DNA of 64,000 nt from Neolewinella litorea. Lineage in GTDB: Bacteria > Bacteroidota > Bacteroidia > Chitinophagales > Saprospiraceae. Under the pieces are notes generated by a model. It saw only the letters and a program-made list of their open reading frames with translations. It was not told the origin of the DNA and ran no database searches. Numbering within the stretch: the first letter of the stretch is position 1; every line of letters starts with the position of its first letter. Positions 1 through 64,000 of the stretch are shown in pieces. Position numbers and translations under genes: made by a program. The stretch spans positions 310,001 to 374,000 of the forward strand of contig NZ_SRSF01000004.1 of assembly GCF_004803465.1 (NCBI RefSeq), in the 5' to 3' direction.

Positions 1-497
1 ATTTCGACGCCGTTGCCCATACGGCTGGGTTTGTACATCAGGATCTTCTCCTCCACGAGCTGGCCGTAGTCCTTGTCGGGGGTAACCATGTACACCGTGT
101 AGCCCGCGCGGGCGGCCTGCTTGGACAGGGTGCCGATGACGTCGTCGGCCTCATAATTCGGCACGATGATGATCGGGATCTTGAAGGCCTGCAGGATCTG
201 ATGGATATAGGGGAAGGCGATTCCGATGTCCTCGGGTTGCTCCTCGCGGTTGGCCTTATAGTCGGCCGCCAGTTCATTGCGGAAGGTCGGGCCCTCGGGG
301 TCGAATACGACGGCCAGGTGAGTGGGCTGCTGGTTCTTCATCAGATCCCACAGCGTCCGCGTAAAGCCGTGCATGGCCGAGGTGTTTACCCCCTTGGAGT
401 TGATGAGCGGGCGGTTGATGAAGGCGAAATGCGCGCGGTATACGAGGGCGTGTCCGTCGAGCAAAAAGAGGCGCTTGTCGGTGTCGGGATTGGGCAT
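1..497 (-). CDS. polA: DNA polymerase I, N-terminal 5'-3' exonuclease part (partial)
   Basis: This is the first 165 codons of DNA polymerase I; the gene runs off the left edge, so only the flap/5'-3' exonuclease domain is visible. The reading begins MPNPDTDKRLFLLDGHALVY, which carries the first metal-binding Asp in LLDGHALVYR. It continues with YEADDVIGTL and TPDKDYGQLV, the acidic clusters typical of PolA exonuclease domains. In the cell the enzyme removes RNA primers and fills gaps in replication and repair. The ATG at 497 is chosen because all family motifs follow it and a TACCTTCG promoter-like box sits four bases upstream. No gene overlaps it on the opposite strand; other open frames here are shadows. 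Family assignment is firm. The polymerase domains cannot be seen. Confidence 0.93.
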   Translation of the reverse strand, partial: MPNPDTDKRLFLLDGHALVYRAHFAFINRPLINSKGVNTSAMHGFTRTLWDLMKNQQPTHLAVVFDPEGPTFRNELAADYKANREEQPEDIGIAFPYIHQILQAFKIPIIIVPNYEADDVIGTLSKQAARAGYTVYMVTPDKDYGQLVEEKILMYKPSRMGNGVE

Positions 498-501
498 GGG
501 G

Positions 502-509
502 CGAAGGTA
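502..509 (-). promoter_or_regulatory. TAnnTTTG-type -7 box of polA (TACCTTCG)
   Basis: On the minus strand the box TACCTTCG is followed by CCCC and then the polA ATG. It matches the Bacteroidota -7 consensus TAnnTTTG with one change. The same 15 bases, TACCTTCGCCCCATG, recur at tatC. The distance implies transcription starting at or very near the ATG. No clear -33 TTTG was seen. Confidence 0.55.
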
Positions 510-928
510 AGGAAGTCTTGCGGTGGACGCCTGCCCGGTAAACCAGCTGATTTCCTCCAGCGAGGGTGGCGGAAACCTGGGAAAAGTCCGGAAAGGCGGG
601 AACCGTCCACGAGGCTTGCCGTAGCCATCCCGCCTACAACAATTTGAATATCCTGGATCGCCGGTAAGCCGCCTGCATCCCGTCCTGCTTATTCTGCAGT
701 GATCTACGATAACCGGGGCAAGCGGCACGGAGACATCATGTGCCAGCGCACTATCCCGGATACCGGGCACAGCACCAGCGGGGAGCGTCCGGAGGTGGCA
801 CTGCCCATGATCTAGCAATTTCTTAACGCCCACAATTGAGTGTGAACGGAGTGTATACCAGAACGTCACCGCGGTGCCCGGGCCGCTTGCTTCGGTTATG
901 TTTGTGCTTAGCAGTACCCCCCCCATGG

Positions 929-963
929 AAAAGGCCCTTCACCAAAGTGATGAAGGGCCTTTT
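929..963 (-). terminator. Rho-independent terminator hairpin, possibly bidirectional
   Basis: A 13-base arm (929-941) pairs perfectly with 951-963 around a nine-base loop. It is A-rich on the left and T-rich on the right, so it could work in both directions. It lies about 80 bases beyond the stop of the cold-shock gene, which it most likely terminates. Confidence 0.75.
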
Positions 964-1043
964 TATGTCTAAGGGGGGGCCGGGGGCTTATTGTTTGAGT
1001 AGCCAAGACGATGTTGGTTACTAAGCCCTTGGTCACCAGCCCA

Positions 1044-1478
1044 CTAGGCCCGCAATTTTACCTTCTCGGCAACGGGGCCTTTGGGGCCGCGGCCGGCTTC
1101 AAAAACGACTTGGTCGCCGTCGCGGATCGGGCCCTGGAGATTATCCACGTGCACGAAATAGCTCTCGTCGCCCTCGTCGCCGATGATGAAGCCGTACCCC
1201 TTTTCGTGATTCAGGAATTTAACGAATCCAGCCTTTTCAAAACTGGATTCAGCTGATTTTTCGGACGGGGGGACGCTGACTTCTATTTCTTCAAGGCTCA
1301 CCTGTTTGCGCAGGCTCGGATCGGGAGCGTGTGGGGTCAGGTTGCCATCCACGCCAACGTACATGAATTCGGGTGGCTTGCGTGCGCTCAGTTTCTTTTG
1401 CTCCCGCTTTTCACTTTTCTCACGCTTCTTTTTCTGTTTCTTTTTCTCTCGCTGTTTTTTGTTGAAAGTATCTGCCAT
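1044..1478 (-). CDS. Cold-shock domain protein with Lys-rich N-terminal tail
   Basis: A 144-residue protein. The C-terminal half (about residues 80-144) is a cold-shock domain: it has the RNP1-like motif KGYGFI and the RNP2-like YFVHV, which bind single-stranded RNA or DNA through aromatic side chains. The first 35 residues are almost entirely Lys, Arg, Glu and Gln (for example KKQREKKKQKKKREK), probably a disordered RNA-binding extension. Classical Csp proteins are about 70 residues, so this is twice as long. It likely acts as a cytoplasmic RNA chaperone. It stands alone, with a terminator hairpin downstream at 929-963. The start is the ATG at 1478. Domain call is firm; the exact role is inferred. 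Confidence 0.88.
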   Translation of the reverse strand: MADTFNKKQREKKKQKKKREKSEKREQKKLSARKPPEFMYVGVDGNLTPHAPDPSLRKQVSLEEIEVSVPPSEKSAESSFEKAGFVKFLNHEKGYGFIIGDEGDESYFVHVDNLQGPIRDGDQVVFEAGRGPKGPVAEKVKLRA

Positions 1479-1816
1479 AGACTTCTTTAGGGGGGGAAAC
1501 GCAACGCCGGGGTACTAAAAGGAATAACAATGGATGCGCGTATCACTAGTCCAGTCAGGATACGCCAAAATCACTCCGCTGCTAATTCGTGGGTAGCGGG
1601 AGCGTTTGGTCGTGTCCCAGTAGGGGCAACCGGTCAGTGCAGGGGAAGTTGTGGAAAGAACGCTTTATTCACACGACGATCCTCCCCACCGGCGTCCATC
1701 AGAGGGAGAATGGTCGGTAGGCAACGGCGGTTAGCGAGGGGGTGCTGGCCTCCAAGCAGAAAGCCCCGGCCGCGGATACGGCCAGGGCTTTACTACCTAA
1801 TGAGTGAATGTGTAGA
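1479..1816. other. Intergenic region upstream of cold-shock gene
   Basis: About 340 bases with no credible gene. The only structure I see is the terminator of the left-hand protease gene at 1760-1791. The rest should contain the cold-shock promoter, but no clear TAnnTTTG box stands out. Confidence 0.5.
1760..1791 (-). terminator. Terminator hairpin after zinc protease gene
   Basis: Arms 1760-1772 and 1779-1791 pair with one C/A mismatch around a six-base loop, with A and T runs at the outer ends. It lies 26 bases past the stop of the protease gene ending at 1817. Confidence 0.7.
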
Positions 1817-2737
1817 CTATTTGTTGGGCCAGTTGCCCCAGATGCTGCAGTGGCCGGCGTTGTCGGTGCCGTCTACTTCGGTTTGCAGACCGGAGTACGC
1901 AGCGTTCATTATCGCCCGGGGGCTGAACTGCACCTTGCCGGTGCTTTCCTTGCGGAAGGCCTTGCCGAAGTGCCCCTGGCTGAGTCCGTGACCCGCCTCG
2001 TGCAGGGCAACGGTTTCGATGTCGATGCTGGTGGCCCAGTTGAAGCGGTCGTTGTAGTAGATCTCGCGCCAGGCTACGTCGGGCTTCCGGTCGTTATTGA
2101 TGTCGACGAGGTCGCCCTGGGCATCCACCGCCACGAGGGTGAAAGTCACACCCAGTACCGAGCGGCCGGAATTGCCGAACAGCTGCTGGAAGAAGGAAGC
2201 GGGCATCCAGCCGTTGTGTACTACGTCAGCTACGTATTCGTAGCTTCCGCCGTAGCCCAGCAGGTTGGATACGAACCCGGTGGGGCGCCCGTCGGATGCG
2301 ATCCGGAACATGCCCAGGTCGCTGCAGGTAGCTTCGTCCCAGGTATCCATGGCACGACCGATGGCGGCGCTGCTCAGTTCGGAGGGAACGTCCTGGCTCG
2401 GACGGGCTTCGTCGATGTAGTAGGAAATGGCATCGGTGCCGTCGCCCGAAAGTCCGGGAGCGAAGTCGTAATCCAGTTGCTTGTTGCCGCGGTTGTTGAA
2501 GAAAACGGTGTTGCCCATCTCGTCGGAATCGCCCGCCGTGATGTACTCTGCCTTAACCACTTCGTAGCGGATGCCATCTGCGCTTTTGCCCAGTTTGCCT
2601 CCGGGGGTAGGGAGGTCGGCATAAATCGCCTCGGGGGTGGCCATTGCGATGGTATCCACGATGGGCTCCTGCTCACAGGCTAGGGTAAGGAAAGCCAGCG
2701 ATAGCAGGCTTCCGGTACGGATGAAAAAATTAGTCAT
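1817..2737 (-). CDS. Metzincin-like zinc metalloprotease lipoprotein
   Basis: A 306-residue protein that begins with a lipoprotein signal: a hydrophobic stretch ending in the lipobox LTLAC, with Cys about residue 21. The zinc site HEAGHGLSQGH starts at residue 246 and gives three His ligands and the catalytic Glu247. It is followed by SPRAIMNAAYSG, which places a Met about 25 residues on, as in the Met-turn of metzincins. The usual Gly of HExxHxxGxxH is replaced by Ser. The protein probably cleaves peptides or proteins at the outer membrane or cell surface. A close paralog lies immediately upstream at 3097-4041 and carries a premature stop. Each gene has its own terminator, so they are probably separate transcripts. 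The metalloprotease call rests on motifs; the substrate is unknown. Confidence 0.8.
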   Translation of the reverse strand: MTNFFIRTGSLLSLAFLTLACEQEPIVDTIAMATPEAIYADLPTPGGKLGKSADGIRYEVVKAEYITAGDSDEMGNTVFFNNRGNKQLDYDFAPGLSGDGTDAISYYIDEARPSQDVPSELSSAAIGRAMDTWDEATCSDLGMFRIASDGRPTGFVSNLLGYGGSYEYVADVVHNGWMPASFFQQLFGNSGRSVLGVTFTLVAVDAQGDLVDINNDRKPDVAWREIYYNDRFNWATSIDIETVALHEAGHGLSQGHFGKAFRKESTGKVQFSPRAIMNAAYSGLQTEVDGTDNAGHCSIWGNWPNK

Positions 2738-3096
2738 GAGTTAGGTGAATAAATGAAGAGAGATTAGAGAGCGGCCTGTTCTATCGGGCGCACAAGCACC
2801 CAATAAGTCGACCGGTAGGAAAAGGGTTAATGCAAAATGACAGCGAATTTTCCCTGCCCGGCAATGACCGGGGGCGGAAAAGGTCCATTGATTGCAAGAG
2901 CAACAAATGGGCTGTCAGATGGAAACGGTTCCCGGTAGTGATTATTTGAAGGATGATAAATTTTTAAATCAGTGGCGGGGTGGCTGGTCGCCTCGGCTCT
3001 CTCACACCTAATGCCGGCAAGCGGGACAACTAAGACAAGGAAAGGCCTCACCCCCGGAGGGATGAGGCCTTTCGCTCAGGTAGCCTTTACTACGCT
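2738..3096. other. Intergenic region between the two protease paralogs
   Basis: About 360 bases without a credible gene. It holds the terminator of the upstream paralog (3041-3072) and, by position, the promoter of the intact protease. No repeat was recognised. Confidence 0.5.
3041..3072 (-). terminator. Terminator hairpin after broken protease paralog
   Basis: Ten-base arms AAAGGCCTCA (3041-3050) and TGAGGCCTTT (3063-3072) are perfectly complementary around a 12-base loop. The hairpin lies 25 bases past the stop at 3097. Confidence 0.75.
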
Positions 3097-4041
3097 TTAG
3101 TTTTTGGGCCAGTTGCCCCAGATGCTGCAGTGGCCGGCATTGTCGGTCCCGTCCACGGTGGTCTGGACGCCCGAGTAGGTGGCGTTCATGACAGCCCGGG
3201 GGGAGAAGTGAAGCTTGCCGTTACTCGTGGTGCGGAAAGCCTTGCCGAAATGGGCCTGGCTCAGGCCGTGACCTACTTCGTGCAGACTGACCGTCTCGAT
3301 GTCAAAGCCGGGGCTGGCCCCGGCGCTCCAGGTGAAGTTGTCGTTGTAGTAGATTTCCCGCCACGCGACGTCACCCTTGTTGTCGTTGTTGGTATCGACG
3401 GGGTTGCCATTTCCGTCTACGTAAATGATGGTGAAGGTCACGCCGAGTATGGACCGGCTTCCGTTGGGCCGCAGACGATCGAAAAAGATACCTGGTAACC
3501 AGCCGCCGTGTACGACGTCGGCCACGTAGGAGAAGCTGCCTCCAAAGCCGAGAAGCGCGGAGTAGAATCCGGTCGGGCGACCGTCCGAAGGGATGCGGGT
3601 TATGCCCAGTTCGGAGCAGGACGCGGCTTCCCAGGTGTCCATTGAAGCTACGATGGCGCTGGTGCTCTCCTCCACGGAGACATTACCGGAGGGGCGGGTT
3701 TCGTCAACGTAGTAAGTCACGGCATCGGTTCCATCCAGTTGGAGGGAGCCGGGTACGAAGTCGAACGACAGTTGTTTGTTGCCGCGGTTGTTGAAGAAGA
3801 TCACATTCCCCATCTCGTCGGAATCGCCGGAAGTAATGTACTCGGCCATGGCTACGGCGTAGGTATGGCCGTCGGCACTTTTGCCGAGGTTGGCGGCACC
3901 ACTTTTGCCCGTGGGTAAGTCAAGGAAGAGGGGGGCGGGGGTGGTTAGTTAAACCTGCTCAACTATTGGTTCCTGCTCACAGGAAACCATAAAGAAGGTA
4001 GCAGACAGCAGGGCTGCGGCTGGTAAAAACGAAAAGCGCAT
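3097..4041 (-). pseudogene. Metzincin-like lipoprotein protease interrupted by one in-frame TAA
   Basis: This is a paralog of the protease at 1817-2737. The frame starts at ATG 4041 with MRFSFLPAAALLSATFFMVS and a lipobox ending in Cys, then EQEPIVEQV. It then meets a single TAA (3949-3951), and the same frame continues without any shift to the normal end. After the stop the sequence again matches the paralog (LGKSADG, EYITSGDSDEMGN), with the zinc site HEVGHGLSQAHFG and SPRAVMNATYSG. Only one codon is wrong. Either the gene is a very young pseudogene, or readthrough, or restart at ATG 3849 without the signal peptide, makes some protein. The conserved downstream motifs argue that decay is recent. 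A sequencing error at this base is also possible. Confidence 0.8.
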
Positions 4042-4306
4042 AAGGGGTAGTTGTTGGGATTAACAGTAATCTCGCATACGCGAGATGCTCCGGCAGGCTA
4101 GCCACGCAAACTGAGGTAGCCAGGAAGTGCCTCAATATATAATATTAATCCATAGATGTTTTAATCGGAAAAGGTGGCGTGACGGCACCGCGACGAAGGG
4201 TGGGAAAGTACCTACCGGTTTACTCAGGTGACCAGTAGGGTTTTTACGTGGATTAATGGACGAAACTGTGCCATTGCCGTTACACGGGCCAGTCAGCGTG
4301 TACCAA

Positions 4307-5707
4307 CTACTGGTAACCTACCGCTACGGCCAGCAAAAGTCCGGCCCACGCCCAAATCAGGATGAGTCCCGTGAGTGGGAGGATAAAGCGTAGCCAACGG
4401 TCGAACGGCACCCGACAAACGCCGAGCATGGCCACCAGACCGCCGAGTGAGGGATTGAACAGGTTGGTCACCCCGTCGCCAATCTGGAAAGCCAGGATGG
4501 AAATCTGCGGACTCAGATCCAGCGCCCGCCCGAGCGGAATCATTACCGGCAAGGTGGCCAGGGCCTGCCCGCTACCGCTGGGAATGAGCAGGTTGATGCC
4601 ACTCTGGCCGATCGACATCCCGACGGCGGAGGCGTAGGTGGGCAGTCCATCTAGTGCCTGCGCCAGACCGTAACTCATGGTGTCCTGGATCTGACCCTGT
4701 TCAAGGATCACCTTGACCGTGGCCGCCATTCCTATGATGAAGGTGGCGGGTGCCATTTCCGCGACGGCACGCATGGCCGCATCGGTCAGTTCCTTGGCAC
4801 TCAGGCCGCTGGTCAGGGCACACACTACCATGACGATCAGGAAGACGGCGGAGATCTCATTAATCCCGAACCCCCACTGAAAGACCCCGAAAAGCACGAC
4901 GCCCAGTCCGGCCAGGAAGACCGACAACAACCACCAGTTGCGACCGCTGATGCGGTAATCAGCCAGTGGCTGGGAAAGTGCCAACCCCGTGGTGTCGAGG
5001 CCCCGGCCGATGCCGCTTTCCGGATTGGCCTGCAGGCGACGGTAATAGCGTACGTTATAAAAGGCCGTCAGGGCGAGGGCGCCAAAGCACAGGATCGAGC
5101 GCAACCACCAACCGCTGAAGAGTGGCAGGCCGGCGATCTCGTGGCCGATACCCACGGTGTAGGGGTTGATGGGGGAGAGCCCGAAGGCTACCGTCATTCC
5201 TCCCAGGCTCACGCCCGCCGCCAGGATAAGGTCGCCGCCAAGGGCCAGCACCACCACCACGGCAATGGGTACGGTTGCGATGTTGTTCTCGTATCCGACC
5301 AGCACGCCGAGCATTCCGTATACGAAGGTGAGCAGCACCAGCAGGAGTTCCGAGCGCTGCCGACCCATGCGGTACACCAGGCGGCCCACGGCATTCTCGA
5401 TGGTACGCGAGCGCTCCAGTACGGAGAACATCAGGGCACTGGCCAGGCAGATGAATATGACGGGCGTGGCCAGCCGGTAGCCCTCTGGGAAGGCACGGAA
5501 CATGGCAAACGGGCCGACCGGCGTGGAGGGCACCTCGGCGTAGCTGTCCGGCACCACCCGCAGACTGCCGTTGATCTCCGTGCGGGCGTACAGGCCGGCT
5601 GGCAGCACGTACGTCAGCACCGTCACGACAACGATGATGGCAAACAACATGATGAGGGGTGGGGGGATGTTCGAGTACCAGCGGCGCATTGGGCCCAATG
5701 TACGCAT
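4307..5707 (-). CDS. YfcC-family (DcuC-like) membrane carrier
   Basis: A 466-residue polytopic membrane protein with about 11-13 hydrophobic segments. The N-terminal PPPLIMLFAIIVVVTVLTYV, the internal EGYRLATPVIFICLASALMF and the signature GLSPINPYTVGIGHEIAGLP match the YfcC/C4-dicarboxylate anaerobic carrier group (PF03606-like). Members move small organic acids or amino acids across the inner membrane; the substrate cannot be read from sequence. The start at 5707 follows a possible ribosome site (AGGGA) that lies against a 41-bp palindrome at 5714-5754. A second Met seven codons in (5689) is an alternative start. The ABC exporter gene ends about 200 bases upstream on the same strand. Confidence 0.8.
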   Translation of the reverse strand: MRTLGPMRRWYSNIPPPLIMLFAIIVVVTVLTYVLPAGLYARTEINGSLRVVPDSYAEVPSTPVGPFAMFRAFPEGYRLATPVIFICLASALMFSVLERSRTIENAVGRLVYRMGRQRSELLLVLLTFVYGMLGVLVGYENNIATVPIAVVVVLALGGDLILAAGVSLGGMTVAFGLSPINPYTVGIGHEIAGLPLFSGWWLRSILCFGALALTAFYNVRYYRRLQANPESGIGRGLDTTGLALSQPLADYRISGRNWWLLSVFLAGLGVVLFGVFQWGFGINEISAVFLIVMVVCALTSGLSAKELTDAAMRAVAEMAPATFIIGMAATVKVILEQGQIQDTMSYGLAQALDGLPTYASAVGMSIGQSGINLLIPSGSGQALATLPVMIPLGRALDLSPQISILAFQIGDGVTNLFNPSLGGLVAMLGVCRVPFDRWLRFILPLTGLILIWAWAGLLLAVAVGYQ

Positions 5708-5713
5708 TGTCCC

Positions 5714-5754
5714 TTGTCAGACGTCGGATGTCTTAGACATCCGACGTCTGACAA
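5714..5754. repeat. 41-bp palindromic repeat of the ACGTC-dyad family
   Basis: A perfect inverted repeat centred on 5734 with arms containing ACGTCGGATGT and ACATCCGACGT. It lies six bases upstream of the YfcC-like start. It pairs with the hairpin at 5843-5891, with 88 bases between them. It belongs to the same family as copies at 53824, 54010 and the array at 24346-24675. Confidence 0.85.
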
Positions 5755-5842
5755 AAAGGCAGTCGTAAAAAACCTAGCAAACTCAGGCATGACCACATTT
5801 TCGTCTTAGCCGAGATAGTGTAGGGGGCACAGAAAAGCACCG

Positions 5843-5891
5843 TGGCAGACGTCGGACGTGTGACATTCTGTCACACGTCCGACGTCTGCCA
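5843..5891 (-). repeat. 49-bp hairpin repeat of the ACGTC-dyad family
   Basis: Perfect 23-base arms (5843-5865 and 5869-5891) flank a TTC loop; each arm contains one 11-base dyad. It begins 15 bases past the stop of the ABC transporter at 5906, a terminator-like position, but lacks a long U tract. Confidence 0.85.
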
Positions 5892-5905
5892 GGATGGCCG
5901 CAAAA

Positions 5906-7699
5906 TCAAACCTGTACCTGATTCTGCCAAAGCCGCCTGAAGGCCTCACTGTCGCGCAGGAGGGTGTTGAGCCTGCCCTCACTCACGATGCGGCCCTCCT
6001 CGAGGTAGTAGATGTAATCGAATTCCCGCAGCAGGTGCAGGCGGTGGAGCGTGGAGACGATGGTTCGGTCCGGATAAGCGGCGAAGATGCGCTGATAGAC
6101 GAGCACTTCCGACTCGGGATCCAGGCTGCTGGTGGGCTCGTCGAGCAGGAGCAGGGTAGAGCTCTCGGCGGCCAGCAGACCCCGGGCGATGCTCAGCCGC
6201 TGCCGCTGGCCGCCACTTAAATTGGTGCCGCCCTCCGATAGCCAGGTGTCGAGCCCGTTGTCGGCAGTGGCGATCACGTCCTCCAGGGCGGCCAGATGAA
6301 TGGCCTGCTCCAGGGTGGCGGGCTTGCGCTGGATGCCCATGGTGAGGTTCTGCAGGATCGTTTCCTCGAAAATTTCCGGGCTCTGGGGGATCAGGGTAGT
6401 CTGCTCATATAGCTGGGCGGGTGAGCCGGCGGGGTGTCCGTCGAAGGTCACTTGCAGGGAGTCGGGCGGATAAAGTCCGCGCAGGTTGTAGAGCAGGGTG
6501 GTCTTGCCGCTGCCGCTGGGCCCGATGAATGCGATGCGCTGACCGCGGCCCAGGCGAAGGCTGACGTCGCTGAGGCCGCGGGCCTCCTCGGTGTCGGTAG
6601 CGTAGGTAAAATTGAGGTGGTCGATCTGGATTTCCCGCCAGTCGCGGTTTACGGGGGTACCGGGCCGCAGGGCCGGCCGCGCGCGCCGTTCGTAGGCGGA
6701 GGTGATAGGGTCGATCGCGGCCAGGTCGGCCCGCAGCCGGATAACGGTGTTGTACTGACCGGTAAGGGCGTTGAACATGTTGGCGAACTGATTGACGTAG
6801 CCGATGAGGGTAACCAGGCCACCCACCAGGAAGACCTCTCCGGGCACGTAGTTCTGGTACACGTAGCCGATCACGATGATCACGTACATCAGTCCGATGA
6901 GGACGCCGGTGGCGAACCACTTCTGCTCGTTGAGCTGGGTGTTGCGGAGGAAGGGGGGCCAGACGGCCTTGATGCGGCGGTCGATCTGCTTCGAAGTCTG
7001 CCGGCCAAGTCGCAGGGTGGTGACGGTGATGATGTTGCCGAGGTTGTCGGTGAGGCCAGCCAGCAGGTCATTCTCCCGTTCGTTGGTTTCCTGGGTCACG
7101 GCGATGATGGGGCGGTCGAATGCCAGCACGGTCAGCACGATCAGTATGCCCACGGCACCCGCGACCCCGCCAAAAAGGGCACTGAACCAGATGATGGCGA
7201 CGATCGAAAAGAGCATGCGCACCAGCGTCTGGAAGTAGACGAAGCCGTTGTCGAAAAAATTCTTGAGCGCCTCGTAGGCCTTGCGCGTACGGTTGATGGT
7301 ATCGCCGCTGTGATGGCGCCGGTGCCAGTCGAGGGGCAGCCGCACCACCCGGTCGTAGGTCTCCATAAGCAGGCGCCGGCTAATCTCGTAAGCCATGCGC
7401 CGCTCCATTAAACGGGCCGGCCACTGAAACGCCCAGCCGCCTAGGATGAGGGCCATGTAAGCGCCCCCGTAAATCCATGCCGCCGTGATGAGGTCGCCGC
7501 GCTCTTCCTGCAGGTAGTTGATGAAGTAACCGAAGATGATGGGCTGCAGCGAGGCGAGCAGGTTCACGAAGGTGAACATGACATAGATGAGCAGGTAGCG
7601 CCCCCGCAGGCCCCGGGCGTAGGCCCAGGAGGTGCGCAGCAGCTGCTCGTAGGGGTTGGTGGAGAAGAATTCCCGCCACTGTCGGATGGTCCCTTTCAA
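5906..7699 (-). CDS. ABC transporter with fused membrane and ATPase domains
   Basis: A 597-residue half-transporter of the exporter type. Residues 1-320 hold about six membrane segments. The nucleotide-binding domain follows with Walker A GPSGSGKTT (393-401), signature LSGGQ (494-498), Walker B TLLLLDEPTSSLD (about 515-527) and the H-loop in STLHRLHLL. It works as a homodimer or heterodimer in the inner membrane to export lipids, peptides or drugs; the substrate is not evident. The start is TTG at 7699, 51 bases from the divergent S10 peptidase start. No ATG lies suitably upstream, so the start is slightly uncertain. A hairpin repeat follows its stop. Confidence 0.9.
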   Translation of the reverse strand: MKGTIRQWREFFSTNPYEQLLRTSWAYARGLRGRYLLIYVMFTFVNLLASLQPIIFGYFINYLQEERGDLITAAWIYGGAYMALILGGWAFQWPARLMERRMAYEISRRLLMETYDRVVRLPLDWHRRHHSGDTINRTRKAYEALKNFFDNGFVYFQTLVRMLFSIVAIIWFSALFGGVAGAVGILIVLTVLAFDRPIIAVTQETNERENDLLAGLTDNLGNIITVTTLRLGRQTSKQIDRRIKAVWPPFLRNTQLNEQKWFATGVLIGLMYVIIVIGYVYQNYVPGEVFLVGGLVTLIGYVNQFANMFNALTGQYNTVIRLRADLAAIDPITSAYERRARPALRPGTPVNRDWREIQIDHLNFTYATDTEEARGLSDVSLRLGRGQRIAFIGPSGSGKTTLLYNLRGLYPPDSLQVTFDGHPAGSPAQLYEQTTLIPQSPEIFEETILQNLTMGIQRKPATLEQAIHLAALEDVIATADNGLDTWLSEGGTNLSGGQRQRLSIARGLLAAESSTLLLLDEPTSSLDPESEVLVYQRIFAAYPDRTIVSTLHRLHLLREFDYIYYLEEGRIVSEGRLNTLLRDSEAFRRLWQNQVQV

Positions 7700-7750
7700 A
7701 TTTTGATACTTTTAGGCGATACGACGCCGCCCGGCTATAACCACTACTAT

Positions 7751-9232
7751 ATGTTACGTTCCCTATTGCTTTTGTTCAATATTTTCCTCGCCCTTTCCCT
7801 GCTTTCGCAGGAACACAAACGGCGCCTCCCCCTCGACACGGCAATCGTGACGGAAAACACCGTCCGCATCAAGGGTCAGGCCGTTCCCTACCGCGTGGAG
7901 ATCGGCGTGCAGCCTGTCTATAACGACAGCGGCAAGGTTACGGCCGGATTGCACTACACTTATTACCGCCGCACGGACCAGAACGACCCCAACCGGCCCC
8001 TGCTCATCAGTTTCAACGGCGGCCCCGGCTCCGCTTCGGTATGGATGCACCTGGCCTACACCGGCCCCAAGGTGCTTAACATCGACGAGGAAGGCTACCC
8101 CGTGCAGCCCTACGGCATCAGCGACAACCCCTACTCGGTGCTCGACCTGACGGACATTGTGTACGTGAACCCCGTCAATACCGGCTTCAGCCGCATGGTG
8201 GAGGGGGCCGACCGCGAGCAATTCTTCGGCGTGAACCAGGACATCGAATACCTGGCCGACTGGCTCAGCAACTGGGTGAGTCGCCACGACCGCTGGCGCT
8301 CGCCCAAGTTCCTCATCGGCGAAAGCTACGGGACCACCCGGGTATCGGGCCTGGCCCTCGAACTGCAGGATAACCGCTGGATGTACCTCAACGGCGTCAT
8401 TCTGGTATCGCCCACCGAGATCGGCATCGAGCGGGCGGGCATCGTCGAGGCCGCCAACCAGCTGCCCTACTTTGCCGCCGCCGCCTGGTACCACCAGCAA
8501 CTGCCCGCCGAGCTGCAGTCGATGGAGCTGGAGCCCCTGCTGGCCGAAGTGGAGGCCTACACCCGCAACGAACTGCTGCCCGCCCTGGCCAGCGGCATGG
8601 ACCTGAGCGACGAGCGCCGCCGACAGGTAGCGGAAACCGCCGCCCGCTATTCCGGACTGGAAGCCCAGGAATGGCTCGACAACAACCTCATGCCCTCCGC
8701 CGCCTACTTCTGGAAGAACCTGCTGCGCGGCGAGGAGGCCGGCAACTATACCGTAGGACGCCTGGACAGCCGCTACCGCGGAATCGACGCCATGGCCGCC
8801 GGTGAGCGCCCGGACTACAACAGCGAAATCACCAGCTGGCTGCACTCCTTCACCCCCGCCATCAACTACTACCTGCGCGAGGAACTGAACTTCCGTACCG
8901 ACCTGCAGTACAACATGTTTGGGCCCGTACACCCCTGGGACCGGTCCGGCGACCGCACGGGCTACAACCTGCAGCAGGCCATGGCCATGAACCCCTACCT
9001 GAACGTCATGATCCAGTCGGGCTACTTCGACGGCGCCACCAACTACTACGACGCCAAATACACCCTGTGGCACCTCGACCCCAGCGGGCGGATGCGCGAC
9101 CGGCTCAGCTTCAAAGGCTACGAAAGCGGCCACATGATGTACCTGCGCCGACCCGACCTGGAAGCCGCCAACGAAGACCTGCGCACCTTCATCCGCGCCG
9201 CGCTGCCCGGCGAAAAACCGGCCCGGTATTAG
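7751..9232 (+). CDS. S10 family serine carboxypeptidase, secreted
   Basis: A 493-residue protein starting at ATG 7751, just before a signal peptide (MLRSLLLLFNIFLALSLLSQ). It has the S10 hallmarks: an oxyanion segment FNGGPGSAS, the nucleophile motif GESYG (Ser about 192) and the C-terminal GYESGHMMY with the catalytic His. The catalytic Asp probably lies in the GYFDGATNYYDA region. Such enzymes remove C-terminal residues from peptides in the periplasm or outside the cell. The gene is divergent from the ABC transporter and precedes the T9SS metalloprotease, so peptide use is a shared theme. An in-frame upstream start (7703) would put 16 residues before the signal and is rejected. Confidence 0.92.
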   Translation: MLRSLLLLFNIFLALSLLSQEHKRRLPLDTAIVTENTVRIKGQAVPYRVEIGVQPVYNDSGKVTAGLHYTYYRRTDQNDPNRPLLISFNGGPGSASVWMHLAYTGPKVLNIDEEGYPVQPYGISDNPYSVLDLTDIVYVNPVNTGFSRMVEGADREQFFGVNQDIEYLADWLSNWVSRHDRWRSPKFLIGESYGTTRVSGLALELQDNRWMYLNGVILVSPTEIGIERAGIVEAANQLPYFAAAAWYHQQLPAELQSMELEPLLAEVEAYTRNELLPALASGMDLSDERRRQVAETAARYSGLEAQEWLDNNLMPSAAYFWKNLLRGEEAGNYTVGRLDSRYRGIDAMAAGERPDYNSEITSWLHSFTPAINYYLREELNFRTDLQYNMFGPVHPWDRSGDRTGYNLQQAMAMNPYLNVMIQSGYFDGATNYYDAKYTLWHLDPSGRMRDRLSFKGYESGHMMYLRRPDLEAANEDLRTFIRAALPGEKPARY

Positions 9233-9263
9233 CCAGGCGACAATAAGCGCCCGCGCCCCGGGT

Positions 9264-9271
9264 TATCTTAG
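9264..9271 (+). promoter_or_regulatory. TAnnTTTG-like box TATCTTAG
   Basis: TATCTTAG lies 17 bases upstream of the metalloprotease ATG and resembles the Bacteroidota -7 element. No -33 TTTG was identified. Confidence 0.4.
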
Positions 9272-9288
9272 CGGCCTAAACCCCCGCC

Positions 9289-12200
9289 ATGCCCCGAGGT
9301 CTACTTCTGTTCTTTACGCTCCTCGTGGGGAGCCTCTCCGCCCAGTCCGCCTTCCGTTTCACCGCCAACCCCAAGGCCGCAACCGAGGTGGTCGGCACCT
9401 ACGCCGCGCTCTCCCTCGATCAGCCCCTGTTCCGCACGCAACTAGCCGCCAAGCGGCAGACGCTGGAGCTGCCGCTTCCGGACGGCACCTTTGGCACGTT
9501 CACCGTGGAGAACAGCCCAGTCTTCGCCCCCGAACTGGCCGCCCGCTACCCCCGGATCGGCAGCTACCGGGTAGATGGACCGTGGGGGGCGGGGCGGATC
9601 GCCATCTCCCACAAGGGCGTGGACGCCCTGCTGCGCGGACCGGAAGGTACCTACGCCATCCAGCCCGGCGAAACGGCCGACAAGCACCTGGTCTTCTACA
9701 CGCGGGAATACGCCGGCGAGGAATTCAACCTGCCCCTTAACTGCGGCTACGACCCCGCCGACCCCCTGTCGGCACCGGGGACCGGACGGTCCTCCGCCAA
9801 ACTTTCCGGCAAACGCGCCGGAGCGCCGCGGGAACTCCGACAGTACGACCTGGCCCTCACCAATACCGGCGAATTCGCCCAGCAGGTAGGCGGCACGAAG
9901 GAAGACGTACTGGCCGCCTTCAATACCGCGGTGAGTACGATCAACGCCATCTTCGAACGCGAGGTGGGCGTCCGCATGAATTTGCTGCCCCTGTCGGAGC
10001 AACTCATCTACCTCAACCCCGACACCGACCCCTTCGTCGATACCGACGAAGGCACCGGACTGCTCGACCAGGTGATCAATGCCTTTCAGGACAACAACAT
10101 CCCGGCTACCGCCTACGACCTCGGCCACATCTTTACCTCCAGCTGCGTGGACGTCGGCGGCGTGGTGAGCGGACTCGCCTGCAGCGGCAGCAAGACCCGC
10201 GGCGTTACCTGTCTGCAGGGCAAGAACATCGCCCGCACCGCCGAACGGGTGATGGCCCACGAGATCGCCCACCAGTTCACCGTTAGCCACAGCTGGAACA
10301 ACTGCCCCTCCAGTCAGGCACAGCGAGCGGGCAACACCGCCTTCGAGCCCGGTTCGGGTACCACGATTATGTCGTACGCCGGCGCCTGCGGCGACCAGAA
10401 CGTCGGTTCCCCCGATCCCTACTACCACGTGGCCAGCCTGGAACAGTTCATCACCTACACCCGTGAAGGCGGGGCCGCCGGCTGCGCCACCGTCATTGAG
10501 ACCGACAACGTGAGCCCGGAAGTGATCCTCGACTACGAGGACGGCTTCTACATTCCCAAGGGGACGCCCTTCCGCCTCACGGGTACGGCCACCGATGCCA
10601 ACGACCCCCAGGAACAGCTCACCTACAACTGGGAGGAGTACGACCTGGGTCCGGCGGTCGACATCACCGACCCCAAAGGCTCTGCCCCGCTGTTCCGCTC
10701 CGTGGCCCCCGCGGCCGACGGCTTCACCCGCTACTTTCCCCGCGTTGACCGCGTGGCCAACGGGATCAGCGCCAGCGATGAGGTACTGCCCGATTACGCA
10801 CGGCCGCTCACCTTCCGCCTGACCGCCCGCGACAACAACCCCGTCGTCGGGGGCGTCGACTGGGCCACGGTCCGCTTTCAGGTAGCCGACGTAGGGGCCT
10901 TCACGGTCAACGAGCCCGACCTGGCCGACGATGGCGCTTGGCGGGTTGGTGAATACCGGGAAGTGACCTGGAATGTTGCGGGCACCGACGCCGCGCCCGT
11001 CAAGGCCAGCAGCGTCGACATCCTGCTCAGCGGCGACGGCGGACTCACCTTCGATCAGGTACTTGTGGCCAACGTGGCCAATACCGGCAGCGCCTTCGTG
11101 ACCGTTCCGGATACCCTGGGTACGGCCATGCGGGTGATCGTGGCGGCGGCCGACAACGTGTTCTATAATATGAATGCCCAGGATTTCAGCATAGCCCCCG
11201 CCGAGGAGGCTACCTATATCCTGGACTACAGCCTGCACTACGCCAACGTATGTCTGCCCGAGACGGTCACCTCCACCTTCACGGTAGGCAGTGTGCTTGA
11301 CTTCACCGGCCCCGTGCTGTTGGAAGTGGCGGATGGCTCGCTGCCGGAAGGCGTAGTGGCCACTTTCGCGGAAACCCAACTGATTCCCGGCCAGTCTACC
11401 ACGCTGACCATCGACCTTTCCGGCTTCAACTCCACCGGGCGGCTGACGATACCCGTGTCGGTCACCTCGCCCGGCCGCGAAAGCAGTCGCCGCGAGATCG
11501 TGCTCGACGTGGTCGCCAACGATTTCAGCGACCTCCAGCTGGGCCAACCCGCCGAGGGTACGGAGGGCATTGGGCTGACGGCGGATTTCAAGTGGACCGC
11601 CGCGGCCAACGCCGAAACCTACGAGATCCAAATCGCGCCTACCCCGGCCTTCGCTGCGGGCACCCTCTTTGCTTCGGCCCAAGACCTTACCCGCACCACC
11701 TTCACCCCGGAAGAATTTTTCTCCCCCAACCAGGTTTACTTTTGGCGCGTGCGGCCCGTGAATAGCTGCGGTGCGGGTCCCTGGACGGAGACGGCCTCCT
11801 TCCACACGGTAAGCAGCCAGTGCGATACCTACACCGGTACCGATACACCCGTGGCGTTGCCCGGTTCCGGTGGGGCATTCACCCGGGAGTCAAAGCTCTT
11901 CGTCGACCGGCGCGGCACCATCAACGACCTGAACCTGCCCAACGTCCACATCAATTACCAGTTCGCCTCCAAAGTAACCGTGAGCCTGACGAGCCCCGCC
12001 GGCACCACGGTTACGCTTTACGCCGAGAAATGCTTCAGTACCAATTCCATCAACCTGGGATTTGACGACGACGCGCCGGAAGCCGTGGCCTGCCCCCCCG
12101 ACGATAAGCGGGTGTTCCAGCCCCTGGACGCCCTGGCCGCCTTCGCCGGGGAGGATACCTTCGGTGATTGGGTGCTCTCCGTGGCCGTCAGCGAAACCAA

Positions 12201-12864
12201 CGGCGCGGCCGGCCAGATCGTCGCCTGGTCCGTAGAATTCTGTGCGGACGTAAGTGCCCCCACGCCGGAAACCCTCGTCAACACCCCCACCGAAGTGCAG
12301 CCCCTGGGCCGCAACGCCGTCCTGCGCGCCGAACTGGAAATCGTCACCGACGCCGACGCACCCGCCGCCACCCTTTACCAGCTGACCCGACTGCCCGCGC
12401 GCGGACATCTGGAAATCGGCGGCACCGTCCTCCGGCTGGGCGATACCTTCACCCAGGCCGACATCAATGACGGCCGGCTGGTGTACGAAAATCGCGACAG
12501 CTCCCTCGCCACCGACCAATTCGGCTTCGTGGTGACCACCGAGAGCGGCGGCTACCTGCCGGTCACCTACCACGACCTGCTGCTTACCGAGGACGCCGTA
12601 AACCCCACCCGGGAAACGGCGCCCCTGGACGCATCCCTGGCTGTATACCCCAATCCGACCCGGGGTGCCCTGCACCTGCGCTGGTCCGCCCCCGGAAACC
12701 GCGATATGAGCCTCGACCTCTACGATCTGAGCGGGCGCCGTCTGCTTCGGCGGTGGGTGCCGCTGGCAACGGGCGCGGCTACCCTGGATACCGACGACCT
12801 GCTCCCGGGCGTGTACCTGCTGGTGGTCGACGGCACCGTGTACCGGCGAATCATGCGTCAGTAA
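9289..12864 (+). CDS. Secreted multidomain metalloprotease with T9SS sorting domain
   Basis: A 1191-residue exported protein. It has a signal peptide (LLLFFTLLVGSLSAQS), a propeptide of about 170 residues, and a reprolysin-type zinc domain with HEIAHQFTVSH at residues 324-334, followed by TIMSYAG as a Met-turn candidate. Then come beta-sandwich regions, a fibronectin-III-like segment (AANAETYEIQIAPTPAF), and a proprotein-convertase P domain around residues 850-990 (FASKVTVSLTSPAGTTV ... FGDWVLSVAV). A cadherin/CSPG-like repeat precedes the T9SS type A sorting domain from about residue 1120 (AVYPNPTRGALHLRW, LYDLSGR). It is thus moved across the outer membrane by the Por machinery and anchored or released, to digest external protein. 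It meets the patatin gene tail to tail with no gap. The domain order is seen; the substrate is unknown. Confidence 0.93.
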   Translation: MPRGLLLFFTLLVGSLSAQSAFRFTANPKAATEVVGTYAALSLDQPLFRTQLAAKRQTLELPLPDGTFGTFTVENSPVFAPELAARYPRIGSYRVDGPWGAGRIAISHKGVDALLRGPEGTYAIQPGETADKHLVFYTREYAGEEFNLPLNCGYDPADPLSAPGTGRSSAKLSGKRAGAPRELRQYDLALTNTGEFAQQVGGTKEDVLAAFNTAVSTINAIFEREVGVRMNLLPLSEQLIYLNPDTDPFVDTDEGTGLLDQVINAFQDNNIPATAYDLGHIFTSSCVDVGGVVSGLACSGSKTRGVTCLQGKNIARTAERVMAHEIAHQFTVSHSWNNCPSSQAQRAGNTAFEPGSGTTIMSYAGACGDQNVGSPDPYYHVASLEQFITYTREGGAAGCATVIETDNVSPEVILDYEDGFYIPKGTPFRLTGTATDANDPQEQLTYNWEEYDLGPAVDITDPKGSAPLFRSVAPAADGFTRYFPRVDRVANGISASDEVLPDYARPLTFRLTARDNNPVVGGVDWATVRFQVADVGAFTVNEPDLADDGAWRVGEYREVTWNVAGTDAAPVKASSVDILLSGDGGLTFDQVLVANVANTGSAFVTVPDTLGTAMRVIVAAADNVFYNMNAQDFSIAPAEEATYILDYSLHYANVCLPETVTSTFTVGSVLDFTGPVLLEVADGSLPEGVVATFAETQLIPGQSTTLTIDLSGFNSTGRLTIPVSVTSPGRESSRREIVLDVVANDFSDLQLGQPAEGTEGIGLTADFKWTAAANAETYEIQIAPTPAFAAGTLFASAQDLTRTTFTPEEFFSPNQVYFWRVRPVNSCGAGPWTETASFHTVSSQCDTYTGTDTPVALPGSGGAFTRESKLFVDRRGTINDLNLPNVHINYQFASKVTVSLTSPAGTTVTLYAEKCFSTNSINLGFDDDAPEAVACPPDDKRVFQPLDALAAFAGEDTFGDWVLSVAVSETNGAAGQIVAWSVEFCADVSAPTPETLVNTPTEVQPLGRNAVLRAELEIVTDADAPAATLYQLTRLPARGHLEIGGTVLRLGDTFTQADINDGRLVYENRDSSLATDQFGFVVTTESGGYLPVTYHDLLLTEDAVNPTRETAPLDASLAVYPNPTRGALHLRWSAPGNRDMSLDLYDLSGRRLLRRWVPLATGAATLDTDDLLPGVYLLVVDGTVYRRIMRQ

Positions 12865-14700
12865 CTATTCGGCAAAGGATTTGGCCCGGGCGTAAAGGGC
12901 GTCGACAACCTCCGCGATGAAGTCGCCGTGCATGATGGTGTAGCGGTCCTTCGTATTGATTACGTTGGGTGGAAGGTCCCGGCCGTACCGTTCTTCCAGT
13001 TCCTCGCGGCGGTGGGCGTAGAACAGCACCGGCACGTGCCGGATGACGGGATCGCAGGCGAGCATGGCCGCAAAGTCGATGCCGCGCGTTTTCTCGTTGC
13101 CCCCGGTTTCGTCCCGCGTCACGTCGCTGATGATGAGGTCGATCCGGTTCTCGGGGTAGTCACCCTGCTTGTTGCGGTTCACGAGCAGCTGGTAAGCCTC
13201 GTCGCTGGTCCGCATCGTGTAGCAATACGTGTGCAGGCGATCCAGAATGGCCATCGGCAGGGGATAGGTGAGGCTGTCGTCGACCCACAGGATCTTGTAC
13301 TTCTCCTCCCGCTGGGCCAGGTAGGAAATCTTTTCCTTGATCTCCGGATTGTCGCGGATGCCGAAGGCCTCCAGCGTGCGGTCGAGGTCGCGCACGTTGC
13401 TGAGCTCCCACAGGACGGGCTTGATGCGCTGAAGCAGGTTGGTCTTGATGTCCGACTTGTACTCCGGCCAGTTGAAGCGGCGCAGGAAGCGACCGGCGGC
13501 CTCCGCCCCGCGGCGGAACAGGCGCAGCTTGTCCGCCTCGGAAATATTGAAATTGATCCAGTTGAAGCCCTCCACGTCGATGTATTCTACCAGGGCCTTG
13601 TATTCGGGGTTGTTGCGGATGAATTCCAGGTCGCGCAGGTTTCGTACGCCCTCCTGCATGTTGCCCAGGTAGCCGCCGAGATTCTTGATGTCGGTGGCGT
13701 GGCGGCGGTCGACGCCCAGTTTCACGCCGATGGTGGGGCGCTGGGGAATGTGGTCGCTCTTGTGGAAGAGGTCAATGGGGAAATTGGACATCACGCCGCC
13801 GTCGACAAACAGGATCTCGCCGGGCAATTCTCCGGGATAGCCGGCCAGGCGGCGCCAATTGCGGCGCACCTCCTCTTCCTTTCCCTGCGTCCAGGCAAGT
13901 GAAACACGCTTCGGGGTAAAAAAGAAAGGGATGGCCATCGAGGCCCGCACGAAGGAAGCCGGATTCTGGGCTTCGGGGTGCTTGTAGTAGAGTTCGGCCA
14001 TACGTGGAAATTCCACCTTGGTCTGGGTGGTGATGTCGGCGGCCACGATGGCGATCTTGGGCTGCAGTTCCTCGGCATCGACGGGCCGGCGGCGGTTGCC
14101 GTAGTCGGACACGTGTTCCAGGCTGTCGGGCAATTTGCACAGGTTCTCGTTCAGCTCCTGCCAGCTTTGGTGGGTAAGTTGCTTGGAGAGCCATTCCTCA
14201 AAGTGATCGCCCGGGTTGATACCAAATTCGCTGAACAGCTCCGGAAGGTTATCGGCCGCCTGCAGGAGGGCGGGCAGCTTAGGAACGACGTTAAAGGCCT
14301 CGCTGAACTTTACCCCCGACTGAATGAGCTGCGTAAGCTTTTTGGCGTCCTGGCCCCCGTCCACGAAGTCGGTAAAGCGCTTGCTCGCGATCCGCTCCAG
14401 GATCTTGACGCTCTTTTTCTCCTCGGGCGTGCCGGCGTCGGCCATCAGCAGGGTGTTGATCGATCCGGCGCTGGTGCCGCCAAGACTCAGAAAGCGTATC
14501 CCCATTTCCTCCAGCACGTAGGTGAAGCCCACCAGGGCAATACCGAGCACGCCCCCGCCCTCCTGCACCAGGTTGACGTACTGGTGCCCGTCGCCGTCGA
14601 AAATGTCGGAATATCGGAACCGGTCGCCCTGCTGTTGTCGGTAGCCCTGCAGGTCTTCCAGGATGTCAAAAACGTATTGTTTGTAGGCGTGGGTGGACAT
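12865..14700 (-). CDS. Patatin-like phospholipase fused to a receiver-like domain
   Basis: A 611-residue protein. Residues 40-320 form a patatin domain: the oxyanion loop QEGGGVLGIAL (GGG at 48-50), nucleophile elbow GTSAG (Ser77) and catalytic Asp in VDGGVMSNFP (Asp300). Residues 320-465 are helical and Arg-rich, with no call. From residue 467 to the end a receiver-like fold appears: KILWVDDS (acidic pair 474-475), IDLIISDVTRDE (Asp526 at the phosphorylation position) and PVLFYAHRRE, where the usual Thr/Ser is absent. There is no signal peptide, so it is probably cytoplasmic. The layout suggests a lipase whose activity is controlled by a receiver-like module. Both domain assignments are by motif; the link between them is inference. 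Confidence 0.82.
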   Translation of the reverse strand: MSTHAYKQYVFDILEDLQGYRQQQGDRFRYSDIFDGDGHQYVNLVQEGGGVLGIALVGFTYVLEEMGIRFLSLGGTSAGSINTLLMADAGTPEEKKSVKILERIASKRFTDFVDGGQDAKKLTQLIQSGVKFSEAFNVVPKLPALLQAADNLPELFSEFGINPGDHFEEWLSKQLTHQSWQELNENLCKLPDSLEHVSDYGNRRRPVDAEELQPKIAIVAADITTQTKVEFPRMAELYYKHPEAQNPASFVRASMAIPFFFTPKRVSLAWTQGKEEEVRRNWRRLAGYPGELPGEILFVDGGVMSNFPIDLFHKSDHIPQRPTIGVKLGVDRRHATDIKNLGGYLGNMQEGVRNLRDLEFIRNNPEYKALVEYIDVEGFNWINFNISEADKLRLFRRGAEAAGRFLRRFNWPEYKSDIKTNLLQRIKPVLWELSNVRDLDRTLEAFGIRDNPEIKEKISYLAQREEKYKILWVDDSLTYPLPMAILDRLHTYCYTMRTSDEAYQLLVNRNKQGDYPENRIDLIISDVTRDETGGNEKTRGIDFAAMLACDPVIRHVPVLFYAHRREELEERYGRDLPPNVINTKDRYTIMHGDFIAEVVDALYARAKSFAE

Positions 14701-14973
14701 AGTTGAGTGGGTTTAGGAAAAAAGGCATTCCGCCTCAGCTAGCGTAAGATAATGGCTGCCGAGCAGTTACTTCTTCCGGGGCAACCCTTGAAAATGTGGC
14801 CGGAAAGGCGTAATATTTAGTACGAATCCCGCCGCCCTCCCCTCACAGTCGGCGGTAAGCTGGCGGCGGCGCGCGGGTGCCGTACGCTTCCGATAAGAAC
14901 CGGCCTCTCGGGTTCAGCCCGCCCCCCCATGCCCCGGTGCCCATTCCCCTCCTTCACCTTCAATCCGTTCGTC

Positions 14974-16707
14974 ATGGCTACCCACATCCTGCGTCCCACC
15001 TGCCTGGCCCTGCTGTTGGTCTGTCTTTGCACCTGCGGCGACCGCCGGCAAAGTCCTCCCGCCTATACCGAGGCGCAAGCGGCAACCGCCGCGTGCCTGC
15101 CGGCCACCAACGACCGCGCCTGGTACGAGACCAAACAGAAAGCACCCCTCTTCGACAGTATGGGGGAGCATCACTTTCCCATCACGACCCGGCGGACGCT
15201 GGTCCAGCGCTACTTCGACCAGGGCCTCGTACTGGCCTACGGCTTCAACCACGCCGAAGCCGCCCGATCTTTCTACCACGCTACCCGACTGGACCCCGAT
15301 AGCCCGATGCCGTACTGGGGCTACGCCTACGTGCTGGGGCCGAATTACAACGCCGGCATGGAAACGGACAACTACCCGCGCGCCTATGAGGCCGTCCAAC
15401 GGGCCAAAGCCCTGGCCCGCCTGCGCGGCACCGAAAAAGAGAAAGCCCTCATCGATGCCCTGGCCACCCGCTACCACCGGGACGCGCCCGAAGACCGCAG
15501 TGCACTTGATCAGGCCTACGCAGAGGCCATGCGCAAGGTGGCCGCCCGCTTTCCGGAAGATGCCGATATCCTTGTCCTCTTCGCGGAGTCGCTCATGGAC
15601 CTGCACCCCTGGGACCTCTGGGACAAGAAGGGCGAACCCCATTCCTGGACCCCGGAAATCCTTGAGACCCTCGACAAGGTACTGGCCATCGCCCCCGACC
15701 ACCCCGGGGCCAATCACTTTTACATCCACGCAATTGAGGCCAGTCGGACGCCAGAGAAGGGCCTGGCGAGTGCCCGCGCCCTGGACGCCGGTCTGGTGCC
15801 GGGGGCCGGGCACCTGGTGCACATGCCCTCCCACATTTATATCCGGACGGGCGATTACCACGCCGGGTCGGTGGCCAACCGTGAGGCCGTGCGGGTCGAC
15901 AGCAGCTACATCACCGCCTGCCGGGCCCAGGGAGCCTATCCGCTCATCTATCACCCCCACAACTACCACTTCCTGGCCGCTACCGCCACCCTGGAGGGCA
16001 AGCCCGACTGGGCCATGGACGCGGCGCTCCGTACCGCCCGCCACGCCGACAACGACCTGATGACGGTGCCGGAACTGGGGATGCTCCAGCACTACTACAC
16101 CATCCCGGATTACGTGCGGGTCAAGTTCGGCCTCTGGGACGAGATCCTCAACTCGATTGACGTACGCCGCAATCTGACCTACCCCAAGATCATCCGCCAC
16201 TACGCCCGCGGTATGGCTTACCTGGGCAAGGATGACCCGGCCGCGGCCCGCGAGGAACTGGCCGCCCTGCGCAGGCTGGCCGCCGATGCGTCGCTTGATT
16301 CCTTGGTCATCGGGGTCAATACGGCCCGTGCGGTAGCTTCCATTGCCGAAGGAGTGCTGGCCGGAGAACTGGCCGCCGGCGATGGGGACTACGACAGCAG
16401 CATCGAATGGCTGGAGAAGGCCGTCGCCGTCGAAGACGCGCTGCACTACATGGAACCCCCCGACTGGTTCTTTTCGGTCCGCCACCACCTTGGCGCGGTG
16501 CTGCTGGAAGCCGGTCAATTTGCCGAAGCGGCACGGGTGTACGAGGAGGACCTCCTCACCTTTCCCAGGAATGGCTGGGCGCTCCGTGGCCTGCAGACTG
16601 CCTACGAGCGCATGGGCGAGGCCGGTAAGGCCAGGGCCGCGGCAGACCAGTTGGAAAAAGCCTGGGCAACGGCGGATATCGCGCTGACGGCTTCACGCAT
16701 CCTGTGA
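14974..16707 (+). CDS. TPR-repeat lipoprotein
   Basis: A 577-residue protein starting at ATG 14974, followed by a lipoprotein signal whose lipobox is in LVCLCTCG. An upstream in-frame ATG at 14929 would place a Pro/Phe-rich piece before the signal and is rejected. The body is rich in helical TPR-like units, such as RYFDQGLVLAYGFNHAEAAR with a following Asp-Pro-Asp turn, and YEEDLLTFPRNGWALRGLQT near the end. It probably forms a periplasmic or surface scaffold for protein contacts; no catalytic motif is visible. It lies 165 bases before the GH32 gene on the same strand and may share a transcript with it. The family occurs widely as a conserved hypothetical TPR protein. Confidence 0.75.
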   Translation: MATHILRPTCLALLLVCLCTCGDRRQSPPAYTEAQAATAACLPATNDRAWYETKQKAPLFDSMGEHHFPITTRRTLVQRYFDQGLVLAYGFNHAEAARSFYHATRLDPDSPMPYWGYAYVLGPNYNAGMETDNYPRAYEAVQRAKALARLRGTEKEKALIDALATRYHRDAPEDRSALDQAYAEAMRKVAARFPEDADILVLFAESLMDLHPWDLWDKKGEPHSWTPEILETLDKVLAIAPDHPGANHFYIHAIEASRTPEKGLASARALDAGLVPGAGHLVHMPSHIYIRTGDYHAGSVANREAVRVDSSYITACRAQGAYPLIYHPHNYHFLAATATLEGKPDWAMDAALRTARHADNDLMTVPELGMLQHYYTIPDYVRVKFGLWDEILNSIDVRRNLTYPKIIRHYARGMAYLGKDDPAAAREELAALRRLAADASLDSLVIGVNTARAVASIAEGVLAGELAAGDGDYDSSIEWLEKAVAVEDALHYMEPPDWFFSVRHHLGAVLLEAGQFAEAARVYEEDLLTFPRNGWALRGLQTAYERMGEAGKARAAADQLEKAWATADIALTASRIL

Positions 16708-16872
16708 CCGTTACCCAATTGCCGTTAGCCCATTGGGGACCTGATCCGGTTTCGTACTTTGGGGGCCAGCCGCCCGCGCATCGAAAGGCCATGGTTAGGC
16801 CCTGGGGCCCCACCGGGTGCCTCGCGCGACGGCTGAAATTTTAAAGGCCGATCATCAAACGATCCCCCATTC

Positions 16873-18513
16873 ATGGACAAATTTCTCCTGCCGCTTTGCC
16901 TCACGCTGGCCCTCCTTGGCACCTTCGCCTGCGGACGATCCACGCCCCCCGAAGCGGTTGCCGGCGTCGCGAGCGTCGAGACCGACTACGGTGAACCCCA
17001 CCGCCCCCGCTTCCATTTTTCTCCGCCGGCCAATTGGATGAACGACCCCAACGGTATGGTGTATCACGAGGGGGAGTACCACCTGTTTTACCAGTATTAT
17101 CCAGACAGCACTGTGTGGGGACCCATGCACTGGGGCCACGCCGTAAGCACCGACCTCGTGCATTGGGAACACCTTTCGGTGGCCCTCTATCCCGACTCCC
17201 TGGGCTACATCTTCTCGGGCAGCGCCGTAGTGGACCACCGCAACACCAGCGGGCTCGGCAAGGAAGGCGAAGCCCCGCTGGTGGCCATCTACACCTACCA
17301 CAACGCGGAACGCGAGCGGGCGGGGCATGACGATTACCAATATCAGGCGATCGCCTACAGCCACGATCGTGGCCGCAGCTGGACGAAGTACGCCGGCAAC
17401 CCCGTCCTGCCGAATAATACGGGTCTGCGCGACTTCCGCGATCCCAAAGTCAGTTGGAGCGAAGCCGCCAACCAGTGGGTAATGACCCTCGCGGCGCAGG
17501 ACCACATCTCCTTCTACGGTTCGGACAACCTCATCGACTGGGAGCACCTGAGCGATTTCGGAAGCGACCTGGGCAGCCACGGCGGCGTATGGGAATGCCC
17601 CGACCTGTTCCGCCTGCCGGTGAAGGATGGCGACGACAGTAAGCACGTCCTGCTGGTAAGCATCAATCCCGGCGCACCCAATGGTGGATCGGGCACCCAG
17701 TACTTCGTCGGCAATTTTGACGGCACCACCTTTACCCTGGACCCCGCTTTCGCCTCCGACGTGACGAATGAACGGGGGGTGTGGCTTGACTACGGCCGCG
17801 ACAACTACGCCGGGGTCACCTGGTCGGACGTTCCTGAATCGGATGGACGGCGACTGTTCCTGGGCTGGATGAGCAACTGGAATTACGCGAATGTAGTCCC
17901 CACCGAAACCTGGCGAAGCGCCATGACCGTACCCCGCGTATTGACCCTGCACCAAACGCCGGCCGGATACCGCGTTTTCTCCCAACCCGTTGCGGAACTG
18001 GAGACCTTACGGGGGTCGGAGTTTGCCGTAGCGGAAATGGAAGGGAACCAACCCGCCCAGCCTGCCACCGATGAATCCGCGGCACTCGCGTTCCCCGCCC
18101 CGGCCTCCGCAGAAGTGAAATTGCGCTACTCAATTGAGCCCGGCAGCCAGGCGCGCTTCGGCCTGGAGCTCCTGAATGAGGATGGGGAGGTGTACCGGAT
18201 CGGGTACGATGCCGCCAAAGGCCACTACTTCAGCGACCGCCGCGCGGCGGGTGACCACTCCTTCTCCGATGCCTTTACCGGCACCTTCGAGCAGGCACCC
18301 CGGATCAGCGATAGTGGGGAACTGAGCATGCACTTGTTGATTGACCGGGCCAGCGTAGAGCTTTTCGCCGACGGGGGAGCTACCGTGGTCACCGAGATCT
18401 TCTTCCCATCCACGGATTTTAACCGCATGCGCCTTTTTGCCGAAGGGGAGGGTGTGCGGCTGCTCGATAGCCAGGGATATACCCTGGCCTCGATCTGGCC
18501 GGAGGTCAGGTAG
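16873..18513 (+). CDS. GH32 beta-fructosidase (levanase/inulinase/invertase type), lipoprotein
   Basis: A 546-residue protein with a lipoprotein signal (LLPLCLTLALLGTFAC, lipobox Cys about 20). The five-bladed propeller of family GH32 is marked by WMNDPNG at residues 55-61 (nucleophile Asp58), by RDP in FRDPKVSW (transition-state stabiliser) and by the EC motif in WECPDLF (acid/base Glu). A C-terminal beta-sandwich with LLIDRASVELFADGG completes the family architecture. It hydrolyses terminal fructose from sucrose, levan or inulin, probably in the periplasm or on the surface. No SusC/SusD pair or fructose transporter is beside it, so it is not in a classical polysaccharide utilisation locus here. 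Confidence 0.93.
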   Translation: MDKFLLPLCLTLALLGTFACGRSTPPEAVAGVASVETDYGEPHRPRFHFSPPANWMNDPNGMVYHEGEYHLFYQYYPDSTVWGPMHWGHAVSTDLVHWEHLSVALYPDSLGYIFSGSAVVDHRNTSGLGKEGEAPLVAIYTYHNAERERAGHDDYQYQAIAYSHDRGRSWTKYAGNPVLPNNTGLRDFRDPKVSWSEAANQWVMTLAAQDHISFYGSDNLIDWEHLSDFGSDLGSHGGVWECPDLFRLPVKDGDDSKHVLLVSINPGAPNGGSGTQYFVGNFDGTTFTLDPAFASDVTNERGVWLDYGRDNYAGVTWSDVPESDGRRLFLGWMSNWNYANVVPTETWRSAMTVPRVLTLHQTPAGYRVFSQPVAELETLRGSEFAVAEMEGNQPAQPATDESAALAFPAPASAEVKLRYSIEPGSQARFGLELLNEDGEVYRIGYDAAKGHYFSDRRAAGDHSFSDAFTGTFEQAPRISDSGELSMHLLIDRASVELFADGGATVVTEIFFPSTDFNRMRLFAEGEGVRLLDSQGYTLASIWPEVR

Positions 18514-18631
18514 CAATCGCAGGAAACGGCAAGGGGCTAGCTGATGACTAGGCAGTCATTGTCAGTAGTCGCCCAAGTGTGTCCACAACCGGAGTTGTAG
18601 CATGTGCGGGCGGACGGGCGGGGCGAGAAAA

Positions 18632-18919
18632 TCAGTTTTGCTCCTTCAACCGCTGCATCTTGCGTTCGAGGAAATACCGCCACCCGACCAGGGAAAAGAA
18701 GTATAGGCCGGTAACGGGAAGGGTAAGCAGGAGGGTCCAGCGCACCCAGGTGATGTCCCACAGTAAGATGTAGAGAGCGGCAAGACAGAAAGTGCGTAGG
18801 AGGAAAAGCGCGTACTTCTTACGCCGGTATTCTGGGGAGAGCATGGTATTCTCACGAGAGGCGTGGTGTTCCTGCATGAATCGTTTACGGAAGTCCTGGA
18901 GGTTTGTTTCTGGGTCCAA
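18632..18919 (-). CDS. Small 2-TM membrane protein
   Basis: About 95 residues if translation starts at TTG 18919, or 81 from ATG 18877. Two hydrophobic stretches (ALFLLRTFCLAALYILLW and WTLLLTLPVTGLYFFSLVGW) are flanked by basic residues. The C-terminus (ERKMQRLKEQN) is charged. It resembles Bacteroidota 2TM proteins of unknown role, but I cannot name a family with certainty. It stands alone between the GH32 gene and trmB. The start is the main doubt. Confidence 0.55.
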   Translation of the reverse strand: MDPETNLQDFRKRFMQEHHASRENTMLSPEYRRKKYALFLLRTFCLAALYILLWDITWVRWTLLLTLPVTGLYFFSLVGWRYFLERKMQRLKEQN

Positions 18920-19144
18920 AGCGTGAAAGTCTGAAAGCGTGTAAAAATGTCGGTTAAACCTAGTATAACAAATTTCAGGTATTTATTTGGGATTGTCAAG
19001 CCAAATATATTTTGGTTCCGGCCAGCCACTCACTTAAAATGTCAAAAGTTACAATATCCAGAACAGTAAGGTAGGTTCAGGGGGCGCTGTTCATTGGAGC
19101 TGGAGGGATAAGCCGGATGCGGCGGGTAAGCCGTTGGACGGGCT

Positions 19145-19152
19145 TATCTTCG
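19145..19152 (+). promoter_or_regulatory. TAnnTTTG-like box TATCTTCG before trmB
   Basis: TATCTTCG lies 23 bases upstream of the chosen trmB ATG. It supports that start over the upstream in-frame ATG at 19134, which would place the box inside the coding region. Confidence 0.45.
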
Positions 19153-19175
19153 CGGCCCACCAATTTTTCCCTTGC

Positions 19176-19910
19176 ATGCCCGGCCGCAACAAGCTGCAAA
19201 AGTTCGCCGAAGTTCTCAAAATGCCCAACGTTTACGAGAGTTTCGAACCCACGAAACCCGTACTGACGGGGGAGAACGGTGCGATCACCGACCTGCGGGG
19301 CCAGTGGGCGGCACAGCACTTCGGCAACGACAACCCGATCACCCTGGAACTGGCCTGCGGCCGGGGCGAATACACCCTGGATCTGGCCCGGCAGTACCCC
19401 GACCGCAACTTCATTGGCGTGGACATCAAGGGAGCCCGCATCTGGAGAGGGGCCAAGACCGCCCTCGCCGAAAACCTCGATAATGCCGCCTTCCTGCGCA
19501 CCCGCATCGAGGTGATCAGCCACTTCTTCGCGCCGCACGAAGTGGAGGAGATCTGGATCACCTTTCCCGACCCCTTCCTCAAAAAAGGCAAGGAAAACCG
19601 CCGTCTCACCGCCGCTCAGTTCCTCAAGCAGTACCGCCGCATCCTCCGCCCCGACGGCGTGGTCCACCTGAAGACCGACAGCCGCGAACTCTACGACTGG
19701 TCCCTGGAAACCCTCGCCCAACAACCCGCCGTACAGGTAGAATACCACGACCACGACATCTACAGCAAACCCCTCCCCCTTCCGGAGCTCGCCACGGAAA
19801 CCTACTACGAGCGCATGCATAAGGACCTCGGGAAGACGATTACCTACCTCCGCTTCCGCTTCGGAGAAGGCAATATCATCGGCGGCAAGGGGATGCCTGT
19901 TGGGGAATGA
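19176..19910 (+). CDS. trmB: tRNA (guanine-N7-)-methyltransferase
   Basis: A 244-residue class I methyltransferase that makes m7G46 in tRNA variable loops. After the N-terminal MPGRNKLQKFAEV it has the SAM-binding motif LELACGRGEYTLDLA, then NFIGVDIKGARIWRGAK and the TrmB signature WITFPDPFLKKGKENRRLT, whose Asp and Lys residues serve catalysis and tRNA binding. HLKTDSRELYDWSLE follows. Start 19176 is preferred because homologs begin with this RNKLQKFAE element. It is a cytoplasmic single-gene unit. Downstream lie 900 bases of tandem repeats. The identification is secure. Confidence 0.95.
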   Translation: MPGRNKLQKFAEVLKMPNVYESFEPTKPVLTGENGAITDLRGQWAAQHFGNDNPITLELACGRGEYTLDLARQYPDRNFIGVDIKGARIWRGAKTALAENLDNAAFLRTRIEVISHFFAPHEVEEIWITFPDPFLKKGKENRRLTAAQFLKQYRRILRPDGVVHLKTDSRELYDWSLETLAQQPAVQVEYHDHDIYSKPLPLPELATETYYERMHKDLGKTITYLRFRFGEGNIIGGKGMPVGE

Positions 19911-19924
19911 ATTGGTGAATCAGT

Positions 19925-20281
19925 GAATTAGTGAATTGGTGGCGGGCATTCGTCCCTCGCTCCGCTCGGGCCGGGGCGTCTCCGTGTCGCATATCTGTGC
20001 GTTAGCTACGTGCCCTGAAAGCATTCGCTCAGTGAGGCGTTTACGCGGATTAAGCCTGTGAGGTGGTGAGGTGGTGAATTATAGAATTAGTGAATTGGTG
20101 GCGACCATTTGTCCCTCGCTCCGCTCGGGCCGGGGCGTCTCCGTGTCGCATATCTGTGCGTTAGCTACGTGCCCTGAAAGCATTCGCTCAGTGACGCGTT
20201 TACGCGGATGAAGCCGGTGGGGTGATGAGTTGGTGAATTACAGAATTAGTGAATTGGTGGCGGGCAATTGTCCCTTGCTCC
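19925..20281. repeat. Tandem 159-bp repeat, two copies and the start of a third
   Basis: The block beginning GAATTAGTGAATTGGTGGCG recurs at 19925, 20084 and 20243, exactly 159 bases apart. Each copy contains CTCGCTCCGCTCGGG-like and GGGCGTCTCCGTGTCGC segments. The third copy passes directly into the 173-bp family at about 20282. No coding potential is credible. It fills the first half of the gene-free stretch 19911-20797. Confidence 0.88.
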
Positions 20282-20818
20282 GCTCGGGCTGGGGCGTCTC
20301 CGTGTCGCTTATCTGCGCGCTTCCTGCCTGCCTTGAAAACGTTTGCTCAGTGACTCGCTTACCCGAACGCAGTGAGGGAAGAGTGCAACACCCCCTTCAG
20401 TCCTTCACCCCTTCAGTCCTTCACCCCTTGCCCCCTAAACTGAGCAGTAACCTGGCTCGGGCTGGGGCGTCTCCGTGTCGCTTATCTGCGCGCTTCCTGC
20501 CTGCCTTGAAAACGTTTGCTCAGTGACTCACCTACCCGAACGCAGTGAGGGAAGAGTGCAACACCCCCTTCAGTCCTTCACCCCTTCAGTCCTTCACCCC
20601 TTGCCCCCTAAACTGAGCAGTAACCTGGCTCGGGCGGGGGCGTCTCCGTGTCGCTTACCTTCGCGCTCCCTGCCTGCCTTGAAAACGTTTGCTCAGTGAC
20701 TCGCTTACCCGAACGCAGTGAGGGAAGAGTGCAACACCCCCTTCAGTCCTTCACCCCTTCAGACCTTCACCCTTTGACCCCCTTCACCCCTTGCCATCTA
20801 AAACTGAGCAGTAACCTG
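20282..20818. repeat. Tandem 173-bp repeat, three copies, each carrying the 3' end of the adjacent gene
   Basis: Copies begin at 20282, 20455 and 20628 (GCTCGGGCTGGGGCG or a near form), 173 bases apart. Inside each, TTCAGTCCTTCACCCC is itself duplicated, with one changed base in the last copy. Each copy ends in ACTGAGCAGTAACCTG, which in the last copy is the real 3' end of the large surface-protein gene (stop at 20798). CCCTTGCTCCGCTCGGG and CCCGAACGCAGTGAGGG are partly complementary and could form a hairpin. Confidence 0.88.
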
Positions 20819-23800
20819 CGCCCGTCCCACGTGCACCACTGCCGCTTCTCCCGTCTGCCGACCATCATACAGCAGGTTGAGCTGGAGGTATTCGCCGAGG
20901 TTTTGGGTGAGACTCAGGTTCCACAGGAGGTTGCGCCCGGGCTGTAGGCCTTGCAGGAGAGCAAAACCGACGGGGCTGCCCGAACGGCCGTTCGCGAATT
21001 CGATCTGTATCCACTGGAAACTGGCATTGATCCAGTTGCGGTAGTTGCCGGCAAATTTGGCTTCCCGCCGCAGGGTGTATTCTCCGTCGCCCGCCGGGAG
21101 TACTTTTTCCTCCCGCCCGGCTACCACCGTGGTATTGAAACTGAATTCTCCCGGCTGCCAGTTGATCCCCGGCTCCAGGCGGTTGAAGACAATCTTGTAG
21201 TCCTTCTCGTTGAACCGCTCGGAGTCCGATTCCCTTCGTCCGGTGATGCCGGCAGCTTCCAGACTAAGCTGGTCGTTCGGCCGAAAACGGAAGCGCAGTT
21301 CCCAGTCTTCGCGCCGACTGCTTTCGTAGCCGGTGGTGAGCACCCTTCGGTTGCGCTGCTCGTCGTTGGACAACTGGATGTCGTAGCGCGGACTGGCCCG
21401 GTTGAAGAAGATTCCGTGCCGCCGCCGCACGTTCAGGGCTACGAGGTTGCTGTCGGCTACGGCGAGTTGGAAGGGATTCCAGGGCATGATGTCCTCCGCC
21501 TCCTGGGTTTTGCGGTCGATATTGATGGCCGTATTCAGGGCGAAGCGCCTAAGGAAATCCCGGATGCCGTCCGCGCCGCGCCAGATACGGTCCGGATCCC
21601 AGTTGAAGCGCTGGTTGATGCTTACGTTGTCGGTGCGGATGAAGTTGTTGTTGAACACGCTCACCCGGATGTAGTCGGCGATATCGGCAAAGGGGGCCAA
21701 CTCAATCTCGTTGGGCTGGATGCGGCCGTCGTTATTATACAGACTGTCTTGCCAGATATACTGTCCCAAACCGGGCCCAACGTACAGGTACTGGAAGTCC
21801 ACCCGTGGCTCCTGTCCGCTTCCTACCTGGTAGGTGGTCTGACTGGTAAAGGCCCGTTTCAGCGCATCGGCCCGCAGATCAAGGCGTCCCAAAAAGGTGC
21901 TGCTGGGTTTGTCTTCCACCAGGTCCTGGCCGGGCACATCCAGTTCGCGGTAGGTGAAATTTCCCCCCAGCTGCAGGTTGCGGGCGGCCTGGTATTTGCC
22001 CTCCGCGCTTACTTCCCGCGCCGAAGTGCTCGCGCGCAGTTCGGTCAGGTCGGGCAGGCGATCGTCGCGCCGGCTGGCACTCAGGGCGAAGCCGTAGCGG
22101 TCGTTCGCCGGGGCGGTCAGCCCAAGGGTGTAGCGGTCGTACTGGAACGACAGCGCGGAAAGGGTATCCCCGCCCCCCGGCCGGCGCACGCTTTTTTCCC
22201 CGGCGTAGGCCGCCGCCAGTTCCCAGCCGTCCAGGCTTGCGAATTTTTTGCTTAGGCGCAGGCTTGGACGCCGGAAGGTGCCGGTGCTTTCCCGGTCTTC
22301 GCTGTTGAGCAGACTGTAGCTGCCGACCGCCTCCCAACCCGCCGTGCGCAGCTGGACCAGACCCTCGTGGCGCCGCCCCTGGTAATCTTCCCCCCGGGTG
22401 AACTGCTCGAAATCGTAGTCGAGTCGACCCACCCCCTCCCGCAACAATCCTACGCCACCCCCGACAAGTTGCTCCGTGGCCGCTTCCGGCCTGGTGGTAC
22501 TCAGGCGGTTGCTCAGGTTCCAGTTGCGGTAAAATTCCGGGGAGCGGTACGGATTGATGAAGGTGAAGGTCTCCTCCACCCATTCGTAGCGCCCGCGGCC
22601 GGCCACGGCCCACCCGCTGCTGTCGCTGGTCAGGGCGAGGGTACGGTCCACATCCACCCGCAGGGCGTGCCCGGCGTCGTCTCCGTCGTCGATGTCGCTG
22701 AACCGGTTCAGGTCGGATTTGCTCCGGCTGCCCTCCATACGCACGGACCCTTCGCCCGCAAAGCGGTATTCCCCCCCGGCACTGAAAAGCTGTTGCTGCC
22801 GCGGCGCTACCAGGTCAATCTCCGGGGCAAAACGACCCAGGGGCCGGCACTCCTCGTCGTACCCCACGAATACGTACACCCGCTCGTTGGCCGGCCGGTC
22901 GGGGTCGAGATTGTACGGTCCGCCGCCGCGGCCGCGATCCGTGAAAGTGGCCACGTAGCGTCCGCGCACCGGATCATTGCTGTTGACGAGGTAGGCCTGG
23001 GTCACGGCGCAGTCGATGACCGTGTCGAGCAGTTCGTAGGTCGCGCGCAGTTCTTCCCGCCCGCTCAGGGTATCGATGCTGGGCACTACCACGCCGTTCG
23101 GATTGTCCCCGGCCAGGCTGAGGGCTTCGCGCTGGGCGGCGGTGAGCCGCAGGTCGCCCGTGGCATTTTTGCTGTCCTGCTGGGAGTAGAGGTTTACATA
23201 ACCCGAGATCCGCCCCCGGGTGTAATGACTGCTCCCCGCCGTCAGGGTGCGCAGGTAGCGCTGGTCGGCGTATTCGTATTCGACGGTGATGCGGGCGTCG
23301 CGGGTAATGAGCCGCCGCGTGGTGAAGGTCAGTTCCGCCAGGTTATAGTCGATCACGTAGTCGGCGTCCAGCCCCCGGACCAGCAACTCGCCGTCCAGGT
23401 ATACCCGTTCCGTGCCCGCCAGCACGATCAGGAATCGCTGCTCGCCGTCTCCGGTCAGTTTGTAGGGGCCCTGGTTGCCCTCGCCGGGGGTGATGTTTTG
23501 GCGGATGAATTGTCCGCGCGCCACGGCGATGCTGGCGCTGTTTTCCCAGCTCCCGCTTCCTTCCTCTCCGTCGCCGGCCACGGTGGTGAAAGTGGCGCCT
23601 TCCAGTTTCTTGTAGTAGCGCATGAAGTAGCCGTCCGGGTTGCGCAGTTCGTAATCACCGGCGGTCAGTTGGCTGCGGTCCTTGCGCAACTGGATGAAGA
23701 TGCGGTCGAATTCCCGCAGTTGCTGGGTGGTCCCCTCCGGCTGCACCGGCAGGTTCTCGTCGGTGATGGCGGCGGCCACCTCGATGCCGTTGCCCAGTTC

Positions 23801-24298
23801 GCCGTTGAGTTGCAGGTTGAAGGCCGAGTTCAGGACCAGGTCCTGCCGGTTGCCGAAGCTGATGGCCCGACTGAAGCTGCCCCGCGTCTGCACTTTGGTG
23901 TCGTTGTCGAGCAGTCCGGCGCGCACGTAAGGGTCGTAGGCACCGATCACCAGTCCGGCTTCCTCCTGCCGCAGCCGTGTCGAGTCCAGCAGGCTTACCC
24001 GCTCATCCAGCGCAAAGGGTAGGGCGCGGTAGCGCAGGTGCAAGGAATCGGGAAGCGTAAGGCTGGTCCAGCGCAGGAATCGTCCGCTGAGGATATATTG
24101 ATCTTCGGAGATCCGTCGCCCATCCAAGGCAAAGACCTGCAGGCTCCCGGGCGCGATGGTCAGGGTATCCACGAGTTGTCCGGCGGGATTGACCGCGATC
24201 GTTTTCTCCCGCAGGTTGGACAGCGACCCCTCCTCCTGCGCCGCAAGCACGCCGGCGCCCAGTAAACAGAGGACCAGCCACAATGCTTTTGGGATCAC
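20798..24298 (-). CDS. Large secreted or outer-membrane beta-rich protein of unknown function
   Basis: A 1166-residue protein with a GTG start at 24298 and a signal peptide (ALWLVLCLLGAGVLAAQ). The body alternates short polar and aromatic strands, for example GIEVAAAITDENLPVQPEG and QLTAGDYELRNPDGYFMRYY. Its second half is dense in amphipathic beta-hairpins (FRFRPNDQLSLEAAGITGR, ELRFRFR), like outer-membrane barrels. It ends in VTAQF, with a terminal Phe as is usual for barrel proteins. It is probably an outer-membrane protein with an N-terminal periplasmic or external part. I do not recognise the family. Its last codons are copied in the neighbouring tandem repeats. The 450 bases upstream hold the ACGTC-dyad array, a possible control region. 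Confidence 0.7.
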   Translation of the reverse strand: MIPKALWLVLCLLGAGVLAAQEEGSLSNLREKTIAVNPAGQLVDTLTIAPGSLQVFALDGRRISEDQYILSGRFLRWTSLTLPDSLHLRYRALPFALDERVSLLDSTRLRQEEAGLVIGAYDPYVRAGLLDNDTKVQTRGSFSRAISFGNRQDLVLNSAFNLQLNGELGNGIEVAAAITDENLPVQPEGTTQQLREFDRIFIQLRKDRSQLTAGDYELRNPDGYFMRYYKKLEGATFTTVAGDGEEGSGSWENSASIAVARGQFIRQNITPGEGNQGPYKLTGDGEQRFLIVLAGTERVYLDGELLVRGLDADYVIDYNLAELTFTTRRLITRDARITVEYEYADQRYLRTLTAGSSHYTRGRISGYVNLYSQQDSKNATGDLRLTAAQREALSLAGDNPNGVVVPSIDTLSGREELRATYELLDTVIDCAVTQAYLVNSNDPVRGRYVATFTDRGRGGGPYNLDPDRPANERVYVFVGYDEECRPLGRFAPEIDLVAPRQQQLFSAGGEYRFAGEGSVRMEGSRSKSDLNRFSDIDDGDDAGHALRVDVDRTLALTSDSSGWAVAGRGRYEWVEETFTFINPYRSPEFYRNWNLSNRLSTTRPEAATEQLVGGGVGLLREGVGRLDYDFEQFTRGEDYQGRRHEGLVQLRTAGWEAVGSYSLLNSEDRESTGTFRRPSLRLSKKFASLDGWELAAAYAGEKSVRRPGGGDTLSALSFQYDRYTLGLTAPANDRYGFALSASRRDDRLPDLTELRASTSAREVSAEGKYQAARNLQLGGNFTYRELDVPGQDLVEDKPSSTFLGRLDLRADALKRAFTSQTTYQVGSGQEPRVDFQYLYVGPGLGQYIWQDSLYNNDGRIQPNEIELAPFADIADYIRVSVFNNNFIRTDNVSINQRFNWDPDRIWRGADGIRDFLRRFALNTAINIDRKTQEAEDIMPWNPFQLAVADSNLVALNVRRRHGIFFNRASPRYDIQLSNDEQRNRRVLTTGYESSRREDWELRFRFRPNDQLSLEAAGITGRRESDSERFNEKDYKIVFNRLEPGINWQPGEFSFNTTVVAGREEKVLPAGDGEYTLRREAKFAGNYRNWINASFQWIQIEFANGRSGSPVGFALLQGLQPGRNLLWNLSLTQNLGEYLQLNLLYDGRQTGEAAVVHVGRAQVTAQF

Positions 24299-24345
24299 TC
24301 GTGGGTAACGCAGGGGCGCGGGCCTGTAGTCTTACCCCGGCCCAG

Positions 24346-24675
24346 ACGTCGGACGTGCCCGGCTCGCCAGACTCTGACACGTCGGACGTGCTCAGCGCTG
24401 AAACCGTAGATAGATATAGCATTTCGCCCCTTTTACCGTCCGGAAAGTAGCGTTAATCACCAGTTAGTCGCCTGCCCTGCTTATAAGACGTCGGACGTGG
24501 CCTCTCAACAGTGCAGCAAGACGTCCGACGTCCACTAGCAACCCAGCCAAAGGACGTCGGACGTATTAGGTGCCGAAACGCAAGGTTTACAAGGGAATGA
24601 CGGGGTGTTTCAAGAGTGTAGCGCCACAAAAACGTCGGACGTGCACCTACAACCTACCCAAAGTACGTCGGACGT
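24346..24675. repeat. Array of seven 11-bp dyads ACGTCsGACGT, mostly 33 bp apart
   Basis: Copies start at 24346, 24379, 24488, 24521, 24554, 24632 and 24665. The intervals are 33, 109, 33, 33, 78 and 33 bases. Each is an almost perfect dyad (ACGTC, one base, GACGT); the copy at 24521 has C in the centre and the others G. Spacers at 24532-24553 and 24643-24664 are related to each other. The array fills the region 24299-24745 between hisB and the large surface-protein gene. The same dyad builds the hairpins at 5714, 5843, 53824 and 54010. It could be a protein-binding array or a decayed mobile repeat. Confidence 0.8.
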
Positions 24676-24745
24676 GTCAGGGCTAGACACCTCAACAAAA
24701 GTCCGCCCATTGAACTACCGGTCTGTACGACTATCGTACTAGAAC

Positions 24746-25888
24746 TCAAAGCACCCCCTTGGTACTCGGCAGCCGCATATTGTCCACGTCCCGCCGCTTG
24801 GCCATCTTGATGCTTTTGGCGAAGGCTTTGAAGGTGGCTTCGATCTTGTGGTGCTCGTTGTCCCCTTCCACCTTGATGTTGAGGTTGCAGCGCGCACCGT
24901 CGGTGAAGGATTTGAAGAAGTGAAAAAACATCTCAGTAGGCATGTCCCCGATCTTTTCGCGGCGGTATTCGCAGTCCCAGACCAGCCAGGGCCGGCCTCC
25001 GAAATCGATCCCGACCTGCGCCAGCGCGTCGTCCATCGGAAGGTAGAAGCCGTAGCGTTCGATACCGAGCTTATCGCCGAGGGCCTTGCCGAACACTTCC
25101 CCCAGCGCAATGGCGGTATCCTCGATCGTGTGGTGCTCGTCGATGTCGAGGTCGCCCTTCACGCGAATCGTCAGGTCGCAACCGGAATGCCGGCCCAGTT
25201 GGTCGAGCATATGGTCGAAAAAGCCGAGTCCGGTATCGATCTCCGTCTTGCCGGTGCCATCCAGGTCGAGGGTGATGTGAATGTCGGTTTCCTTGGTGGT
25301 CCGACGCACGGAAGCCGTACGGTTTTCCAGTCGCAGGTGGCGGTAGATGTCTTCCCAGTCGGTGGTGCGCAGGGCGATGGTTTCGTGCAAGCCCGCCAGC
25401 GGATCGTCGCTCAGTTCTTCGTTGCCGAGCTCCGGATCGTTGGCCAGCCAGAAGCCGCGCGCCCCCATATTTTTGGCGAGTTGCATGTCGGTGAGGCGGT
25501 CCCCGACGACGTAGCTGTTGGCAATATCGTAGCGGTCGTCCTGCAGGTACTTATCCACCAGGCCGGTATTCGGCTTGCGCGTCGGAGCATTGTCCCTGGC
25601 GTAGGTGCGGTCGATCAGCTCCTCGATAAATTCAATGCCCTCGGCCGCCAACGCCCGGCGCATAAGTTTGTGAGCGGGCCAGAAAGTGGTTTCGGGATAG
25701 GCCTCCGTGCCGAGGCCGTCCTGGTTGGTGATCATCACGAGGCGGTAGTCCAGTTCCCGCACGATGCGGCCCAGCCACCGGAAGATGCCGGGATAAAAGT
25801 TGACCTTGTCCACGCTGTCGACCTGGTAGTCGTCGGGCTCGAGGATCAGGGTGCCGTCGCGGTCAAGGAAGAGGAGTTTCTGGGGCAT
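24746..25888 (-). CDS. hisB: Bifunctional histidinol-phosphatase / imidazoleglycerol-phosphate dehydratase
   Basis: A 380-residue fusion that carries out the sixth and eighth steps of histidine synthesis. Residues 1-165 are a HAD phosphatase: [10 protein letters not shown] (Asp9, Asp11), the Thr/Ser motif in [11 protein letters not shown], and [15 protein letters not shown] with the metal-binding Asp. Residues about 195-380 are the dehydratase: [32 protein letters not shown] with its manganese-binding His cluster, and a second metal site in [18 protein letters not shown]. It is the last gene of the his operon, 38 bases after hisC. No his genes follow in this window, so hisHAFIE must lie elsewhere. 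Confidence 0.97.
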
Positions 25889-25926
25889 AAGCGTTGCCGC
25901 TGGAGGATGATTCTTGGAAATTAGGG

Positions 25927-26991
25927 TTAACCGAGGGTGCGAAGCGCCGCGATAAGCTGGTCGTTCTCCTCAGGGGTGCCGGCCGTGATGCGCAGGCAGT
26001 TGCTGGCGTTCGGCTGGTAGCTCTGGTTGCGGACCACGATACCCTCCGAAAGCAGGTGGTTGTAAACCTTATCGGAGTCCGTGAAGCGCACCAGCAAGAA
26101 GTTGGTCACCGACGGAAAGATGTAGTCGACCGTGGACAGCTGACCGAGCTCCCGCTCCAGCCGCCGCCGCTCGCGCTTGAGTAAGTCGACCCGCGCCTCC
26201 ATCACTTCGGGTTGGGCCAGGGCCTCCAGGGCGGCATTCTTGGTAAGGACATTGATATTGTAGGGCATCTTGATGGCGCGCAGCATCGTGATGATGAACT
26301 CGCTGGCGTAGGCCGCTCCGAGCCGCACCCCGGCCATGCCCCAGCCCTTGGATAGCGTCTGGGTGATTATCAGGTTGGGGAACTCGTCCAACCGCGGCAG
26401 GAAGCTTTCCTCCGGAATGAAGTCGATGTACGCCTCATCCAGCACCACAATGCCGGGGAAACTGCGAATCAGGTCCTCCACTACGGCGGCTTCCATCAGG
26501 TTGCCGCTGGGGTTGTTGGGACTGCAAAGCCAGAGAATTTTGGCCGCGGCGTCCCAGCTGGCCTTGAGTTCGTCGACCGGAATGGTGAAGTCGGGCTTGA
26601 GGGTCACCGCCCGGAATTCCACGTCGTTGATGCCGGCGGCCACCTTGTACATGCCGAAGGTCGGGGGCAGCGCCACCACCGCGTCCCGTCCGGGAATACA
26701 GAACACCCGCGTTACCTGATCTACAATCTCATCCGATCCGTTGCCGAGGAAAATGCGGTCCGGATGGACGTTTTTGATCCCGGCCAGGGCCTCGCGAATG
26801 TCGGTCGACAGCGGCTCCGGGTAGCGGTTCACTCCGGTGTCGAAGGGGCTCTCGTTGGCGTCCAGCAGAACGTCGGCGCGCCCCTTGAACTCCGAGCGGG
26901 CGCTGGAGTAGGGCGTGAGATTTAGGATATTGGGGCGTACTAGCCCTTTGATCTTGGCTTCGGTCCAGGTAACGTTTTCGGTGGTGGTCAT
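25927..26991 (-). CDS. hisC: Histidinol-phosphate aminotransferase
   Basis: A 354-residue fold-type I PLP enzyme that transfers the amino group from glutamate to imidazole acetol phosphate. It shows LDANESPFD near the N-terminus, [11 protein letters not shown] (phosphate-binding), [20 protein letters not shown] (PLP-binding Asp and Tyr) and the Schiff-base lysine in [14 protein letters not shown]. The C-terminal Arg that binds the substrate is in [14 protein letters not shown]. It sits between the GyrI-like gene (45 bases upstream) and hisB. The ATG at 26991 fits the family length. Confidence 0.96.
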
Positions 26992-27035
26992 GATCTTGGT
27001 ATAGGGCCGGACGCGGTCGCCCGACGGCGGTTAGG

Positions 27036-27569
27036 TTAGGGTTGGGGCGGTACGGTAATTTCAGTATGCAGGGGTGAGTCGGCCGGCACCACGGGTACAA
27101 ACACTTCCTCGGTGGCTTCCGGATCGTCCAGCCGGTAGTTGGGGCCCATCCGCTCGAAGTGCGGACGGCTATTGTCAACGGAGTAGCCCGAAGCGGGAAG
27201 CCAGGTCCGGAAAAGGTAGTCCAGCGTCCGGCCAAACTCGCTCGCCAGCCCGCGGTGAATACAGTGGGCGTAGATCCCTCCGGGGATCTTGAGCAATTGC
27301 AGGCCCTCGGGCAAACTGTCGTCGGCATTGGTCAGGGCCACGGCGGCCCATTCCCGGTACTCTGTATCGGGCTCGAGGCGCAGCGGCTGACCCGCGGTGG
27401 GGTACTCCCGAACCGCGTAGCGGTAGGCGTCCGCCCGGGCATTCACTTCCCCGATACGCGGCGCGAAGGCCCGCCACAGGGTAGGGGTATCCAGCGCGGC
27501 CAGGGTGGTGAGCTGGGACAGGCCGACCAGGTGAATGGGAGCGAGGTCTTGCAGGGTAACTTCCGTCAT
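27036..27569 (-). CDS. GyrI-like / effector-binding domain protein inside the his operon
   Basis: A 177-residue protein of the SOUL/GyrI-like small-molecule-binding type. It has an opening strand LAPIHLVGLSQLT, a segment LWRAFAPRIGEVNARADAYRYAVREY, then KIPGGIYAHCIHRGLASEFGR and a C-terminal NSRPHFERMGPNY that matches the effector-binding fold found on AraC-type regulators. No DNA-binding helix-turn-helix is present, so it is a free binding domain. It lies 13 bases after hisD and 45 before hisC, within the operon. Such proteins are not part of the known histidine pathway. It may sense a pathway compound or be an accidental insertion. Fold call moderate, function unknown. Confidence 0.7.
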   Translation of the reverse strand: MTEVTLQDLAPIHLVGLSQLTTLAALDTPTLWRAFAPRIGEVNARADAYRYAVREYPTAGQPLRLEPDTEYREWAAVALTNADDSLPEGLQLLKIPGGIYAHCIHRGLASEFGRTLDYLFRTWLPASGYSVDNSRPHFERMGPNYRLDDPEATEEVFVPVVPADSPLHTEITVPPQP

Positions 27570-27582
27570 GGTACGCGCGGGG

Positions 27583-28872
27583 CTATTCGGATGGGAGATC
27601 GCGCAGACGCAAACTTACCGCATTTCGGTGGGCCCGCAGCTGTTCGGCCTCGGCCATGGTCTCTACGGCGGGGCCAATATTGCGCAGACCGTCGGCCGTG
27701 AGCTCCTGAAAGGTGATTTTTTTGACGAAGCTGTCGAGGCTCACGCCGCTGTATTGCCGCGCGTAGCCGTAAGTGGGCAGGGTGTGGTTGGTGCCACTGG
27801 CGTAGTCGCCGACGCTCTCCGGGGTGTGGTACCCGAGGAAGATGGAACCGGCGTTGCGGATCTTGACCGCGAATGCCCGGGCGTCGGCCATACTCAGGAT
27901 CAGGTGCTCGGGGGCGTAGAGGTTGACGTATTCCGCGGCGTCCGACCAATCGGGGAAAACCACCGCCAGACTATTGGCGATGCTCTGCTCGGCCAGCGCG
28001 CGTCGGGGCAGCTCGGCGAGTTGTCGCTCGACTTCCTGCCAAACCAGCCCGGCTTTTTCCCGGCTGTCGGTGACGAGCACGACCTGGCTGTCGTGGCCGT
28101 GCTCCGCCTGGCTGAGCAGGTCGGCCGCTACGTGCGCATCCTTTGCACCCGCGTCCGCGCAAACAAGAACTTCACTCGGCCCCGCCGGCATATCGATGGC
28201 CAGGCCCTGCAGCTGCGCCAATTGCTTGGCGACGGTGACGTAGGCGTTGCCCGGACCGAAAAGTTTGTAGACCTGGGGCACCGACTCGGTACCGTACGTC
28301 ATGGCCGCGATGGCCTGGGAACCTCCGAGGCGGAAGATCTTCGTGACCCCGCACAACCGGGCAGCGTAAAGAATGGCGGGGTGTATGTTGCCCTCCCGGT
28401 CGGGGGGCGAGCACAGCACGATCTCGCGGCAACCCGCCAGTTGCGCCGGGACGGCCAGCATGAGCACCGTACTGAACAAGGGGGCGGTGCCGCCGGGAAT
28501 GTACAGGCCCACGGAGTCGATGCCGCGGCTCTCCCGCCAGCAACGCACGCCCGGCATGGTTTCGACTTCCTCCACCACCGCTTGCTGGCTGCGGTGGAAT
28601 TTTTCAATGTTGCGGTAGGCCACCCCGATGGCCCGCTTCAGGTCTTGGGGTACGGCCGCTTCGGCGGCGGCCACCGTGTCGGCGGAAACGGCAAAATCCT
28701 CCAGCTCCACGCCGTCGAATCGCGCCGTGTATTCCCGCAGGGCGGCGTCGCCTTCCCGCCTGACCCGGTCCATCACCTCCCGGACCGAAGCCTCAAGCTT
28801 GCCCAGGTCGCTGGCGGGGCGTTGTACGAGGGCGGCCCACTCGCCGCGGTTGGGCACTTCGTAGATCTTCAT
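27583..28872 (-). CDS. hisD: Histidinol dehydrogenase
   Basis: A 429-residue zinc enzyme that oxidises histidinol to histidine in two NAD-dependent steps. Markers are GLYIPGGTAPLFSTVLMLAV, KLFGPGNAYVTVAKQ, DMPAGPSEVLV, LLSQAEHGHDSQ (zinc-binding Gln and His; catalytic region) and the late VGDYASGTNHTLPTYGYA. The frame stays open far upstream through hisG, but family motifs begin only at MKIYEVPNRGEW. The ATG at 28872 overlaps the hisG stop as TGATG, so translational coupling is likely. Confidence 0.97.
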   Translation of the reverse strand: MKIYEVPNRGEWAALVQRPASDLGKLEASVREVMDRVRREGDAALREYTARFDGVELEDFAVSADTVAAAEAAVPQDLKRAIGVAYRNIEKFHRSQQAVVEEVETMPGVRCWRESRGIDSVGLYIPGGTAPLFSTVLMLAVPAQLAGCREIVLCSPPDREGNIHPAILYAARLCGVTKIFRLGGSQAIAAMTYGTESVPQVYKLFGPGNAYVTVAKQLAQLQGLAIDMPAGPSEVLVCADAGAKDAHVAADLLSQAEHGHDSQVVLVTDSREKAGLVWQEVERQLAELPRRALAEQSIANSLAVVFPDWSDAAEYVNLYAPEHLILSMADARAFAVKIRNAGSIFLGYHTPESVGDYASGTNHTLPTYGYARQYSGVSLDSFVKKITFQELTADGLRNIGPAVETMAEAEQLRAHRNAVSLRLRDLPSE

Positions 28873-29735
28873 CAGACGATCATTTTGGCGATGGGCACGA
28901 TCAGGATACCCTCGGCCCCGGCGTCGCGGAGGCGGTCGATGATGTCCCAGAAACGGTCTTCGCTGATCACCGTATGCACGCTCGACCAGCCTTCCTCGGC
29001 CAGGGGCAGGACGGTAGGTGAGCGCATACCGGGCAGCATCTTGATCACTTCCTTGATGCTGCGGTTGGGCACGTTCATGAGGAGGTACTTCTGGTTGCGT
29101 GCGGCGAGTACCGATTTGATGCGGAAGACGAGTTTCTCCAGAATGGCGCGACGGTCGGCGTCGATGCGCGGACTGGCCGCGATGACGGCCTCGGATTGAA
29201 GGATGATGTCCTGCTCCTCCAGGCCATTCTTGAAGAGGGTACTGCCCGTCGAAACGAGGTCGCAGATGGCGTCGGCCAGTCCGATGTTCGGCGCAATTTC
29301 CACCGAGCCGCTGATCTCGTGAATCTCGGCCTCGATCCCCTTGTCTTTCAGAAACGCCCGCAGGCTGTTTGGGTAGCTGGTGGCGATGCGGCGGCCGTTG
29401 AGGCTCTCGGGGCCGGTGTAGCGGCTGCCGCGGGGGGTGGCCAGGCTGAGTCGGCACTTCGAGAAGCCCAGTTTCTGTACCACTTCGGCGTCCTTCTGCT
29501 TTTCGATCAGGGTATTCTCGCCGATGATGCCGATGTCGGCTACGCCGTCCTGGATGTACTGCGGGATATCGCTGTTGCGTAGGTAAAGGATCTCGGCGTT
29601 GAAGTTGCGGGCGGGTGCCTTGAGCTGGTCGCGGCCGTTGTCGATCTTGATGCCGCATTCCTTCAGGAGCTGGATGGACTCATCAAGGAGGCGGCCGGAT
29701 TTCTGTACGGCAATTCTGAGGGGGGGAGTAGACAT
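28872..29735 (-). CDS. hisG: ATP phosphoribosyltransferase, long form
   Basis: A 287-residue HisG that starts the pathway by joining ATP and PRPP. Markers are LRIAVQKSGRLL at the start, GVADIGIIGENTL, RIATSYPNSLRAFL and the PRPP loop DLVSTGSTLFKNGL. A C-terminal ACT-like regulatory domain (YLLMNVPNRSIKEVIKMLPG) makes it the long form, which is normally inhibited by histidine. The start at 29735 (MSTPPLRIAVQ) is chosen because the upstream open frame runs through the leader and the tRNA gene. It is preceded by the attenuator hairpin at 29758-29788, whose base is 22 bases upstream. Confidence 0.97.
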   Translation of the reverse strand: MSTPPLRIAVQKSGRLLDESIQLLKECGIKIDNGRDQLKAPARNFNAEILYLRNSDIPQYIQDGVADIGIIGENTLIEKQKDAEVVQKLGFSKCRLSLATPRGSRYTGPESLNGRRIATSYPNSLRAFLKDKGIEAEIHEISGSVEIAPNIGLADAICDLVSTGSTLFKNGLEEQDIILQSEAVIAASPRIDADRRAILEKLVFRIKSVLAARNQKYLLMNVPNRSIKEVIKMLPGMRSPTVLPLAEEGWSSVHTVISEDRFWDIIDRLRDAGAEGILIVPIAKMIV

Positions 29736-29757
29736 TTCGATTCGGGGTAAAATACAA

Positions 29758-29788
29758 AGAGGCCCACCGGACTTTCCGGCGGACCTCT
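29758..29788 (-). terminator. Attenuator-like terminator hairpin of the his operon
   Basis: On the minus-strand RNA, 29788-29775 pairs with 29771-29758 as a 14-bp stem (two G-U pairs) around the loop AAG. It is followed by UUGUAUUUU. On the opposite strand the two wobble positions become mismatches, which indicates that the minus-strand transcript is the functional one. It stands between the His-rich leader peptide and hisG. Confidence 0.8.
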
Positions 29789-29841
29789 GAGCAATAGGTT
29801 TGGGGAGTATAAAGTTTACCGCACCACCTGGTCGCTCGCCG
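29777..29841 (-). promoter_or_regulatory. Candidate antiterminator pairing in the his leader
   Basis: RNA from 29841-29837 (CGGCG) and 29833-29830 (GACC) can pair with CGCCG (29781-29777) and GGUC (29785-29782), the 5' arm of the terminator, leaving a three-base bulge. This structure excludes the terminator. The left half lies inside the last third of the leader peptide, downstream of the His codons. Confidence 0.6.
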
Positions 29842-29887
29842 ACGGGCAAGGAAGACAAAGATGATGATGGTGAACTCCAAGGATCAT
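29816..29887 (-). CDS. Putative his operon leader peptide with four consecutive His codons
   Basis: A 23-codon frame, ATG at 29887 and TAA at 29818-29816, read as MILGVHHHHLCLPCPSASD then QVVR. Codons 6-9 are CAC CAT CAT CAT. It lies upstream of hisG and ends 27 bases before the terminator hairpin. In the classical attenuation model a ribosome waiting for charged tRNA-His on these codons leaves 29830-29841 free to form an antiterminator; a ribosome that reaches the stop covers it. The ATG lies one base past the tRNA-Phe 3' end. Too short for standard gene finding. The His run and its placement make chance unlikely, but translation is not shown. Confidence 0.75.
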   Translation of the reverse strand: MILGVHHHHLCLPCPSASDQVVR

Positions 29888-29888
29888 G

Positions 29889-29961
29889 TGGTGTGGGGCG
29901 GAATCGAACCGCCGACACATGGATTTTCAGTCCATTGCTCTACCAACTGAGCTACCGCACC
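29889..29961 (-). tRNA. tRNA-Phe (GAA)
   Basis: A 73-base cloverleaf: D-arm GCTCAGTTGGTAGAGC, anticodon arm ATGGA-CTGAAAA-TCCAT with anticodon GAA, T-arm GGCGG-TTCGATT-CCGCC and discriminator A. The 3' CCA is not encoded; the next bases are CATG. The acceptor stem GGTGCGG/CCACACC has one C5-A68 mismatch. A TACCTTTG box lies 40 bases upstream, and the his leader begins directly downstream. Confidence 0.96.
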
Positions 29962-30001
29962 GATTTGCCGTAAATCCGGGCGTTCCCGGGTAAGGCGGTC
30001 G

Positions 30002-30009
30002 CAAAGGTA
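30002..30009 (-). promoter_or_regulatory. TACCTTTG promoter box for tRNA-Phe (and possibly the his operon)
   Basis: TACCTTTG fits the Bacteroidota -7 consensus TAnnTTTG exactly. A TTGC lies about 22 bases further upstream, near the -33 position. It is 40 bases before the tRNA 5' end. No second strong box was seen between the tRNA and hisG, so this may be the only promoter for both. Confidence 0.6.
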
Positions 30010-30062
30010 ATTATAAGCTTGGAAACCTTGCAAGCGGATGCAGGAAAAGTTTGCGGACCAAC

Positions 30063-31052
30063 TCACCGCGTCCGCGGCCGCATGCCCGGCTTGTACTCGC
30101 TGCCAAAGCCGGAGTTATTGGGCTCGTACGGCCCGGCGAAGTCCGCGTTCACGCCACCGGCCGGAATGTCCGCCTCACGCCCGAGCGCCCAATAGATGCC
30201 GTTTAGCGCGAGCTTGCGCATCGACTCCTCCCGGAAATCATACGGGTGACCCAGGGTAGTGAAGAAGACCCGGGCGGGCTTCCCACTCTCGCCGGTGTAG
30301 GTTTTTGTCCAGGCTACCGGATTGTCCAGCGGGAACTGGTCCAGTTTACCGTCCGCCTCGTGTTGCGACCGCAGGCTATGGCCCATCAGCAGGGGCGCAC
30401 TGTCTCCGCTCAGTTTCCATTCGCCGCCGTCGACGTGGTACAGCCAGGAATAGGCCTGGAAGGGTTGCACGCCGTTCAGGATAGGGCTGTCGCGGCGTTC
30501 GTCGACCAGGCTCACCTCGGTGAGCCGCCCGTGCCCGTCGGCAAAGTGGCCATGGTGGGTGATCCACTGCTGGCCGAATACCCGCGCGGGCCACTCGTCG
30601 TTCAGCACCATGAGGGCACTGTCGCGGGGCTCGGTGTAGCGGAAGGAGTGGGTGGCCGTACGGAATCCCACGATGGGCCGGCCGCTTTCGGCGTAGTCGG
30701 TGATCTTGCGGGCCATGTCGGCGGGCAGCTGCCGGAACCGCAGGAAAACCACCATGAGGTCGGCGTCCTCCAGTTCGTCGAGCGCGCTGACGTGGTAGAG
30801 GTTGTTGGGGTCGATCACGCCGTTGCTGTCCAGGGAGTACCCCACCACCGTTTCGGCCCCCAGCTCACGCTCGAGGATGTCGGCGAGCATGGGCATGGAT
30901 TCCTCCGAGCGGTACTCTTCGTCGCCGGTGAGGAAGACGATCTTCGGGGGGGCGGTGTCCGCGGCGGCGGCCGGTGTCCCGTTTTCCTGGGGGGCGGGTC
31001 CGCAGGTGCAAAGGAAAGTGGCCAGGAGCAGGGCCAGCAGGTTTCTTATCAT
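30063..31052 (-). CDS. ThuA-domain lipoprotein
   Basis: About 329 residues from ATG 31052 (a GTG four codons earlier is an alternative). The lipoprotein signal is LLALLLATFLCTCG. The ThuA (trehalose-utilisation, glutamine-amidotransferase-like) fold is marked by PKIVFLTGDEEYRSEESMPM, DLMVVFLRFRQLP, GRPIVGFRTATHSF, the His pair in QQWITHHGHF and FFTTLGHPYDF. Enzymes of this group are linked to breakdown of modified sugars, but the chemistry is not settled. It begins 13 bases after the large SGNH/cytochrome fusion, so they form one operon; this pairing of ThuA with propeller-cytochrome proteins is common in Planctomycetes and Bacteroidota. Confidence 0.88.
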   Translation of the reverse strand: MIRNLLALLLATFLCTCGPAPQENGTPAAAADTAPPKIVFLTGDEEYRSEESMPMLADILERELGAETVVGYSLDSNGVIDPNNLYHVSALDELEDADLMVVFLRFRQLPADMARKITDYAESGRPIVGFRTATHSFRYTEPRDSALMVLNDEWPARVFGQQWITHHGHFADGHGRLTEVSLVDERRDSPILNGVQPFQAYSWLYHVDGGEWKLSGDSAPLLMGHSLRSQHEADGKLDQFPLDNPVAWTKTYTGESGKPARVFFTTLGHPYDFREESMRKLALNGIYWALGREADIPAGGVNADFAGPYEPNNSGFGSEYKPGMRPRTR

Positions 31053-31065
31053 CGGTATTTCCACG

Positions 31066-34000
31066 TTATTTCTTTACTTCTTCGGGGAAGGGGTGCTCCT
31101 CCAGCAGTTCCGCGGCGCGGTACATGCCCTTACGCCCCGCAGTGGCGGTGCGCACGGCGGCGATGTCTTCCGCCTTGATCATGGGTGCCTCGTTGCCGAA
31201 GGCGTTGCGTACGTACGTCAGCACGGCTGCCATCTCCTCGTCGTTCATCAGTCCGCCGTAGGCGGTCATGGGCACCTGGCCGTTGTACATCTTGCCGTTC
31301 ACTTCCATGGGACCGTAGAGGCCGTGCATGACCAGTTTGATCAGCCGTTCCTTTGAGCCGGTCACCCAGGGGGATCCCGCCAGGGGCGGGTAGCCCGTCG
31401 CGGCCAGCCCCCGCCCGTCTTGCTGGTGACAGGTACCGCAGTAGCCCTCCTGCTCGAATAGTTCGGCACCGAGGGCATAGGCTCGCCCGATCGGACTATC
31501 CGGCGCTTCGGCAATATTGGCGGCGGGGGCGATGTACGCCTTGTTGGCCAGGTGGGCGCGCGCATTGAGTAGCACCTCCCGACCGAGTTCGTCCAGTTCC
31601 TGCCGCTCGGCTTCGGCAAGGATCGTTTCACCTTCTTCCCTGGGCAGCCAGCTGGCGGCGGTCATGGCCTCCATCCGCACGCGGGGGTGGGGGTCGGCGG
31701 CAAAGGCGGCGAGGCGCCGGGTCTCGTCCTCCAGTTGGTGGCCCATGTAGCGGACCACCCGGGCTGCGGCGGCCCGCAGTCGGAAGTCGTCCGACCGGCT
31801 GGCCGCGTCCAAGATCTCCCGGTCAATGGCGTTCGCCCCCCAGGTCACGAACAGGGCTTCGCGCAGGAAGTCGGGGTACTTTTCGTCCTGCCGGTCCAGG
31901 GCCTTCGCCCACTGCCCGACGGCCGTCATCACCTTCGCCGGATCGCGCTCGCGCAACACGCGGCGGCTCCGGTAGCGTGTCCGGTACTCGGGTTCCTTCA
32001 GGTTGTCAAGCAGCTCGGGGATGCTAGCCTCGGCCACTTTCGGTTCCGGTACCAGCGGCCGGCCGGGGTAGGTGATGCGGTAGATGCGCCCGTGGACGTG
32101 GTCTCGCAGGGGGTCGCGCGCGTTGTGTTGCATGTGACCCACGAGCACGTTGTGCCAGTCTACCAGATAGAGACTGCCGTCGGGGGCGAATTCCATGTCT
32201 ACCGGACGGAAATTGGGGTCGGTGCTCGTGAGCAAATCCTGCCGCCAGCGGGTATCGAAGCCCGCGCCCTGGTCGAAGACCCGGTGCTGCTTGGTACCCA
32301 GGAATCCGATCGTGTTGTTGATCAGGAGGTCGCCCTGCATCTCCTCGGGAAAGTGCCGGCTGGAAATGATTTCCAGGCCGGAGGTAGGCCGCACCCGGTG
32401 CTCTGGCTCGATGAGGTCGGGAGCCATGGGGTTCTGTACCCCGTAGAGGTCCTTGATGGTCGAAGGCAGCATCCACTGCACCCGCGGACCACTGGTGTGG
32501 GCGAAGATGGGCTGCCCCCAGGCGTCGAAGATGATGCCCCAGGGGTTGGGGATGGAAATTTGGGCTGTGCGCTCCAGGTGCCGCCGCGCGGGATTGAAGC
32601 GGTAGAAACCGCCGTTGGTGGCGCGTACCGGACCGTAGGGGGTCTCTACGTTGGTGTGTAGGAAAACGCCTTCGCCCATGTAAATGCCGCCCCCCGGGTC
32701 GGCCTCGTAGGCGCTGATGTTGTGGTGGGTGTCGTGGTCGTCGAAGCCGCTCATAATAGTCTCGCGGTAATCGGCCCGGTCGTCTCCGTCGGTATCCTTT
32801 AAAAAGACGAGGTCCGTGCCCTGCGACACGTACACGCCGCCATTGGCAAATTCAAAGCCTACGGGCAGGTGCAGGCTGTCGGCCCAGACCTTGAGTTCAT
32901 CCGCCCGGCCGTCGGCGTCGGTGTCTTCCAGGATGACGAGTTTGTCATTGGGCAGGTCGTCGCCCGGCTTGTAGTGGGGATAGCTGGGCATCAGGCTAAC
33001 CCAGAGCCGTCCGCGGTCGTCCCAGTTCATCTGGCAGGGGTTGGCCAGTTCGGGGAATTCCCGCTCGGAGGCGAACAGCTCGATTTGGAAGCCCGGCGCC
33101 GTAGTGAATGTAGCCAGGGCGTCGGCGCCATAGAGGTACTCCACCGAGTCGGCGGGCTCCACCGCGTAGTTGGTCTGTACGGGGGGCAACGGACGGGTCT
33201 CGGCGTCGGCTCGTGCCAGGTCGTAGTCCTCCCCCCGCAGGTAGGCGTGGATGGCCGCGTCGCGGTTCGCGGTCAACTGCTTCACCTTTTCCTTTTCGTA
33301 GGGGTAGTTGTCGGGGCCGTAAGGGTTGTACCGCCGCCCGTAGGCGTGCACGCCGTTGGGCATCTTGTAATCGAGCAGCCAAAAGTGATTCTTTTCCTTG
33401 ACGCGGGCCAGCAGTTCGGGATCCTCGGCCGGCGGCGAGGAGCCGAACAGGCGTTCGGCCAGGTGATCGGCCAGGCGCCGGTAGCCGGCATCGTTGAGGG
33501 AGATGCCGTCGGTAGTCAGCCGCGTTCCTTCTTGCATCCAGTCCTGCGACACGGAGAACAGGTCCACGAACGGCACCCCGTTCTCGGCAGCGATGTCCGC
33601 CATGGCGCGGGTATAGCGGGCCAGGTTTTCATTTTCCGCGACTCCATCGGGCAGGCCGAGTTCGCTGGAGTTCTCATAGGCGAGGGGTGAGACCAGCACC
33701 AGCTGTGGGGCGCTTTCCCCGTTGTAGCGTTGCTGCGCCGAATAGCGCAGGAAGCTGTCCAGTTCCAAAGCAAAGTTGGTCAGGCCCGCAGGCCCGCCGT
33801 AGCTCTCGTTCAGTCCGAAAAAGGCGATGATCACGTCGGCGTTCAGGGAATCCAGCCACTCGTCTTCGGTCGGGAAGAAACCCTCACTGCCGCTGTCGCG
33901 GCTTACGTCCGGATTAAAGGCCTCGGCACCGGGGAAGGCCCAGGGCGAATTGCGGCTGGCGTGGGGCCGGAAGCCGGCCGTGTTACCGGGGTCGCAGAGG

Positions 34001-34200
34001 TTGCGTACCGTCAGTCGGGCCTCGGGATAAATTTGGTAGAGGCTGGTCTCAAAGTGACCGAACTCCGACATCCGGCTGCAGAGGTTATTGCCAATCAGGA
34101 CGATGCGGTCCTCCGGCTGCAGTTTCAGGAGCCCCTCGTCGGCGGAGGAACAACCCGCCAGCACCAGGGCCAGCAGGGAAAGGAATAGGTATTTTGCCAC
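31066..34200 (-). CDS. SGNH-like / beta-propeller dehydrogenase / HEAT / cytochrome c fusion lipoprotein
   Basis: A 1044-residue protein starting with GTG at 34200 and a lipobox in LALVLAGCSSADE. Residues 30-250 are SGNH-like (IVLIGNNL, DVIIAFFGLNESYGG, GISLNDAGYRRLADHL), but the GDS serine position reads Asn. Residues about 360-720 form a membrane-bound dehydrogenase-type propeller (CQMNWDDRGRLWV, FANGGVYVSQGTDL, GSLYLVDWHN). HEAT-like helices follow. A single haem-binding motif, CGTCH (residues 921-925), with a distal Met candidate lies in the C-terminal cytochrome c domain. The protein probably oxidises a sugar or similar compound in the periplasm. It precedes the ThuA gene by 13 bases. 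Confidence 0.88.
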   Translation of the reverse strand: MAKYLFLSLLALVLAGCSSADEGLLKLQPEDRIVLIGNNLCSRMSEFGHFETSLYQIYPEARLTVRNLCDPGNTAGFRPHASRNSPWAFPGAEAFNPDVSRDSGSEGFFPTEDEWLDSLNADVIIAFFGLNESYGGPAGLTNFALELDSFLRYSAQQRYNGESAPQLVLVSPLAYENSSELGLPDGVAENENLARYTRAMADIAAENGVPFVDLFSVSQDWMQEGTRLTTDGISLNDAGYRRLADHLAERLFGSSPPAEDPELLARVKEKNHFWLLDYKMPNGVHAYGRRYNPYGPDNYPYEKEKVKQLTANRDAAIHAYLRGEDYDLARADAETRPLPPVQTNYAVEPADSVEYLYGADALATFTTAPGFQIELFASEREFPELANPCQMNWDDRGRLWVSLMPSYPHYKPGDDLPNDKLVILEDTDADGRADELKVWADSLHLPVGFEFANGGVYVSQGTDLVFLKDTDGDDRADYRETIMSGFDDHDTHHNISAYEADPGGGIYMGEGVFLHTNVETPYGPVRATNGGFYRFNPARRHLERTAQISIPNPWGIIFDAWGQPIFAHTSGPRVQWMLPSTIKDLYGVQNPMAPDLIEPEHRVRPTSGLEIISSRHFPEEMQGDLLINNTIGFLGTKQHRVFDQGAGFDTRWRQDLLTSTDPNFRPVDMEFAPDGSLYLVDWHNVLVGHMQHNARDPLRDHVHGRIYRITYPGRPLVPEPKVAEASIPELLDNLKEPEYRTRYRSRRVLRERDPAKVMTAVGQWAKALDRQDEKYPDFLREALFVTWGANAIDREILDAASRSDDFRLRAAAARVVRYMGHQLEDETRRLAAFAADPHPRVRMEAMTAASWLPREEGETILAEAERQELDELGREVLLNARAHLANKAYIAPAANIAEAPDSPIGRAYALGAELFEQEGYCGTCHQQDGRGLAATGYPPLAGSPWVTGSKERLIKLVMHGLYGPMEVNGKMYNGQVPMTAYGGLMNDEEMAAVLTYVRNAFGNEAPMIKAEDIAAVRTATAGRKGMYRAAELLEEHPFPEEVKK

Positions 34201-34240
34201 GATCGATCTTTGGTCGACCGAATATACAAAAGCACCGACG

Positions 34241-35101
34241 CTACTCGTCCCGGCCGCGCCGCAACAACTTGATCCGGTTGACCATCATCCGCAGGGCCAG
34301 CCGGAGGGTATTCATCAATTCACTGTCTTCCCGGTAGTCGGCCGGGGCGATGTTGTGGACGCGGCGCCCCGGGCTCATCTCGTCGTAGTTGTCCCATTCC
34401 CCGTCACCATCCTTGTCGATGGCCACGGCCACGCCGCCGCCCTGCTCCACGATTTGAAAGGCCGACATGTCGCTGTTGCCGTCTCCCACATAGATCACCT
34501 GGGCCATGGGTACGTAATAATGCTCGGCGTCGTGGTCTACGTAGGTATTCTCCAGTTCGCTGGCGCGGTCCAGGTCGAGGCCCTGCACCAGTTGCTTGAT
34601 GTAGTGCACCTTGTCGACGTGGCTGATGACCCGCCGTGCGCTCAGGATCCGCCCCTCATCGTCGAAGTGGAGCTCACCGCCGTACACGCGGTCGAACTGC
34701 TGACCGATCACCGAATGCTCCGGAATGGTCTTGAAGCCGGCCGTCAGTAACACGAACTCCAGTTCGATGTCCTCATCCAGTTCCCGCACGAAATCGCGCA
34801 GGCAGTCCACCAGGTTCTCCGCCCCGGCAAAGAGGGGGAATTTTTTGCCGAAGGCCTGCATGGTCTCCCGACGCAACTTGCTGCCTTTGCGGTGACTGTA
34901 CTCCCGGTACAGATCGGCCTTGGCCAGCGGGGCCTGCCACATTCTCTTCTTCCGCTCGTGCAGCCGCGACTTGAAGTCGTCAAACGACAACCCCAGGTGC
35001 TCCAGATAGGCCCGGGTGGTGTTCGGCCCCAGCGTATCGTCGAAGTCAAAGATGAGGACGATGCGTTCGCGTAAGATCTTGGTGGCGGAGGTGGCGGACA
35101 T
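34241..35101 (-). CDS. HAD-family phosphatase
   Basis: A 286-residue cytoplasmic protein. Motif I is IVLIFDFDDTLGP (Asp19, Asp21), motif II is probably FVLLTAGF, a Lys-rich cap lies between, and motif IV is IYVGDGNSDMSAFQI. These fix it as a haloacid dehalogenase superfamily hydrolase of the phosphoserine-phosphatase-like kind. The cap (residues 30-110) is highly charged (LHERKKRMWQAPLAKADLYR). The substrate is unknown. It lies upstream of the SGNH fusion on the same strand, with a 40-base gap. Confidence 0.85.
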   Translation of the reverse strand: MSATSATKILRERIVLIFDFDDTLGPNTTRAYLEHLGLSFDDFKSRLHERKKRMWQAPLAKADLYREYSHRKGSKLRRETMQAFGKKFPLFAGAENLVDCLRDFVRELDEDIELEFVLLTAGFKTIPEHSVIGQQFDRVYGGELHFDDEGRILSARRVISHVDKVHYIKQLVQGLDLDRASELENTYVDHDAEHYYVPMAQVIYVGDGNSDMSAFQIVEQGGGVAVAIDKDGDGEWDNYDEMSPGRRVHNIAPADYREDSELMNTLRLALRMMVNRIKLLRRGRDE

Positions 35102-35245
35102 ACTTTTACATAGACAGCCGGAAAAAAATGTTCACTGCCGGCCCCGGTCGTCGCCGCCGACAAGCATTCGTCGATTCCGGCCTTGACTGTATCGTAAGGA
35201 GTGGACGGGTATGCCGTCGGGGAATAGATTGTCTTACATATTCAA

Positions 35246-35518
35246 ATGTTATCAGTCATGTTACCCGCAAATTCCACTCCCGCTACCCATTCCGACTTCC
35301 GGAGGTTCGCTACGCCGCTCCGTACCCGTCGGTCGGCCGTTCGCCGCCGCCGGCCCCCGATTACCTCGTCGGTGGACACGAAGTTGCGGGAGAAATACCA
35401 GAACGAGGTAAGGGAGAGCCGCCGGCTACAGCGGGCGACGACAATTATTGGCCTGCTGGTTGCAATAATTGTGGGGATTCTGCTGTCTTTGCGGTTCAAC
35501 CTTGAAGGACTACTATGA
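35246..35518 (+). CDS. Small single-pass membrane protein, coupled to the next gene
   Basis: Up to 90 residues from ATG 35246, or 49 from GTG 35372. The C-terminal part is convincing: a charged stretch KLREKYQNEVRESRRLQR followed by one membrane segment, TTIIGLLVAIIVGILLSLRF. The N-terminal part is very Arg-rich and may not be translated. Its TGA overlaps the ATG of the next gene as ATGA, which supports real translation and coupling. No family recognised. Confidence 0.5.
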   Translation: MLSVMLPANSTPATHSDFRRFATPLRTRRSAVRRRRPPITSSVDTKLREKYQNEVRESRRLQRATTIIGLLVAIIVGILLSLRFNLEGLL

Positions 35519-36024
35519 ACGTTTGCAAATGCCTGGCGCTGGCCCTTTTCTTCATCCTCTTCAGCACCCGGGCTGCGGCCCAGGCGTACGACGAGGCCAT
35601 CGGCGTCCGCTTCGGCTATCCGCTCTCGGTGAGCTACAAGGCTTTCGTGAACGCCAGCGACGCCGTGGAGGTCTACGCCGGCTGGCGGAGCTGGCGCCGC
35701 TACCGCGCCTTTAGCATCAACGGGGCCTACCAGATCCATCAGGACCTGGGTACCATCGACGACCTCCAGTGGTACTATGGAGCCGGAGCCGGACTGCAGC
35801 TCTGGAACTACGACGAATTCGACCGCGGATCCGCTACCGTTAGCCTGTCCGGCTACCTCGGACTGGAGTACGTATTCCCCGATACACCGATTTCGGTGAG
35901 CGCAGACTGGCGCCCCACCGTCTACCTCGGCACCCAGCGAGCTACCGACTTCCACAATTTCAGCCTTGGTGCCGGTGCCCTGGCGGTACGCTACATCCTG
36001 CCGCGGAAGTTTCGGATCCGGTAG
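35515..36024 (+). CDS. Small outer-membrane beta-barrel-like protein
   Basis: A 169-residue exported protein with signal peptide CLALALFFILFSTRAAAQA. The mature part consists of about eight amphipathic strands (GVRFGYPLSVSYKAFV, AVEVYAGWRSW, LQWYYGAGAGLQLW, LGLEYVF, SVSADWRPTVYLG), the size of an eight-stranded barrel. A paralog follows at 36111. It overlaps the preceding small gene by four bases. Function unknown, possibly structural. Confidence 0.72.
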   Translation: MNVCKCLALALFFILFSTRAAAQAYDEAIGVRFGYPLSVSYKAFVNASDAVEVYAGWRSWRRYRAFSINGAYQIHQDLGTIDDLQWYYGAGAGLQLWNYDEFDRGSATVSLSGYLGLEYVFPDTPISVSADWRPTVYLGTQRATDFHNFSLGAGALAVRYILPRKFRIR

Positions 36025-36110
36025 CGGAGTGGCCACCAATCGGGGGCGAAGGGCCCTGGAACAGTAACGAACGGGTGCCCCGGCGAATGGAAGGGTGAAC
36101 CACACCCACC

Positions 36111-36614
36111 ATGATCCGCCTCCGCTACCTTCTTCTCCCCGTTTTTCTACTTGTCGCGCTCACTGCCGACGCCCAGAAGAGTTTCAGATCCGCAGTCGGT
36201 GTGCGCGTGGGGGCTCCCTCAGCCGTCAGCTATAAAGCTTACTTCAACGAGCGGCACGCCGCTGAGGTCTACGTAGGTTACCGCGGTTACGACGTATCCC
36301 GATATATCAGCGTAAACGCCGCCTACCTGTCTCACCAGCAGATCGAGTCGCTGCGGGGCCTCAATTATTACTACGGGGCCGGGCCGGGAATCCGCCGGTG
36401 GAGTTATGACCATTCCGAAACCGGGGCCACCGTGGTTACCGCAAGTGCCTATTTGGGCTTGGAATACAATTTCGAAAATGTCCCGGTTTCCGTATCGGCC
36501 GACTGGGTACCTACCTACTTTTTTGGCCGCAACGGCAACAGGGGTAGCTTTGGCTACGACTTGGGCGGCATTGCCGTGCGCTATCGCTTCAGTGACGCCT
36601 ACGAGGACGACTAG
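36111..36614 (+). CDS. Small outer-membrane beta-barrel-like protein, paralog
   Basis: A 167-residue protein with signal peptide LLLPVFLLVALTADAQ. It aligns along its whole length with the gene before it: GVRVGAPSAVSYKAYF, AEVYVGYRGYD, LNYYYGAGPGIRRWS, YLGLEYNFENVPVSVSADW. The pair is thus a tandem duplication with clear divergence. Its stop overlaps the end of hemW by four bases, tail to tail. Confidence 0.72.
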   Translation: MIRLRYLLLPVFLLVALTADAQKSFRSAVGVRVGAPSAVSYKAYFNERHAAEVYVGYRGYDVSRYISVNAAYLSHQQIESLRGLNYYYGAGPGIRRWSYDHSETGATVVTASAYLGLEYNFENVPVSVSADWVPTYFFGRNGNRGSFGYDLGGIAVRYRFSDAYEDD

Positions 36615-37774
36615 GCAAAAACCGCGGCGGCCACACCGTCTGCTACGGCCAATCCGCTGCGTGTCAGACAAAATTGCCGACCATCGACCAACCGCGCCAC
36701 CGTTCCCGCGGCCACGAAAGGCGTGATTTCCCGCAGGAAATGTTCCGCCATATCCTGGCGGAATCTATCCGTCAGGTCCACCAGGTCGATCCCCTCGCTG
36801 CGCCGTAGTCCCGTCATCACGTATTCGTTATAGCGGTCGCGGGGGGTCAGGATCTCTTCCTCGTAAAGCAAGGGGCCACTGGCCACGAACCCGGCGGCGT
36901 TGCGGATGTCCGGCCAGACCCTCGCGTAGCGGGCGTTGTTGCTCACGTTCCAGCGTCGGCGCATGGCTCCGTCGAAGCTGTGGGCCCCCGGTCCCACGCC
37001 GAGGTAGGACTGCCCGGTCCAGTAACCGCTGTTGTGCCGGCTCCGGTGACCCGGCAAGGCAAAGTTGCTGATCTCGTAGTGCTCGAATCCGGCCCCCGTT
37101 AGGTGATCGATGAGCATATTAAACTGACGGGCAAACTTGTCATCGTCCGTGTCCGGTACCGCGCCCGCGGCTACCCGGTGGCCCAGGGCGGTGCGGGGCT
37201 CTACCGTCAGGGCGTATGATGCAATGTGCTGCACCCCGAGGTCGGTGGCGATGCGCAGGTTTTCCAGCCAGGTGGCGTCGCTGGTGGTTTGTCCGCCGTA
37301 GATCAAATCGATGCTGAGATTGCCGAATCCGGCAGCCCTCACCTTTTCCACCGCCGTCAGCGCTTCCCGGGCGGAGTGGGCGCGGTTCATGAAGCGCAGG
37401 TCCTCGGCGTCGAAGCTCTGAATGCCAATGCTTAGCCGGTTAACCGGACTGTCCGCCAGCACCGCGATCGTTTCCGCATCCAGGTCGTCGGGGTTCGCCT
37501 CCAGCGTGATTTCGGTATCCGCCGCCGGGTCCCAGTATCCTTCATCCTTTAGGACCCCGAACAGTCGCGAGAGTTCCTCGCCCGTCAGCAGCGAGGGCGT
37601 ACCACCTCCAAAGTAGATGGTCGGTGCCGGCCCCTCCGGCAATTCCTGTCGCCGCACGATCAACTCCCGTTCCATCGCGACAAGCACCCCGCCGCGCCCC
37701 TTCAGGTTCGTACTGAAGTGGAAGTTGCAATAGCTGCACGCTTGCTTACAGAAAGGAATGTGGAGGTACAGCAA
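36611..37774 (-). CDS. hemW: HemW-type radical SAM protein (oxygen-independent coproporphyrinogen oxidase-like)
   Basis: A 387-residue radical SAM protein. The cluster motif is C-x3-C-x2-C in IPFCKQACSYCNFHF, with Cys9, Cys13 and Cys16. It is followed by PTIYFGGGTPSLLT, ITLEANPDDL, RLSIGIQSFDAEDLRFMNRAH and IDLIYGGQTTSD, which are typical of the HemN/HemW group. The short N-terminus with no extra Cys points to HemW, the haem chaperone, instead of true HemN. The start is TTG at 37774; homologs begin at exactly this LYLHIPFC, and an in-frame stop lies a few codons upstream. Confidence 0.92.
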   Translation of the reverse strand: MLYLHIPFCKQACSYCNFHFSTNLKGRGGVLVAMERELIVRRQELPEGPAPTIYFGGGTPSLLTGEELSRLFGVLKDEGYWDPAADTEITLEANPDDLDAETIAVLADSPVNRLSIGIQSFDAEDLRFMNRAHSAREALTAVEKVRAAGFGNLSIDLIYGGQTTSDATWLENLRIATDLGVQHIASYALTVEPRTALGHRVAAGAVPDTDDDKFARQFNMLIDHLTGAGFEHYEISNFALPGHRSRHNSGYWTGQSYLGVGPGAHSFDGAMRRRWNVSNNARYARVWPDIRNAAGFVASGPLLYEEEILTPRDRYNEYVMTGLRRSEGIDLVDLTDRFRQDMAEHFLREITPFVAAGTVARLVDGRQFCLTRSGLAVADGVAAAVFA

Positions 37775-37954
37775 TTTACAATGTGCAATTTGTCATTTAC
37801 CAAGGCCGGCGACGCTTGCGTTGCCCGCTACCCGTATACCCCTGCAGACCACTTTAGTTTTCCGATCCGTCGGGTTAGGGCGGCGGCGCGCAGGTTCCCG
37901 GGAAAGGTAATGAGGCCGTGCACCGTGGTTCCTTACAACTATAGCAAAAATCAC

Positions 37955-38277
37955 GCAGCACCACCCAAGCCTAAGTCAAGCCCAAAACCTAGCCAGCAAC
38001 CCAGGAACACCGGCCCCCAAATTGTAAATGCTAAATGAGAAATTGTAAATCCAGCAATCCAGCAGCACCACCCAAGCCTAAGTTAAGCCCAAAACCCAGC
38101 CAGCAACCGAGGAACATCACGCCCCCCAAATTGCAAATGGCATATAAGAAATTGAAAATCCACCAGTCCAGCAGCACCACCAGTCCCAAGTAAACCAGGA
38201 AACCCAGCCAGCAACCGAGGAACATCATGCTCCCCAAATTGTAAATGGTATATAAGAAATGGTAAATTGTAAATCCT
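37955..38277. repeat. Tandem repeat of about 108 bp, three copies
   Basis: Copies beginning GCAGCACCACC at 37955, 38062 and 38171 (intervals 107 and 109) each contain AACC.AGCCAGCAACC, then AGGAACA and CCCAAATTG.AAATG. They fill the gene-free stretch 37775-38283 together with short ATTTACAATTTG-like runs. A hydrophobic open frame on the minus strand is a product of the repeat and not a gene. Confidence 0.82.
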
Positions 38278-38283
38278 AAACCC

Positions 38284-38895
38284 TTACCGTCCCTTAGGCC
38301 GCCGCCGCTTCCCCCCACGGGCCATCATCTGGTGACCTTCCTTGCCCATGCGTTGTGCGGCTTTTACCTGTCCGGATTGCTTGAGGGCGGTGTCGAGCAT
38401 GTCGATTTGCTCGGTGATCTGGGGCAGTTTGACGTTGGTTTCCTTGGCGGCCTTGAGGTATTTCTTGGCGGCTCCGAAATTGCGGCGGTTGGCTTCGATC
38501 TGAGCCAGTTGCAGTTTAAGCATGGCCTTTTCGTTGGCCGTGGGCACGTCGATGGAGTCGGCTTGCTTGAGCCAGCCCTCGGCGGCGTTCAGGTCCTTGC
38601 GGCTCAGGGCGATGGTGCCGCGCATCATGTAGTAGAAGGCCCGGTTGGCACTGTAGAGCCACTCGGGTTTGAGGGTCAGGTTGAGGAGTTTCTCGCCCCG
38701 GTCGAAGTCCTGCGCCTGCACGGCCTTGGCGGCCGGACCCACGGTGCCCAGAAAGATGTAACCGATCAGGAGGATGATTCCGGCCAGCAGGAAGGGGAAG
38801 CCGTACCAGAACCCGAAGGCGATCCAGAGGGCGACGCCGCCGACAACACCCGCGGCGATGAGCGCAAATCGGATATAGGGAGGTATGATGAACAT
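38284..38895 (-). CDS. Membrane-anchored TPR-like protein
   Basis: A 203-residue protein. Two N-terminal membrane segments (ALIAAGVVGGVALWIAFGFW and FLLAGIILLIGYIFLG) are followed by helical repeats of the TPR kind (FYYMMRGTIALSRKDLNAAE, KLQLAQIEANRRNFGAAKKY). The tail GGKRRRPKGR is strongly basic. It lies 43 bases after tatC on the same strand and may share its transcript. No firm family name; it probably scaffolds other proteins at the inner membrane. Confidence 0.7.
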   Translation of the reverse strand: MFIIPPYIRFALIAAGVVGGVALWIAFGFWYGFPFLLAGIILLIGYIFLGTVGPAAKAVQAQDFDRGEKLLNLTLKPEWLYSANRAFYYMMRGTIALSRKDLNAAEGWLKQADSIDVPTANEKAMLKLQLAQIEANRRNFGAAKKYLKAAKETNVKLPQITEQIDMLDTALKQSGQVKAAQRMGKEGHQMMARGGKRRRPKGR

Positions 38896-38938
38896 GGCTT
38901 ATTGGTTTTTACACGGCACCCGCGCTTGCCGCCCCCGA

Positions 38939-39805
38939 CTACTTCAGGGAGGCCTCGTATTCGCGCTGGGCGCGCTTGGCGACAAAGATGGAGATTTCGT
39001 AAAGGGTGTACAGCGGAACCGCGATGAGGATCTGGGTCACGACGTCGGGCGGCGTAAGCACGGCCGACAATATCAGGATGCCGATGAAACTGTGGCGGCG
39101 GTACTGCCGCATCGATTCCGCCGTAATGAGCCCGAACTTCGCCAGGAAATAGATGAGCACCGGCAATTCAAAGATCAGGGCGGCCGGCAGCGTAAACATG
39201 ATCATGTAGCTGATGACCGAGTCCATTTTAGGCTGGTTGACCGTCCCGCCGACTTCAAAGCCCATCAGGAAGTTGGTGCCGAAGGGAGCCACGACGAAGA
39301 AGCCGAAAGACACGCCCACGAAGAACAGGAAAGAACAGATGAGAATGACCCAGCGCGTGGCCTTTTGCTCGGCGGGATAAAGGCCCGGGCGTACGAACGA
39401 CCAGATCTCGTAGAACACATAGGGAAACGACAGCACGAAACCGCCTACGAAGGCCATCTTCACGGCCGTAATGAACTGCTCGCCGAACTCCGTGGCTTGC
39501 ACCAGCACCGTAGGCGGATGGAAGCATAGCGCCGCGCCGGTACCGAGAAAATCGGAAAGGCGGCAGAACATGCGGTAGCTGAGAAAGTCTTCCCGCAGCG
39601 GTCCGTAAAGGACGTAGGTGAAGTAAAAGTCGTTGAAAACGAAGAGCAAGATACCGGCGACGCAAATCGCGATCAGGGCGCGCATGACGTGCCACCGCAG
39701 TTCTTCCAGGTGATCGACGAAGGACATTTCCTTTTCGATTTCCGGGACGGGCTTACCGGCCTCGTCGTACTTCCAAGTGTCTACATCCTGTTGATCCAGT
39801 GGCAT
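38939..39805 (-). CDS. tatC: Sec-independent translocase subunit TatC
   Basis: A 288-residue membrane protein, the core of the twin-arginine translocase. It has the N-terminal signature MSFVDHLEELRWHVMRALIA about 28 residues in, the essential Glu and FP motif region in VGGFVLSFPYVFYEIWSFVRPGL, and six membrane segments. RHSFIGILILSAVLTPPDVVTQ is the conserved C-terminal TPPD segment. A longer N-terminus and a loop of about 30 residues after the first membrane span are typical of Bacteroidota. The start is fixed by the TACCTTCG box four bases upstream. Confidence 0.96.
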   Translation of the reverse strand: MPLDQQDVDTWKYDEAGKPVPEIEKEMSFVDHLEELRWHVMRALIAICVAGILLFVFNDFYFTYVLYGPLREDFLSYRMFCRLSDFLGTGAALCFHPPTVLVQATEFGEQFITAVKMAFVGGFVLSFPYVFYEIWSFVRPGLYPAEQKATRWVILICSFLFFVGVSFGFFVVAPFGTNFLMGFEVGGTVNQPKMDSVISYMIMFTLPAALIFELPVLIYFLAKFGLITAESMRQYRRHSFIGILILSAVLTPPDVVTQILIAVPLYTLYEISIFVAKRAQREYEASLK

Positions 39806-39809
39806 GGGG

Positions 39810-39817
39810 CGAAGGTA
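39810..39817 (-). promoter_or_regulatory. TACCTTCG box of tatC
   Basis: TACCTTCG, four bases (CCCC) and the tatC ATG form the same 15 bases as at polA. The geometry predicts a leaderless or nearly leaderless transcript. Confidence 0.55.
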
Positions 39818-39831
39818 CTACCTAGTAAAGA

Positions 39832-40692
39832 TTAGAGTAGAAAATCCCGAACGGCCGTCTCGCTGTATTCCCAGAGGCGTCGGGCAAGTTGCTCATTACA
39901 GGCGGTGGGCGAAGGCTTCACCAGGCACTGCGTGGGGTTGAAATAGCGGCCGGAGACCTCACGGACTTCCGGACTGCTGGCCAGGTACACGCTCGTGTCG
40001 GCCCCCCGCTCCGGCGTGCGCGCGAAAGGTTTGTAGAGCGACCAGATGGCGCGGGTAAAAAATTTGCCCTTTTTGCTGGCGAGGGAAGTCCCCACCACGC
40101 CCGGGTGCAGGCAATTGGTTGTGAGTTCGCTGCCGTGGCGGCGGTTCAGTTCCTTGGTAAAGAGGATGTTGGCCAGCTTGCTCTGGGCGTAGGCTGCGGT
40201 ACCGTCGTAGGCCCCGGGCCCCCGTTCCCCCCGGAGATTGCCGAAGTCTATTCCCCCCTTCGTGTGCAGGGCGCTTGATACATTGATCACGCGGCTACAG
40301 ATGTTGGCGCACTGCATCGCCGGGAGCAGATTAAGGGTTAGCAGGTAATGGCCCAGGTGGTTGACCCCGAACTGCAGTTCGTAGCCGTCCTCAGTCAGTT
40401 CCAGCGATTCACAGTAGATGCCGGCGTTGTTGATCAGCACGTCCAGACGGGGGTAATCGGCCAGGAAGATCTCGCTGGCGTCCCGCACGCTGCGCAGGCT
40501 GGACAAATCGAGCGGTAGGGTGTCGATGTTACGGTTGCCAGTGTGTTCCACCAGCCAGTCGGCGGTATGCTGAGCACTTGTCTCATTGCGGCAGGCAAGC
40601 ACCAGGTGGGCTCCCTTCCTGGCGAGGCGTTCGGCGGTGGCCCGCCCAATGCCGTCATTGGCGCCCGTGATGAGTACAGTTTTGTTTCGCAT
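39832..40692 (-). CDS. Short-chain dehydrogenase/reductase (retinol dehydrogenase-like)
   Basis: A 286-residue classical SDR. The nucleotide-binding motif TGANDGIG is at residues 9-16, NNAG is present (LDVLINNAGIY), the catalytic Ser is in VINVSSALHT, and the pair Tyr-x3-Lys is in YAQSKLANILF. Acceptance of NADPH is suggested by the basic ACRNE after the second strand. The sequence resembles the RDH11/WWOX-like group, which reduces lipid aldehydes or ketones, but the substrate is open. It is divergent from the ABC transporter pair. Confidence 0.88.
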   Translation of the reverse strand: MRNKTVLITGANDGIGRATAERLARKGAHLVLACRNETSAQHTADWLVEHTGNRNIDTLPLDLSSLRSVRDASEIFLADYPRLDVLINNAGIYCESLELTEDGYELQFGVNHLGHYLLTLNLLPAMQCANICSRVINVSSALHTKGGIDFGNLRGERGPGAYDGTAAYAQSKLANILFTKELNRRHGSELTTNCLHPGVVGTSLASKKGKFFTRAIWSLYKPFARTPERGADTSVYLASSPEVREVSGRYFNPTQCLVKPSPTACNEQLARRLWEYSETAVRDFLL

Positions 40693-40759
40693 AGCCTCTG
40701 GCAGACGTAACGCGCAGGGGGCGGGGGCGGTTGTTGGCCGCAGCTAGCGGCGCACATTG

Positions 40760-40767
40760 TACATTTA
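40760..40767 (+). promoter_or_regulatory. TACATTTA box of the ABC transporter operon
   Basis: TACATTTA lies exactly four bases before the GTG at 40772, the same geometry as at polA, tatC, the beta-CASP gene and the cyclophilin gene. Confidence 0.5.
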
Positions 40768-40771
40768 CGAT

Positions 40772-41422
40772 GTGCTGATCACCCAGGACCTTACGTACCG
40801 TTACCCGGATTCCTCCACTACCTTCCGCTTCCCCGATCTCCGGGTCGACCGCGCGGGTACCCTCTTGCTGCTGGGCCCTAGCGGGGCGGGAAAGTCCACC
40901 TGGCTGCACCTCCTGGCGGGTGTGCTCAGTCCATCCGGCGGCCGCACCGAACTCGACGGCGTGGATTACGCCGCGCTGCGGGGCTCGAAACTCGACCGTT
41001 TCCGCGGCCGCAACATCGGATTGGTCTTTCAGCGGCCATACTTCCTGGAAGCCCTCACCGTCCTGGAGAACCTGGCCATTGCCCGCCGGACGGCCGGCCT
41101 GCCGCCGGACCGGGAGCTCCTGCAGTCAACCCTCCACCTCCTGGGCATGGACGACTACGCTGATCGCCACCCCGGTCGGCTCAGCGTCGGCGAACAGCAA
41201 CGCGTCACCATCGCCCGCGCCCTGGTCAACCGCCCTCAACTTATCCTGGCTGACGAGCCCACCAGCGCCCTAGACAACCGCAACGCCGCCCGCGTGAGCG
41301 CCCTCCTGCGGGAGCGCGCCTCCGAACTCGGTGCTGCCCTGGTGGTGGTGACCCACGACGAACGCCTCCGCGGTGATTTCCGGCAGGTGGTCGACCTGGC
41401 CCAGCAATCCATCCACAACTGA
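40772..41422 (+). CDS. ABC transporter ATPase (MacB/LolD-like)
   Basis: About 216 residues from GTG 40772; a TTG at 40757 would add five. It has Walker A GPSGAGKST, a Q-loop in GLVFQRPYF, signature LSVGEQQR (Gly instead of the more common SGGQ second residue), Walker B LILADEPTSALD and the H-loop THDER. Size and order match ATPases that power FtsX-type permeases. The permease follows after seven bases. They form a two-gene operon with the promoter box directly before the start. Confidence 0.9.
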   Translation: MLITQDLTYRYPDSSTTFRFPDLRVDRAGTLLLLGPSGAGKSTWLHLLAGVLSPSGGRTELDGVDYAALRGSKLDRFRGRNIGLVFQRPYFLEALTVLENLAIARRTAGLPPDRELLQSTLHLLGMDDYADRHPGRLSVGEQQRVTIARALVNRPQLILADEPTSALDNRNAARVSALLRERASELGAALVVVTHDERLRGDFRQVVDLAQQSIHN

Positions 41423-41429
41423 ATCCGCC

Positions 41430-42674
41430 ATGTCCCTTTTCTCCCTCGCGTGGCGCAACCTTCTCTACCGGCCCTGGAGCACCCTGCTCAGCGTCATCCT
41501 GGCCGCCCTGGGCGCCGGACTCATCAGCATCATCCTGCTGCTGAACTGGCAACTGGAGCAGCAATTCGACCGCAATCTGGCGGGCATCGACCTGGTCGTA
41601 GGCGCCAAGGGCAGCCCCCTGCAACTGATGATGTCGAGCATGTACCATATCAGTTCCCCTACCGGGAACGTTCCGCTCGATGCCGTCAAGCCCTTCCTTA
41701 ATCCCGCCCACCCCTACATCGAACTCGGGGTACCCCTCTCACTAGGCGATTCGTACCGCGGCCGCCGCATCGTTGGTACCCGGCCCAGGTTTCTCGAACT
41801 TTACAGTGCCACGCTGGCGGAGGGGGAAATGTGGTCGGAGGTGATGGACGTGGTTGCCGGGGCCACCGTGGCCCGGGAACTGAATCTCGAAGTGGGGGAT
41901 ACCTTCCAGAGCAGTCACGGGCTGATCGAAGACGACGACCTCACCCACCGGGAGGCGCCAAGCTTCCGCATCACCGGTATCCTGGCCCCGAGCGGCACGG
42001 TGGCCGACCTTATTCTGCTCACCCCCAATGAAAGCCTCTGGGCGGTACACGATACCCACGATCACGCGGCCGAGGACCACCAAAAAAGCCATTACGACGT
42101 CAACGCCCCCCTGACCGACTACACCGATGAATCCATCACCTCCGTGCTCCTCCGCTTCCGGGGCACCAGCGTGGCCGGACTAAATATGCAGCGCAGCATC
42201 AACGAGAACACCGAATTGCAGGCCGTGACCCCCAGCATTCAACTCGCCGAACTGTACGCGACGGTGGGGCAAGGGGAGCAGATACTCCGGCAACTGGGCT
42301 ACGTGGTGGTTGGGGTGAGTATCCTGAGCATTTTCATCGGACTTTACAGCAGCCTCGATCGCCGGCGGGGTGAGCTGGCGCTGCTGCGGAGTCTGGGTGC
42401 CGGTCCGGGCAAGCTGTTCGGCCTCCTGCTCCTGGAAGGCACCTTGACGGCCGTGGCCGGTGCCCTGCTGGGGCTTGCCCTGAGCCACCTGGGGCTTGCC
42501 CTGATCGCCCGGTATTTCTCGGAAAATTACCGCTACGACTTCCGCGCGCTGGTCTTTTTACCCGAAGAAGCCTGGATCCTGCTGGCGGCCGTGGTGGTGG
42601 GTGCCCTGGCCTCACTGGTGCCGGCCCGACGGGCCGCCCGGACTGACGTACACCAGACTTTGGCGGGACGGTAG
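41430..42674 (+). CDS. FtsX-like ABC permease with His-rich loop
   Basis: A 414-residue membrane protein with one N-terminal membrane helix (STLLSVILAALGAGLISII), a large periplasmic domain of about 220 residues and three C-terminal helices, as in MacB/FtsX. The motif GIDLVVGAKGSPLQLMMSSM is characteristic of one permease subfamily. The periplasmic domain includes HDTHDHAAEDHQKSH at roughly residues 208-222, seven His or Asp/Glu-flanked positions that could bind zinc or copper. It likely performs mechanotransmission or extracts a lipoprotein or ligand. Start ATG 41430 follows the ATPase stop by seven bases. Confidence 0.88.
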   Translation: MSLFSLAWRNLLYRPWSTLLSVILAALGAGLISIILLLNWQLEQQFDRNLAGIDLVVGAKGSPLQLMMSSMYHISSPTGNVPLDAVKPFLNPAHPYIELGVPLSLGDSYRGRRIVGTRPRFLELYSATLAEGEMWSEVMDVVAGATVARELNLEVGDTFQSSHGLIEDDDLTHREAPSFRITGILAPSGTVADLILLTPNESLWAVHDTHDHAAEDHQKSHYDVNAPLTDYTDESITSVLLRFRGTSVAGLNMQRSINENTELQAVTPSIQLAELYATVGQGEQILRQLGYVVVGVSILSIFIGLYSSLDRRRGELALLRSLGAGPGKLFGLLLLEGTLTAVAGALLGLALSHLGLALIARYFSENYRYDFRALVFLPEEAWILLAAVVVGALASLVPARRAARTDVHQTLAGR

Positions 42675-42681
42675 CCGGTGG

Positions 42682-44397
<1,716 letters not shown>

Positions 44398-44430
44398 GAA
44401 AGGGGGAGTGAGGGTAGTCGATAGAAAGAA

Positions 44431-44486
44431 GGGGTTAGATCGATCGGAAGTCCGGCGTATTCCCGGTTTCCAACTGATCTAACCCC
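44431..44486 (-). terminator. Inverted repeat between small-subunit and GMC genes
   Basis: GGGGTTAGATC (44431-44441) pairs with GATCTAACCCC (44476-44486) around a 34-base loop. On the minus strand it is followed by TTCTTTCT. It may act as a partial terminator or an mRNA stabiliser within the operon. Confidence 0.45.
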
Positions 44487-44522
44487 ATGGTGAAATGACG
44501 CTGGTGAACGAAAGCCCCGGCC

Positions 44523-45140
44523 CTAGATGGCCCAGGCTACGCCACCGGTGAGTTCCTGCAGGTCGCCGCAGGGGATGTACTCGCCGGGTACGGGCAGGTA
44601 GGCCAGTACTTCCGTGCCGATGGGTTCGCTGTTGAACCAGGCACCGACGATTTGCGACTTGAGGTCGAAGTACACGTTGCGGGCGTTGGCTTCCACGTCG
44701 GGTACGGTGTCCCAGGAGGTGTCGGGATCCTTGTAGTGGAGGTCCTGGTCCTGGAGGAACACGAGCGACTGCTCGCTTTCCATATCCGAGAATGGTCCGT
44801 TGGTCTCGTCGGCGTCCATGCGGCGCATCAGTTCCTTCAGGCCGTCACGGAAGTTGGTGCGGGCCTCTTCGTCGTAGACCTGACCGACCATCTTGTCGAT
44901 AATTTCCGGTACGCCTACGTCCACGGCGCCCGGGGTGTCGGTCGTCGGGATCATGGTGTCCGAAAGCTTGGTGATGAAGCGGTATTCCTCCTCGTTGAAG
45001 AAGTTGGGCGAGTAGGTGGCCTCGCCGGCCGCCACGGCTTCGTCGCGCTTACAGCCCGCCAGGAGGGCGGAGGCGACGGGAGCGCTGATGGCCCAACCGG
45101 TTACGTAAGCGGTATACCGCAGTAATTCTCTTCTTTTCAT
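44523..45140 (-). CDS. Gluconate 2-dehydrogenase subunit 3 family protein
   Basis: A 205-residue exported small subunit. The N-terminus MKRRELLRYTAYVTGWAIS with a lipobox-like ALLAGC resembles a Tat-type or lipoprotein signal (two basic residues, but RRELL does not fit the full twin-arginine motif). The mature part has FNEEEYRFITKLSDTMIPTTDTPGA, typical of the subunit 3 family, whose members anchor and help export GMC partners. It begins three bases after the stop of the upstream GMC gene, so they are translationally coupled. Confidence 0.88.
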   Translation of the reverse strand: MKRRELLRYTAYVTGWAISAPVASALLAGCKRDEAVAAGEATYSPNFFNEEEYRFITKLSDTMIPTTDTPGAVDVGVPEIIDKMVGQVYDEEARTNFRDGLKELMRRMDADETNGPFSDMESEQSLVFLQDQDLHYKDPDTSWDTVPDVEANARNVYFDLKSQIVGAWFNSEPIGTEVLAYLPVPGEYIPCGDLQELTGGVAWAI

Positions 45141-45143
45141 CGC

Positions 45144-46865
45144 TTAGATGTTCATCTTTTTAAGTTCATTGACGGCGTGGTCCGCGGCGCGGGCGGTGAA
45201 GGCCATGTAGGTCAGGGACGGGTTCACGCAGGCCGCGGAAGTCATGAAGGCACCGTCGGTCATGTAGACGTTCGGGGCGGCCCACAGGCGGTTGTGCTTG
45301 TCCACTACGCTGTTGGAAGGGCTGCTGCCCATGCGGGCCATGCCCATCTCGTGGATACCGAGACCGGGATAAGAGTGGGCATTGTAGGTGCTCACGTCCT
45401 TCAGGCCCGCGGCTTCGAGCATTTCGGCCGCGTCGTTCATCATATCGTCGACCATGGCGTACTCGTTTTCTCCCCACTTGGCGTTGAAGACGAGGGTGGG
45501 CAGACCGTCCTTGTCAAGCTTGTTGCGGTCGATGGTCATGCGGTTGTTGGTGTCGGGCAGGGTTTCGGCGAAGGCCGTAAGCCCCATCGTCCACTTGCCG
45601 GGCCGGATCAGGGCCTCCTTCAGTTCCGGACCCACCTTGACGTTCATTTCGCGGACCGTATGACTCCAGCCGCCGCGACCGGCACCGCCTTGGTAGCCGA
45701 AGCCGCGCAGGTAGTCCTTCTTGCTGTTGCGGTCGCCGAGGTTCTGGTAGCGGGGAATGTACACGCCATTGGGCTTGCGTCCCTTCTCGATCTTGTCGCC
45801 GAAGTCGTCGGTAGCACCCGAGGCACCCACGCGGAAGTGGTGGTCCATGATGTTGCCGCCGAGCTCACCGCTGGTGTCCATCGTTACGCCCTCCTCGTGC
45901 TCGGTATTCATCACGATGAAGGAGCTGGGGATGGCCGAAGCGCACAGGAAGATCACCTTGGCAAAGGCTTCGTGGTCCTCGCCGGTGGTAGTATCGCGGA
46001 AGCGCACGCCTTTGGCGCGCTTGGCTTCCTTGTCGTAGATCAGGCTGTAGACCGAGCTGTTCGGGCGAAGCGTCATGTTGCCCGTCTCCTGCGCCACGGG
46101 GATCGTGGAAGAAACGCTGCTGAAGTAGCCGCCGTAAGGACAACCCCGGATACAGCGGTTGCGGAACTGACAGGCACCCCGGGTGCCGAGGTGGACACTG
46201 GGGTCGTAAGCGGTGAGGTGAGCCACGCGACCGGCGGTGACGACCCGGCCGCCCATGTTTTCGGCGACACCCTTGCGGACCTGGTCCTCGACGCAGTTCA
46301 GCGGCATCATGGGCAGGAAGTTGCCGTCGGGCAATTGCGAGAGGCCAAGTTTCTCCCCGCTGATGCCCGCGAAGGTCTCGACGTAGGTGTACCAGGGGTC
46401 GATTTCGGCGTAGCCGACGGGCCACGGAGTGGCGATGCCCTGCCGCGCGTTGGCGGTGAAGTCCATGTCGCTCCAGCGGTAGCTGTGCCGGCCCCACATG
46501 ATGGAGCGGCCGCCGACGTGGTAGCCGCGCATCCAGTCGAAACGCTCGGTCTCCCCGTAGGGGTGCTCGTCGTCCTTTACAAACCAGTGCTTGCTCTGCG
46601 GCTTCACGGTGTAGCCAGTGCGGTTCTGCTTGTAATAGTGCTTTTCGATTTCCTCGGCGGAGACGTTATTCTGCAGCTCCATGTCCCAGGTGTCAAGGCT
46701 GGCCGTAGGGTAGTCGCCGTGCTGAACCATGCGCCCCTTTTCGAGCACCAGTGTTTTCAGCCCTTTCTTCGTCAGTTCCATGGCGGCCCAGCCTCCGCTG
46801 ATGCCCGTTCCGACGACGATGGCGTCGTAGGTAACTTCTTCGTCACCCTGAGAATTGAATTTCAT
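45144..46865 (-). CDS. GMC family oxidoreductase, first gene of the operon
   Basis: A 573-residue flavoprotein and paralog of the gene at 42682. It has AIVVGTGISGGWAAMELT (GxGxxG at 18-23), GRSIMWGRHSYRWSDMDF, CIRGCPYGGYFSSVSSTIPV and the C-terminal GLGIHEMGMARMGSS with the active-site His. FAD-dependent oxidation of a sugar or polyol is expected. There is no Tat signal, so export probably relies on the small subunit, as in known systems. A GC hairpin of about 17 bases lies in the leader near 46883-46900. Confidence 0.9.
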   Translation of the reverse strand: MKFNSQGDEEVTYDAIVVGTGISGGWAAMELTKKGLKTLVLEKGRMVQHGDYPTASLDTWDMELQNNVSAEEIEKHYYKQNRTGYTVKPQSKHWFVKDDEHPYGETERFDWMRGYHVGGRSIMWGRHSYRWSDMDFTANARQGIATPWPVGYAEIDPWYTYVETFAGISGEKLGLSQLPDGNFLPMMPLNCVEDQVRKGVAENMGGRVVTAGRVAHLTAYDPSVHLGTRGACQFRNRCIRGCPYGGYFSSVSSTIPVAQETGNMTLRPNSSVYSLIYDKEAKRAKGVRFRDTTTGEDHEAFAKVIFLCASAIPSSFIVMNTEHEEGVTMDTSGELGGNIMDHHFRVGASGATDDFGDKIEKGRKPNGVYIPRYQNLGDRNSKKDYLRGFGYQGGAGRGGWSHTVREMNVKVGPELKEALIRPGKWTMGLTAFAETLPDTNNRMTIDRNKLDKDGLPTLVFNAKWGENEYAMVDDMMNDAAEMLEAAGLKDVSTYNAHSYPGLGIHEMGMARMGSSPSNSVVDKHNRLWAAPNVYMTDGAFMTSAACVNPSLTYMAFTARAADHAVNELKKMNI

Positions 46866-47047
46866 ATGATCGATTTGTTTTCGCCCCCTCGGAGGGGCCG
46901 TAAATTAACGATAATGTTTCGGCACTCGGGGCATGCGGGGAATCTTTTCACCGTCAATTGCCGGACTTACCCCTTAATAGGCTGCGTCATACATAGCCGT
47001 CGGAGCGCAGGCGCCGTATCGGTGGCGGCGCGGCCGGCCCTGCGGGG

Positions 47048-48391
47048 TTACAGCTTGAGGACTTCCCACCAGCGGCGGCGCACCGTCGGGGCGGGCGCCT
47101 GGGTGGGGGCGGGAAGCGGATGGAAATGCCGGTGCAGCGCTTTGCCCAGCCGCTCTGGATCGTAAACCAAAAGTTGGGGGGCGGGTGGCCGGCGGTCGAG
47201 GATGCGGGGATCGAGCGGCCGGTAAAGATCGACGTCGTAGTAGTATAATAGGTCTCCGGCTGAAAGCGTGTCCAGTTCCCCGCGCTCGCTCCATACTAGC
47301 AACTGATCCACGGGGATCCCAAAGCGGGCAGCCACCTGCCGGGCGGTGGTGTCGCCTTCTTCTACGGTAATCTCGTAACGGTGGTAGTAACGATTGGGTG
47401 CCAGCTCGCCCCGCCCGGCGCGGGGGTGGGTCCAGGGAAGAGCAACGGCTTCCTCGGGTAAATTGCGCGGAAAACGGTCCAGGTAGTCACGCAGCGCCGG
47501 CACTACCCGCTTGGGTACCATAAGTTGGTGGCCGCCGCGCAGCCCGGGTAGGTAGCCGCGGATGTACTGTGGGTTCATTTCCAGCACCACCTCGGGGCGC
47601 AGTCCCGTCACGAGAGCCACCTGGAAGAGGCTCATCCTGCGGTAGACCGTTACGCGCTCCACCAGCTGCTGGTCAAGGGGCAGGGGCGTAGCTGGCAGGC
47701 CGTAATGGTGGTGGTAATTCATCAGAAATACCGCCGCAATAAAGTTGGGAACGTAATGCCGCGTCTCGCGGGGGAGGAAGCGGCGCAACTTCCAGTAGTC
47801 GCGACTGCCGGAACGGCGAATCGCCCGGTTCACGTTGCCCGGTCCGGAATTGTAGGCTGCCAGGGCCAGGGCCCAGTCGCCGTATCGCTCGTACTGTATT
47901 TTCAGGTAATCCAGTCCGGCGGCACAGCCCAGGGCGGGGTCCAGACGCTCGTCCAGTTCGTGATTGACGATCAGGCCCAGTTCGCGGGCCGTCGCCGGCA
48001 TTAGCTGCCACAAGCCGCCGGCGCCTACCGGACTTATGGCCCAGGAACGGAGGGCACTCTCTACGATGCTCAGGTGCTTGAGTTCCAGGGGCAGGCCTGC
48101 ATCGCGCAACTGCTCCTCGAAGATGGGGTAGAAGCGGGCCGACCGCGCCAGCATACGTCCGCTTGAAATGGGCCAGTCCTGCAGATAATTGACGATGCGC
48201 CGGTAAACCGCATCGTCCACCCGGTACTCTAACAGGGAGGGATCGAAGGCCGCCAGCCGGGCCTCCACTTCTTCACGGCTGAGCTCCATTATGGTCCGCG
48301 CCTGCCGCTCGGCCTCGGCCAGGGAAGTCCCCGTGGCCCCAAGGGGCTGGCACAGGAAAAGCAGCAGTAACAGGCGGTACAGGGTGTTCAA
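47048..48391 (-). CDS. MltD-like lytic transglycosylase with LysM domain
   Basis: A 447-residue exported protein with TTG start (48391) and signal peptide LLLLLFLCQPLGATG. The SLT domain (about residues 95-230) has the catalytic Glu in LSIVESALRSW, then SPVGAGGLWQLMPATARELG and WALALAAYNSGPGNVNRAI, the family 1 signature. A YRRMSLFQVALVTGL region follows, and a LysM-like segment (ITVEEGDTTARQVAARFGIP) binds glycan near residue 350. It cleaves peptidoglycan in the periplasm. A TATCTTTG box lies 35 bases upstream. Confidence 0.9.
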   Translation of the reverse strand: MNTLYRLLLLLFLCQPLGATGTSLAEAERQARTIMELSREEVEARLAAFDPSLLEYRVDDAVYRRIVNYLQDWPISSGRMLARSARFYPIFEEQLRDAGLPLELKHLSIVESALRSWAISPVGAGGLWQLMPATARELGLIVNHELDERLDPALGCAAGLDYLKIQYERYGDWALALAAYNSGPGNVNRAIRRSGSRDYWKLRRFLPRETRHYVPNFIAAVFLMNYHHHYGLPATPLPLDQQLVERVTVYRRMSLFQVALVTGLRPEVVLEMNPQYIRGYLPGLRGGHQLMVPKRVVPALRDYLDRFPRNLPEEAVALPWTHPRAGRGELAPNRYYHRYEITVEEGDTTARQVAARFGIPVDQLLVWSERGELDTLSAGDLLYYYDVDLYRPLDPRILDRRPPAPQLLVYDPERLGKALHRHFHPLPAPTQAPAPTVRRRWWEVLKL

Positions 48392-48425
48392 GCCGGAATT
48401 ATCGGAGGGTCTGGGGCGATTTCGC

Positions 48426-48433
48426 CAAAGATA
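48426..48433 (-). promoter_or_regulatory. TATCTTTG box of the lytic transglycosylase
   Basis: A full match to TAnnTTTG in the 53-base gap between the esterase stop and the transglycosylase start. Confidence 0.5.
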
Positions 48434-48444
48434 GAAAATTTACC

Positions 48445-49533
48445 TCAGGCTTTCTCCGGATAAAACAACCACCGGATAGCTTTGGGGAATTCCTTGCCCC
48501 ACCGTGCCTCGTTGTGCTGGCCCAGGGGGTCGACGGCCATTTCAATTTCCAGTGAGGACGCGTCGCTCTGGCTCAGCAACTGTTCCTTGAAACGTTCCAT
48601 GTTCGGAACCATGGTAGCGCTTTCCGCCTCGCCGCCGTAGAGGTACATGCGGCCCCGGTACTGGTGGGTGAGCTTCATGAGGGTGAAGGGGATGTCCGGG
48701 GTGACCCACAGGCTCGGACTGAAGACCATCAGTTTTTGGTAGGTCTCGGGGTACATGATGCCAGCGTAAATACTGATCAGTCCGCCGAGAGAGCTGCCGC
48801 CGATACCGGTGTGCTCGGGTTCGGGCAGGGTCCGGAAATGCCCGTCGATGAAGGGTTTCAGCTGCTCCACCAAGAAGCGGGTATACTTCCGGCCTTCCCC
48901 GCGGCCCAGACGCGTCTTGAATGAGGGCGTGAATTCACTCACGCGCTTGGCGTGCGCGTGGTCGATGGCGATCACGATCAGGTCGCCCATGCCCTGTTCG
49001 GACAGACTGGCCAGGCGCTTGTCGACCCCCCAGCTCCCGTAGGGCGCGTAGTCGTCGAAGAGGTTCTGACCGTCCTGTAAATAGAGCACCGGATACCGCT
49101 TGCCGGAAGTATAATAATCGTGGGGCAGGAGTGCCGCTACCCGCCGCGTACGGATGAGCTCCGGAATTTCAAAATTCTCGTCGATCACCTCGATGATTGG
49201 CAGGAGTTCACTGAGGTACACGAGTTCCGAACTACCCCAGTTTTCCACCCGGTCGGGTACGAGCCAGTGGTCGTGGGTGTACCGCAGGTGGTTCAGGGCG
49301 CTTTCCTGGTAATGGCCGAGCTCGACCGATTCCCAGCCGCCGCGGGTGTACTTGTATTCTACCTTATGGACGTCGTCGGAGAAATGAAACTTGCGGCGGT
49401 AAGTTCCCGGCCGGTCACCGGGTTCCATGCGGTAGGCCTCGTCGCGGGCGTTCCAGTCGTTGAAGGTTCCGGCGACGTAAACCGGGCGTTCGTCGTCGGT
49501 GGTGGTGATCAGTTTGAGGGTCCGCTGGGGCAT
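48445..49533 (-). CDS. Esterase (enterochelin esterase-like) with N-terminal CBM48-like domain
   Basis: A 362-residue protein without a signal peptide. Residues 1-90 look like an early-set glycogen-binding domain (VYVAGTFNDWNARDEAYRME, KVEYKYTRGGWESVELG). From about residue 130 an alpha/beta hydrolase of the esterase D/Fes kind follows: YPVLYLQDGQNLFDD, nucleophile elbow GIGGSSLGGLIS, FSPSLW, and a late His in DPLGQHNEARW. This order matches cytoplasmic Fes-like enzymes that act on siderophores or acyl sugars. It follows the YdjC deacetylase gene and has its own TACCTTTG box in the 28-base gap. Confidence 0.86.
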   Translation of the reverse strand: MPQRTLKLITTTDDERPVYVAGTFNDWNARDEAYRMEPGDRPGTYRRKFHFSDDVHKVEYKYTRGGWESVELGHYQESALNHLRYTHDHWLVPDRVENWGSSELVYLSELLPIIEVIDENFEIPELIRTRRVAALLPHDYYTSGKRYPVLYLQDGQNLFDDYAPYGSWGVDKRLASLSEQGMGDLIVIAIDHAHAKRVSEFTPSFKTRLGRGEGRKYTRFLVEQLKPFIDGHFRTLPEPEHTGIGGSSLGGLISIYAGIMYPETYQKLMVFSPSLWVTPDIPFTLMKLTHQYRGRMYLYGGEAESATMVPNMERFKEQLLSQSDASSLEIEMAVDPLGQHNEARWGKEFPKAIRWLFYPEKA

Positions 49534-49552
49534 AGGGTTAGGGGTAGCGGCG

Positions 49553-49560
49553 CAAAGGTA
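49553..49560 (-). promoter_or_regulatory. TACCTTTG box of the esterase gene
   Basis: A full match to TAnnTTTG, 19 bases upstream of the esterase ATG and just past the deacetylase stop. Confidence 0.5.
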
Positions 49561-49561
49561 A

Positions 49562-50488
49562 CTACCGCTTCTCCTTCCACCGCTCTGCCAGCTGACGCCA
49601 GGTGATCAGGCGGATACCTTCCTCTTCCAGCAGGTCGGCGAATTCCTGGCTGGAAAAGAAGTTGTAGTCCAGCTGTCGCCAGCGATTGCCCCAGCCCACT
49701 ACGCCGCCGGCCATTCCGGCGCTTTCGGCTCCGTCCAGGGCGGTGTGGATGAGCAGGACGTTCACCCCGGCGGGCAGGTCCGCGAGCTGATCGCGGTAGT
49801 AGGTTTCCAGCCCCATCTCGTAATCGGGCTCACCGGCCGTAAATAGATTGTCCACCACCAGATCCTCGTTGGTAATCGCTTGGCGATAGGCCGGGTCCAT
49901 GCCCTCCAGGCGGTTCTGGCTGATCAGGATGGGCAGGCCGTATTCCCGACCCGTCTCCAGGTATACCCGGAAGAGTTCGGGCGTGGCGGCCAGGCAGCCC
50001 ATGTGGGAATCCAGGTGAGTAGGGTTGATGCCCAACGCGCGGGCCTTTTCGATCTGGGCTTTGATCTCGGTCCTTACTTCCTCGGGCTTGGCGGTACGGG
50101 CCATTTCGGCGCAGCCCGGTCGCAGGTAACCCGTAGAATCCAGCAGACTCGATACGCGGTCGGCGCTGGCTACGCTGCCCCATTTCAGGTCGCGCCACTC
50201 ACTGGTGAGCACGAGGTGCATGCCCAGGTCGGCGTCGGGATTGGCTACGGCGTAGCGGGCAACCTCCGGCAGCCAGGGCGTATTGGCCATGATGCTCGCG
50301 CTGCTCACGTTGCCGCCGTCGAGGGCCTGGAAGCTGCCCTGGTTGGTGGCGTGGGTAACCCCGAGGTCATCGGCGTGTACGATCAGCAGTTTTTCATCGG
50401 GGCCGTAGCCCAGGATGGAGGCGAGGCTCTGAGCGGACAACCGCGGGCCGGCGAAAAGGAGAAAGGCAAGGCAGCAGAACAGGCGCAT
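49562..50488 (-). CDS. ChbG/YdjC-like carbohydrate deacetylase, exported
   Basis: A 308-residue protein starting at ATG 50488 with signal peptide MRLFCCLAFLLFAGPRLSAQ. A TTG at 50506 is possible but would overlap the TATCTTGG box. The YdjC fold is shown by LLIVHADDLGVTHATNQGSF (metal-binding Asp pair), DLGMHLVLTSEW (His), and NPTHLDSHMGCLAATPELF (His-x-Asp-x-His type metal site). It removes acetyl groups from chito-oligosaccharides or similar sugars. The signal peptide is unusual compared with cytoplasmic ChbG and suggests action in the periplasm. Confidence 0.87.
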   Translation of the reverse strand: MRLFCCLAFLLFAGPRLSAQSLASILGYGPDEKLLIVHADDLGVTHATNQGSFQALDGGNVSSASIMANTPWLPEVARYAVANPDADLGMHLVLTSEWRDLKWGSVASADRVSSLLDSTGYLRPGCAEMARTAKPEEVRTEIKAQIEKARALGINPTHLDSHMGCLAATPELFRVYLETGREYGLPILISQNRLEGMDPAYRQAITNEDLVVDNLFTAGEPDYEMGLETYYRDQLADLPAGVNVLLIHTALDGAESAGMAGGVVGWGNRWRQLDYNFFSSQEFADLLEEEGIRLITWRQLAERWKEKR

Positions 50489-50502
50489 GGTCGAATTTTG
50501 CT

Positions 50503-50510
50503 CCAAGATA
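50503..50510 (-). promoter_or_regulatory. TATCTTGG box of the deacetylase gene
   Basis: TATCTTGG lies 14 bases before the deacetylase ATG; it faces the divergent box at 50548-50555. Confidence 0.4.
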
Positions 50511-50547
50511 GCCGGGGCACTCCGAAAAGTGGATACAGTAGCGATGT

Positions 50548-50555
50548 TATCTTTG
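50548..50555 (+). promoter_or_regulatory. TATCTTTG box of the divergent lipoprotein gene
   Basis: A full match to TAnnTTTG, 23 bases before the ATG at 50579. Confidence 0.5.
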
Positions 50556-50578
50556 GCCGCCTAACCCCCCATGCCGGC

Positions 50579-51451
50579 ATGTTCCCTGGTAAATTCCTTT
50601 GCACCTGCGTCCCCGCCCTCCTTCTGGTCATGACGGGCTGCGGTGCACCCGACCTGCCGCGGAAAATTCGTCTGCCGCCGGTGCTCAATGAGGCTTCCGG
50701 ACTGGTGGTTGACGGGCAGCGGATGATCTGGCACAACGACAGCGGCGACGGCCCCTACCTTTATACTACTGACCTGCGGGGGCGACTAATGGCCATCGAT
50801 ACCCTGGAGGCGCGGGCCGTGGACTACGAAGACGTCTGCGCCGACGAGGATGGATTGCTGTACGTGGGCGACTTCGGCAACAACACCGGGCAACGGCAAC
50901 AGGCAATGATCTACCGCTATAATCGCGAAACCGGAAAGACGGACTCCATCCGCTATACCTATCCCGGACAGGATGGCGGCGGGCGGCTGGTGCGGGGTAA
51001 TTACGACTGCGAGGCCATGGTGGCCAGTAACGGTTACCTCCACCTCTTCACGAAGGATATCCTGTACAAAGAACGACCGTTTTACATCTATCACTTCCGC
51101 TTGCCGGCCGCACCCGGAGCCTATACGGCGGAGCTGGTCGACAGCCTCTACCTGCCCCGGCGGGTGATCACGGGGGCCGCGCTCGACCGCGAATCGCGGC
51201 AACTCTACCTCGTATCCTATAACTATCGTCGGCTGCTGGGCTTTTTTCCCACGGGTGCCGCCTCACTTATTACCCTGAGCGATTACGTGAATGACCGCTT
51301 CTTCACCGGCGACCTGAAACGGCGCAACCTGGCCTGGGCGCTGCCCACCCAACACGAGGCGGTGGGCATCTACGATGATGAGTACCTGTACATCGCCGCC
51401 GAGGCCACCCACATCCGGCGACACGCGATGGCGCGGCGGATACGGCGCTGA
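50579..51451 (+). CDS. Lipoprotein with propeller-like repeats, unknown function
   Basis: A 290-residue protein from ATG 50579, with lipobox LLLVMTGCG. The body has motifs of calcium-free propellers: LNEASGLVVDGQRMIWHNDS, YEDVCADEDGLLYVGDFGNN, and YDCEAMVASNGYLHLFTKD, which recall the SdiA-regulated/NHL-type blades but not a named family with certainty. It is probably periplasmic or surface-exposed. Its stop abuts the end of the gene on the other strand. Confidence 0.65.
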   Translation: MFPGKFLCTCVPALLLVMTGCGAPDLPRKIRLPPVLNEASGLVVDGQRMIWHNDSGDGPYLYTTDLRGRLMAIDTLEARAVDYEDVCADEDGLLYVGDFGNNTGQRQQAMIYRYNRETGKTDSIRYTYPGQDGGGRLVRGNYDCEAMVASNGYLHLFTKDILYKERPFYIYHFRLPAAPGAYTAELVDSLYLPRRVITGAALDRESRQLYLVSYNYRRLLGFFPTGAASLITLSDYVNDRFFTGDLKRRNLAWALPTQHEAVGIYDDEYLYIAAEATHIRRHAMARRIRR

Positions 51452-52399
51452 TCAGTTACCGGAATTATTCCATTGCCGGCTGCCGATGCGATAATAGATC
51501 AGGTAACGGCTGCCCGGATTGGCGATGCGCGGCCACAAGTCCCGGCCGAGGCGGCGGGCGAGGGCCGTGTCGGCTACTTCGTGGCGGATCATATCGGACC
51601 GGTAGAGGTACAACCCACCGTAGTAGGTGGAACTGTCTACTTGATAGCGCCCCCGGGAGAGGGGGGTGAAGCGAAAAGTGTCCGCGAGTTCCCGGAGATC
51701 GGGTTCGTTGATGAGATAGGCGAGTCGACCCTGGCGGTAGACCACCGCCCAGTCGTAGGCGGCCACCGCGAGGTCGAGGGGTAGAGGGTAGGGCGGTTGA
51801 TTCTCCACATACTGCGCGATGATGGTTGGGTCGACGATGCTGTTGTCCGTTTCCCAGCGTTCCAGGTCGCCGGTGTTATAGGCCATCAGCACGGCGCGGT
51901 CGACGGGGGGTATGCCCTGTAGCTTTCGGTCGCGGTACTGGTGGAGGCGTACCGTACAGCTGATGGTTAGGCCGGTGGCATCGCGGAGGGCCTGCAGGAA
52001 GGAGAAGTAAGCGTCGCGGGTGCCGGCCGTCCAGTCGCAGTCGATCTGCAGTTCGGTGTAGGGATAGGGAAAAACTTCCTCCAGGAGGGTCAGCAGGTCC
52101 GGTATGAGCGAGGGTGCCGGGTGCGCGAAGACTTCGTTGGTGATGAATACCACGGGGACGGCTTCGCGGGGCAGACTGTCCTGGCCGGTAACCAGCAGCG
52201 CCGAGGGCTGGGGTTGTCCGTCGGTCCAGCTGATGTCGAAAGCCTTAATGTACAGGCGCTGTACGTCGTAGTCCGCAAGGCGGTTGGGCGGCAGAGTGAG
52301 ATCCGTTTGCCAGTGGTAGAAGGCGTAGCGGGGTGGGGGGATGTTCTCCGCCCCGCAACTGAAGGCCAACAGCAGCAGGAGGCTACAGATGCACCTCAT
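51452..52399 (-). CDS. Lipoprotein with glycosidase-like TIM-barrel features
   Basis: A 315-residue protein with lipobox in LLLLLAFSCGAE. The sequence has strands and an acidic core, FPYPYTELQIDCDWTAGTRD and VDRAVLMAYNTGDLERW, that resemble GH18-like or DUF3142-type barrels, but no complete catalytic motif (DxxDxDxE) is present. Its start lies 17 bases inside the 3' end of the beta-CASP hydrolase gene, so translation is probably coupled. Function unknown; polysaccharide binding or cleavage is possible. Confidence 0.6.
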   Translation of the reverse strand: MRCICSLLLLLAFSCGAENIPPPRYAFYHWQTDLTLPPNRLADYDVQRLYIKAFDISWTDGQPQPSALLVTGQDSLPREAVPVVFITNEVFAHPAPSLIPDLLTLLEEVFPYPYTELQIDCDWTAGTRDAYFSFLQALRDATGLTISCTVRLHQYRDRKLQGIPPVDRAVLMAYNTGDLERWETDNSIVDPTIIAQYVENQPPYPLPLDLAVAAYDWAVVYRQGRLAYLINEPDLRELADTFRFTPLSRGRYQVDSSTYYGGLYLYRSDMIRHEVADTALARRLGRDLWPRIANPGSRYLIYYRIGSRQWNNSGN

Positions 52400-53780
52400 C
52401 GCCCAGTTCGGGGATAATCACTTCCCGGAAACCGGCCTGAGTAAGGCTTTCTCCGAAGGGCTCCATCCGGTCAAAGGTGCCGTGGACGAGGAAGACCTTT
52501 TCGCAGGTTTCCTGCTGTCCGTTCAGGAAATTGATCAGTTCCGAGCGATCGGCGTGGGCACTGAAGGAGTCCATCACCACCACGTCGGCGCGCAGGGGGT
52601 GGTACTGTCCGTAGAGGTGGAGGCCCTCTGCGCCGTCGAGGAGTTTGCCGCCGGGGGTTCCCGGGGCGCAGTAACCTACGATGAAGATGGTATTCTTCGG
52701 GTCGCCCATCGTATTGGCCAGGTGGTGCTTGCTGCGTCCTGCGTTCATCATGCCGCTGGCGCTGATGATGATGGCGGGTCCGTCCAGGTAGTTGAGCGCC
52801 TTGCTTTCGTCGACGGACTGGGTGTAGGTCAGGCGACTGAAGCCGAAGGGATCGTCGTCCGTCAAAAGGTACTCCTGGAGGTCCAGGTCGTAGCATTCGG
52901 GGTGGGCTCCGAAGACGGTGGTGGCATCTACGGCCAGGGGGCTGTCGACGAAAACCGGTATTTTGGGGAGTTGCCCGCTGCTTTCCAGTTGGTCGAGCAT
53001 ATAGACGATCTCCTGGGTGCGCCCGACGCTGAAGGCCGGGATGAGGAGTTTGCCGCGTTTGGTCACGCAGGTGTTGCGGATCACTTCGAGGAAGCGGCGC
53101 ATTTCATTGGGTGGCGACTCGTGTTCCCGGTTTCCGTAGGTTGATTCGGAAATCACGTAGTCGCAGGTGGGCATACGTCGCGGGTCGCGCAGAATGGGCC
53201 GGTCGGGCCGGCCGACGTCCCCGGTAAAGCCTACGGTGGTGGTGAGACCGTCTTCCCGCTGGATGCGCAGGGTCACGCTGGCGCTGCCAAGGATGTGGCC
53301 GGCGTCGCGGAACTGCAGTTCTACGCCGGGCTGCAGCTCCTGCCATTCGTTATAAGGCAGACCGACGAAGCGTTCCATGGCGGGTTTGACGTCTGTGCGG
53401 CGGTAGAGTGGGCGGCGGGTCTTGTCGGATGTTTTGTTCTTGCGGTTGAAGTACTCGGCGTCCTTCTCCTGGATGAATGCGGAGTCTAGCAGTAGAATAG
53501 CGCATAGGCTGCGCGTGGCGTGGGTGCTGTAGATCTTGCCGCGGAATCCGTCGCGGACGAGCTTCGGGATCCGCCCGCTGTGGTCGATATGCGCGTGGGA
53601 AAGTACGAGTGCATCAATCTCCTCGGGGTCGAAGCGCCAGTTTTCATTGAAGTGCTCCATATCGTCGTTCCGGCCCTGATACAGGCCGCAGTCGAGCAGG
53701 ATCTTGTAGCCGTCGTCGAGGGTAAGCAGGTGGGCCGAGCCGGTGACTTCACGAGCGGCACCGCAGAAAGTAAGCGTCAT
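52383..53780 (-). CDS. Metallo-beta-lactamase fold beta-CASP hydrolase (RNase-like)
   Basis: A 465-residue cytoplasmic protein. The MBL motif LSHAHIDHSGRIPKL gives H-x-H-x-D-H. Further ligands are in FRDAGHILGSASVTL. The beta-CASP part has DYVISESTYGNREH, KRGKLLIPAFSVGRTQEIVY, AIIISASGMMNAGRSKHHL, and the final FSAHADRSELINFL. These motifs are those of the CPSF/YsH1-like RNA-processing group; it probably cleaves RNA. The ATG at 53780 is fixed by the TACCTTTA box four bases upstream. Two dyad hairpins lie upstream at 53824 and 54010. Confidence 0.92.
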   Translation of the reverse strand: MTLTFCGAAREVTGSAHLLTLDDGYKILLDCGLYQGRNDDMEHFNENWRFDPEEIDALVLSHAHIDHSGRIPKLVRDGFRGKIYSTHATRSLCAILLLDSAFIQEKDAEYFNRKNKTSDKTRRPLYRRTDVKPAMERFVGLPYNEWQELQPGVELQFRDAGHILGSASVTLRIQREDGLTTTVGFTGDVGRPDRPILRDPRRMPTCDYVISESTYGNREHESPPNEMRRFLEVIRNTCVTKRGKLLIPAFSVGRTQEIVYMLDQLESSGQLPKIPVFVDSPLAVDATTVFGAHPECYDLDLQEYLLTDDDPFGFSRLTYTQSVDESKALNYLDGPAIIISASGMMNAGRSKHHLANTMGDPKNTIFIVGYCAPGTPGGKLLDGAEGLHLYGQYHPLRADVVVMDSFSAHADRSELINFLNGQQETCEKVFLVHGTFDRMEPFGESLTQAGFREVIIPELGDEVHL

Positions 53781-53784
53781 GGGT

Positions 53785-53792
53785 TAAAGGTA
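53785..53792 (-). promoter_or_regulatory. TACCTTTA box of the beta-CASP gene
   Basis: TACCTTTA, four bases (ACCC) and ATG, the same geometry as at polA and tatC. Confidence 0.5.
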
Positions 53793-53823
53793 GGTAGGGA
53801 CGGCGAATTTGATGGGGTGTCAT

Positions 53824-53876
53824 CCTGTCAGACGTCGGACGTGTGCCATTCTGACACACGTCCGACGTCTGACAGG
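53824..53876. repeat. 53-bp hairpin repeat of the ACGTC-dyad family
   Basis: Arms of 22 bases, 53824-53845 and 53855-53876, are perfectly complementary; the nine-base centre pairs further except for one C/A mismatch and a TTC tip. Each arm has one dyad. It lies 43 bases upstream of the beta-CASP start. Confidence 0.85.
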
Positions 53877-54009
53877 CCATTTCACGGAAACTGCCAGGTG
53901 TTAGAGCCTGCTACGCAACTAGAGATGGTTATTTAATTGAGTTTGCTCCTCCTTTCTATACTGTCGTCGCAAATATGAGAAAAGGTTAGTGCGGAAGCCT
54001 GTAATTTCG

Positions 54010-54054
54010 GCAGACGTCGGACGTATGTCATTTTGACATACGTCCGACGTCTGC
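54010..54054 (-). repeat. 45-bp hairpin repeat of the ACGTC-dyad family
   Basis: Perfect 21-base arms (54010-54030 and 54034-54054) around TTT, each containing one dyad. It begins 19 bases past the stop of the DCC gene, like the copy at 5843 after the ABC gene. Confidence 0.85.
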
Positions 54055-54073
54055 TACCCAGCACCACTCGCCA

Positions 54074-54484
54074 CTACCGCTCATCCACAAACCGGGGCTC
54101 CCACTCCGGCCGGGGCAACATGCAGGCCTCCCGCTTCCCGAACCACTGGTAGCGGTTCTTGCCAATAAAGTTGTAGACCCAATCGCGCAGGGGGCGCGGG
54201 ACAATGCCCAGGTGGTACAGGTACGCCCATGGGCCCCCCATCAACTTGAAGGTGCGCAGTACACTGTCGCTGTGGGAATAGACCCGTCCGTTCTCGTAGA
54301 GGACCACGGAGTTGAGGGCCTTGGGGTCGACCCCGAAACGTGGCAGCAGCTCGGCGGCGGTTTCCGACTGCAGACTGGCGAAGCGCAGCACCCCTCGCCG
54401 GTCGTGTTCCAGGATGAAGCGCACCGAGCCGTTGCACAGGTTACAGACGCCGTCGAAAAAGAGGATGGGTTGGGAAGTGTCCAT
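54074..54484 (-). CDS. DCC-family thiol-disulfide oxidoreductase-like protein (DUF393)
   Basis: A 136-residue protein from ATG 54484. The defining motif DGVCNLC (Asp, Cys-x2-Cys) stands in PILFFDGVCNLCNGSVRFIL. It continues with LRFASLQSETAAELL, SVVLYENGRVYSHSDSVLR and a C-terminal RDWVYNFIGKNRYQWFG typical of the family. Members are thought to be redox proteins of unknown substrate. It lies 25 bases after rfbC on the same strand and is probably co-transcribed with it. Confidence 0.9.
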   Translation of the reverse strand: MDTSQPILFFDGVCNLCNGSVRFILEHDRRGVLRFASLQSETAAELLPRFGVDPKALNSVVLYENGRVYSHSDSVLRTFKLMGGPWAYLYHLGIVPRPLRDWVYNFIGKNRYQWFGKREACMLPRPEWEPRFVDER

Positions 54485-54509
54485 GCTGCTCAAACAGCAG
54501 CGACCGGCT

Positions 54510-55040
54510 TCAGGTTAGCAGGGGCCAGTTGCGGTCGCGGTCGGCCACCGTGTAGCCGCCCTCTATCGTCGGCCATGTGATGCCGATGGCGGGATCATCG
54601 AAGCGCAGTCCCCCCTCGGCTTCCGGAGCGTAGAAGTTGTCGCACTTGTACTGAAAGACGGACACTTCGGAAGTCACGACGTACCCATGTGCAAAGCCCC
54701 GGGGTATGTAAAGTTGCCGGTGATTGGCATCGTTGAGGTAACAGCCGTACCACTGTCGGTAGGTAGGAGAATCGGGACGAAGATCCACGGTCACATCGTA
54801 GACTTCCCCAACCACTACCCGTACCAATTTAGCCTGGGCCGCAGCACCGTGCTGGAAGTGCATACCGCGCAGCACGCCTCGGTTGCTGGCGGCCTGGTTA
54901 TCCTGAACGAAGTCGACGGTCACCCCCGCCTCCCGAAACACTTTGGCATTGAAACTTTCAAAAAAGTATCCCCGCTCGTCGCCGAATACCCGTGGTTCAA
55001 AAATGAGCAGATCGGGGATGGGAGTAGCGGAAAAAGGCAT
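54510..55040 (-). CDS. rfbC: dTDP-4-dehydrorhamnose 3,5-epimerase
   Basis: A 176-residue cupin enzyme of the dTDP-rhamnose pathway. It starts at MPFSATPIPDLLIFEPRVFG, followed by DERGYFFESFN, QDNQAASNRGVLRGMHFQ with the catalytic His, VDLRPDSPTYRQWYG and YIPRGFAHGYVV with the second catalytic His-Asp region. The start at 55040 is preferred over an upstream frame because family sequences begin here and a TACCTTCG box lies at 55103-55110. rfbA, rfbB and rfbD are not in the window. Confidence 0.95.
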   Translation of the reverse strand: MPFSATPIPDLLIFEPRVFGDERGYFFESFNAKVFREAGVTVDFVQDNQAASNRGVLRGMHFQHGAAAQAKLVRVVVGEVYDVTVDLRPDSPTYRQWYGCYLNDANHRQLYIPRGFAHGYVVTSEVSVFQYKCDNFYAPEAEGGLRFDDPAIGITWPTIEGGYTVADRDRNWPLLT

Positions 55041-55102
55041 AGGCACTACAGCTGTTTTCGGGGCCCGGTCAACCGGAACCGCCCCCCGGGTCGTTTGCTT
55101 CG

Positions 55103-55110
55103 CGAAGGTA
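55103..55110 (-). promoter_or_regulatory. TACCTTCG box upstream of rfbC
   Basis: TACCTTCG, 62 bases before the rfbC ATG. It lies inside the longer open frame and so argues against the longer start. Confidence 0.4.
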
Positions 55111-55154
55111 GTGTGCCAAATTGTACCGGGCACCCCGTCACTGCTGTTTAACCC

Positions 55155-55541
55155 ATGCCAACCCTAACGCTCGTGCCCGAAAACTGGGAACAAGACTTTG
55201 CCTACCAACGCGTGCGGCACCTCATCAAGGAACGCTTTCGCCGCGACACCCTGCCCGACCTGAACGCCCTCCTTTTTCTGATCGGCGTGCAGGAACTGGG
55301 CCGCTGGCAGGCTGACTTCACCAAGGAGGAAAAGCGCGACCTTATGCACGTGGCCGTCTGCCGCTTGCTGGCCGAAGATGGCCACTACCGCTTCCTGGGC
55401 CGCGACGACGACGGCTGGCCCCACTACGAACTGACCAGCAAGATCCCCCCCACCGACCTCAAGGGGCAGGAAGAGCTGCTGAAGGAGAAAATCATCGCCT
55501 ACTTCGGCGATCTCGAAGCGGAGGAAGGCTTCATCGGCTAG
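55155..55541 (+). CDS. Conserved hypothetical protein of Bacteroidota type
   Basis: A 128-residue soluble protein, mostly helical, without signal peptide or membrane segment. It has VPENWEQDFAYQRVRHLIKE, LNALLFLIGVQELGRW, TKEEKRDLMHVAVCRLLAED and a charged tail. I believe related proteins occur in many Bacteroidota genomes with no known role, but cannot verify it here. It is divergent from rfbC with a 114-base gap. It lies 53 bases before the cyclophilin gene on the same strand, and that gene has its own promoter box. Confidence 0.72.
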   Translation: MPTLTLVPENWEQDFAYQRVRHLIKERFRRDTLPDLNALLFLIGVQELGRWQADFTKEEKRDLMHVAVCRLLAEDGHYRFLGRDDDGWPHYELTSKIPPTDLKGQEELLKEKIIAYFGDLEAEEGFIG

Positions 55542-55582
55542 GCTACCTCCGCGAGCCGGCGGGCGGTCTCGTTGGGGCAGGT

Positions 55583-55590
55583 TAAATTTG
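55583..55590 (+). promoter_or_regulatory. TAAATTTG box of the cyclophilin gene
   Basis: A full match to TAnnTTTG followed by four bases (CCCA) and ATG at 55595: the clearest example of the fixed start geometry in this window. Confidence 0.6.
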
Positions 55591-55594
55591 CCCA

Positions 55595-56224
55595 ATGCGC
55601 TACTCCCTCTTTGCCCTACTCCTCACCATCCTGTCCTGCTCCCCGGACGACGGTACCCACGCCGTCATCCAGACCAACCGCGGCGACATTGAAGTCTTGC
55701 TCTACCCAGAGACCGAGCGCCACAGCGAAAACTTCATCAAACTGGCCGAGGAAGGATTCTATAACGGTACGCTGTTTCACCGTGTGATCCCCGGATTCAT
55801 GGTGCAGGCCGGTGATCCCGAGAGCCGCGGTGCCGGCCCCGACCAGCCCCTCGGCCGCGGCGGGCCCGGTTACGAGATCGACCCGGAAATCGGCGCGCCC
55901 CACCTGTACGGGGCGCTTGCCGCCGCCCGGACCCCCAATCCGGAAAAACGGAGCAGCGGATCCCAGTTCTACATCGTCACCGGAGAGCTGCAGACCGATA
56001 ACACCCTCGACAACATCGAGCGCATCAAGGGAATACAGTACAATGAGGCCCAACGCGAAGCCTACAAGACCGTGGGCGGCCGGCCGGACCTCGACCAGGA
56101 GTACACCGTTTTCGGCGAGGTGATCAGCGGCATGGACGTCGTGGAAGGCATCGCCGAAGCCGAGCGTGGCGCTTACGATCGGCCGCGGGAGGACGTGGTG
56201 ATCGAGAACATCATTATCAAGTAG
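55595..56224 (+). CDS. Peptidyl-prolyl cis-trans isomerase, cyclophilin type, lipoprotein
   Basis: A 209-residue protein with a short lipoprotein signal (LFALLLTILSC). The cyclophilin core has GDIEVLLYPETERHSENFIK, FHRVIPGFMVQAGDPESRG with the catalytic Arg and the Gln, GALAAARTPNPEKRSSGSQF and YTVFGEVISGMDVV. An insertion of about 30 residues (ELQTDNTLDNIERIKGI) sits in the loop after SQFYIVTG. It assists protein folding in the periplasm. Confidence 0.93.
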   Translation: MRYSLFALLLTILSCSPDDGTHAVIQTNRGDIEVLLYPETERHSENFIKLAEEGFYNGTLFHRVIPGFMVQAGDPESRGAGPDQPLGRGGPGYEIDPEIGAPHLYGALAAARTPNPEKRSSGSQFYIVTGELQTDNTLDNIERIKGIQYNEAQREAYKTVGGRPDLDQEYTVFGEVISGMDVVEGIAEAERGAYDRPREDVVIENIIIK

Positions 56225-56293
56225 CGGCTCCCAAGGCCGGGGCAACCACCGTCGCGGCATTCTACCTTAGGCCCGGCACCCGCGCGCCGCGCC

Positions 56294-56845
56294 CTAAAGC
56301 AAGCCCAGCGAGCAACTGTACACAAACGCCGGCGGCAAATTGGCCAGCGTGAAGCTCACGGAAACGTTGGGGAAGGTGTCCTTGAGCAGACCGTAGTCCT
56401 GCAAGGCGTACTGGTACTGAAGGAACTGTCCGTTCGGGGCCAGCACCCGTCGAGACTGCGCCACGATGCGTTCCTTGACCTGCTGGTCGATCATGCTGAG
56501 GGGCAGGCTGGAAACGACGAAGTCGACGCTGCCGACGGGAAGGTGGTCGGTAAGACGGTCGGCCCCGATCGGGAGCACCTGCAATCGGGGATCGTTGATC
56601 ACCTGAAGCCGGCGGACGAAAGCGGGGTTGATCTCAAAGGCCGTGAGTCGGCTGCGGGGGTGAAGGCGTTCCAGTAAGGCACGGGTAATGCAACCCTCTC
56701 CGGGACCAAGCTCTACCACGTTCAGCGGTGCGTCGGAGGGGATGGCGCTGATGAGGCGTTTGATCAGGACGGGGGAGGCCCGAGCGATGGCGCCGGTGGA
56801 GCGAAAGTTTTTTACGGCTTCCCGAAAGAAGTTCCAGTTATTCAT
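56294..56845 (-). CDS. SAM-dependent methyltransferase (phospholipid or rRNA dimethylase-like)
   Basis: A 183-residue protein from ATG 56845; an open frame continues upstream but would add a Cys/Ser-rich piece of no family character. The start MNNWNFFREAVKNFRSTGAI leads to the SAM motif VVELGPGEGCITRALLERL, FEINPAFVRRLQ, and VDFVVSSLPLSMIDQQVKER, which replaces the usual NPPY. This fits the PmtA/KsgA-like group, and phospholipid N-methylation is the most likely role. The gene is divergent from the response regulator. Confidence 0.78.
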   Translation of the reverse strand: MNNWNFFREAVKNFRSTGAIARASPVLIKRLISAIPSDAPLNVVELGPGEGCITRALLERLHPRSRLTAFEINPAFVRRLQVINDPRLQVLPIGADRLTDHLPVGSVDFVVSSLPLSMIDQQVKERIVAQSRRVLAPNGQFLQYQYALQDYGLLKDTFPNVSVSFTLANLPPAFVYSCSLGLL

Positions 56846-56982
56846 AGGGGTGGTCGTCGCAGCAGCAACAAAGAACGTGAAAAATAGCTTACTAAGGCTG
56901 ATCGATCGGTAATGTCCACGCTTTGCCGGGACGCAACAACCATTGTATACTACCGATTGTACCAACTGCTAAAGTAACCCCC

Positions 56983-57666
56983 ATGCTCCGTATCCTGCTG
57001 GTCGAAGACGAAGAGAACATCCGCGACACCGTGAAACTCAACTTCGAAATGGAAAATTTCGAGGTGGTGACCGCCGAAGACGGCCGCAAAGCCCTCAAGC
57101 ACGCGAGCGAACAGCACTTCGACATCATGATCGTCGACGTGATGCTGCCGGAAGTCAATGGGTTCCAGGTGGTGGAGCAGGTGCGCCTCACCAACCGCGA
57201 TACGCCAATCATCTTCCTCACCGCGAAGGATCAGGCGCAGGATCGCATCCAGGGCCTGAAGAAGGGGGCCGACGACTACCTGATTAAGCCTTTCGTATTC
57301 GAGGAACTGCTTCTGCGGGTCAACCGACTCATCGAGCGCACCAGCAAATCGCCCGACGTGCAGCCGGACCTTTTCACCTTCGGCGACAACCAGGTGAACT
57401 TCGCCACCTACGAAGCCACGGGCAACCAGGGCAGCTTCACCCTCACCAAGAAGGAAGCCATGCTGCTCAAGCTGCTCACCGAGCGGCGCGGGGAGGTGGT
57501 CAGCCGCCAGCAGATCCTGCAGTCGGTCTGGGGATACGATGTCTACCCCAGCACGCGGACAATCGACAACTTCATCCTGTCCTTCCGCAAGTATTTCGAG
57601 CAGGACCCCAAGAATCCGACACACTTCCTGAGCGTACGGGGCGTTGGTTATAAGTTCGTGGAGTAG
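56983..57666 (+). CDS. OmpR-family response regulator
   Basis: A 227-residue protein from ATG 56983. The receiver domain has LVEDEENI (acidic pocket), phosphorylation site in IMIVDVMLPEVNG (Asp about 51), Thr in IIFLTAKD and Lys in YLIKPF. The C-terminal winged helix has FTLTKKEAMLLKLLTERRGE, QILQSVWGYDVYPSTRTID and the final SVRGVGYKFVE. It regulates transcription when phosphorylated. No histidine kinase is beside it. The following gene begins 39 bases later on the same strand and may be in the same transcript. Confidence 0.94.
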   Translation: MLRILLVEDEENIRDTVKLNFEMENFEVVTAEDGRKALKHASEQHFDIMIVDVMLPEVNGFQVVEQVRLTNRDTPIIFLTAKDQAQDRIQGLKKGADDYLIKPFVFEELLLRVNRLIERTSKSPDVQPDLFTFGDNQVNFATYEATGNQGSFTLTKKEAMLLKLLTERRGEVVSRQQILQSVWGYDVYPSTRTIDNFILSFRKYFEQDPKNPTHFLSVRGVGYKFVE

Positions 57667-57705
57667 CCCCCGGCGCTGCCGCCACGTCGAAACCCACCCG
57701 CAACC

Positions 57706-59796
57706 GTGGAGAATATTTCCTTTTCCTACCCCCTCTGGTACCTGCTCCTTTGCGCGCTGGCGGGGTTGGCCGTTACCCTGCTCCTCTACTTCCGCTCTCC
57801 GATCCAGGCCGCCCGCCCGCTGGTGTGGGCCATGGCCGCGCTGCGGTTCACGGGCTATACCCTGCTGGCCATATTGCTCATGGCGCCGCTGCTGCGCTTT
57901 TTGCAGACCGACCGGCAGGAGCCGATCATCGTGCTGGCGCAGGACGTCAGCGAATCCGTGGGTATGGAAACCGACACCACAGCCTACGTGGCGGAATGGG
58001 AATCGCTGCGCGACGCCCTTTCCGGGCAGTACCGCGTCGTGAGCTACACCTTCGGCAGCGGCGTGCGGGAGGGAGGCGCGATCACTTTCGCCGACAAGCA
58101 GACTAACCTCGACGCGGCACTGACCGAGATTGCCGACCTCTACGGCAACCAGAACCTTGGGGCGGTCGTGTTGGCCTCCGATGGCATTTACAATCAGGGC
58201 CCGAATCCGGCCTACCGCGATTTCGCCCTGCGCGCGCCGGTCTATACGGTGGGGCTGGGCGACACCACCCGCCGCCGCGACGTCTTCATCAATCGCGTGT
58301 TCCACAACCGCATTGCCTACCTTGAAGACCAGTTTAGTATTCAAGTGGATGTCAGTGCCCGCAACGCCGCCGGCGAACGTACCCTCCTGACCGTCAGCCG
58401 AGTAGGGGAGTCGGGCAGCACCGTTCTTCACACCGAACCGCTGACCATTGACGGCCCCGACTACTTCACCACCCGGGAAGTGATTCTCGACGCCGACCGC
58501 CCCGGCGTCCAGCGCTACCGCATCGCCGTTTCCACCATCGGGGGGGAGGTGAGTACGGCTAACAATCAGCGCGACATCTTCGTGGACGTGCTGGACGCCC
58601 GCCAGTCCATTCTCATTCTCGCCGCAGCGCCCCATCCCGACCTGGGTGCCCTGCGGCAATCCCTGGTGGGCGGCCGCAACAACGAGGTAGAGATCGCCTA
58701 CGGGAACCAGTTTACGGGTCGGGTGGCCGACTACGATCTGGTCATCCTGCACCAGCTGCCCTCCGCGATCGACCGGATTCCGCGGGTCCTGGAAGCACTG
58801 CGGGCTGAAAATATCCCCACCCTCTTCATTACCGGGCCGGACCTGCCGGCTCCCATGGTCAACGCCTCGCAGGAACTGCTCCAGGTAGGGGGCGGCGGCG
58901 CGCAGGTGCAGGGCAATGAGGTAACCGCCCGCCTCGCCCCGGGCTTCAGCGCCTTCACGTTGAGCGACGAGCTCCGGCAGGCCCTGCCGACCTTTCCCCC
59001 CCTGGCCGCTCCGTTCGGGGAATTCCGGGCCGGGCCGGGAGCCAATGTCCTGCTCCTCCAGCGGATCGGGCGCGTGGACACGGAATTTCCCCTGCTGGTG
59101 GTGGGCGAGGACCGCGGTCGGCGCACCGGGGTGTTGGTCGCGGCCGGATTGTGGCAGTGGCGACTGTACGATTACCTGGAATACGGGGACCACGCTCGCT
59201 TCGATGAATTGGTGAGCCAACTGGCTCAGTACCTGACCGTGCAGGAGGACAAGCGCCGTTTCCGGGTCAGTGTTGCAGAAAATATCTTCGACGAGAACGA
59301 GCCGGTACAACTGGACGCCGAACTGTACAACTCCAGCTACGAACTGGTCAACGAACCGGAAGCCCGCGTAGTGGTCACCGGGCCGGAAGGGCGAGAGTAC
59401 AACTTCACCTTCACCAGAACCAACAACTCCTACACCCTCAACGCCGGTACGCTGCCGATGGGCAATTACCGCTACCGGGCCACCGTCAACAGCAACGGGG
59501 AGGCGCTGGTGAGCGAGGGCCGCTTCAGCGTTCAGGCCGTCGAAGTGGAGCGCTACGCCCTGGAGGCCGACCACGCCCTGCTGCGGCAGTTAAGCGACCG
59601 GTACGGGGGAAGCCTGCTCTTTCCCGGACAGCTTGCCGCCCTGGCCGACACCCTCTCCGCCAGTGAGGCGGTCAAACCGGTGTTGTTCCAGACCGTCACT
59701 ACCCGCTCGGTGCTGAACGTGAAATGGATCTTTTTCCTCTTGCTGGCCCTGTTTACTGCGGAGTGGGGACTGCGGCGCTGGGCGGGGGGTTATTGA
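57706..59796 (+). CDS. Membrane protein with von Willebrand A-like domain
   Basis: A 696-residue protein with GTG start at 57706. Two N-terminal membrane segments (LWYLLLCALAGLAVTLLLYF and LRFTGYTLLAILLMAPLLRF) precede a von Willebrand-like region that begins IIVLAQDVSESVG, a degenerate MIDAS (D-x-S-x-S), with NLGAVVLASDGIYNQGPNP later. Ig-like sandwiches follow, then a glutamine-amidotransferase-like fold may lie near VADYDLVILHQLPSA. One C-terminal membrane helix (WIFFLLLALFTAEWGL) ends it. It resembles Bacteroidota aerotolerance-type or BatA-related membrane proteins. Function not known. Confidence 0.78.
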   Translation: MENISFSYPLWYLLLCALAGLAVTLLLYFRSPIQAARPLVWAMAALRFTGYTLLAILLMAPLLRFLQTDRQEPIIVLAQDVSESVGMETDTTAYVAEWESLRDALSGQYRVVSYTFGSGVREGGAITFADKQTNLDAALTEIADLYGNQNLGAVVLASDGIYNQGPNPAYRDFALRAPVYTVGLGDTTRRRDVFINRVFHNRIAYLEDQFSIQVDVSARNAAGERTLLTVSRVGESGSTVLHTEPLTIDGPDYFTTREVILDADRPGVQRYRIAVSTIGGEVSTANNQRDIFVDVLDARQSILILAAAPHPDLGALRQSLVGGRNNEVEIAYGNQFTGRVADYDLVILHQLPSAIDRIPRVLEALRAENIPTLFITGPDLPAPMVNASQELLQVGGGGAQVQGNEVTARLAPGFSAFTLSDELRQALPTFPPLAAPFGEFRAGPGANVLLLQRIGRVDTEFPLLVVGEDRGRRTGVLVAAGLWQWRLYDYLEYGDHARFDELVSQLAQYLTVQEDKRRFRVSVAENIFDENEPVQLDAELYNSSYELVNEPEARVVVTGPEGREYNFTFTRTNNSYTLNAGTLPMGNYRYRATVNSNGEALVSEGRFSVQAVEVERYALEADHALLRQLSDRYGGSLLFPGQLAALADTLSASEAVKPVLFQTVTTRSVLNVKWIFFLLLALFTAEWGLRRWAGGY

Positions 59797-59850
59797 TATC
59801 TACGCTTACAGCAGCCAACCAAAAGGTTTGACTGGGTGGTCCGACTGAAG

Positions 59851-59971
59851 CCTCCACCCGCCGGCCGGAACCTCCACCCGCCGGGTGGAAAAGACAGAAG
59901 GCATGCAGGATAGAAGTTTGGTCCACGCTACGCCATGATGTTCCGCCCGGAACCTCCACCCGCCGGGTGGA
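59851..59971. repeat. CCTCCACCCGCCGG repeats with two perfect palindromes
   Basis: CCTCCACCCGCCGG occurs at 59851, 59871 and 59953. The last two extend to the 17-base palindrome TCCACCCGCCGGGTGGA at 59873-59889 and 59955-59971, each with the upstream GGAAC and downstream A-rich run. They follow the VWA gene and may serve as terminator-like structures; the first copy is followed by AAAAGA and the last by GAAAA. Confidence 0.7.
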
Positions 59972-60312
59972 GAAAATGCAAGACATGCATGGCAAAGGTT
60001 CTGTCCTGTCTGCGAGAAGTCGATTATTCGAAGCTTCCTACTGCCACTAGGAGCGGATGAGGACTAAGAGCCACATCGACCGCAAATCAAACGCTGAGCG
60101 TAAGAGCGGAGAATCATCATTACCTGCTTACCTGAAATAGTCATTTGTTCCGAAATTAAAAGTCATAACAGTTTATTATACCTTATTTAGCCTGTCTGAA
60201 AAACATAAAAACGGTGTGTATAAAAAAATTTAAAATCTAAATTTAAGGTAGTTCCGTATTTTCACTAGCCTCAGGTCTCTTGCCTGAAGGGTTACACACT
60301 AATGAACTACCT
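59972..60312 (+). other. AT-rich upstream region of the beta-helix gene
   Basis: About 340 bases with a sharp drop in GC content between about 60120 and 60250, including TAAAAAAATTTAAAATC. A TAAATTTA box at 60238-60245 could be the promoter -7 element. A small hairpin (TCAGG/CCTGA) lies near 60272-60288, and a four-codon frame MNYL overlaps the next start (60302-60316). No gene is seen. Confidence 0.45.
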
Positions 60313-63300
60313 ATGACACACAAGTACTTCTTGCGCACCTGTATGGTGCTGTTGGCGAGCTTTGTCTCCCTCAACCTTGCGGTAGCCGCGACAATTACCG
60401 TCACCACGACCGCGAACGACGGATCGGGTTCGCTGCGACAAGCCGTCGCGAGTGCAGCACCCGGCGATATGATCGTCTTTGCCGCCGCCACCGATCACCA
60501 CGCCATCACCTTGCTCTCGGTGATCAATATCGAGAAAAACTTGACGGTGGTGGGGAACGGGATGACGAATACCCTCATTAGGGGGAACTTCACCAACCGT
60601 GCCTTTTCGATCCGGAAAGGTGCCACGGTCACGATCAAGGACCTGAGCATATTCGATGGGGTAGAGCGCATTGGCGGCGGACTCCGTATTCGCGCGGGCA
60701 GTTCACTGGTGATCGAAGGAATTCACATATACAATTGCGTAGCCAATGGGCCGGTGGCTACCCAGGGGGGCGGTGCTATCTTCAACGAAGGCAACCTGAC
60801 GATTGTAGATTCAAAACTGACCGGCAACGCGGCTGTAGGCCCGAGTGGGTCTGGTGGTGCAATTTTCAATGCGCCGGGGGGTGCACTCAGCATTTCCGGC
60901 ACCCGGATCGAGAGTAATGAGGCCAACCGGGCGGGCGGCGGTATCGAAGATGTTTCGGGTAGTGGTACGGTAGTGACCATCTCCGATTCCAAGATCCTGC
61001 GCAACACGGTCAACAACGCACCGGGCAACGGTGGCGGCATCCACGTCGGCAGCAACGGTGACGTGATGTTAGTTGGTACGACCATTGACCTGAACAAGGC
61101 CGGTGCCGAAGGCGGCGGCGTATGGAACGGTGCCGGCACCCTGACCGTCGACAATTCCCTGGTTCGTCAGAACGTAGCGATGGGCAACGACGCCGACCAG
61201 GGCGGTGGTGGCCTGTACAACAACGGCGGCGGTACCATCGTCCTGCAGAACAATGCACGCGTCCTGAACAACAAGGCTACCGGAACTTCCGGCAGCGGCG
61301 GCGGCATCCTCAACAACGTAGGAACCACGCTGCTGATCTCCGACAGTCAAATCTCGGGGAACGAAGCGAACCGAGCCGGCGGTGGCATTGAAGATGTATC
61401 GGGTAGCGCTACTGCCTTCACGATCACCAACTCGATGATTAACGAGAACGTCGTCTATAACTCCCCAGGCAACGGTGGGGGCATCCACATCGGGGGCAAC
61501 GGCGACCTGACCGTATCCGGGGGTACCGTCAACGATAACCAGGCCGGCGCCGAAGGCGGTGGCATCTGGAACAATCTGGGAACCCTCACCCTGAAGGGAG
61601 GCGTAACCGTTCGGCGGAACCAGGCCGCCGGAAACGATCCCGATCAGGGCGGAGGTGGTCTCTACAACAACGGAGGGGGTGCCATCGTCCTGATGGCGGG
61701 TACACGGATATTAGGCAACGAGGCCACCGGTACGGCCGGAAGCGGAGGCGGCATTCTGAACAATGTTGGAGCAACACTTACGATCACCGATTGCCGCATT
61801 GAAGGCAACGTAGCCAACCGGGCGGGCGGCGGCATAGAGGACATTTCGGGAAGCGGTTCGGCCTTCACAATTACCAACAGCCACGTGGACGGCAACACCG
61901 TAAATACCTCCCCGGGCAACGGTGGCGGCATCCACATTGGCGGAGATGGAAACCTTACCGTCACCGGAGGAACGGTGAATAACAACAAGGCCGGCGCCGA
62001 AGGCGGCGGCATCTGGAACAATCTGGGTACGCTCGCGCTTGTCGGCACCGAAATCATGGGTAACCAGGCCATGGGAGAAGACGCCGACCAGGGCGGAGGA
62101 GGCCTTTACAACAATGGCGGGGGCACCATCAGTCTTACGGGCGGAGTTCGCGTGGTGCAGAATACTGCCACCGGAACGGCCGGCAGCGGTGGCGGCATCT
62201 TCAACAACGTTGGTGGGGTACTGTCCATCACCGGCGCACGCATCGAAAGCAACGAAGCCAATCGCGCAGGTGGAGGCATCGAAGACGCCTCCGGCAGCGG
62301 ATCGGCGGTGACGATCAGCGACTCCAAAATTCTACGCAACATCGTCTATAATGCACCCGGCAACGGCGGCGGCATACACATCGGCAGCGACGGCGATGTG
62401 TCGATCACCGGTACAGCGATTGACCTGAACAAGGCCGGAGCCGAAGGCGGGGGTGTCTGGAACGGAGCCGGCACCCTAACCGTAGACAACTCACTGGTGC
62501 GGCAGAACGAAGCCATGGGCAACGACGCCGACCAGGGCGGTGGCGGGCTTTACAACAACGGCGACGGCACCATCGTCCTGCGCAACAACGTACGCGTACT
62601 GAACAACAAGGCGACGGGCACCTCCGGCAGCGGCGGCGGCATCCTGAACAACGTCGGGTCCACTTTGCTGATCACCGACAGCCAGGTCTCTCATAATGAA
62701 GCGAACCGGGCGGGTGGTGGCATCGAGGATGCGTCGGGCGCGGGTACGGCCTTTACGGTCACCAATTCAAATATCGATCGCAACATCGTCTACAACGCTC
62801 CCGGCAACGGTGGAGGCATTCATGTCGGCGGTGATGGAGAACTGACGATCAGCGGTGGCACCGTCTCCAATAACCGGGCCGGATCCGAGGGTGGCGGGCT
62901 CTGGAACGGTGTCGGAGCTATGGAGGTAACTGAAGTCGATTTGCGCTTTAATGTTGCGGAAGGAAATGATGCCGACCACGGAGGGGGAGCGCTGTATAAC
63001 AATGGAGGCACCATGGTGGTCACGAACTCGAGGATCCGGCAAAACCAGGCAACCGGTACTGCGGGGTCGGGCGGTGGATTGCTAAGCACCGGCGGGATGA
63101 TAACCGTGGAAGGCGGCGAATTTTTCAGCAACGGTGCTCCCAGAGCGGGTGGCGCGGTTGAAATAATCGATGGCGGCTATACCTCCAATGGGGTCATATA
63201 CAAACTCAACGGGGCGGGGCGGAATCCGGGTAACGGAGGAGCGATCCACGTAACCGGAAACAATTCTACCGTCGACATCAATGGAGGGGCCATAGTCCAA

Positions 63301-64000
63301 AACGTGGCGTACAATCAGGGAGGGGGAGTCTGGAACCAGGACGGATCCATGATGACCATCACCGACGTTAACATCCTGGATAACCTCGTCACCGACGTGG
63401 GAACTACGGCGAAGCGAGTCGGTGGCGGCGGAATTTTCAACAACGGGGGAATCCTCGACGTGATGAATTCCACCGTAGCCCGCAACAGTGTGACCGGTGG
63501 ACAATTTACCGGCGGGGGCGGCATCGCCAACAATACGGGCGGAACGGTTACCCTTTCGCTGTCAACCCTCTCGGGTAACCTGGCCGGCATCGGTGGCGGG
63601 ATGGCCAACGACGGAACGGTGGAGATCGAAAACACCACCATCACCGACAACACCGCCGTGGCCGGCGGTGGATTCGCGCAGGCTACGCCCAGTGCCAGTC
63701 TGCTAATTTCCAGTACGATTGTGGCGGATAACACTGCTTCCATCGCACCTGATTTTGGTACGCTTCTGGGTCTTGTCGTTTCGGGGGGGTACAACCTGAT
63801 CGGCATGGACTTTTACGACCAGTTCCCCGCCGGACCCACCGACAAGGAGGGTATGAGCGCCAAACTCTTGCACCTCATGGATAATGGAGGAACGACCCTA
63901 ACACACGAGCCCAGGTGCAGCAGCCCCGTTATCAACATGGGGGATCCCTCCGACAACTCCCCCGACCAGATCGGACAACCGGTTTTCGGTGGTGTTCGGG
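60313..64000 (+). CDS. Giant secreted beta-helix repeat protein (choice-of-anchor Q type), 5' part
   Basis: At least 1229 codons from ATG 60313, still open at the right edge. A signal peptide (TCMVLLASFVSLNLAVAA) leads into ITVTTTANDGSGSLRQAVAS, the usual opening of right-handed parallel beta-helix proteins of the choice-of-anchor Q group. The rest is Gly/Asn-rich ladder sequence (GGGIYNN-like: GGGLYNNGGGTIVL, GSGGGILNNVG, NRAGGGIEDVSGS) in repeats of 148-149 residues. The last 50 codons show LLHLMDNGGTTLTHEPRCSS and then SPVINMGDPSDNSPD, the end-of-domain motif. It is probably exported and anchored on the cell surface; a T9SS sorting domain may follow beyond the window. The role may be adhesion. 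Confidence 0.88.
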   Translation, partial: MTHKYFLRTCMVLLASFVSLNLAVAATITVTTTANDGSGSLRQAVASAAPGDMIVFAAATDHHAITLLSVINIEKNLTVVGNGMTNTLIRGNFTNRAFSIRKGATVTIKDLSIFDGVERIGGGLRIRAGSSLVIEGIHIYNCVANGPVATQGGGAIFNEGNLTIVDSKLTGNAAVGPSGSGGAIFNAPGGALSISGTRIESNEANRAGGGIEDVSGSGTVVTISDSKILRNTVNNAPGNGGGIHVGSNGDVMLVGTTIDLNKAGAEGGGVWNGAGTLTVDNSLVRQNVAMGNDADQGGGGLYNNGGGTIVLQNNARVLNNKATGTSGSGGGILNNVGTTLLISDSQISGNEANRAGGGIEDVSGSATAFTITNSMINENVVYNSPGNGGGIHIGGNGDLTVSGGTVNDNQAGAEGGGIWNNLGTLTLKGGVTVRRNQAAGNDPDQGGGGLYNNGGGAIVLMAGTRILGNEATGTAGSGGGILNNVGATLTITDCRIEGNVANRAGGGIEDISGSGSAFTITNSHVDGNTVNTSPGNGGGIHIGGDGNLTVTGGTVNNNKAGAEGGGIWNNLGTLALVGTEIMGNQAMGEDADQGGGGLYNNGGGTISLTGGVRVVQNTATGTAGSGGGIFNNVGGVLSITGARIESNEANRAGGGIEDASGSGSAVTISDSKILRNIVYNAPGNGGGIHIGSDGDVSITGTAIDLNKAGAEGGGVWNGAGTLTVDNSLVRQNEAMGNDADQGGGGLYNNGDGTIVLRNNVRVLNNKATGTSGSGGGILNNVGSTLLITDSQVSHNEANRAGGGIEDASGAGTAFTVTNSNIDRNIVYNAPGNGGGIHVGGDGELTISGGTVSNNRAGSEGGGLWNGVGAMEVTEVDLRFNVAEGNDADHGGGALYNNGGTMVVTNSRIRQNQATGTAGSGGGLLSTGGMITVEGGEFFSNGAPRAGGAVEIIDGGYTSNGVIYKLNGAGRNPGNGGAIHVTGNNSTVDINGGAIVQNVAYNQGGGVWNQDGSMMTITDVNILDNLVTDVGTTAKRVGGGGIFNNGGILDVMNSTVARNSVTGGQFTGGGGIANNTGGTVTLSLSTLSGNLAGIGGGMANDGTVEIENTTITDNTAVAGGGFAQATPSASLLISSTIVADNTASIAPDFGTLLGLVVSGGYNLIGMDFYDQFPAGPTDKEGMSAKLLHLMDNGGTTLTHEPRCSSPVINMGDPSDNSPDQIGQPVFGGVR
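60800..63060 (+). repeat. Coding tandem repeat of 444-447 bp, about five copies
   Basis: The anchor coding for GGIED occurs at 60940, 61384, 61831, 62275 and 62719, spaced 444, 447, 444 and 444 bases. Units 1 and 4 (for example 61087 and 62422, both DLNKAGAEGGGVWNGAGTLT) are more alike than neighbours, and differ mostly at third codon positions. Confidence 0.85.

Follow-up and report, generated by a model that had tools for sequence, protein, structure and literature searches.

A probable histidine attenuator adjoining the tRNA-Phe gene in Neolewinella litorea and its relatives

On the minus strand of the 64,000-nt stretch of the Neolewinella litorea genome analyzed here (the window), a promoter candidate, a tRNA-Phe (GAA) gene, a single C, the ATG of a histidine-rich leader frame, an intrinsic terminator, and hisG follow one another in that order. 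By comparison with relatives, the locus is very probably a histidine attenuator, and we consider it likely that this attenuator is ribosome mediated and carried on the tRNA-Phe transcript. Sequence and comparison give the parts, their order and conservation, and a −7 motif placed before the tRNA, with none in the interval that separates it from the leader. The joining of a tRNA-Phe gene to the his leader is the unusual part; among the matches listed, we found no tRNA gene joined to an amino acid attenuator in the open-licence literature. If this reading holds, one transcript would both provide an essential tRNA, apparently encoded by a single gene copy, and control an amino acid operon, which raises the questions of whether a tRNA gene's terminator can be regulated and whether tRNA processing can supply the start of a regulatory mRNA.

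Layout of the locus and its known counterparts

The promoter candidate is of the Bacteroidota type, with TTG at 30033-30031, an interval of 21 nt, and TACCTTTG at 30009-30002 (−7 consensus TAnnTTTG, taken from PMC9723704 and PMC7366714). It is followed by tRNA-Phe at 29961-29889 (Rfam RF00005, 72.1 bits; 29961-29888 by ARAGORN), whose discriminator base is 29889 and whose CCA is not encoded, as judged by eye. After one further base (C 29888) begins a leader frame of 23 codons (29887-29816; MILGVHHHHLCLPCPSASDQVVR and a stop), with CAC CAT CAT CAT at codons 6 to 9 (29872-29861) as the putative sensor. A sequence-only reading of this DNA had described the same frame and His codons, which we confirm, as we do its 14-bp terminator hairpin (29788-29758; 9 G-C pairs, a 3-nt loop, and the tail UUGUAUUUU); the tRNA gene one base upstream of the ATG was absent from it. 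A terminator scan returned 4 sites per 4 kb versus 3.6 by chance, the other three being 5-pair stems only. The 155 nt from the leader ATG to the hisG ATG fold at −57.2 kcal/mol (z −4.6), a value equaled by none of 200 shuffles.

Downstream, also on the minus strand, lie hisG (29735-28872, with ATG at 29735; Pfam PF01634 and PF08029), hisD (28884-27583, start codon provisional; PF00815), a hisC-like aminotransferase gene (26991-25927; assigned by PF00155 and operon position), and hisB (25888-24746; HAD-type domain and IGP dehydratase; PF00475 and PF13242). A GyrI-like small-molecule-binding protein is encoded within the his operon (27569-27036, minus strand), between hisD and the hisC-like gene.

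From these parts we infer cotranscription, a histidine response, cutting at the tRNA 3′ end, and leaderless initiation. RNA polymerase would start at the tRNA promoter (30033-30002) and transcribe tRNA-Phe and then the His leader. Under histidine shortage, a ribosome would stall on the His codons and break the protector (1:2) fold, which is predicted at 29878-29804 from GGAGU (29878-29874) with ACUCC (29808-29804), the His-codon region with GGUGGUG, and an inner CUUGCC/GGCGAG hairpin; 29837-29826 would then pair with 29799-29789 and, with this antiterminator formed, the terminator would be absent and the hisG operon transcribed. The predicted 5′ strand of the antiterminator (29841-29826) holds GAGCGA (29837-29832) and AGGU (29829-29826), together with CGGC (29841-29838), which may contribute extra pairs with the terminator arm; the predicted 3′ strand, ACCUAUUGCUC (ACCU-A-UUGCUC, 29799-29789), lies directly 5′ of the terminator. 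With histidine plentiful, a ribosome at the stop codon would cover the antiterminator strand, the terminator would form, and the terminated RNA would be a tRNA-Phe precursor with a tail. Cutting of the tRNA at its 3′ end would leave the AUG with a single preceding base and so yield a nearly leaderless leader mRNA (C-AUG).

In the his attenuator of enteric bacteria, a His-run leader peptide is combined with alternative helices and an intrinsic terminator, and hisG is the first gene. The window likewise shows a His-run leader, alternative helices (predicted), an intrinsic terminator, and hisG first, but differs in that its leader begins one base after a tRNA gene, with the promoter motif in front of that tRNA. 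Alignment to the enterobacterial model (Rfam RF00514, His_leader) spans positions 1-126 of 126 on the right strand; the score of 14.9 bits (E 6.6) is below the gathering cut-off of 49, so on that test the locus is not a member of the family. At cut-off, no Rfam his-leader model matched in the window or in 20 relative loci. The Bacteroid-trp motif (RF01692) is tied to trp genes and attenuation. It was described as a candidate cis-regulatory RNA in Bacteroidetes (PMC2864571), and the motif differs from the window's his leader.

Attenuation at hisG in this phylum is not wholly new, since it has at least been suggested in print: clues to leader-peptide attenuation before amino acid operons were reported in F. 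psychrophilum, as was a conserved hisG 5′ element without an Rfam match in the Flavobacteriaceae (PMC9723704). That hisG element shares phylum and gene with ours; the passages of the paper that deal with it do not state that it is an attenuator and give neither tRNA linkage nor structure. His-run leaders with terminator and antiterminator also precede his operons or hisS/hisZ paralogues in another phylum, the Firmicutes, where the passages describing them do not mention a tRNA gene (PMC9413887, PMC2965389).

His leaders and alternative folds in the Bacteroidota

We compared 203 hisG loci (204 less L211, dropped for lack of a match): 21 from the genus, the window's own included, 88 from the family, 13 from the order, 33 from the class, and 48 from the phylum, those of class and phylum being mostly the best HisG scorers rather than random draws. 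By a looser count (ATG, GTG, or TTG start, ≤500 nt upstream, at least 3 His per six codons), which the shuffle control does not cover, a His mini-ORF precedes hisG in 180 of the 203 loci: 19/21 in the genus, 80/88 in the family, 13/13 in the order, 33/33 in the class, and 35/48 in the phylum. One of the eight family loci without it (L087) has just 22 nt of upstream sequence. The stricter, ATG-only count within 250 nt (at least 3 His) gave 17/21, 73/87, 11/13, 29/33, and 26/48, compared with shuffle means of 0.1, 0.5, 0.1, 0.3, and 1.0 per set and reverse-strand counts of 0, 2, 0, 0, and 0; in the next 250 nt upstream it gave 1/20, 5/86, 1/13, 0/33, and 0/48. When at least 4 His in 6 codons were required, 15/21, 64/87, 7/13, 23/33, and 22/48 loci were counted, with shuffle means of ≤0.05 per set; the reverse strand yielded none. 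A terminator lies 3′ of the leader in 153 of the 180 loci (19/19, 79/80, 12/13, 24/33, and 19/35, genus to phylum). This comparison with relatives argues that leader and terminator are more than chance, and by it his attenuation looks common throughout the Bacteroidota. The proposal of the sequence-only reading that his attenuation operates here is supported in turn, both by these leaders, whose stricter count is far above shuffles, and by an antiterminator that is above chance at the group level.

Tandem His-rich mini-ORFs precede hisG in three loci (L006 of G035, L076 of G454, and L169 of G363), each mini-ORF followed by a terminator-like hairpin; these appear to be double his attenuators.

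In the terminator stems of 18 congeners, 94.0% of cells are paired versus 88.9% in shuffles (0/500 as high), and 18 cells are altered on both sides versus 7.4 (0/500); counted as pairs, 4 are altered on both sides, which is not above shuffles (3.1; 141/500). In the seven genomes in which tRNA and leader are joined (below), the antiterminator shows no double-sided change, and the same zero holds there for each of the three named folds, the protector among them. In those seven genomes the protector fold has 91.8% of its cells paired, and its RNAalifold version has 1 of 35 pairs altered on both sides.

The sequence-only reading had also taken 29841-29830 (CGGCGAGCGACC) as the partner of the terminator 5′ arm. 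The two can pair (CGGCG with CGCCG and GACC with GGUC), but not above chance: as sole antiterminator, this pairing reaches −15.4 kcal/mol, 21.5% of shuffles are as strong, and p is ≤0.05 in 0/19 congeners. Folding the window's RNA as it would emerge behind a stalled ribosome gave a different partner, with 29837-29826 pairing with 29799-29789. In the seven joined genomes, this pairing averages −15.1 kcal/mol versus −7.95 kcal/mol in shuffles (0/500), and its equivalent in 11 other congeners averages −9.29 versus −7.09 kcal/mol (0/500); these 18 congeners make up the energy test, which leaves out the divergent L016. Taken singly, 8/18 reach p ≤ 0.05, with the window at 0.068. In these models 29799-29789 is thus the better-supported antiterminator partner, rather than mainly the terminator arm, with the window alone borderline. 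Pairing of the leader strand with the terminator arm reaches p ≤ 0.05 in 26/79 family, 8/11 order, 12/23 class, and 10/19 phylum loci.

Strands swapped between the two clades gave −7.60 in one direction; in the other, the second clade's 5′ strands paired with the joined clade's 3′ strands at −13.74, more strongly than with their own 3′ strands (−9.29), so this exchange does not demonstrate clade-specific coevolution. Within the comparison sets, own antiterminator strands beat swapped ones on average in 12/19 genus (p = 0.0062), 55/79 family (p = 2.2e-6), 10/11 order (p = 0.0034), 21/23 class (p = 5.1e-6), and 13/19 phylum loci (p = 0.009).

We also modeled how likely the 5′ arm of the terminator is to pair upstream. 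For the window, this probability is 0.43 to 0.48 with a ribosome at the His codons, 0.29 with one at the stop, and 0.50 with no ribosome, so that for the window alone the modeled switch is weak; it stands out more clearly in the family means of 0.67, 0.16, and 0.28. The value for the His stall exceeds that for the stop by >0.2 in 13/19, 72/79, 11/12, 21/24, and 19/19 loci (genus to phylum), a contrast that is partly built into the model because a ribosome at the stop masks the antiterminator strand; it exceeds that for no ribosome by >0.2 in 7/19, 60/79, 6/12, 14/24, and 8/19.

One detail of the leader sets the window and one further joined genome, G016, apart: where the five others read TTGCCCCGTC, these two read TTGCCCGTC (29849-29841) and so lack one C, a difference that shifts the leader frame and puts the stop further downstream.

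The tRNA-Phe gene and the start of the leader mRNA

This tRNA-Phe is the only full-length match in the window's genome. It is likewise the single match at E ≤ 1e-9 in each of the 21 genus genomes and in 28/28 linked family genomes, where the best six candidates per genome were scored. On the same strand and ≤700 nt upstream of hisG, tRNA-Phe is found at 21/21 genus and 28/88 family loci and at 0/13 order, 0/33 class, and 0/48 phylum loci; no tRNA other than tRNA-Phe precedes hisG among the examined loci. It directly adjoins the leader ATG in seven genomes (G000, G001, G004, G007, G016, G017, and G020), which besides that of the window are Lewinella sp. IMCC34191, Lewinella sp. JB7, Neolewinella xylanilytica, N. 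marina, N. aquimaris, and Lewinella sp. IMCC34183. In the hisG tree, these seven and two relatives without a leader form one clade with support of 100/99.

tRNA processing may leave the leader mRNA leaderless. Excision of tRNAs makes the 5′ ends of leaderless mRNAs in mitochondria (tRNA punctuation), a system that is mitochondrial and has no attenuator. Initiation on a one-base leader would be unusual; leaderless mRNAs amount to 5.5% in F. psychrophilum (PMC9723704), and 5′ untranslated regions of <10 nt to about 3.7% in B. thetaiotaomicron (PMC7366714), according to the parts of those papers that treat mRNA 5′ ends. An RNase Z homologue in the genome scores 269.7 bits, under the curated cut-off of 292.95, which is exceeded in 9 of 14 control genomes. 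We put forward only tentatively, and at somewhat less than an even chance, the fuller reading in which the sole tRNA-Phe gene has come to head the his operon, the attenuator has replaced the tRNA's own terminator, and 3′ maturation of the tRNA makes the leaderless 5′ end of the leader. If that were true, leader translation and the attenuation decision would hinge on tRNA processing and on His-tRNA charging. The arrangement at this locus also raises the question of how ribosomes reach a leader quickly enough for attenuation in a phylum that makes little use of Shine-Dalgarno sequences.

Alternatively, the leader could be translated from unprocessed RNA, perhaps from an in-frame ATG inside the tRNA, and processing would then be irrelevant. 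Such an ATG exists at 29920-29918, 11 codons upstream and in frame without a stop, and in a plain fold of tRNA and leader RNA together, the tRNA opens and pairs with the leader, the acceptor stem having a probability of 0.00 to 0.39 in the seven joined genomes. This fold speaks against a neat division into two domains, although it comes from a model that takes neither tertiary contacts of the tRNA nor transcription order into account; a folded tRNA would conceal the upstream ATG, and family members with gaps of 11 to 26 nt begin the leader after the tRNA. On balance we regard translation from unprocessed RNA as unlikely.

Junctions of this kind elsewhere in the genome did not stand out: a pattern search for further tRNAs abutting an ATG gave 20 places (that of the window included) versus 46 in a reversed control, and at the 12 of the 20 that were scanned, a tRNA was absent at the match. 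Within the leader, 29825-29817 repeats 9 nt from the 5′ end of the tRNA (GGTGCGGTA); as a shared feature, this copy was rejected, being found in the window and G016 only (2/7 joined genomes).

Promoter position and origin of the linkage

A −7 box lies ≤80 nt upstream of tRNA-Phe at 39 of 49 linked loci, compared with about 3% by shuffles. Where the gap between tRNA and leader is <30 nt, the box is found upstream of the tRNA in 27/27 loci and inside the gap in 0/27, as far as the motif goes, which suggests that the attenuator probably ends the tRNA transcript too. With gaps of ≥30 nt, the box is upstream of the tRNA (≤80 nt) in 9/19 and in the gap in 2/19; at least one of these long-gap loci, L169, has a nearer His mini-ORF, 21 nt from the tRNA. 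It is the long gaps, 10/19 of which lack a −7 box ≤80 nt from the tRNA and 2/19 of which have one in the gap, that would favor a separate leader promoter that overlaps the tRNA gene, which would then be no more than a neighbor. We think this improbable for the window, whose gap is zero after C 29888 and thus falls among the short ones, and TTTG is absent from its tRNA (by eye).

tRNA-Phe genes not linked to his have the −7 box in 19 of 20 cases, and the 20th has no upstream sequence. Directly after the −7 box, CCGC (29998-29995 in the window) occurs in 26/39 tRNA-linked versus 3/90 unlinked his promoters, counts that come from related and not independent genomes. With CCGC in just 7/20 unlinked tRNA-Phe genes, we rejected it as a general mark of tRNA-Phe promoters. 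Most simply, a tRNA-Phe unit would have come to stand, promoter included, before a his leader, whose attenuator became its terminator. A HisG tree built from 122 rows (genus, family, and order) requires about 12 changes in linkage (bootstrap 11 to 13, at least 5 forced), so one origin and several are not distinguishable.

Is the hairpin just the terminator of tRNA-Phe, with a His run that arose by chance and hisG reached by readthrough or from an unseen promoter? By eye, many tRNA-Phe genes among the 20 unlinked ones have their own hairpin and T-run downstream, and two relatives have tRNA, terminator, and hisG without a leader. We nonetheless hold this explanation to be very unlikely: order and class loci have no tRNA and still all have the leader (13/13 and 33/33), with a terminator in 12 and 24 of them, and chance ORFs of such a kind number 0 to 1 per set. 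The two exceptions are L018 (G009, Neolewinella maritima) and L022 (G012, a metagenome-assembled genome), where tRNA-Phe, terminator, and hisG follow one another within 73 to 80 nt; they fall inside the joined clade of the hisG tree, with weak support for their exact position. These two close relatives keep tRNA-Phe and terminator without the leader, and they are natural deletion controls.

A terminator governed by a T-box, or by some other RNA that binds a tRNA or a metabolite, instead of by a ribosome would fit with a tRNA in cis but is highly improbable, as the tRNA is the sole Rfam match at gathering cut-off in the window, the T-box model is unmatched, and the tRNA is Phe while codons and genes are His.

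The sequence of the tRNA-Phe gene is identical in 16 of the 21 genus genomes, that of the window included. Inspection by eye shows an apparent C5-A68 mismatch in its acceptor stem (GGTGCGG/CCACACC).
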